This document shows, in pieces, positions 1-20,366 of a DNA stretch of 20,366 nt. The notes below the pieces were generated by a model. That model saw nothing but the letters and a program-made list of their open reading frames with translations. It had not been told where the DNA came from and made no database searches. This DNA comes from a virus: positions 1 to 20,366 of the IMG/VR virus record IMGVR_UViG_3300028829_000805; one strand, 5' to 3'. Position 1 is the stretch's first letter. Each line of letters begins with the position of its first letter. Made by a program: the position numbers and the translations under genes.

Positions 1-1023
1 ACCACCTCCAGCAGCAGCAAAGGTTACATTTCCTGAGCCGTCTGTGGTTAATACTTCTCCGTTAGTGCCATCTGCGGTTGGTAGAGTGTAAGCATTGTTT
101 ACATTGACTGTACCAGTAGTTTTAATGCCAGTAGTAGTTGTTTCAAATTTTTTCCCATTACCATGTGATATAGCTACAGAACCGCCGTCTGTCATTACAA
201 TGTATTCGTGGCTTCCACCTGTATTTTGCAGCTTAAAATCACTAGCCATAAAGCGCATAGAACCACTACCGCTTTCCTTCATGTAAGTACCAATACTTAA
301 TTGATACAATTCAAACTCGTTGTTAGGGCCAACTTGAAGTCTATTGTTTCCTGAACCAGTGCTTAGTGCGCCAATTTTTATATTTTTATTGTTATTATCT
401 AAATCCCCACCTAGTTGTGGGGTAGTGTCTTCAACAATATTAGAAAGCCCACCGCCAGCAGCAGCAGCCCACTCAGCAGCTGATGCTCCACTGTTTACGG
501 TTAAAACTTGCCCTGCGGTTCCTAGAGAGGACGGGATATTGGTTGCAATGTCCCTGCCGTCTACGGTTCCTGACACTGTGATATTACCCGTAACAGAAAC
601 ACCTGTTGAAGTCGTGTTAAACTTTTGACTTCCATCATGGTATAGGCCAACTGCACCGTTTTCGACCATATAAGCCATGTATTCGCCGTTGCCAGCAAAA
701 AAATCAATAGTAGAGGAGCCTTTAAAGTGTAATGGGCCATTACCAGTATCTTCAATTATACTCCCTGAACCAGAGTGGTAAATTTCAAGATCGTTAGAAT
801 TACCAAAACGTGCCTTTACGTTGTCGTTAAAGTCAACGCCTGTTGAGCCGCCTACAGTACTATCCTCAAAAGAATAACCTAAGCTAGTCCAAGCTGTAGA
901 GCCGTCACCAATTTTTAACTTGCCTGTATCAGTTTCATAACCTTGCTCACCCTGAGAAAGTGTGGGGTTACTGCTAGTCCAGTTAGAGGCAGTATCTCTG
1001 CGTAATTGTATTTTGTTTGCCAT
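1..1023 (-). CDS. Tail fibre-like protein, C-terminus cut by window edge
   Basis: An open frame of 341 codons runs from an ATG at 1023 to the left edge with no stop, so the protein continues outside the window. The first 50 residues (KIQLRRDTASNW, then YETDTGKLKIGDGSTAW) match the N-terminal fold common at the start of phage fibres and of the Bordetella phage tropism determinant. After it come two related repeats, each with a stretch like DLEIYHSGSGS or FELYQLSIG, then a GLYHDGSQKFNTTSTGV-type strand, and each ends in a QVLTVNSG or EVLTTDG plus Ala/Gly-rich linker. This pattern is typical of beta-rich trimeric fibres that bind the host surface. Its start overlaps the stop of the upstream gene as TAATG. 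The fibre role is inferred from family resemblance. Confidence 0.8.
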   Translation of the reverse strand, partial: MANKIQLRRDTASNWTSSNPTLSQGEQGYETDTGKLKIGDGSTAWTSLGYSFEDSTVGGSTGVDFNDNVKARFGNSNDLEIYHSGSGSIIEDTGNGPLHFKGSSTIDFFAGNGEYMAYMVENGAVGLYHDGSQKFNTTSTGVSVTGNITVSGTVDGRDIATNIPSSLGTAGQVLTVNSGASAAEWAAAAGGGLSNIVEDTTPQLGGDLDNNNKNIKIGALSTGSGNNRLQVGPNNEFELYQLSIGTYMKESGSGSMRFMASDFKLQNTGGSHEYIVMTDGGSVAISHGNGKKFETTTTGIKTTGTVNVNNAYTLPTADGTNGEVLTTDGSGNVTFAAAGGG

Positions 1024-1397
1024 TAGGCAGAACCCCCATTAATATCACCTAGAGTAGTGTCGTATGTAGAAGCTGCTGCACCACCATCAATAAGTCTATC
1101 TATAATATCATCTGCAGTGGCGGTTACAAAAACCTTTGCATTACCAGATAAGTTAATAGCATTATTAGAGTTAGAGCTTTCTGTAACCACCCTAGTTAAT
1201 GTTGTGCCTGATGCAGTGTATACACCAGTTCCTATCTCAAAAGCTGTGGAATCTTCAATTGTATATCTTACAGTAGTACCGTCAGTCACTCCTGCAGCAG
1301 CAAAACTTTGATAGCCAGACTCAGCACTGCCCAATGTTATTGTGCCAGTACCAGTAGTGCTAGTTCCCATTTTTGCTCTATTTACAAGAGTGACCAT
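1023..1397 (-). CDS. Small virion structural protein, fibre or tail accessory
   Basis: A 124-residue protein rich in Thr, Gly and Ser with no long hydrophobic segment. The stretches [29 protein letters not shown] and [12 protein letters not shown] form a beta-repeat arrangement that I recognise from short structural proteins encoded beside tail fibres in many phages. It overlaps the fibre gene by one base (TAATG), so the two are probably translated together. It may be a fibre connector, a base or tip protein, or a decoration protein. The sequence does not decide between these. Confidence 0.7.
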
Positions 1398-1406
1398 CAG
1401 TTAACC

Positions 1407-1844
1407 TTATGTAAGTTGAATTACACCATTAGTAGCATTAAAGTCTACAGTAAAACTATCGCCATCGTTTAATGTAAGAGATGAACCATAGTCATAGTAA
1501 CCAACAATAGGATCAGCAGGTGCTGTTACCGTATCATCATAAATATAAATATAACGGAATGGGCCAGTTGATCCACCTGTAGATGTCAATGTAACGTCTG
1601 AAAGAACCAGCTTGTATGTACCACTTGTCTGTGTAGATGAAGTAGTGTTGATATTACGGGAAGATAAGTTTGTGTAACTTACTTGTGTAACGTTAGCTAA
1701 AATACCATTGCCATCTGTTGCAGGGTTAGGTGACTCAGATGCAGGGGCAGTATTAGACAAAGCAACTACAAACTGATCTGACTCTAGGTCCATATTGTGA
1801 ACTGCGTTTTTAACGAAGTCATTTATTTTATTGAAAGATGCCAT
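1407..1844 (-). CDS. Virion structural protein, paralogue-like to next gene
   Basis: A 145-residue protein beginning MASFNKINDFVKNAVHNMDL, followed by QFVVALSNTAP and a C-terminal hydrophobic strand pattern (SFTVDFNATNGVIQL). It has the same length and plan as the protein encoded just upstream (1857-2294): a short helix, then an ALxN/ALIK strand, then beta-rich sequence ending in a F-x-V/I-x-F strand and an IxL/IRI end. The pair may therefore be an old duplication. Proteins of this type sit next to the capsid gene in many marine phages. Head decoration, head completion or tail roles are all possible. A purine-rich ribosome binding site (AAGGAGTAAATAAA) precedes the ATG. Confidence 0.7.
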   Translation of the reverse strand: MASFNKINDFVKNAVHNMDLESDQFVVALSNTAPASESPNPATDGNGILANVTQVSYTNLSSRNINTTSSTQTSGTYKLVLSDVTLTSTGGSTGPFRYIYIYDDTVTAPADPIVGYYDYGSSLTLNDGDSFTVDFNATNGVIQLT

Positions 1845-1856
1845 TTTATTTACTCC

Positions 1857-2294
1857 TTATGCAATACGTATTATGGCGTTAGATGCGTCTGCTGCGGGAA
1901 ACTGTATTGTAAAATCCCCATTAATAGATTTTTTAGTACTACCAAAAGATATTACAGCAATAGCTCTATTAGATTTAGATGAGTTATATAGGATGCACCC
2001 ATCAGCAGAAACAGTTACAGATGACCATGTTGTAGTGTCATAATCGACTATGGCAGTAGAACCGCTTAAAGTAATAGATGGATTAGCAAGTGTGTTACCT
2101 GTTGCTGTATATCCTACACCTAAAGCTTCGTCTGAATTTCCTGTAACGTCTGAATAATTAGTTGTGCTTGCACCATAAGTACCCGTTGGAGATACTTTGA
2201 TTAATGCAATTTTTATTGTGTCGGTGTCTAAATCATGTATACCACCAAGTAGTTCCTGCTTAAAGCTATTACATACTGAAGAGGCGATAGGCAT
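1857..2294 (-). CDS. Virion structural protein downstream of the capsid gene
   Basis: A 145-residue protein starting MPIASSVCNSFKQELLGGIH with the stretch DTIKIALIKVSPTGTYGAST, a central YTATGNTL strand, and a C-terminal block CILYNSSKSNRAIAVISFG followed by GDFTIQFPAADASNAIIRIA. I recognise this as a very common phage structural protein encoded directly after the capsid gene. No catalytic motif is visible. The start ATG has AAGGATC upstream. It follows the capsid gene by 59 bases, which hold a hairpin (2320-2339). Confidence 0.75.
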   Translation of the reverse strand: MPIASSVCNSFKQELLGGIHDLDTDTIKIALIKVSPTGTYGASTTNYSDVTGNSDEALGVGYTATGNTLANPSITLSGSTAIVDYDTTTWSSVTVSADGCILYNSSKSNRAIAVISFGSTKKSINGDFTIQFPAADASNAIIRIA

Positions 2295-2319
2295 TATTAG
2301 ATCCTTAAATTATATATGA

Positions 2320-2339
2320 GGGCCACCCTAAAGCAGCCC
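2320..2339 (-). other. RNA hairpin between capsid gene and next gene
   Basis: Read on the minus strand, GGGCTGC pairs with GTGGCCC (two G-U wobbles) around a 6-base TTTAGG loop. No run of T follows, so it is not a standard intrinsic terminator. It could slow RNA decay or partly terminate transcription after the highly expressed capsid gene. A similar smaller hairpin (GGCTA, loop CGG, TGGCC) lies at 4617-4629 before the scaffold gene. Confidence 0.4.
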
Positions 2340-2353
2340 CCATAAAATATTAA

Positions 2354-3451
2354 TTAAGCGATATTATATTTCGCTGATACCAGACCTTCTGGACGAAGAA
2401 TCTTGCGACCGTATAGGTGCATACCACGCACAATATCTGCGAATGAGTCTGGGTCACGATAAGTCTCAGTTTTGTTGATCTGCTCTGCAGATGCAACGGC
2501 TGAGTCGTGTCCAGCACAAATTACACCATAGTTAATGTTCTGGTTGTCTGTACCTGAAGTTCCTGCACCAGTACCAACTGCTGGTAAATTTGAAGATACA
2601 TAGACGCGGAAGCCATGAAAGTTATTCAGAACCAAACCGTTCTGCAATCCTGAACCACCAAAGTCTGCGTTCAACAAACGTGAATCTTCATCGCGCATGA
2701 TTTCCATCAACACTGGGTCAATAACAAGCCAACGACCTGATGAGTCAACTTGCTGTTGATCCAACAAACGTGCCATACGAGATACAATCATCGCAGGAGA
2801 TACAGTTGCTGTTGGCAATGCTGTAGCACCAGGAAGACGTGCAGCTACTGGAATCGAATGATCCGCAGCAGAAGCAGTAGTGATGTTACCAAAGTCACCT
2901 TTTTTCAGCTTGTTAGCTGCGAGCAATTCGTCGCCGTTAGCCGCTGAGTTAGCTTTGGTTCCGTTGATAACGTCATTTACGGTATCAGCAGTTTCATCTT
3001 CCAAGATGTTACCAGTTGCACCAGCACCAGGTGTTTGCTTATAACCCGCCATGTAACCAAGTACATCTTTGTCAAACTGGTCAGCCAAACGATAAGCTGC
3101 ACGATCTGATGCAAGGCTTTGAAAATTGACGTGACTATGCGCGTCCTCAATGTCATCCACCTTGAAGGCAAAGTAGTTGGCTTTATCAATTTGAAGAGTA
3201 AAGTCAGAGTCAATCAAATCTTGTGCGGCAACAGTTGTACCACGCAGATAAGGCTTAACTTCTACTTCAGGCTCTTTAACGATTTTCACGCTATCTCCCA
3301 TGTTGGCAATCTCGCCAAAATAGTCGTTGTTAGTAATTGCTTCACAGATAGCAGACTTGCGGAATGCAAGTTGTACCTGTTTGCTGTAGATTACTGGTGA
3401 CCAAACCCCATTGGGAAGGTTGCCGTATCCACTCGCTGATCCAAATGCCAT
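2354..3451 (-). CDS. Major capsid protein
   Basis: A 365-residue protein encoded directly after the scaffold gene and behind its own promoter. The N-terminus (MAFGSASGYGNLPNGVWSPV) is followed by YSKQVQLAFRKSAICEAITN and FGEIANMGDSVKI, a hydrophobic core around DKANYFAFKVDDIEDAHSH, and ADQFDKDVLGYM. This is the pattern I know from major capsid proteins of marine podovirus-like phages with an HK97-type fold. The C-terminal third contains GVICAGHDSAVASAEQINKTE and ends ILRPEGLVSAKYNIA, also typical. The size fits an unprocessed capsid subunit assembled on a separate scaffold. The ribosome binding site GAAAGGAATAAACA precedes the ATG. A 266-base leader with a hairpin lies upstream. Confidence 0.88.
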   Translation of the reverse strand: MAFGSASGYGNLPNGVWSPVIYSKQVQLAFRKSAICEAITNNDYFGEIANMGDSVKIVKEPEVEVKPYLRGTTVAAQDLIDSDFTLQIDKANYFAFKVDDIEDAHSHVNFQSLASDRAAYRLADQFDKDVLGYMAGYKQTPGAGATGNILEDETADTVNDVINGTKANSAANGDELLAANKLKKGDFGNITTASAADHSIPVAARLPGATALPTATVSPAMIVSRMARLLDQQQVDSSGRWLVIDPVLMEIMRDEDSRLLNADFGGSGLQNGLVLNNFHGFRVYVSSNLPAVGTGAGTSGTDNQNINYGVICAGHDSAVASAEQINKTETYRDPDSFADIVRGMHLYGRKILRPEGLVSAKYNIA

Positions 3452-3535
3452 TGTTTATTCCTTTCGCATTATTGGTTCCAAGATACAAACTAAAACAATT
3501 TCAAGTTTAGAGGCTAATATAATGGGTGCATCGTT

Positions 3536-3557
3536 TACAAGAATGGCCTTTCTTGTA
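3536..3557 (-). other. Leader hairpin upstream of the capsid gene
   Basis: A perfect 8-bp inverted repeat, TACAAGAA and TTCTTGTA, encloses a 6-base loop (AGGCCA on the RNA). It sits about 85 to 105 bases before the capsid ATG, inside the long leader expected from the promoter at 3686-3713. The rest of the 266-base gap is AT-rich and holds no plausible gene. A role in messenger stability or translation control is inference. Confidence 0.5.
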
Positions 3558-3685
3558 CATAATGGGCCAATAGTGATTAGGTAGTTCCGTAAGAGTATTG
3601 CTGTTTGTGAATAGTAAAGTTTAATTTAGTATAGAGTAGGTTGCTATTTAATAGGGCTACCCTACACTAAAGGATTGTACATATA

Positions 3686-3713
3686 GTTATACCATAGTTT
3701 TTCTACATGTCAA
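3686..3713 (-). promoter_or_regulatory. Sigma70-type promoter for capsid and tail genes
   Basis: On the minus strand a perfect TTGACA (-35) is followed after 16 bases by TATAAC (-10, five of six matches). The TG one base before the -10 makes it an extended -10 (TATGGTATAACTA). It starts in the gap right after the scaffold gene and points toward the capsid gene, so it probably boosts capsid transcription using host RNA polymerase. Confidence 0.65.
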
Positions 3714-3717
3714 TAGC

Positions 3718-4596
3718 TTAACGAGCATTTCCTGATATATCATAGATAAATTTTCCAGTACGGATAGATTCCATAATATCATCAGCGTATTTCTCGTATT
3801 CTTGTGAAGACATTTTATTTACCTGAGATTCTTTTAGGTAATTACTTGTCTCATCTGTTTCTGGACGAGTACGTGTAGATTTAGTTCCTACTGATTTCGC
3901 CGCATCTTTGTCATTAGTTTTCTTTGCAGCCTTTGCAATGCCCCTATCACTTTTGTATAAGTCGATAGCACGAGAAGCTGAACGAGCATCCTCAGTATTT
4001 TCATACAGAGCATCTTGAACCCATTTAGGCTGTTCTTCAGCCCACTCGTGGAAGTCATCACTGTCACGTATCTCACCAAAGTCTGGGTGTATCCGCATAA
4101 GTTCTGCTTCAGCTTTTTCGCGTGTGGCCTCATATCGCATTTCATCAATAGCTTTAACACGATCTTCTAATTCCTTTGATTGTTCTCTTGCCTTTTTAAT
4201 TGCAATAGTTTCTACGATGGCTGCTACATCAGGGTACTCTGCTGCCCACTTATCTAAGTCTTCATCGCTAGTAGGTAGTTTAATTCCTTGTGCTGCAGAT
4301 TCGTTAAGTTGTTCTTCTAGCTTTTTAATTCGATCTTCGTAGCTACGTTCTTTTTCTTGAGTATGTCTACGTAAATCACCATAGCGTTTTTTAAAGCTAC
4401 GCTCTTCTGCTGTTTCAGGTACTTGCTCTTCTTTTTGTACCTCTTCTTTTTCTTCTGCAGAGTTACTTTGCTCATCCATTAATTTCTTTAGTTCTTCTTC
4501 TTCTAGTTTTCTTTTATCTTCATTTGAGTACTTGCGATTTGCAAATGCTACTTTCTTTGGCGTTTCTACTTCGCCAGCCATTACTGTATCGTTCAT
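3718..4596 (-). CDS. Capsid scaffolding protein
   Basis: A 292-residue, strongly charged protein with long predicted coiled-coil stretches rich in Glu, Lys and Arg (for example KRKLEEEELKKLMDEQ near residue 30 and KRYGDLRRHTQEKERSYEDR near residue 75). Composition, length and position between the portal-side protein and the capsid gene fit a scaffold that templates the procapsid and then leaves. The C-terminal end (EKYADDIMESIRTGKFIYD) is the usual place for capsid contact in scaffolds, but that is inferred. No protease motif is visible. The start has AGAAAAGAAAG upstream. A capsid promoter begins just after its stop. Confidence 0.8.
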   Translation of the reverse strand: MNDTVMAGEVETPKKVAFANRKYSNEDKRKLEEEELKKLMDEQSNSAEEKEEVQKEEQVPETAEERSFKKRYGDLRRHTQEKERSYEDRIKKLEEQLNESAAQGIKLPTSDEDLDKWAAEYPDVAAIVETIAIKKAREQSKELEDRVKAIDEMRYEATREKAEAELMRIHPDFGEIRDSDDFHEWAEEQPKWVQDALYENTEDARSASRAIDLYKSDRGIAKAAKKTNDKDAAKSVGTKSTRTRPETDETSNYLKESQVNKMSSQEYEKYADDIMESIRTGKFIYDISGNAR

Positions 4597-4674
4597 TTAT
4601 TTACTTTCTTTTCTGGGGCCACCGTAGCCTAGTGCTGTTGTTAGGGGGATGAGTAGCCAGACAAATATAGCAGA

Positions 4675-6837
4675 TTACTTACGTGCTGCTAAACCACCTC
4701 GTTTAAATCCTGTTTTTATACCCCTTTCTAAATTTTCTATACTTTGTTTAGTCCTTGAAACAGCAGCGGCATTATCTGCAATTGCTTTAGAGTTAGTAGG
4801 ATCAGATACGTACTTATCAAAAGACTTCCTAGCCTTTGCTCCTGCAGATTTATTTGCAGCCATAGTTTCAGCAAAACTACTTCTGTCATCTCTATCACTA
4901 CTTGCGCGTACTGTAGTAGGAGCAGTTGTAGTAGCTGTAGTAGGAGTAGTAGATGAAGTAGACGTTATTGAAGGGGGTAAATCATCTCGTTTTTGTGCTG
5001 CTGTTCTAACGTCTTTATCTGTACCTGCTATAGGTAAATCAGTATCATTAAATCCTATAGCATCACCAAATATTTCTAATGGTCCTTTTTGTTGTTCACG
5101 AACACTTCTAGCTAATTGTTCTTCTGCTTTAGCTAACATTCTATTAATTTCTTTTTGTTGATCAGAAACGTAAGACTGTTGCCTACCTGCGTATCCAGCA
5201 AAACCAACGGGATCTGTAGCTAGTGTAGATGTAGTAGTTCGTACTTCAGGTGCTACTACAGGAGTTGCTACAGGCGTAGGAGGTTGTAATGTTGAAATTC
5301 TTTTATTTGCCAACGTACTAGGCATTTCTTCTTCTGAAGTTACACTATCAACTAAATTAGATATAATATCGTCTGGCCCACGAATAGATTCTAAATTAGC
5401 ATTAACATTATTAATTACTTCTTCAGTCTGGGAAAATATATCAGCAGCTTCCGTTTTATCTTCAAGTGTTATAGCTTCCGTTTTATCTTCAGGTGTTACA
5501 GCATCTGAATCTTCATCAGAAGATAAGGAAGTAAGTCCATCAGAACTTGGTTTAGGTTTAGTAATAGTATCCTCTACTTTAACTGCAGTAGTTTTAGCTG
5601 CGTTAGCTTGCTCATTAGTTAGACCTAAACTACCAGTAATAGCATCTATAATAGTAGGAATTACGCCTTTAGTTTTAGTATCTGTTTTACCCTCTAACTG
5701 CGCTTTAGCCTCCCTTAAAAACTTTACTTGACCTGGAACAGTAGTTTTTTTAGCCTGTTCTATACGTTGATCTATAGTAGCCAGTGCTTGTTTTTTATTC
5801 AATTTAGTTCCTAAATACATTGCTGCACCTATTAAAGGACCACCTAATGCTGCAGCCACTCCCGTTACTACACTAGAAGTTGGGCCTGTAATTTTTTTAA
5901 GTTCAGTAATGTACATATCTAATGGTGCATCAGACCAACTACCCGCTTCTACAAAGGGATTTTTAGGCGCAGGATCATCTGAATCATTGTCACTTTGTAC
6001 TACAGGTGTTGCGTCCTGTACTACAGGAACTTGTTCTGTAAATAATACATAACCATCAGGTATGGTGTCAAGTGGTTTATCACCTTGGAACCTAATATTT
6101 ATTTTATTACCAGCTTCATTAATATATACTTTAGTTTCAATAGGAACATCTGCAGGAGATACAGGCCACTGAATACCGCCGACAGCAAAGTTATTTTCTT
6201 CACTATCATCTTCACCTTCTACAATAATTAAGTCAGCCATACCAAATGGTAAGTCATCAGGCATAGTAGCTTCGTCAGAGTTACCCATCTGACCCATAGC
6301 TTCCATTTCTTTTAAACCCATCTTAGCCATCTGACGCATTTGCATAAGCTTTTCAAGACCTAAATACCTAACTACATCTGCAGGAAAAATAAACTCACCT
6401 TCGCTGATGTTAGCTGAAATGTCATCACGAACTTCTTTACGTGTACTTCCAGATGGAACTTCGTTACCAGATACTTCATCCACCATACCGCCTTCATCTT
6501 TTAGTCCACCGTCTTCAAAGAAGCTCATTTGATCTTTCATAGCAGTTCCACCTTTGTTAAATTTTAAATTATCACTACGCTTACGTGCAGCTTGTTCTGC
6601 ATCTTCTCTACTTTTATGTGAGCTAGTAGGCTTAATAATTTCTGCCTCTAGCATAAGTTTTAATGTAGCATCATCATATTTATGACCATTATGTATACTA
6701 GGAATGTTTATCCACATACCCTTATACTTAAATGTAGTAGATTTTTCAGATACCATTTCACCTTCAGGAGTTTTATAAACATCCCTACCTGCTTGTGTTT
6801 TTTTACCTGTACCTGTACCTACTTTTTTATCTGCCAT
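4675..6837 (-). CDS. Large virion-associated protein of unknown function
   Basis: A 720-residue protein. Residues 1-110 are basic and end in FNKGGTAMKDQMSFFEDGGL. About residues 125-190 carry SGNEVPSGSTRKEVRDDI and ISEGEFIFPADVVRYLGLEK, a block I recognise from proteins encoded beside the portal in marine podovirus-like phages. Around residue 330 lies a hydrophobic helix (VVTGVAAALGGPLIGAAMYLG) that could insert into a membrane. The rest is a low-complexity Ser/Thr/Pro/Asp-rich region with a 9-residue tandem repeat, ending KRGGLAARK. Length, helix and position suggest an internal or ejection protein, but this is not proven. The start overlaps the preceding small gene by 11 bases. Confidence 0.72.
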   Translation of the reverse strand: MADKKVGTGTGKKTQAGRDVYKTPEGEMVSEKSTTFKYKGMWINIPSIHNGHKYDDATLKLMLEAEIIKPTSSHKSREDAEQAARKRSDNLKFNKGGTAMKDQMSFFEDGGLKDEGGMVDEVSGNEVPSGSTRKEVRDDISANISEGEFIFPADVVRYLGLEKLMQMRQMAKMGLKEMEAMGQMGNSDEATMPDDLPFGMADLIIVEGEDDSEENNFAVGGIQWPVSPADVPIETKVYINEAGNKINIRFQGDKPLDTIPDGYVLFTEQVPVVQDATPVVQSDNDSDDPAPKNPFVEAGSWSDAPLDMYITELKKITGPTSSVVTGVAAALGGPLIGAAMYLGTKLNKKQALATIDQRIEQAKKTTVPGQVKFLREAKAQLEGKTDTKTKGVIPTIIDAITGSLGLTNEQANAAKTTAVKVEDTITKPKPSSDGLTSLSSDEDSDAVTPEDKTEAITLEDKTEAADIFSQTEEVINNVNANLESIRGPDDIISNLVDSVTSEEEMPSTLANKRISTLQPPTPVATPVVAPEVRTTTSTLATDPVGFAGYAGRQQSYVSDQQKEINRMLAKAEEQLARSVREQQKGPLEIFGDAIGFNDTDLPIAGTDKDVRTAAQKRDDLPPSITSTSSTTPTTATTTAPTTVRASSDRDDRSSFAETMAANKSAGAKARKSFDKYVSDPTNSKAIADNAAAVSRTKQSIENLERGIKTGFKRGGLAARK
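5446..5499 (-). repeat. 27-bp tandem repeat inside the 720-residue gene
   Basis: Two adjacent 27-base units (starting at 5446 and 5473, period 27, one or two mismatches) encode two copies of a 9-residue acidic unit around EDKTEA. The unit length is a multiple of three, so the frame is kept. It lies in the low-complexity linker region of the protein. Confidence 0.7.
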
Positions 6838-7042
6838 TTAGTACTTCATCTTTCAATAACTTTAATCTACGTAATTGATTTATTGCACCCTGCGCCCTAT
6901 GCACAATAGTAATACTATCTGTTTGTTCCATTATTCTGTGTTGTTCAGTAATAAGATAGTCAAAGTATTCCTCTAACGCATTAGCCTGTTGGGGGTTGCC
7001 CAGCGTTGGCTTGAGGCGGTTGAGCAGTTGGTCCTTGTTCAT
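6827..7042 (-). CDS. Small helical protein between portal and 720-residue gene
   Basis: Starting at the ATG at 7042 it encodes 71 residues (MNKDQLLNRLKPTLGN...), mostly helical, with ALEEYFDYLITEQHRIMEQ and AINQLRRLKLLKDEVL. A GTG two codons upstream (7048) is an alternative start. It overlaps the end of the portal gene by 62 bases and the next gene by 11 bases. Small helical proteins at this place are common in related phages, perhaps portal- or connector-associated. I cannot assign a function. Confidence 0.6.
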   Translation of the reverse strand: MNKDQLLNRLKPTLGNPQQANALEEYFDYLITEQHRIMEQTDSITIVHRAQGAINQLRRLKLLKDEVLNGR

Positions 7043-9107
7043 TTCCACTAAATCCTTGTTCTTGAGGTGTAGGTACTTGACCTGTTCCTATGTTACCACC
7101 CCCTGCTCCTGTAGGATCTAAAGGGTTGGCTCCCTGTTGTTGTTGTTGCTCTTGGGCTGGGGCTGCAAAGCCTTTCATAAGCTCTGCTTGTATTGCTGCC
7201 TCATCCATATTGTTAGTTACTTTATCTGGGTCTAGCTCCATTGACTTAGCAATTTCTCTGATAATATACTGGAACTTAGCATATGGCGCTAGTGAAGGAT
7301 TAGATGCTACTTGTAAAAACTGCATCAAACGTTGACTACGTACTTCGTTAGCCATAAGACTTTCTGTGCCACGAGCTTTAACTTCTAAGTCTCCACGCAA
7401 CTCAGGATCATAACTAAACTGCATGTTAAAACTAAACAAGCCTTCACCTAATGGACGAAGTAAATAATCATCAATGTTTTTGATTACTGTTTTTATACCG
7501 CCTTGAGCGGCACCCATAAGCATAGAAATGCCAGAAGCAGTACGACCCACCCCTGATACGCCTGTTTGACCATGAGCGAAAGATGGAAATCCAGTTGACT
7601 CATCCGCTAGTACCCTTGCTTTATCAAATAGCTGCAGATTTTCCCCTGCAACATTAGGGAATTTAGTTCCAAACACTGCCTGTCCTGGGGCACCACCTTG
7701 GCGTCTAAATACCTTTCCAGGATATACTGATAGATCTTGACCTGGAACTAAGTTAGTTTCATCTACTTCAATCAATAGGTTACCAGATAATACAGCATTG
7801 TCAACTGCCATTCGCATAAAACCATTCATTAAAGTTTGCGTATCATCCATATTTTCTGCTAGACCTACGCCAAAAAAGCCATAAGGATTTAACTCATACG
7901 GAGAGGCATGATACGGAATCTTAGCAGGTTTGAAAGGATTAAGTACCATACGAAGTAGTTTACCATTACAGATCCAGACGTTTGCTTGTAGTTCATCAAA
8001 GCCAGACAGTTCACTAGGAATATCTACACCTTGCTCTTCTAGTAGCTCTACGTCTACCATACCCCAATACTCTAGTACTTCAAAACGATCAATACCATGT
8101 TCAGGTGCAAAGTCAGCTAAGTCATGCTCCCAATCTTTTCGCGTATAATCTTCACCGTAAAAAATAGCTTCGTCAATTAAAGATGCTCTAAAGTAAGGAC
8201 GCTTCTTGAGGGCACGTAGCTGTGTGCGTGATAGCTTGTGTCGCTCAATAACAAACTGAGCTTCATCCATATTACTTGCATCTGGATCTGGATAAAAGTT
8301 CCATACAGATACATGAGATACTTGTGGTACTGTTTTAATTGTAGGGGAGTACTCGCCCTCTTCGTTCCAATTAGCATACTCTTTATCTACAGCAAATGGA
8401 CCTTTCATTACGCCAGTACCAAACAGTGCCATTTCAAATACTGTGCTACGTAAATGTTTACCTGCACTTGACTCATCTAACTGGTCATGTATTTTCTTTT
8501 GCATTTTCTTAGCTGCAATCATAGCTGGGCTAAATGTGATAGCAGATGGTGTAAGTCCTGTAGTACCTTTTAAACTATCTATTTCTGATAGTTTTTCCGT
8601 TAGTGGTCCAAGGCTCTCCATAAGAGTTTTTTCTGTAGCACCTTTAATCCAATCCTTGCCATCACCTTTATGGCCATACGGAGACACAATTTCATCTTTA
8701 ATATTTTTACGTAGTTGCTCTGGTTCTTTAGGATCAAAGCTAACATCTGCTACAACACCATCTGGTAACTCCGTAGGATCTACGCTTAGTGGAAATCTAT
8801 TGTTAGCAAATAGTACATCAATCATTTGACCATATGCAGCAAGTGTTTTTGTTTTAGTTACTTTAATAAACACACGAGACTTTTCAGCTTCTGTAAATTG
8901 TACGTCAGAACCATATAGACCTCTATAGTTTCTGTAAGATTTAAGCCAGCGTTGCTCGTCTTGCTCACGATAATCCTCAGAGCGTTTGTACCTTTCCATA
9001 ATAAATGGAATTATTTTAGATGCACCATAGTCTTCAACATCAGAGTTGTCTGTGTCTTCAAGGGCAATGGAATCGTCCTCAATAAAAATTTCATCAATAT
9101 CTGACAT
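6981..9107 (-). CDS. Portal protein
   Basis: About 708 residues from the ATG at 9107 (MSDIDEIFIEDD). A TTG at 9131 would add eight residues, but AAGGA lies before the ATG. The protein begins with an acidic segment, then a long helical portal core (RYKRSEDYREQDEQRWLKSYRNYRGLYG), the stretch LFGTGVMKGPF, the block VSVWNFYPDPDASNMDEAQFV and LAENMDDTQTLMNGFMRMAVDN. These are hallmarks of P22-type portal proteins of tailed phages. It forms the dodecameric ring at the capsid vertex through which DNA is packed and ejected. The C-terminus is Gln/Gly/Pro-rich. The gene follows the terminase by 13 bases. Confidence 0.88.
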   Translation of the reverse strand: MSDIDEIFIEDDSIALEDTDNSDVEDYGASKIIPFIMERYKRSEDYREQDEQRWLKSYRNYRGLYGSDVQFTEAEKSRVFIKVTKTKTLAAYGQMIDVLFANNRFPLSVDPTELPDGVVADVSFDPKEPEQLRKNIKDEIVSPYGHKGDGKDWIKGATEKTLMESLGPLTEKLSEIDSLKGTTGLTPSAITFSPAMIAAKKMQKKIHDQLDESSAGKHLRSTVFEMALFGTGVMKGPFAVDKEYANWNEEGEYSPTIKTVPQVSHVSVWNFYPDPDASNMDEAQFVIERHKLSRTQLRALKKRPYFRASLIDEAIFYGEDYTRKDWEHDLADFAPEHGIDRFEVLEYWGMVDVELLEEQGVDIPSELSGFDELQANVWICNGKLLRMVLNPFKPAKIPYHASPYELNPYGFFGVGLAENMDDTQTLMNGFMRMAVDNAVLSGNLLIEVDETNLVPGQDLSVYPGKVFRRQGGAPGQAVFGTKFPNVAGENLQLFDKARVLADESTGFPSFAHGQTGVSGVGRTASGISMLMGAAQGGIKTVIKNIDDYLLRPLGEGLFSFNMQFSYDPELRGDLEVKARGTESLMANEVRSQRLMQFLQVASNPSLAPYAKFQYIIREIAKSMELDPDKVTNNMDEAAIQAELMKGFAAPAQEQQQQQGANPLDPTGAGGGNIGTGQVPTPQEQGFSGNEQGPTAQPPQANAGQPPTG

Positions 9108-9120
9108 ATAGTTTTTTTCC

Positions 9121-9984
9121 TTAATATCCAAATGTTGCGTCTGCTACTTGCATACCTGTTGTCATAGTAGGCCCACCAAATTCAAAGTTAGTAAAACGCG
9201 GTCGTGACATAATACCGTACCTTAAAGCATCGTACAAGTGATCTTCTGAGGTTGTGTCAATATCCTCTGGGTTTCGTTTGTCGATGGGTAAGGCTGGAAG
9301 CTGTGCAATAAGATTGTGGCAAGTATTAAAGAAAACCATACGAGGCTCTTCTGTGTATTCGTCAACTTGCAATCTCCTGTGTACTTCGTTCTTACCAGCT
9401 ACACGAGAGCCTCTTGATCTGTCGGATGGACGCCAGCGACATCCTTTCATAATCATTTGTTCAGCCAATGACGGGCCAGTATCACCACGCTTGTGCCATA
9501 GAGAACTATCCAAAACACCATATCTAATTGAGCCATCTTCAGCCTCTACATCCAATACCATATCAGCTAGATCTGTAGCTAACACTTTTCCTACGTATAA
9601 TTCTCTATATACTACTAACTGTTCACTAGGGGATACTGCAAACCAAATAACCCCTGACTTACTTCCATACCCATAGTCACATGCTCTAAACTTAACCCAG
9701 TTATGAGGTATAGCAAAAGGTTCAACTACGTGTATGTGCCTGTTAAACTCTGTAAAGGCTGCGCCTTCTTTAATATCCCAGTCACCTTCTAGTAACTGTC
9801 TACGCTGTTGTTCAGGTAGTGACAGAAGCATTGCTTCGTAGTCACCAGTCTTTGCTAAGTAAGGATTGTCGGAAAGACGGGCAGGTATAAACCTACGCTT
9901 AAATAAAGGTTTGCCAGCTTTTGAGTGTCCAGCAGGATAGCGTAATACTTCAATGCCCCCTACCTCCTGGGTTTGTAGTAGCTC
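9121..9984 (-). CDS. Terminase large subunit, C-terminal nuclease fragment
   Basis: The frame is open from 9984 to the stop at 9121. The first ATG is at 9831 (MLLSLPEQ). The reading upstream of that ATG (RYPAGHSKAGKPLFKRRFIPARLSDNPYLA, quoted here by parts 9845-9940) is clearly terminase sequence, so the protein continues upstream into another frame. The RNase H-like nuclease is visible: an Asp in RACDYGYG, a second Asp in YGVLDSSLW and a third in DHLYDALRY, the metal ligands of headful nucleases that cut the DNA concatemer. The ATPase half is in the next frame (9950-10624). The join lacks about 25 residues that relatives usually have. See the findings for frameshift versus deletion. Confidence 0.75.
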   Translation of the reverse strand, partial: ELLQTQEVGGIEVLRYPAGHSKAGKPLFKRRFIPARLSDNPYLAKTGDYEAMLLSLPEQQRRQLLEGDWDIKEGAAFTEFNRHIHVVEPFAIPHNWVKFRACDYGYGSKSGVIWFAVSPSEQLVVYRELYVGKVLATDLADMVLDVEAEDGSIRYGVLDSSLWHKRGDTGPSLAEQMIMKGCRWRPSDRSRGSRVAGKNEVHRRLQVDEYTEEPRMVFFNTCHNLIAQLPALPIDKRNPEDIDTTSEDHLYDALRYGIMSRPRFTNFEFGGPTMTTGMQVADATFGY

Positions 9985-10624
9985 TCATGTATACTGGTAA
10001 ATCATTTGCAGTAGATCTTAAGCGACTTCGCATATAGTTCCACGCAAATGGAGTAGGCCATTGCGTCAATTCGTCAAAGCCTATCCAACTAAACGCGAGA
10101 CCTTGGTAGCGAAGTACGTCATCTTCTTTGTCTAGATAAGACATCCATAGTCTGGCACCAGAGGGTGCAGTCCATTGCATCTTACGTTCTGACCACTTAA
10201 TTCCAGGCCAGATCTTAGGGTACATTTCTTGTGACTTAAAGATAAGTTCCCTTAGTTCTTCTGTAGTATGCCTAAGAAGCAACCCTGAAAATGCTGGGTG
10301 CCCCATAAAGCGTAAAGGGTCAGCCAACATAGCATATGACTTACCACCGCCAGCACTACCGCCGTATAAAACCTCACGTTCACCTGCAGCTAAGAAATCT
10401 GTTTGTGGACCAGCATTAGGTTTAAAGATTACGTTATGATCTTCTTCAACCTGTTGAGTAAACTCTTCTATAATGTCAGGCTGCGGATTGGGTGCTTTCG
10501 CTTTGCGTTTTCGCTGTGGCTCCTGTGCGACTATTTTCGATTTCTTCCGCTTTGGCGATTGCCTTTTTCGCATAGTCTGCCCATCTGCGTAAGCTGCCAG
10601 CTTTGTTTTTTCTTCTTCGTTCAT
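9950..10624 (-). CDS. Terminase large subunit, N-terminal ATPase fragment
   Basis: The frame shows the packaging ATPase: Walker A YGGSAGGGKS (residues 87-96 counted from the ATG at 10624), arginine-rich LLLRHTTEELRELI, Walker B SWIGFDE (179-185) and coupling motif TTN (216-218). It then stops after NPGGRGH, where relatives continue with HxWVKxxFI. The true start is unclear. The ATG at 10624 and the next ATG at 10576 both lie inside the upstream frame (10476-10904), and the sequence before about residue 50 looks like an out-of-frame shadow. The ATPase drives DNA into the procapsid through the portal. A single terminase polypeptide would need this frame to join the nuclease frame. Confidence 0.75.
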   Translation of the reverse strand: MNEEEKTKLAAYADGQTMRKRQSPKRKKSKIVAQEPQRKRKAKAPNPQPDIIEEFTQQVEEDHNVIFKPNAGPQTDFLAAGEREVLYGGSAGGGKSYAMLADPLRFMGHPAFSGLLLRHTTEELRELIFKSQEMYPKIWPGIKWSERKMQWTAPSGARLWMSYLDKEDDVLRYQGLAFSWIGFDELTQWPTPFAWNYMRSRLRSTANDLPVYMRATTNPGGRGH

Positions 10625-10904
10625 TATCCAACCGTTTCTTGAGTCCTACATGCGAAATAGTTCTACCTGTATTTCTGGTCAACCAGTTCGCTACTTCACG
10701 ATACGAATACTGTTTAAGATATTGTTTCGCTTCCTCAAGCATATCAAGTTCTAAACTAATTGGCAAGAGTATTCCATCATCTTCTAGATCTAATTTATAT
10801 CCAAAGGGAACTGTTCTTGCTACTCGTGGTATAGGTGTCCACTCATTGTCTTCTTTAAGGTCTGTTGGTTGGGGTAGTTTCCATTTACCTAATGGCTTAG
10901 TCAT
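10476..10904 (-). CDS. HTH-containing protein, likely terminase N-terminal module
   Basis: A 142-residue protein with WTPIPRVARTVPFGYKLD, then an acidic strand and a helix-turn-helix-like block (YLKQYSYREVANWLTRNTGR, then ISHVGLKKRLDNERRRKNK), ending in a charged coiled coil. I recall this block as the N-terminal region fused to the large terminase in marine phages. Here it stops in another frame and overlaps the ATPase frame by 149 bases. Either it is a separate DNA-binding packaging protein or the fused gene is broken by a second frameshift. It overlaps the small terminase stop by 8 bases. Confidence 0.65.
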   Translation of the reverse strand: MTKPLGKWKLPQPTDLKEDNEWTPIPRVARTVPFGYKLDLEDDGILLPISLELDMLEEAKQYLKQYSYREVANWLTRNTGRTISHVGLKKRLDNERRRKNKAGSLRRWADYAKKAIAKAEEIENSRTGATAKTQSESTQSAA

Positions 10905-11271
10905 CTTCTTCCTGTACTTGTTTGGCTGGCATTAACATAACACCACCCTTAGCTTCTACTTGCATCTTCTCAGTTTTAACTAAACCAGTACGATCTAGTA
11001 GTTCTTTAGCTGCTGCCATCTTATCACGAATGCCTAGCTCAGTAGGATCATACAAAGCACTAACCATAGCCATTGCAGCTTTAGGTACATTACGTGCTAA
11101 ATAACTGTGTGTAACATCTAGGATCTCTTCCTTAAGACTATTAGTAATCTCAGTGTTAGTAGTGTTAGGTGAGTACCCTGCCAGTTTCTTAGCCATAGTA
11201 ACATCGCCACCTGCTTCGTCCATAAGGACAGCAAGAAACTTTTGTTGGCGCTCTGTTAGTTCTCGTGCCAT
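10897..11271 (-). CDS. Terminase small subunit
   Basis: A 124-residue protein with an N-terminal helix-turn-helix region (ELTERQQKFLAVLMDEAGGD, then AKKLAGYSP and EITNSLKEEI). It also has the late motif KMAAAKELLDRTGLVKTEK and GGVMLMPAK at the end. This arrangement is typical of small terminases that recognise phage DNA and load the ATPase. It lies directly before the terminase module and one base after the endolysin stop, which is a usual neighbourhood. The assignment rests on pattern recall and context. Confidence 0.75.
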   Translation of the reverse strand: MARELTERQQKFLAVLMDEAGGDVTMAKKLAGYSPNTTNTEITNSLKEEILDVTHSYLARNVPKAAMAMVSALYDPTELGIRDKMAAAKELLDRTGLVKTEKMQVEAKGGVMLMPAKQVQEEDD

Positions 11272-11272
11272 A

Positions 11273-11788
11273 TTATTCCTCTATCATACGGAGTGCTTGC
11301 TCCAATGTTTCTTTGTTGCGGCGTGTCCAGCCGCGACCAAATGTCTCAAATGTTTTTAACGACTCATAAAATGATTGACGTTGTGTATATACATTCTCAA
11401 CAATAGCTTTAGGCTCTTTATTCATAATAGCCTGTAGTGTACGTGGTCCTATAGCACCGTCTGGAGTTGCTCCGACAGCACGTTGAATAGCTTTAGCTGG
11501 GCGACCGCTACCAGAATTAACGGCCCAGTCAAAGGCGCACCAGTCAACACCGCTAGGAAGATCATCACCTCGTACCCTATCCCAATAATTTTTCTTATAG
11601 ATAGGAGCTACATCTATTGATGTTAAGGCTCGCATCTCCTCTTCTGTAGATTCTCTACCTATCCACTTATCATAAACAGCTTTAGTAACACCAAGGTTAG
11701 TCATACCCCCTGGGTCTTTAGGATGATTTACAAATCCACCTTCGTGATGGAGCAACATAGATAAACATTTGTTAAAGTTTTTATGCAT
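11273..11788 (-). CDS. Endolysin, GH108-type muramidase
   Basis: From the ATG at 11788 it encodes 171 residues. The catalytic Glu is residue 16 in LLHHEGGFVNHPKDPGG, followed by TNLGVTKAVYDKW, the signature of glycoside hydrolase family 108. The C-terminal half (KAIQRAVGATPDGAIGPRTL) is the peptidoglycan-binding domain usual in this family. It cleaves the glycan strands of the host wall at lysis. A longer open frame exists upstream, but its extra 34 residues overlap the neighbour and are unlike the family. No signal peptide is seen, so release would need the holin encoded nearby. Confidence 0.87.
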   Translation of the reverse strand: MHKNFNKCLSMLLHHEGGFVNHPKDPGGMTNLGVTKAVYDKWIGRESTEEEMRALTSIDVAPIYKKNYWDRVRGDDLPSGVDWCAFDWAVNSGSGRPAKAIQRAVGATPDGAIGPRTLQAIMNKEPKAIVENVYTQRQSFYESLKTFETFGRGWTRRNKETLEQALRMIEE

Positions 11789-11789
11789 A

Positions 11790-12245
11790 TTATTTAGGCT
11801 TTCTTGGTGGGCGCATAGATCCTGCTGCTGCAGGTTTCTTAGCTGGACGTTTATTAGGAATCTTAGCTGCATCTTTAGTCTTAGATGCATTAGCCTTAGC
11901 TACTTCTTTTTCAATACGAGCCTGTAGCTGTGCGCGTTTTTTAGCATCAGTTTCAGCTTTAAGTTTCTTACGCATTTCAGCAATCTTAGCTGCACCTGTT
12001 AAACCTGCACCTACCGCACCTACACCAAACCCAATACGCTGCGCCTTACGTGAGGCACGTTGTCCTCTGGTAGCTTGCTCTACTTGACGTTGACCTGCTT
12101 TAGGTTTAGTAGTCATATCTTTAGCGTGTTTAGCACCTTGTTGTGCCAGCTTTTTACCATACTTCTTAATTGCTGCTGCCATACCTTTACTAGCAATAAA
12201 CCTAGCTACGGCTGCTGCTCCTGCTACCACTAACGGTGCTACCAT
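11790..12245 (-). CDS. Ala/Lys-rich protein, function unknown
   Basis: A 151-residue basic protein. It starts with a hydrophobic helix (MVAPLVVAGAAAVARFIASK), has a second Gly/Ala segment near residues 72-85 (GFGVGAVGAGLTGAAKIAEM), and then a Lys/Ala coiled-coil region and a Pro/Lys tail. Two hydrophobic stretches make membrane or internal virion association possible. Its start overlaps the holin stop as TAATG, and it is followed by the endolysin after one base, so it sits in the lysis cassette. I do not recognise a family. Confidence 0.62.
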   Translation of the reverse strand: MVAPLVVAGAAAVARFIASKGMAAAIKKYGKKLAQQGAKHAKDMTTKPKAGQRQVEQATRGQRASRKAQRIGFGVGAVGAGLTGAAKIAEMRKKLKAETDAKKRAQLQARIEKEVAKANASKTKDAAKIPNKRPAKKPAAAGSMRPPRKPK

Positions 12246-12540
12246 TATTTCTTTCCTCCAAAAAACTTACTTACAGAACGTATACCTATACTGGCACTAA
12301 CGATCCCACCTAATGAATACTGATACCATGTTGGCATAGATTCAAGTGCAGCAAACCCAGCTTGCACAATATTATTACCCCAGTCTCCGCAAAATGCTAG
12401 GATTAACGGAATAGAAAAAAGTAAGGTTATCCACTCATCTTTCCAGCTATTCTGTGTAGCTTGTATAGCTGCAAGATCCCATTACCATCAAGATACGTAG
12501 TTGCAAGTCCACCTACTGCTCCTAAAATTTGACCAATCAT
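12245..12540 (-). pseudogene. GTA-type 3TM holin split by frameshift or deletion
   Basis: The ATG at 12540 starts MIGQILGAVGGLATTYLDG and then runs out of frame to a stop at 12427 (37 residues). In another frame, from 12481 to the stop at 12245, the sequence reads DLAAIQATQNSWKDEWITLL, then FSIPLILAFCGDWG and MPTWYQYSLGGIVSASIG, ending SVSKFFGGKK. Together these are the two ends of a holin of the gene-transfer-agent 3TM type. About 25-30 helical residues that normally lie between them are missing, and the frames differ. It is either inactivated or an assembly error. The start overlaps the upstream gene as ATGA. Confidence 0.75.
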
Positions 12541-12743
12541 TTCTCGTGACCTAACCAAACGGCAAAGGCACCTGTCATTGCACCAGTTACAGTTGCAGTA
12601 AGTGCAGTAGCCTGTGATGTCATATCACCTGAAGACAAAGACATAAACCAAAATAAAACTTCTATATACATCCATGTCATTACTAACATCATTAGTCTTG
12701 GCATAATTTTCCATGCCAATATTCTTTCCATTGCTACTGTCAT
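12537..12743 (-). CDS. Small two-helix membrane protein, holin-like
   Basis: A 68-residue protein with hydrophobic helices around RLMMLVMTWMYIEVLFWFMS and ALTATVTGAMTGAFAVWLG. The composition and the place before the holin and endolysin match small holin-like or holin-partner proteins known from related phages. If the GTA-type holin is really broken, this protein could supply the membrane lesion. The start at 12743 is favoured by AGGA six bases upstream. A second ATG lies four codons in. Confidence 0.68.
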   Translation of the reverse strand: MTVAMERILAWKIMPRLMMLVMTWMYIEVLFWFMSLSSGDMTSQATALTATVTGAMTGAFAVWLGHEK

Positions 12744-12746
12744 AAA

Positions 12747-12992
12747 TTATCCTCGTCTGTATCTAGCGGTCTTCTTTGCAATCTCTTTAGGTTGAGCCAC
12801 AAACTGCTGACCTGCCTTAGTGCCTTGTCGTTTTGCTCTAGTAGTGGCTGCGTACTCACTAGAACTAAGAGCATTGATAGCCTTAGTAGGTAAATAACGC
12901 TCACCAGTTTTAGCACTAGGCTTTCCACTTTTGGTGCGCCACTTTTCCTTAGTCCACTTGTTAAGGCTTTTTTGACTTTTTGCTAGTGCCAT
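12747..12992 (-). CDS. Small basic conserved protein (KWRTKSGKPS type)
   Basis: From the ATG at 12992 it encodes 81 residues with SLNKWTKEKWRTKSGKPS, GERYLPTKAINALSSSEYAA and KQFVAQPKxIAKKT-like ending. I recognise this as a conserved small protein found in phages and some bacterial and large-virus proteins, with unknown function. It is strongly basic. A longer open frame begins at 13046, but its first 18 residues overlap the neighbour and are unlike the family. Confidence 0.68.
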   Translation of the reverse strand: MALAKSQKSLNKWTKEKWRTKSGKPSAKTGERYLPTKAINALSSSEYAATTRAKRQGTKAGQQFVAQPKEIAKKTARYRRG

Positions 12993-13128
12993 GTACTTTC
13001 TGTACCTCAAAATTAGCAGACAAGCTTGCGCCTTTGTGAGGTACAAACTTTCCTGTGTGCTTCATAAGTTTAAAGCCACCATTAGATTGTTTCATCCAAT
13101 GGTAACCTTTAGGTGCTTCTACCTTCAT
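12961..13128 (-). CDS. Small basic conserved phage protein, 55 residues
   Basis: Start ATG at 13128 overlaps the stop of the upstream gene as ATGA. The protein begins MKVEAPKGYHWMKQSNGGF, with KLMKHTGKFVPHKGASLSA and FEVQKVHG, a short protein I recognise from many phages. It is basic and has no visible enzyme motif. The end overlaps the next gene by 32 bases. It is too short for common open-frame cut-offs and is easily missed. Confidence 0.7.
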   Translation of the reverse strand: MKVEAPKGYHWMKQSNGGFKLMKHTGKFVPHKGASLSANFEVQKVHGTSKKSKKP

Positions 13129-13331
13129 TTATAGCCCCCACCTGCCTTTTTATATTTACTTGCGAGTAGTTGTGCCTTTCTCGCAGACCACTGCCCTGCT
13201 TTGCCACCCTTGGTTCCTCGCTTAATCAGCTCAAACAAACGTTTACGTAAAGCAGGCTTGGTATAATTTCCAGCCTCATTGACTTTGGATTTTGCTTTCT
13301 TCGCCGTAGATTTTGTTGTAGATTTCGCCAC
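13125..13331 (-). CDS. Small Lys-rich conserved protein (NEAGNYTKP type)
   Basis: A 68-residue protein with a Lys/Thr/Ser N-terminus, then VNEAGNYTKPALRKRLFELI and GTKGGKAGQWSARKAQLLA, ending KKAGGGYK. I recognise it as a widespread small phage protein of unknown role. It starts at GTG (13331); GGGA lies seven bases before it and no ATG is available. It overlaps the DUF1127 gene by 56 bases. Its high charge suggests nucleic acid contact or a virion role, but this is inference. Confidence 0.7.
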   Translation of the reverse strand: MAKSTTKSTAKKAKSKVNEAGNYTKPALRKRLFELIKRGTKGGKAGQWSARKAQLLASKYKKAGGGYK

Positions 13332-13440
13332 GAGAAATTCCCATATCGTGCAGATTATTATCTGACATATTCTGAAGTAACCAGTAATCTGCTCTGCGCT
13401 GTTGGTTAGCTTGTATTTTCTGAAACATACGTTTAAACAT
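13276..13440 (-). CDS. DUF1127-like small protein
   Basis: A 54-residue protein (MFKRMFQKIQANQQRRADYW, then LLQNMSDNNLHDMGISRGEI). The core LxxMSDxxLxDMGISRGEI matches the DUF1127 (YjiS-like) signature LSDRELxDIGLSRxxI, common in alphaproteobacteria, where relatives affect RNA turnover and stress or phosphate responses. It has a good ribosome binding site (AAAGGAGATAGA). A promoter candidate lies about 70 bases upstream (13509-13537), so it may be separately controlled. Its 3' end overlaps the next gene by 56 bases. Confidence 0.72.
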   Translation of the reverse strand: MFKRMFQKIQANQQRRADYWLLQNMSDNNLHDMGISRGEIYNKIYGEESKIQSQ

Positions 13441-13508
13441 ATTCTATCTCCTTTACTATGTTAAGGTAAGCATTACTTACCCTTATGGAGATAGTTATAT
13501 CATACTTA

Positions 13509-13537
13509 GTTATAACATAGTACAGACAAGTTTGCAA
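13509..13537 (-). promoter_or_regulatory. Internal late promoter candidate for the DUF1127 gene
   Basis: On the minus strand TTGCAA (four of six at -35) is followed after 17 bases by TATAAC with an extended TG. The stretch CTATGTTATAACTA matches the promoter before the capsid gene (CTATGGTATAACTA) at all but one position. A small hairpin (GGTAAG, five-base loop, CTTACC) lies further down the leader at about 13465-13481. Confidence 0.45.
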
Positions 13538-13549
13538 CCCCGCTATGCA

Positions 13550-13918
13550 TTATCTATTAGGGTTATAGTACTGACGTACAGATATAAATACTTCTAGTCC
13601 ACCACTAGCACCATCAAAGGCTAGTATTTTATCACCAGCATGTAAATGTATTCTGTCAGATGTTACAATATTGTACACATCATGTCCAGCTATAGATTTA
13701 GCATTTATTAAGTGATGGTAAGTATTTGTATCTGCATGATACCACTGAATAGTTACATTTTGTGTAGAGTTAGACCCGTTACTTACGTGAAGAAAATCTA
13801 TAGTAGCATCGTGGCTAGGTGGGCACGTATATATTAAATTAGCACTAGCACCACCTGCAGTAGCAGTAATAGCTACTCCTTCAGTATCTGTAGTATATGT
13901 ACGTGCATCTATTGACAT
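13550..13918 (-). CDS. Beta-rich small virion-type protein
   Basis: A 122-residue protein with alternating hydrophobic strands (SANLIYTCPPSHDATIDFLH, NVTIQWYHADTNTYHHL, DRIHLHAGDKILAF) and GLEVFISVRQYYNP at the end. It has no long helices. The plan is like small accessory structural or decoration proteins of phages, but no known motif decides this. It follows the neighbouring gene by nine bases. Confidence 0.6.
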   Translation of the reverse strand: MSIDARTYTTDTEGVAITATAGGASANLIYTCPPSHDATIDFLHVSNGSNSTQNVTIQWYHADTNTYHHLINAKSIAGHDVYNIVTSDRIHLHAGDKILAFDGASGGLEVFISVRQYYNPNR

Positions 13919-13926
13919 AGTTTTTC

Positions 13927-14178
13927 CTACGCTACTATAAAGTCTACGATCTGACCATCAGGTGTACGTAGTTTATTAGGGTTTGGGTTATAAGTATACA
14001 TCTGATTCACTAGCTTAAGATCTTCTACTGGTGTATCTGGTGTTATTCTATTAGGTTGCTCAGGTTTATATTCTTCATTATTTCTACTTGACCTATCCTT
14101 GTCTGCCTTCTCAAAGATGATATTATCATGTGTTTGAAAAGGGAAGCTAGGTAAAGGGAAGTGAGATATAAGGGTCAT
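13927..14178 (-). CDS. Small protein of unknown function
   Basis: An 83-residue protein, Pro- and Asn-rich (TPDTPVEDLKLVNQMYTYNP, then NKLRTPDGQIVDFIVA). It starts as TAATG at the stop of the lipoprotein gene, so it is probably real and co-translated. It lacks membrane helices and recognised motifs. Confidence 0.55.
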   Translation of the reverse strand: MTLISHFPLPSFPFQTHDNIIFEKADKDRSSRNNEEYKPEQPNRITPDTPVEDLKLVNQMYTYNPNPNKLRTPDGQIVDFIVA

Positions 14179-14372
14179 TAAACTTTAGAGCCTGTGTTTA
14201 GTTTAAAACATTTTGTACGGATGTATAGCCCCTTTTGTACTAGAGCTTTAGCTGCATTAGCTACTTCCTCTTGACACAACTTTTCAGTTGCTATCAATCC
14301 ACTGGTACGTATCATTACGTCACAGGATGTTGCTGCTGGGCTATAACAACCCAGCAACACTGCAAGCCACAT
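14178..14372 (-). CDS. Tiny lipoprotein, possible outer spanin
   Basis: From the ATG at 14372 it has 64 residues and begins MWLAVLLGCYSPAATSC. LAVLLGC fits a lipobox, with Cys 9 as the lipidation site. A GTG five codons upstream would add MDSRL and give the missing basic residue before the hydrophobic stretch. The start overlaps the upstream stop as TAATG. Small outer-membrane lipoproteins next to lysis genes often act as outer spanins. No inner spanin is visible beside it, so the role stays open. Confidence 0.5.
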   Translation of the reverse strand: MWLAVLLGCYSPAATSCDVMIRTSGLIATEKLCQEEVANAAKALVQKGLYIRTKCFKLNTGSKV

Positions 14373-14941
14373 TAGCCTGCTGTCCACTTCTGTGTGCCAC
14401 CTACAGATGCACCTGCGTTTGCCATGCCACCTTTGCTGTACATATTTTTCTTGCCATCACCATAGCCACCTTTGCTCAGGTTTTTAGCTTTATATCTAGC
14501 CGCTACTTTTTTACCTTCTTCTTCTTGTTTTTTAACAAAAGCTGCTAGTTCCTTTTTAGTCATATCTTTAGGATCTTTTTTACCTGAAGGTTTGCTAGTT
14601 TCTGCTTTACGTGAAGGCATAGCTTTAGGAAGAGTAATAGGCTTTTTACCTGTAGAAGCCAATTGTGCTTTAACTGAAGCTTTATTCGCTGCCGCGTTAT
14701 CTGCAGCATCAATCTTCTTTTCAATAGCATCAAATTCTTTTTGCGTAATTTTACCTGCACGTAGATCTTTACCTGCTTGTACTAAAGCATCCGCACGTTG
14801 CTTATCTGTAAAGGAGCGGTACACAGCCATTGATAGTGGCTTGTCACCAGCTTTAGTTGTGATAGCGGAGATACGTCCTGATGCAGCACGTCCTTGCTCT
14901 TGTCTTGTTTGTTTCTGTTTAAACTTAGGTAGTTTTGGCAT
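14372..14941 (-). CDS. Basic Ala/Lys-rich protein with Gly-rich end
   Basis: A 189-residue, strongly basic protein (MPKLPKFKQKQTRQEQGR...), helical in the middle (FDAIEKKIDAADNAAANKAS) and with a Gly-rich tail (KNMYSKGGMANAGASVGG). Such KGGM or KGGY tails are common among small proteins of marine phages. Charge and composition would suit DNA or RNA contact, or packing inside the head. I do not recognise a family with known function. Confidence 0.62.
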   Translation of the reverse strand: MPKLPKFKQKQTRQEQGRAASGRISAITTKAGDKPLSMAVYRSFTDKQRADALVQAGKDLRAGKITQKEFDAIEKKIDAADNAAANKASVKAQLASTGKKPITLPKAMPSRKAETSKPSGKKDPKDMTKKELAAFVKKQEEEGKKVAARYKAKNLSKGGYGDGKKNMYSKGGMANAGASVGGTQKWTAG

Positions 14942-14959
14942 TGGTATAGTTCCTTCTAT

Positions 14960-15244
14960 TTACCATTTAACTTTATCAGCCCAGTAAGCTGCACTCAACT
15001 TACCACGCTTTATGTTCTTCGCATGACGCGCTTTAAAGCTTGCACGTTTCTTTTTCATTTTATCTGATTCACCTGACTTAGGCTTTCCTGCAGTCTTAGC
15101 GCCCTGCTCACCAAAGCGAATAGTCTTAACTGTGTCACCCTCTTTAGCTACAACTACGTGTGACTTCTTAGGATGATTAGGTGTACGCTTAGGTTTGTTA
15201 AAGCCTGATACACCTGCACGTTCTAGTCTGGGGTCTTTAGCCAT
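14960..15244 (-). CDS. Small conserved basic phage protein (KARHAKNIKRGK type)
   Basis: From the ATG at 15244 it encodes 94 residues with GVSGFNKPKRTPNHPKKSH, VVVAKEGDTVKTIRFGEQG and KKKRASFKARHAKNIKRGKL ending SAAYWADKVKW. I recognise the C-terminal motif as conserved among many phages, function unknown. The start overlaps the stop of the upstream gene by 8 bases. A GTG at 15262 would add six residues. Confidence 0.72.
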   Translation of the reverse strand: MAKDPRLERAGVSGFNKPKRTPNHPKKSHVVVAKEGDTVKTIRFGEQGAKTAGKPKSGESDKMKKKRASFKARHAKNIKRGKLSAAYWADKVKW

Positions 15245-15443
15245 CTGTCCATCCTTCTTCACGCATAGCCCACTCTACATGCTCTAAAGTAAAAGGTCTA
15301 CCGTAGTGAGCCTGTACAGCCTCCCTTACGTAGAATACATCACTGTGTGGAATGTGTAAGTTCTCAAGATTACCGTCTAATACGTGTTTATAAAACTCTT
15401 CAAGAACATTGTCTGTGTATAGTTTTACGGATTTCTTTGCCAT
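15237..15443 (-). CDS. First gene of the leftward late block, unknown
   Basis: From the ATG at 15443 it encodes 68 residues (MAKKSVKLYTDNVLEEFYKH, then NLHIPHSDVFYVREAVQAHY and FTLEHVEWAMREEGWTDG). A TTG two codons upstream is an alternative start. TTAGGTA lies before the ATG. It is the first minus-strand gene after the control region. No function is recognised. Confidence 0.62.
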   Translation of the reverse strand: MAKKSVKLYTDNVLEEFYKHVLDGNLENLHIPHSDVFYVREAVQAHYGRPFTLEHVEWAMREEGWTDG

Positions 15444-15476
15444 TGTCAATACCTAATTTAAATAATATACAAACTC

Positions 15477-15493
15477 CTCCGCATAAAGCGGAG
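15477..15493 (-). other. Hairpin in the late leader
   Basis: CTCCGC and GCGGAG form a perfect 6-bp stem around a 5-base loop. It lies about 35-50 bases before the first late gene, inside the expected minus-strand leader. No T-run follows in either direction, so a terminator role is weak. It may influence translation of the first late gene. Confidence 0.4.
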
Positions 15494-15500
15494 TACATTT

Positions 15501-15599
15501 AAGTGTTACACTGTACATGTTTATGTTATGTGTAATATTTTAAGAGATTATTTTTAAGAGTAACATTGTAAGGACATCTAAATGCTACATTGTACATGT
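15501..15599. repeat. Direct repeat pair with TGTACATGT core
   Basis: Two copies (15501-15520 and 15580-15599, 79 bases apart) share AARTGYTACAYTGTACATGT with three differences. Each contains the palindrome TGTACA. GTTAC or GTAAC half-sites also recur at about 15560, 15671, 15703 and 15729. They lie downstream of the late promoter candidate and could bind a regulator. Confidence 0.45.
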
Positions 15600-15626
15600 A
15601 AGCACCTTAACTATTACTATTACATA

Positions 15627-15654
15627 GTTTTACACATCTAATATGATATGTCAA
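15627..15654 (-). promoter_or_regulatory. Candidate late promoter, leftward
   Basis: On the minus strand a perfect TTGACA is followed after 16 bases by TAAAAC (four of six), with GTG before it, then CTATG. It lies about 185 bases before the first late gene and points into it. The -35 matches the capsid promoter, but the -10 is weaker, so an activator may be needed. Confidence 0.4.
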
Positions 15655-15751
15655 GTGTTAATATCGTCACTGTAACAATATGTGATCTACTGAAACATTA
15701 CGTTACCTGTGTATCTCATCACGAATTGTTACAACTATGTAACCATTGTGT

Positions 15752-15785
15752 GTGTAAACCACCTTATATGTATAGTGGTTAACAC
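15752..15785. promoter_or_regulatory. 11-bp inverted repeat in the divergent region
   Basis: GTGTAAACCAC and GTGGTTAACAC face each other across 12 AT-rich bases, with one mismatch in eleven pairs. The spacing of about 23 bases centre to centre is near two helical turns, as in operators bound by a dimer on one face. No gene overlaps it. It may control divergent transcription. Confidence 0.4.
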
Positions 15786-15827
15786 TGCATTTTCCTGATC
15801 TGTGTGCATATTCATGCATACTATCTA

Positions 15828-15880
15828 CGCCACCCCCACTGGCCCCTGCGGCCCCTCGTGCTTCACCGCGCAATTGCGCC
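15828..15880. other. GC-rich island with minus-strand G-runs
   Basis: This short GC-rich stretch is unlike the AT-rich DNA around it. The minus strand of 15828-15858 has runs of four, four and five G separated by five bases and then GG, a possible G-quadruplex. GGCCCCT occurs twice. The segment ends with the perfect 12-bp palindrome GCGCAATTGCGC (15868-15879), directly before TATAAT. An operator, replication or promoter element are all possible. Confidence 0.45.
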
Positions 15881-15886
15881 TATAAT
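15881..15886 (+). promoter_or_regulatory. Candidate early promoter -10 (TATAAT)
   Basis: A perfect TATAAT abuts the palindrome GCGCAATTGCGC. The 17-base spacing places a poor -35 (GTGCTT) at about 15858, so the promoter would depend on an activator or be weak. A start near 15893 would produce a 550-base leader before the first early gene, covering the hairpin cluster. Confidence 0.35.
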
Positions 15887-15891
15887 GCAAG

Positions 15892-16330
15892 GTCATGACG
15901 CATGGTGAGAGCAAACAGCATGACACATTCCACCATCACATCGTAGATGTGTTTAAAAACAACCACTTACTTGTCTACGACAACTGTTATGGAATCAGTT
16001 GCCTGTCTAAAGACAGAATGAATAGGGGGATTTATCACACTCTTAGTGTGTTGACGAGACGATGCTTATATTCTACCCCACCCCCTTTGGGGCAATGCAC
16101 ATGATCCTACAAGCCACGTGCTGCTCTGCCAATGGTTCAAGTTAAGTCCAACGTCGGACCTATAACATCTTTATGATGTTGCTAAAATGTCACAGTTAAG
16201 GTGGTGAAGCTGTGAGTTGAGGTCGCAAGTTTAGCGCATGAGTTTCAGAAAAATATTATCGAAGAGAATATTATTTCTTGCAACAGCGTGTGAAACGGCA
16301 GGCGCAGAGGATCACGAGGCAGTTTTCCAA
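15892..16330 (+). ncRNA. Candidate structured RNA or structured early leader
   Basis: Eight stem-loops occur in this gene-free stretch: CACATC/GATGTG (15937-15951), CAACTG/CAGTTG (15981-16001), CTGTC/GACAG with loop TAAA (16003-16016), CACACT/AGTGTG (16036-16050), CCCC/GGGG (16081-16092), the GTCCAACGTCGGAC element (16146-16159), AACATC/GATGTT (16164-16180), and GAAA-AATATT/AATATT-TTTC (16248-16277). It follows the TATAAT candidate. I could not match it to tmRNA, RNase P RNA or a tRNA. The strand and ends are inference. Confidence 0.4.
16142..16162 (+). repeat. Near-palindromic element, copy 1 (noncoding)
   Basis: Core GTCCAACGTCGGAC at 16146-16159, with TTAA to the left and CTA to the right. 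The core is the reverse complement of the core in copies 2, 3 and 5, although the flanks keep the same orientation. It lies in the gene-free leader, next to the AACATC/GATGTT hairpin. Confidence 0.8.
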
Positions 16331-16373
16331 CCTCCAAAACTTATACTATCTTCTTACATTTTTAATGATAGAA

Positions 16374-16402
16374 CTATATCTCACTTCTTGTGAGAGATAT
16401 AG
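16374..16402 (+). other. Hairpin before the first early gene
   Basis: CTATATCTC pairs with GAGATATAG. Two more pairs (AC and GT) form if GA bulges. The hairpin ends about 30 bases before the ribosome binding site AAAGGAAG. No T-run follows. It may block or stabilise the first early messenger. Confidence 0.45.
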
Positions 16403-16445
16403 ATTCTCTCATATAAAAATAGAAGATAGATAAAGGAAGCTCAAA

Positions 16446-17039
16446 ATGGCAAATTTCGAAATTCAAAATATCACAACCCTCGAAGATCAGGGCAAGGTTC
16501 TTTCAGAACAGTGGGCTAAAATCGAAGCTGCTGACAAGAAAAGATTCACTCTTTCAACCAAAGCTGAAGGCTTTGATACACAGCTTGGAAAGCTGATGGT
16601 CGAGCTAAAAGCTGAGGCAACTGGAGATCGTATCCCAAGCCAAAGGCTTCGTGATTGCCATCTTCATTTGATCGACAAACGTCGTCGGAGCGAAGCTCTA
16701 TGGTTTGTTGAGAATGAAGTAGAATGCAGAGCATTCATTGAAACCTCAAAGAAAGGTTTTACTTCACTGTCTGCTTTGCAGAGAGCAATGAAACAGAAAG
16801 ATGCTACCTCTAAAGAGGTTGCTGAGACAGTCAGCGAAGCTGTACCAGTCAGCGAAGCTGAAACATCCAGCGAAGCTCTTGTTAAGTCCGACGTTGGACC
16901 AGTCACAAAGCAGGTTGTCTTCGACAAGCTTATCAAGGTTTGCTTGGCAAATGACATTGATCCTCTGGATCTTGCAGAAATGCTGATGGAATATGACAGC
17001 GTATCAGCTTCAGAAGAAGCAGCAAAGGCGGCAGCATGA
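16446..17039 (+). CDS. First early protein, unknown function
   Basis: A 197-residue protein (MANFEIQNITTLEDQGKVLS...), charged and helical, with KRFTLSTKAEGFDTQLGKLM and KRRRSEALWFVENEVECRAF. A low-complexity linker (about residues 128-146) contains three SEA units. It is followed by KSDVGP (147-152), encoded by the palindromic element, and by a C-terminal helix block (VFDKLIKVCLANDIDPLDLA). The linker plus element may join two domains. AAAGGAAG precedes the ATG. The stop overlaps the next start as ATGA. As the first gene after the leader it may modify host functions, but no family is recognised. Confidence 0.68.
   Translation: MANFEIQNITTLEDQGKVLSEQWAKIEAADKKRFTLSTKAEGFDTQLGKLMVELKAEATGDRIPSQRLRDCHLHLIDKRRRSEALWFVENEVECRAFIETSKKGFTSLSALQRAMKQKDATSKEVAETVSEAVPVSEAETSSEALVKSDVGPVTKQVVFDKLIKVCLANDIDPLDLAEMLMEYDSVSASEEAAKAAA
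16881..16900 (+). repeat. Near-palindromic element, copy 2 (in gene)
   Basis: Core GTCCGACGTTGGAC at 16886-16899, with TTAA to the left. The right flank differs (CAGT). It lies inside the 16446 gene and encodes KSDVGP. Confidence 0.85.
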
Positions 17040-17257
17040 GATACAAGCAACACACATCCACCAAGGCAGAGGTGCGCTCTCAGCGTACCAATGCCCTTCG
17101 CGCACGTTTGGATGAGGCGAGACAGCTTAAGTCCGACGTTGGACCTAAACCTTTCACAAGTGTAGATGACCTAGTGCAAGCATCTAAACCTAAAGGTTCA
17201 CTCGTGCCAATGATGGGCAAAATGGTGATTGACAGCGGTTGGAAAGATCCAGCTTGA
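17036..17257 (+). CDS. Small basic early protein with element-encoded KSDVGP
   Basis: A 73-residue protein that begins MRYKQHTSTKAEVRSQRTNA, continues LRARLDEARQ and then carries LKSDVGPKP (K32 to P37), encoded by element copy 3. The C-terminal part is VDDLVQASKPKGSLVPMMGK. The start overlaps the upstream stop as ATGA, so translation is coupled. No family is recognised. Confidence 0.6.
   Translation: MRYKQHTSTKAEVRSQRTNALRARLDEARQLKSDVGPKPFTSVDDLVQASKPKGSLVPMMGKMVIDSGWKDPA
17126..17148 (+). repeat. Near-palindromic element, copy 3 (in gene)
   Basis: Core GTCCGACGTTGGAC at 17131-17144, with CTTAA to the left and CTAA to the right. It lies inside the 17036 gene in the same frame as copies 2 and 5. 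Confidence 0.85.
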
Positions 17258-17278
17258 CAAACTCTATGTATAGTATAA

Positions 17279-17316
17279 GTTATTTATACTTGATATTTAT
17301 TGAAAGTATAAATAAC
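17279..17316. promoter_or_regulatory. 13-bp perfect inverted repeat before the 43-residue gene
   Basis: GTTATTTATACTT and AAGTATAAATAAC pair perfectly around 12 AT-rich bases. A TTGACA (17254-17259) sits at the end of the upstream gene, but no good -10 follows at 16-18 bases. TTGAAA (17300) with TATACT (17324) is spaced by 18 but would start inside the ribosome binding site. The repeat could be an operator or an RNA processing hairpin. There is no T-run for termination. Confidence 0.5.
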
Positions 17317-17343
17317 GTATACATATACTAGAAAGGAAGTTAA

Positions 17344-17475
17344 ATGAATACGATTAAAGTTATCACAGATCAGTATGGTTTCTGGCATGTTTACCGTACT
17401 TGTAAAGTCACAGGTCAGCGCTCTATCTCATTCTTTAAGAATGTGGCTGAAGCTAAAGCTGCCCTACGTAAGTAA
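17344..17475 (+). CDS. 43-residue early protein, unknown
   Basis: ATG at 17344 with GAAAGGAAG upstream; stop TAA at 17473-17475. The protein starts MNTIKVITDQYGFWHVYRTC and ends FFKNVAEAKAALRK. The strand-rich start and the K/A helix resemble a small single-domain fold. An alternative frame starting at 17375 runs through this gene into the next one, but this ATG has the better ribosome binding site. The element copy 4 lies between this gene and the next. Confidence 0.6.
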   Translation: MNTIKVITDQYGFWHVYRTCKVTGQRSISFFKNVAEAKAALRK

Positions 17476-17479
17476 GAAA

Positions 17480-17502
17480 CTTAAGTCCAACGTTGGACCT
17501 AA
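17480..17502 (+). repeat. Near-palindromic element, copy 4 (intergenic)
   Basis: Core GTCCAACGTTGGAC at 17485-17498 is a perfect palindrome, with CTTAA to the left and CTAA to the right. It lies between the 43-residue gene and the next gene, 20 bases before its ATG. Confidence 0.88.
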
Positions 17503-17518
17503 CCAAAGGAAAGTTAAA

Positions 17519-17719
17519 ATGAAAATTACTCGTACTTCACGTTTCACTGGTAACACTAACATAATGGAATTGCCCATTACACAATCACAATTAGACGCAT
17601 GGGTTGACGGTGAATTAATCCAAAACGTCATGCCTCACCTATCTGTCGATGAGCGTGAGTTTATAATCTTAGGAGTTACACCCGCTGAATGGAACAGTAT
17701 GTTTGGGGAGGAGATATAA
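17519..17719 (+). CDS. Conserved small phage protein, 66 residues
   Basis: ATG at 17519 with GGAAAG upstream. The protein begins MKITRTSRFTGNTNIMELPI, followed by TQSQLDAWVDGELIQNVMPH and LSVDEREFIILGVTPAEWNS. I recognise this as a small protein common in phages and prophages of alphaproteobacteria, with unknown function. A longer frame from 17375 would add residues encoded antiframe to the 43-residue gene and is rejected. Its stop overlaps the next start as TAATG. Confidence 0.72.
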   Translation: MKITRTSRFTGNTNIMELPITQSQLDAWVDGELIQNVMPHLSVDEREFIILGVTPAEWNSMFGEEI

Positions 17720-17931
17720 TGAATATCTTAGATAAGATAGACGCCCAGCAACAAGCAACCCATGAAGCATGGCAAGTGATGCAAGATCTGCGTGACATAC
17801 ATCGTGACTTGACACGTATCCACAGCTTTGCTGAACCCATTGCAACTGGAGATTTTTTGTTGCCTGCTATAAAAGAAAGCATGGCTAATATCGTCGAAGC
17901 CTGTGAAACATTAATTGGAGAATTAGCATAA
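17719..17931 (+). CDS. Small helical early protein
   Basis: From the ATG at 17719 (TAATG, with GGGGAGGAG upstream) it encodes 70 residues: MNILDKIDAQQQATHEAWQV, then a helix with DLRDIHRDLTRIHSF and an acidic end IVEACETLIGELA. It is probably all-helical. No family is recognised. Its stop overlaps the next start as TAATG. Confidence 0.6.
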   Translation: MNILDKIDAQQQATHEAWQVMQDLRDIHRDLTRIHSFAEPIATGDFLLPAIKESMANIVEACETLIGELA

Positions 17932-18560
17932 TGTATCAACGTGATGTAAATGAAATCAAAGCTTTCGTAAAATGGCGTGGCCCAGATGCTCTTGTAAACA
18001 CTGGCTTATTTGTACTGCTTACAATACAAGCTGGCTTGTCCACAGTACGTGGCAGCATGGTCAAAGTAGAACGTGACTTCTACCAAGCTGATTGCTTGTG
18101 GGGCAAGAAAGCGGATGGCTATGAGTACCTAAACGAGAACAAAGAGTTCTTGTATGGCAAGCTGTATCACATAGTAGACAGCAAAGGCTATGACAGTGTA
18201 GAGGCGTGTGCTGATGTAATACAACTGTTCATGGCTGTACCTAACCTTGGCATGGTCAAAGCTGCCTTTCTAGCTCAATGCCTTGGTTTCAATGTGGCAT
18301 GTATAGACAGTCACAATATCAAACGCCTTGGGCTAAAGCCTAGTGCTGTGCAAACGCCACCCGCCAAGATGAAACCCGCTACAGTACGCAAGAAAGTTGA
18401 GCAGTATGTCGAACTGACACAGCAAGAGGGCAGTGAATACTGGTGGAATACATGGTGCGAATATGTGGCAGGTAATCGTGCTAATCGTGCCTTAGATACT
18501 GGTGACGTTGTGTCTAGGTATCATGTAGAATGTGTAACATATGGATTTGAACATGGCTAA
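17931..18560 (+). CDS. HhH-GPD-like protein, possible DNA-repair-type fold
   Basis: A 209-residue protein, near the length of endonuclease III. Residues 102-118 (AVPNLGMVKAAFLAQCLG) look like a helix-hairpin-helix, and CIDSHNIKRLG places an Asp at 126 as in the LPGVGxxTA...DxHxxR signature of HhH-GPD glycosylases. The Lys expected for a bifunctional lyase is shifted by one position, and no four-Cys iron-sulfur cluster is seen. It may be a diverged glycosylase, or a protein that binds DNA without catalysis. It ends by overlapping the next gene by 8 bases. Confidence 0.5.
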   Translation: MYQRDVNEIKAFVKWRGPDALVNTGLFVLLTIQAGLSTVRGSMVKVERDFYQADCLWGKKADGYEYLNENKEFLYGKLYHIVDSKGYDSVEACADVIQLFMAVPNLGMVKAAFLAQCLGFNVACIDSHNIKRLGLKPSAVQTPPAKMKPATVRKKVEQYVELTQQEGSEYWWNTWCEYVAGNRANRALDTGDVVSRYHVECVTYGFEHG

Positions 18561-18723
18561 AAAGACTTCTGTAACATACCGTAACCCTGTGGCGAAGGCT
18601 ATGTTACAGGAGCGTCGAGCACCTCAAGTCGTGCCGCCTAAGAAAGGTGGCAAGGCTAAACGTAACCGCAAACAGGAGAATGAATATGCGATACGAAATG
18701 CAAAACTTCATCAAGATGACTAA
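18553..18723 (+). CDS. Small basic protein (VTYRNPVAKAML type)
   Basis: From the ATG at 18553 it encodes 56 residues: MAKKTSVTYRNPVAKAMLQE, then RRAPQVVPPKKGGKAKRNRK and a helical end. The first half is a motif I recognise from small phage proteins of unknown role. A start at 18541 would add four residues but has a poorer ribosome binding site. It overlaps the preceding stop by 8 bases and the next gene by 38 bases. Confidence 0.62.
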   Translation: MAKKTSVTYRNPVAKAMLQERRAPQVVPPKKGGKAKRNRKQENEYAIRNAKLHQDD

Positions 18724-18850
18724 GGTTAAGTCCGACGTTGGACCTAATCGAAGGCGGCAAGAGTGGAAGATCGACAGAAAGAAAGATCGTTCACGTAAAC
18801 TAACGCTACGTAACAGCGTAACTAACTATCGTACAAACAAAATATCTTAA
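18686..18850 (+). CDS. Small basic early protein with element-encoded KSDVGP
   Basis: Start ATG at 18686 is seven bases after GGAG (an earlier ATG at 18680 is too close to it). The 54-residue protein starts MRYEMQNFIKMTKV. It carries KSDVGPNRRRQ from residue 15, encoded by element copy 5, and then DRKKDRSRKLTLRNSVTNYR. It overlaps the upstream gene by 38 bases. It is very basic and may bind nucleic acid. No family is recognised. Confidence 0.5.
   Translation: MRYEMQNFIKMTKVKSDVGPNRRRQEWKIDRKKDRSRKLTLRNSVTNYRTNKIS
18726..18747 (+). repeat. Near-palindromic element, copy 5 (in gene)
   Basis: Core GTCCGACGTTGGAC at 18730-18743, with TTAA to the left and CTAA to the right. It lies inside the 18686 gene and encodes KSDVGPN. 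Confidence 0.85.
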
Positions 18851-18862
18851 GGAGATATATAC

Positions 18863-19201
18863 ATGACTAACTCAACAGCAACAGCACCCGTAGTAAAAAC
18901 AGCACACCCAGAATTGTATGCCAACCATACATTCCACATGAGTAAAGCACGTAAGTACACGTACAATTACGCTGTAATTGACGAGGTTATCAATGAGCTT
19001 TGGGGTGAAATGACTATGGCTGAGATTGCCAAGGTACTCAATGAGTATCCTAACCGCATTGCCTATCGTGTCAAGGTACTCAAAGACCTTGGTGTGATCG
19101 AAGGCAAGTACAACATGGAGCGTGGCAAGCTGATGCGGATGCGTAAAATCCTTATCACCTTCTTGGATGATGTGGATAGCCAGTTGAAAAAGACAGGCTA
19201 A
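18863..19201 (+). CDS. Winged-helix DNA-binding protein
   Basis: A 112-residue protein with a strong ribosome binding site (AAGGAGATATATAC). About residues 48-80 (GEMTMAEIAKVLNEYPNRIA, then YRVKVLKDLGVIEGKY) form a helix-turn-helix with a wing-like strand, as in winged-helix transcription regulators. The remainder has a helical C-terminus (KILITFLDDVDSQLKK) that could dimerise. It is the best candidate in this window for a regulator that could bind one of the inverted repeats upstream, although nothing in the sequence proves the target. Confidence 0.68.
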   Translation: MTNSTATAPVVKTAHPELYANHTFHMSKARKYTYNYAVIDEVINELWGEMTMAEIAKVLNEYPNRIAYRVKVLKDLGVIEGKYNMERGKLMRMRKILITFLDDVDSQLKKTG

Positions 19202-19202
19202 T

Positions 19203-19379
19203 ATGATATACCTATTGTTCACACCCTTCGTAGGTTACTTTGCTATGCTGCTCACAGTTGTGATCATGTACACTGTAGGCTATGACATAAAGGGTGTGGA
19301 CACTTTCACTATCTGGTGTATACACATGCAGATATACGTATACTTATTTGTGATCACAAAACTGAAAGGTAAAATGTAA
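19203..19379 (+). CDS. Small two-helix membrane protein, 58 residues
   Basis: ATG at 19203, one base after the previous stop; stop TAA at 19377-19379 overlaps the next ATG as TAATG. The protein is MIYLLFTPFVGYFAMLLTVV (helix one), then a short polar turn around YDIKGVD, then WCIHMQIYVYLFVITK (helix two) and a basic end KLKGKM. It is probably an inner-membrane protein. Its place among early genes points to host modification or superinfection exclusion rather than lysis, but this is inference. Confidence 0.6.
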   Translation: MIYLLFTPFVGYFAMLLTVVIMYTVGYDIKGVDTFTIWCIHMQIYVYLFVITKLKGKM

Positions 19380-19579
19380 TGCACAGAATGAATATGAATA
19401 ATATTGTTTTACATCATGGTGATAAGCTTATATCTATTGCCCAACACAAGGACGAATCAGGTACAGTTGTATGCTCAGAAATGCTGGACATAACGGATGG
19501 ATATGATAAAGATCCAATACAATTTGTCGATTCAATCAAGTCTTTTTTAGATGCTTTAGAGGAGATCATGTTAACATGA
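19379..19579 (+). CDS. Small acidic early protein, unknown
   Basis: From the TAATG start at 19379 it encodes 66 residues, MHRMNMNNIVLHHGDKLISI, then a beta-like segment and an acidic helix (DPIQFVDSIKSFLDALEE). Start codons at 19388 and 19394 are alternatives. The stop overlaps the next start as ATGA. No family is recognised. Confidence 0.55.
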   Translation: MHRMNMNNIVLHHGDKLISIAQHKDESGTVVCSEMLDITDGYDKDPIQFVDSIKSFLDALEEIMLT

Positions 19580-19971
19580 GAGTTGAAGTTTATTTCAATC
19601 TACATAAACACATATGGTCTGTTCGTTCATGCAAGACGGGCAGAGTAATGTTACACACTGACGAAGTACACATAGACAATCCTACGTTTGTAGTACGTAA
19701 GGCAGGACGTGAACGTGTATTGCGTGAGGGCAAGAAGAATGTTCATGCTTTTGTACGTGGTGACATAACTGTGTTTAATGACTTTAATCCTGACTATGTG
19801 GACTATACAGTTGTGTCGTATAATCCATACAAACATGACACGTTTATAGATGTGTGTGATACAAGACCTGTACGTACAGCGAAACGTGCAGTATTAAGAA
19901 TACAACCAAGTATGGTGGTATATAATACCGTCAACAGACCATACCTATATGCAGAAGGAGCAAAACCATGA
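19576..19971 (+). CDS. Conserved phage protein of unknown function, 131 residues
   Basis: Starts with MRVEVYFNLHKHIWSVRSCK, followed by GRVMLHTDEVHIDNPTFVV, RVLREGKKNVHAFVRGD and DYTVVSYNPYKHDTFIDVCD. The YNPYK.. block and the Arg-rich C-terminus are familiar from small proteins of marine phages, where function is unknown. It is predicted to be beta-rich and basic. Starts and stops are coupled as ATGA at both ends. Confidence 0.6.
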   Translation: MRVEVYFNLHKHIWSVRSCKTGRVMLHTDEVHIDNPTFVVRKAGRERVLREGKKNVHAFVRGDITVFNDFNPDYVDYTVVSYNPYKHDTFIDVCDTRPVRTAKRAVLRIQPSMVVYNTVNRPYLYAEGAKP

Positions 19972-20237
19972 CTAAACTAAAAACAAAACTAACTCGTAAC
20001 GAGGTACAGAAACTATGTGACTTGTACAACGCAATGGACAGCATCCTTAATGATGCAGGTGAATCATTTGACATGAGCCTCAGTGATCTACATTGTATGC
20101 GTGACAAAGCGTGGGAACTGCGTGGCATGTTTGATTTCAGAAGTCAGAAGGATGAAAACCCAGACAGACCTGCACACTGGCTACCACAAGTATTACCTGA
20201 CGATGATCGTGCGTGGTACTACAATGCCGACGATTAA
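19968..20237 (+). CDS. Small early protein, unknown, 89 residues
   Basis: MTKLKTKLTRNEVQKLCDLY is followed by a helical NAMDSILNDAGESFDMSLSD and a polar end (HWLPQVLPDDDRAWYYNADD). The start overlaps the upstream stop as ATGA. Its last 14 bases overlap the next gene. No family is recognised. Confidence 0.55.
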   Translation: MTKLKTKLTRNEVQKLCDLYNAMDSILNDAGESFDMSLSDLHCMRDKAWELRGMFDFRSQKDENPDRPAHWLPQVLPDDDRAWYYNADD

Positions 20238-20366
20238 ATCTTATGAGATCCACCTACAGATTGATGGTGTAGATAGTATCATTGCATTAGATGATACCTA
20301 TCCTGCTGTTAATTCTTGGTCGGATGCAGCTAACTTTGCAATCTTGATGGCGCGTCATGCCCATCA
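20224..20366 (+). CDS. Partial early gene at the right edge
   Basis: ATG at 20224, overlapping the previous gene by 14 bases. The frame is open to the right edge: MPTIKSYEIHLQIDGVDSII, then ALDDTYPAVNSWSDAANFAI. It continues outside the window. It looks like a short phage protein with a beta-strand start. No family is recognised. Confidence 0.45.
   Translation, partial: MPTIKSYEIHLQIDGVDSIIALDDTYPAVNSWSDAANFAILMARHAH

Follow-up and report, generated by a model that had tools for sequence, protein, structure and literature searches.

The marks that template switching leaves in hairpins are, according to Monttinen and Loytynoja 2022 (PMC8794818), perfect stems, compensated changes spanning several base pairs and inversions of the loop. 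In yeast, quasi-palindrome events that are linked to transcription and to RNA-DNA hybrids were found with a reporter assay in mutants, and that study (PMC3820800) describes perfect repeats of 5-8 bp, which arose at a site whose arms lie 3 bp apart. Hairpins in the early region are also known from two phages. N4 has three sequence-specific promoter hairpins there, which are read by a virion polymerase of 3500 residues (PMC4496689), and the early leader of HK022 carries putRNA, which consists of two adjacent stem-loops (PMC9378689); the put antiterminator acts through binding of the beta' zinc domain and antitermination. The hairpin zone that we describe here, at the start of the early genes of HMO-2011-type podoviruses, shows all three marks listed in PMC8794818, but whereas the hairpins described there lie in rRNA and other RNA genes, the zone is dense and situated in phage DNA, with a protein-coding part included. 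Its repeats also resemble those reported in PMC3820800, which are perfect, 5-8 bp long and arise where the arms lie 3 bp apart; the yeast data, however, come from a mutant reporter assay, whereas the zone is an evolutionary pattern in wild phages.

The window, that is the whole stretch of 20.4 kb that was analyzed, is a virus record in which the structural genes (coat, portal, terminase) run leftward and the early genes rightward from 16446, with a divergent non-coding stretch between the two. Its relatives are the HMO-2011-type podoviruses, and DNA matches were obtained to CRP-1 and CRP-345. This group of phages is abundant in the ocean; the host of HMO-2011 is SAR116, not Roseobacter. The terminase large subunit of the window appears split over two open frames (9121-9831 and 9950-10624), which may reflect a frameshift or a sequencing error. 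The first rightward gene, gene 1 (16446-17039, plus strand, 197 aa; this name, like P0-P7 and H below, was coined in this analysis), was matched in CRP-345, CRP-1 and HMO-2011, the latter being represented by two records of one genome. Its protein fell into no PHROG family, and Pfam gave nothing close to the cut-off; the AlphaFold model had a mean pLDDT of 75 with PDB matches of Z 3.8 at most, and against BFVD there was one match below 1e-3, S4S2E1, which carries no name in the table. Upstream of the hairpins lies a palindrome (15757-15784; AACCAC..GTGGTT with TTAACA) that is kept in CRP-1 and CRP-345 and partly in HMO-2011, and that we infer to be operator- or promoter-like. A TATAAT box, of which variants occur at the same place in 37 of 70 sequences, is found on the plus strand at 15881-15886; it had been put forward as a candidate and is indeed present, but the promoter scan gave no -35 partner.

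Within the divergent stretch, the first-pass annotation had noticed dense short stems at 15892-16330 and had proposed an unknown structured RNA. The stems themselves were borne out: with a stem of at least 5 and a loop of 3-9, this patch contains 7 perfect hairpins against 2.67±1.55 in shuffles, 1.3% of which reach 7. On the plus strand the zone begins with the perfect hairpin P0 (15937-15951), followed by P1 (15981-16001), a conserved perfect hairpin that forms the near-invariant core CAACTG-TTATGGAAT-CAGTTG and whose 5' strand is overlapped by an alternative hairpin, TTGTC-TAC-GACAA (15971-15983). P2 (16003-16016) starts one nt after P1 and has a covarying stem with the loop in both orientations; the loop of P3 (16036-16050) is inverted in some sequences, and P4 (16076-16092) is variable in sequence, with inverted loops in relatives. 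The first copy of a dispersed near-palindrome (16142-16162) comes next, its hairpin part at 16146-16159 being an extra weak stem, and then the perfect hairpin P6 (16164-16180). The P7 domain (16228-16316, plus strand) is made up of AGTTT..GTTTC, an arm at 16247-16278 that is swapped and inverted among relatives, TGCAAC and the conserved GTGAAACGGCAGGCGCAGAGGATCACG, and the seventh perfect hairpin of the patch is found at 16252-16272. The strongest hairpin, H (16346-16429, plus strand), is long, immediately precedes the ribosome site of gene 1 and falls outside the patch that was singled out at first; 16330-16446 folds with a z of -5.4. The 439-nt patch as a whole folds no better than shuffles (z -0.53 on the plus and -0.97 on the minus strand), so that folding energy, named by the first-pass annotation as a check, fails globally, and it is the local number of hairpins and the comparative evidence that carry the observation. 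A control stretch of upstream non-coding sequence had 5 short hairpins against 3.5 in shuffles, yet an overall fold z of -3.8. The judgement that the patch is no tmRNA, RNase P RNA or tRNA agreed with searches of the window: ARAGORN gave 0 tRNA or tmRNA genes and Rfam release 15 gave 0 matches at or above the gathering threshold, with weak sub-threshold ones of E up to 5.

A pattern scan recovered the core CAACTGTTATGNAATCAGTTGCC in at least 119 viral stretches. Together with the hairpins that follow, the core is found in more than 100 such stretches and in the isolates CRP-1, CRP-345 and HMO-2011; none of the bacterial or archaeal genome contigs in the collection scanned contained the core pattern. 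Conservation was assessed on 63 loci, namely the window, CRP-1, CRP-345 and 60 contigs with a relative of gene 1. P1 was found in 56 of these; in the remaining 7 the sequence ahead of the gene match is no longer than 478 nt. A scan with the P7 flanks yielded 87 stretches. Among the 23 loci with P7 flanks L270-L292, 20 have an upstream P1-like core that carries no more than 3 substitutions, 2 are truncated too near and the remaining one is a chance hit within a gene. The order in HMO-2011 is the same as in the window: P1, one nt, P2, the element, P7 and H. At 148 of the 149 P1 sites with enough sequence a gene 1 relative follows 361-876 nt downstream on the same strand (the exception is L189), and judged by this linkage the leader and gene 1 are one cassette. 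Six loci (L021, L023, L028, L035, L037 and L039) have P1 but no recognisable P7 domain, and the stretch before gene 1 differs in them. One contig of 80 kb, IMGVR_UViG_3300046167_000032, contains two copies of leader and gene 1 (L023 and L046), which could represent a duplication or the joining of two phages. Some contigs end near P1; genome ends were considered there, but these ends are taken instead for probable assembly breaks in shared sequence.

The comparison made clear that the patch is the left, non-coding end of a hairpin zone of around 2 kb and not a stand-alone structured RNA. The zone spans from just before the first early gene to around 2 kb past it, coding sequence included, and fades over 3-5 kb. 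Counting perfect hairpins per sequence with a stem of at least 6 and a loop of 3-9, we found 4.84 in the leader against 0.73 in shuffles (n=74), 5.53 against 0.69 in the gene 1 region (n=66) and 3.90 against 0.84 from +1000 to +1420 (n=59), with 1.57 against 1.32 in the upstream non-coding sequence (n=70) and 0.63 against 0.60 in the left genes (n=67). The supposed confinement of the structure to the non-coding region thus did not hold, as hairpin density is equal through gene 1 and beyond. Over 85 non-redundant sequences, of which 14 to 77 reach a given bin, the enrichment ratio stood at 1.50 immediately upstream and at 10.3 over the leader, with 11.7 and 13.6 within gene 1 and 8.5 up to +1750; past that point it was 3.5, 5.3, 2.9 and 2.2, and 1.5-2 beyond 5 kb. 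The left border is sharp: hairpin coverage stays at 0-0.02 between -220 and -80 and begins to rise at -60, around 60 nt before the core (67 sequences). Where a CATNATGC-like box is present (37 sequences) the rise falls at -50, and in the 33 sequences that lack the box it falls closer to P1.

Among the isolates, 500-bp windows with p <0.001 were found only in CRP-1 and HMO-2011, and none in CRP-345, CRP-2, CRP-3, CRP-212, SIO1, T7, lambda or the 20.4 kb stretch itself. In 1-kb windows with loops of 3-9, the first kilobase of CRP-345 had 8 hairpins against 1, and from 16 to 19 kb our window had 9, 5 and 4 per kb against 2, 2 and 1. The zone is absent from the tested phages without the core (CRP-2, CRP-3, CRP-212, SIO1, T7 and lambda) and was found, among the tested isolates, only alongside the P1 leader and gene 1. 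Within gene 1, hairpins were compared with synonymous-codon shuffles, which keep the protein and the codon usage. Over 41 loci 225 were observed against 36 in the shuffles, with 34 loci reaching p 0.05; CRP-1 gp01 has 9 against 1.45 and HMO-2011 gp74 has 8 against 0.75. The gene 1 of the window, with hairpins at 16559-16575, 16581-16595, 16722-16736 and 16741-16759, showed no significant excess (3 against 1.7, p 0.26), and polymerase, helicase, integrase and reductase genes showed no excess over their synonymous shuffles. The hairpins of gene 1 occur at the same codons with different compensated stems; at one site 14 of 28 sequences carry a hairpin, of 10 different kinds.

Covariation was scored on ordinary MAFFT alignments with a home-made G-test that imitates R-scape and uses a tree-based null. 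Covarying stems, as expected of a functional structured RNA, were found in P2 (three pairs, E 2.4e-6 to 9.1e-4, 92 sequences), in the arm and base pairs of P7 (best E 1.1e-7, 74 sequences) and in H (one pair, E 2.3e-4, 54 sequences). P1 hardly varies and shows no covariation, and the few changes in its 5' strand break pairs. Not every hit represents a pair, since the non-pairing columns 50:54 (E 0.0014) and crossed combinations of two-state base pairs scored equally well. The first-pass annotation had proposed that compensatory changes would speak for an RNA; such changes are indeed there, but they do not prove RNA, since other signs point to a process at the DNA level.

These signs lie in the composition of the stems and in the loops. 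In 23 distinct P7 arms, 148 of the 155 scored pairs are Watson-Crick and 7 are other, none of them G·T or A·C. For a 6-bp stem with a loop of 3-5, perfect hairpins were enriched 10.1x in the leader (74 sequences) and 6.3x in gene 1 (29 sequences), against 0.63x and 0.83x for one G·T and 0.76x and 0.99x for one A·C. Within RNA-energy bins from -2 to -6 kcal/mol the enrichment was 4.9-12.6x for Watson-Crick and 0.8-1.2x for one-G·U hairpins, so that the tolerance of G·U that a functional structured RNA should show was not seen, save in the most stable bin (below -6 kcal/mol), in which one-G·U hairpins were enriched 2.8-3.3x. Between close relatives, single departures of the G·T kind numbered 20 and those of the A·C kind 16, with no clear strand preference. 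A wobble count for H (A·C 134, G·T 41) was kept out of the evidence, because the stem tracing had strayed into the purine-rich ribosome site, and terminal G·U in the element and in P2 of one subgroup was read as misregister. In P2, 7 of 9 stems occur with both loop orientations. Among pairs with the same stem and different loops, exact inversions made up 10 of 101 for triloops (1.6 expected for random loops), 3 of 40 for tetraloops (0.16 expected) and 8 of 18 for 2-nt loops (1.2 expected), and between close relatives 8 of 39 loop-only changes were exact inversions, one of them inside gene 1 (L038/L040). Enrichment peaked at a stem of 6-7 and a loop of 2-3 and was mostly nil for loops longer than 6, P1 excepted. 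The closing pair was pyrimidine-purine in 234 of 284 six-bp stems; triloops accounted for 76 of 156 distinct leader hairpins, and C:G closed 52 of these 76. Triloop stems were hardly longer than 7 bp and stem G+C dropped with length (0.47, 0.41, 0.31 and 0.19 for 5-8 bp; n=4 at 8 bp), which suggests selection on stability and not neutral copying alone. Considering the hairpins running through gene 1, the lack of G·U enrichment in most energy bins, the about equal G·T and A·C departures and the flipped loops, all signs of a DNA-level constraint or mutation process, the hairpins of the zone look like evolving as DNA rather than as RNA.

The proposed structured early leader RNA, a transcript running from 15.9 to 16.4 kb on the window, whose string of hairpins would act in cis (antitermination, protection and processing at H being proposed roles) or as a separate RNA, stands in part: a conserved leader does sit right in front of gene 1, ending in H ahead of the ribosome site, and this leader has covarying stems as well as two blocks of strong sequence conservation. 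With a single nt between them, P1 and P2 are adjacent stem-loops in an early leader like those of HK022 putRNA, a likeness of geometry only (PMC9378689). The leader is likely transcribed, and the conserved blocks may have an RNA role. Unlike in putRNA, however, the loops of the zone flip and the hairpins go on through coding DNA (PMC9378689); moreover, G·U is excluded at equal RNA energy, the most stable bin excepted, G·T and A·C departures are about equal and the global fold does not surpass shuffles. We consider a leader RNA unlikely as the explanation of the hairpins. The core by itself allows two further readings. An attachment site, in which P1 would supply inverted arms of 6 nt on either side of a conserved 9-nt spacer, would suit phages whose relatives encode an integrase, but it was rejected as very improbable: the core pattern matches no genome contig, the integrase gene is several kb away and CRP-3 integrates at tRNA-Met (PMC6918029). 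Still less credible is a reading of the core as coding for a short conserved protein (DNCYxISC). The window has an open frame of 69 aa there and HMO-2011 gp72 (53665-53928; 1466-1729 of L267) is annotated across the leader core, but over 75 sequences the frame is not conserved, with lengths of 0-101 aa, no start codon in HMO-2011 and a stop inside the core of L020. A protein-coding core was therefore rejected, in line with the earlier view that the patch holds no convincing gene, and gp72 is probably not a gene.

The explanation that we prefer, tentatively and with somewhat less than even confidence, is that the hairpins of this zone of around 2 kb, of which the patch is the non-coding upstream part, are DNA hairpins kept perfect by template switching at the early start. 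Hairpins would form in single-stranded DNA during transcription of a heavily used stretch or at a replication start, for instance with an early transcript acting as the primer of DNA synthesis by way of an origin and an R-loop; a polymerase would switch template within the quasi-palindromes and copy one arm onto the other, which would keep stems perfect and invert loops. P1 and the P7 flanks would serve as the cis element, and gene 1 as its partner, in starting the process, as an early leader or an origin. As expected of template switching, the stems are perfect Watson-Crick with both arms changing together, although one-sided changes are common as well (59 single mismatched pairs among 144 changed hairpins), loops are inverted while the stem is kept, and the zone is one-sided. 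On these grounds template switching is held the most likely maker of the hairpin pattern, an added job for the hairpins being possible, and the beginning of the zone near the expected start of the early transcript fits switching linked to transcription. Template switching does not account for the conservation of P1 and the P7 flanks, which mark a cis element linked to gene 1. Against template switching speak the stability tuning, the one-G·U enrichment in the most stable bin, the weak signal in the window's gene 1, and the fact that CRP-345 has the cassette but no 500-bp window at p <0.001. The tuning would be accounted for if the short hairpins had a function of their own in DNA form, arising by extrusion under the negative supercoiling that trails the early polymerase or by folding of single strands, and were selected as an extended origin, a torsional buffer or a binding array to which the gene 1 protein may attach; the part left to template switching would then be only to help keep them. 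The narrow geometry, the closing pair, the fall of G+C with stem length, the hairpin positions that stay put in gene 1 despite changes in sequence and the cassette with gene 1 are consistent with this, and the N4 promoter hairpins, which share the short stem, the 3-nt loop, the C:G closing pair and the early location, show that such DNA hairpins extrude (PMC4496689). N4, however, has three sequence-specific promoters, whereas the zone has dozens of hairpins of unrelated sequence and no giant polymerase was found: the largest annotated CDS of CRP-1 is only 1251 aa, which led us to reject an N4-type virion RNA polymerase (about 3500 aa), and a Pfam profile search of four large CRP-1 virion-region proteins gave no RNA polymerase domain. 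The hairpins further lack a common sequence and a known reader protein, the fold of the gene 1 protein is uninformative and the window's own gene 1 is weak. Selected DNA hairpins are thus possible, though not probable. That the start of the early unit, coding part included, would be an array of extrudable DNA hairpins with a dedicated function, so that DNA folding rules the codon choice of gene 1, is doubtful.

Besides the hairpins, the early region contains five copies of the near-palindrome TTAAGTCCRACGTYGGACCTAA, the one at 16142-16162 and four more at 16882-16903, 17127-17148, 17481-17502 and 18726-18747. CRP-1, CRP-345 and HMO-2011 have their own versions of the element, with 5, 6 and 5 exact copies of GTCC[AG]N4[TC]GGAC, respectively. 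Some copies lie right before ribosome sites and one falls within gene 1, where its position (S[ND]VG) is homologous. The element appears operator- or stoperator-like. A second inverted repeat (17273-17322; 19-nt arms, 95%) immediately precedes the ribosome site belonging to the gene at 17344, placed like H before gene 1.

Literature searches, in which the coverage of journals was incomplete, gave no report of the zone, and the accessible parts of PMC6918029 and PMC9038755, considered for promoter, hairpin, intergenic and non-coding content, mention neither the zone nor the element. A tenfold excess of hairpins that is restricted to Watson-Crick pairs, starts at one point, runs into a coding gene and goes with one cassette points to a DNA process, so far unrecognised, at the onset of infection. 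It further offers a case from nature where strong covariation, which usually counts as proof of a functional RNA, can arise from copying at the DNA level, and with isolates such as CRP-1 the question of DNA-level copying is directly testable.
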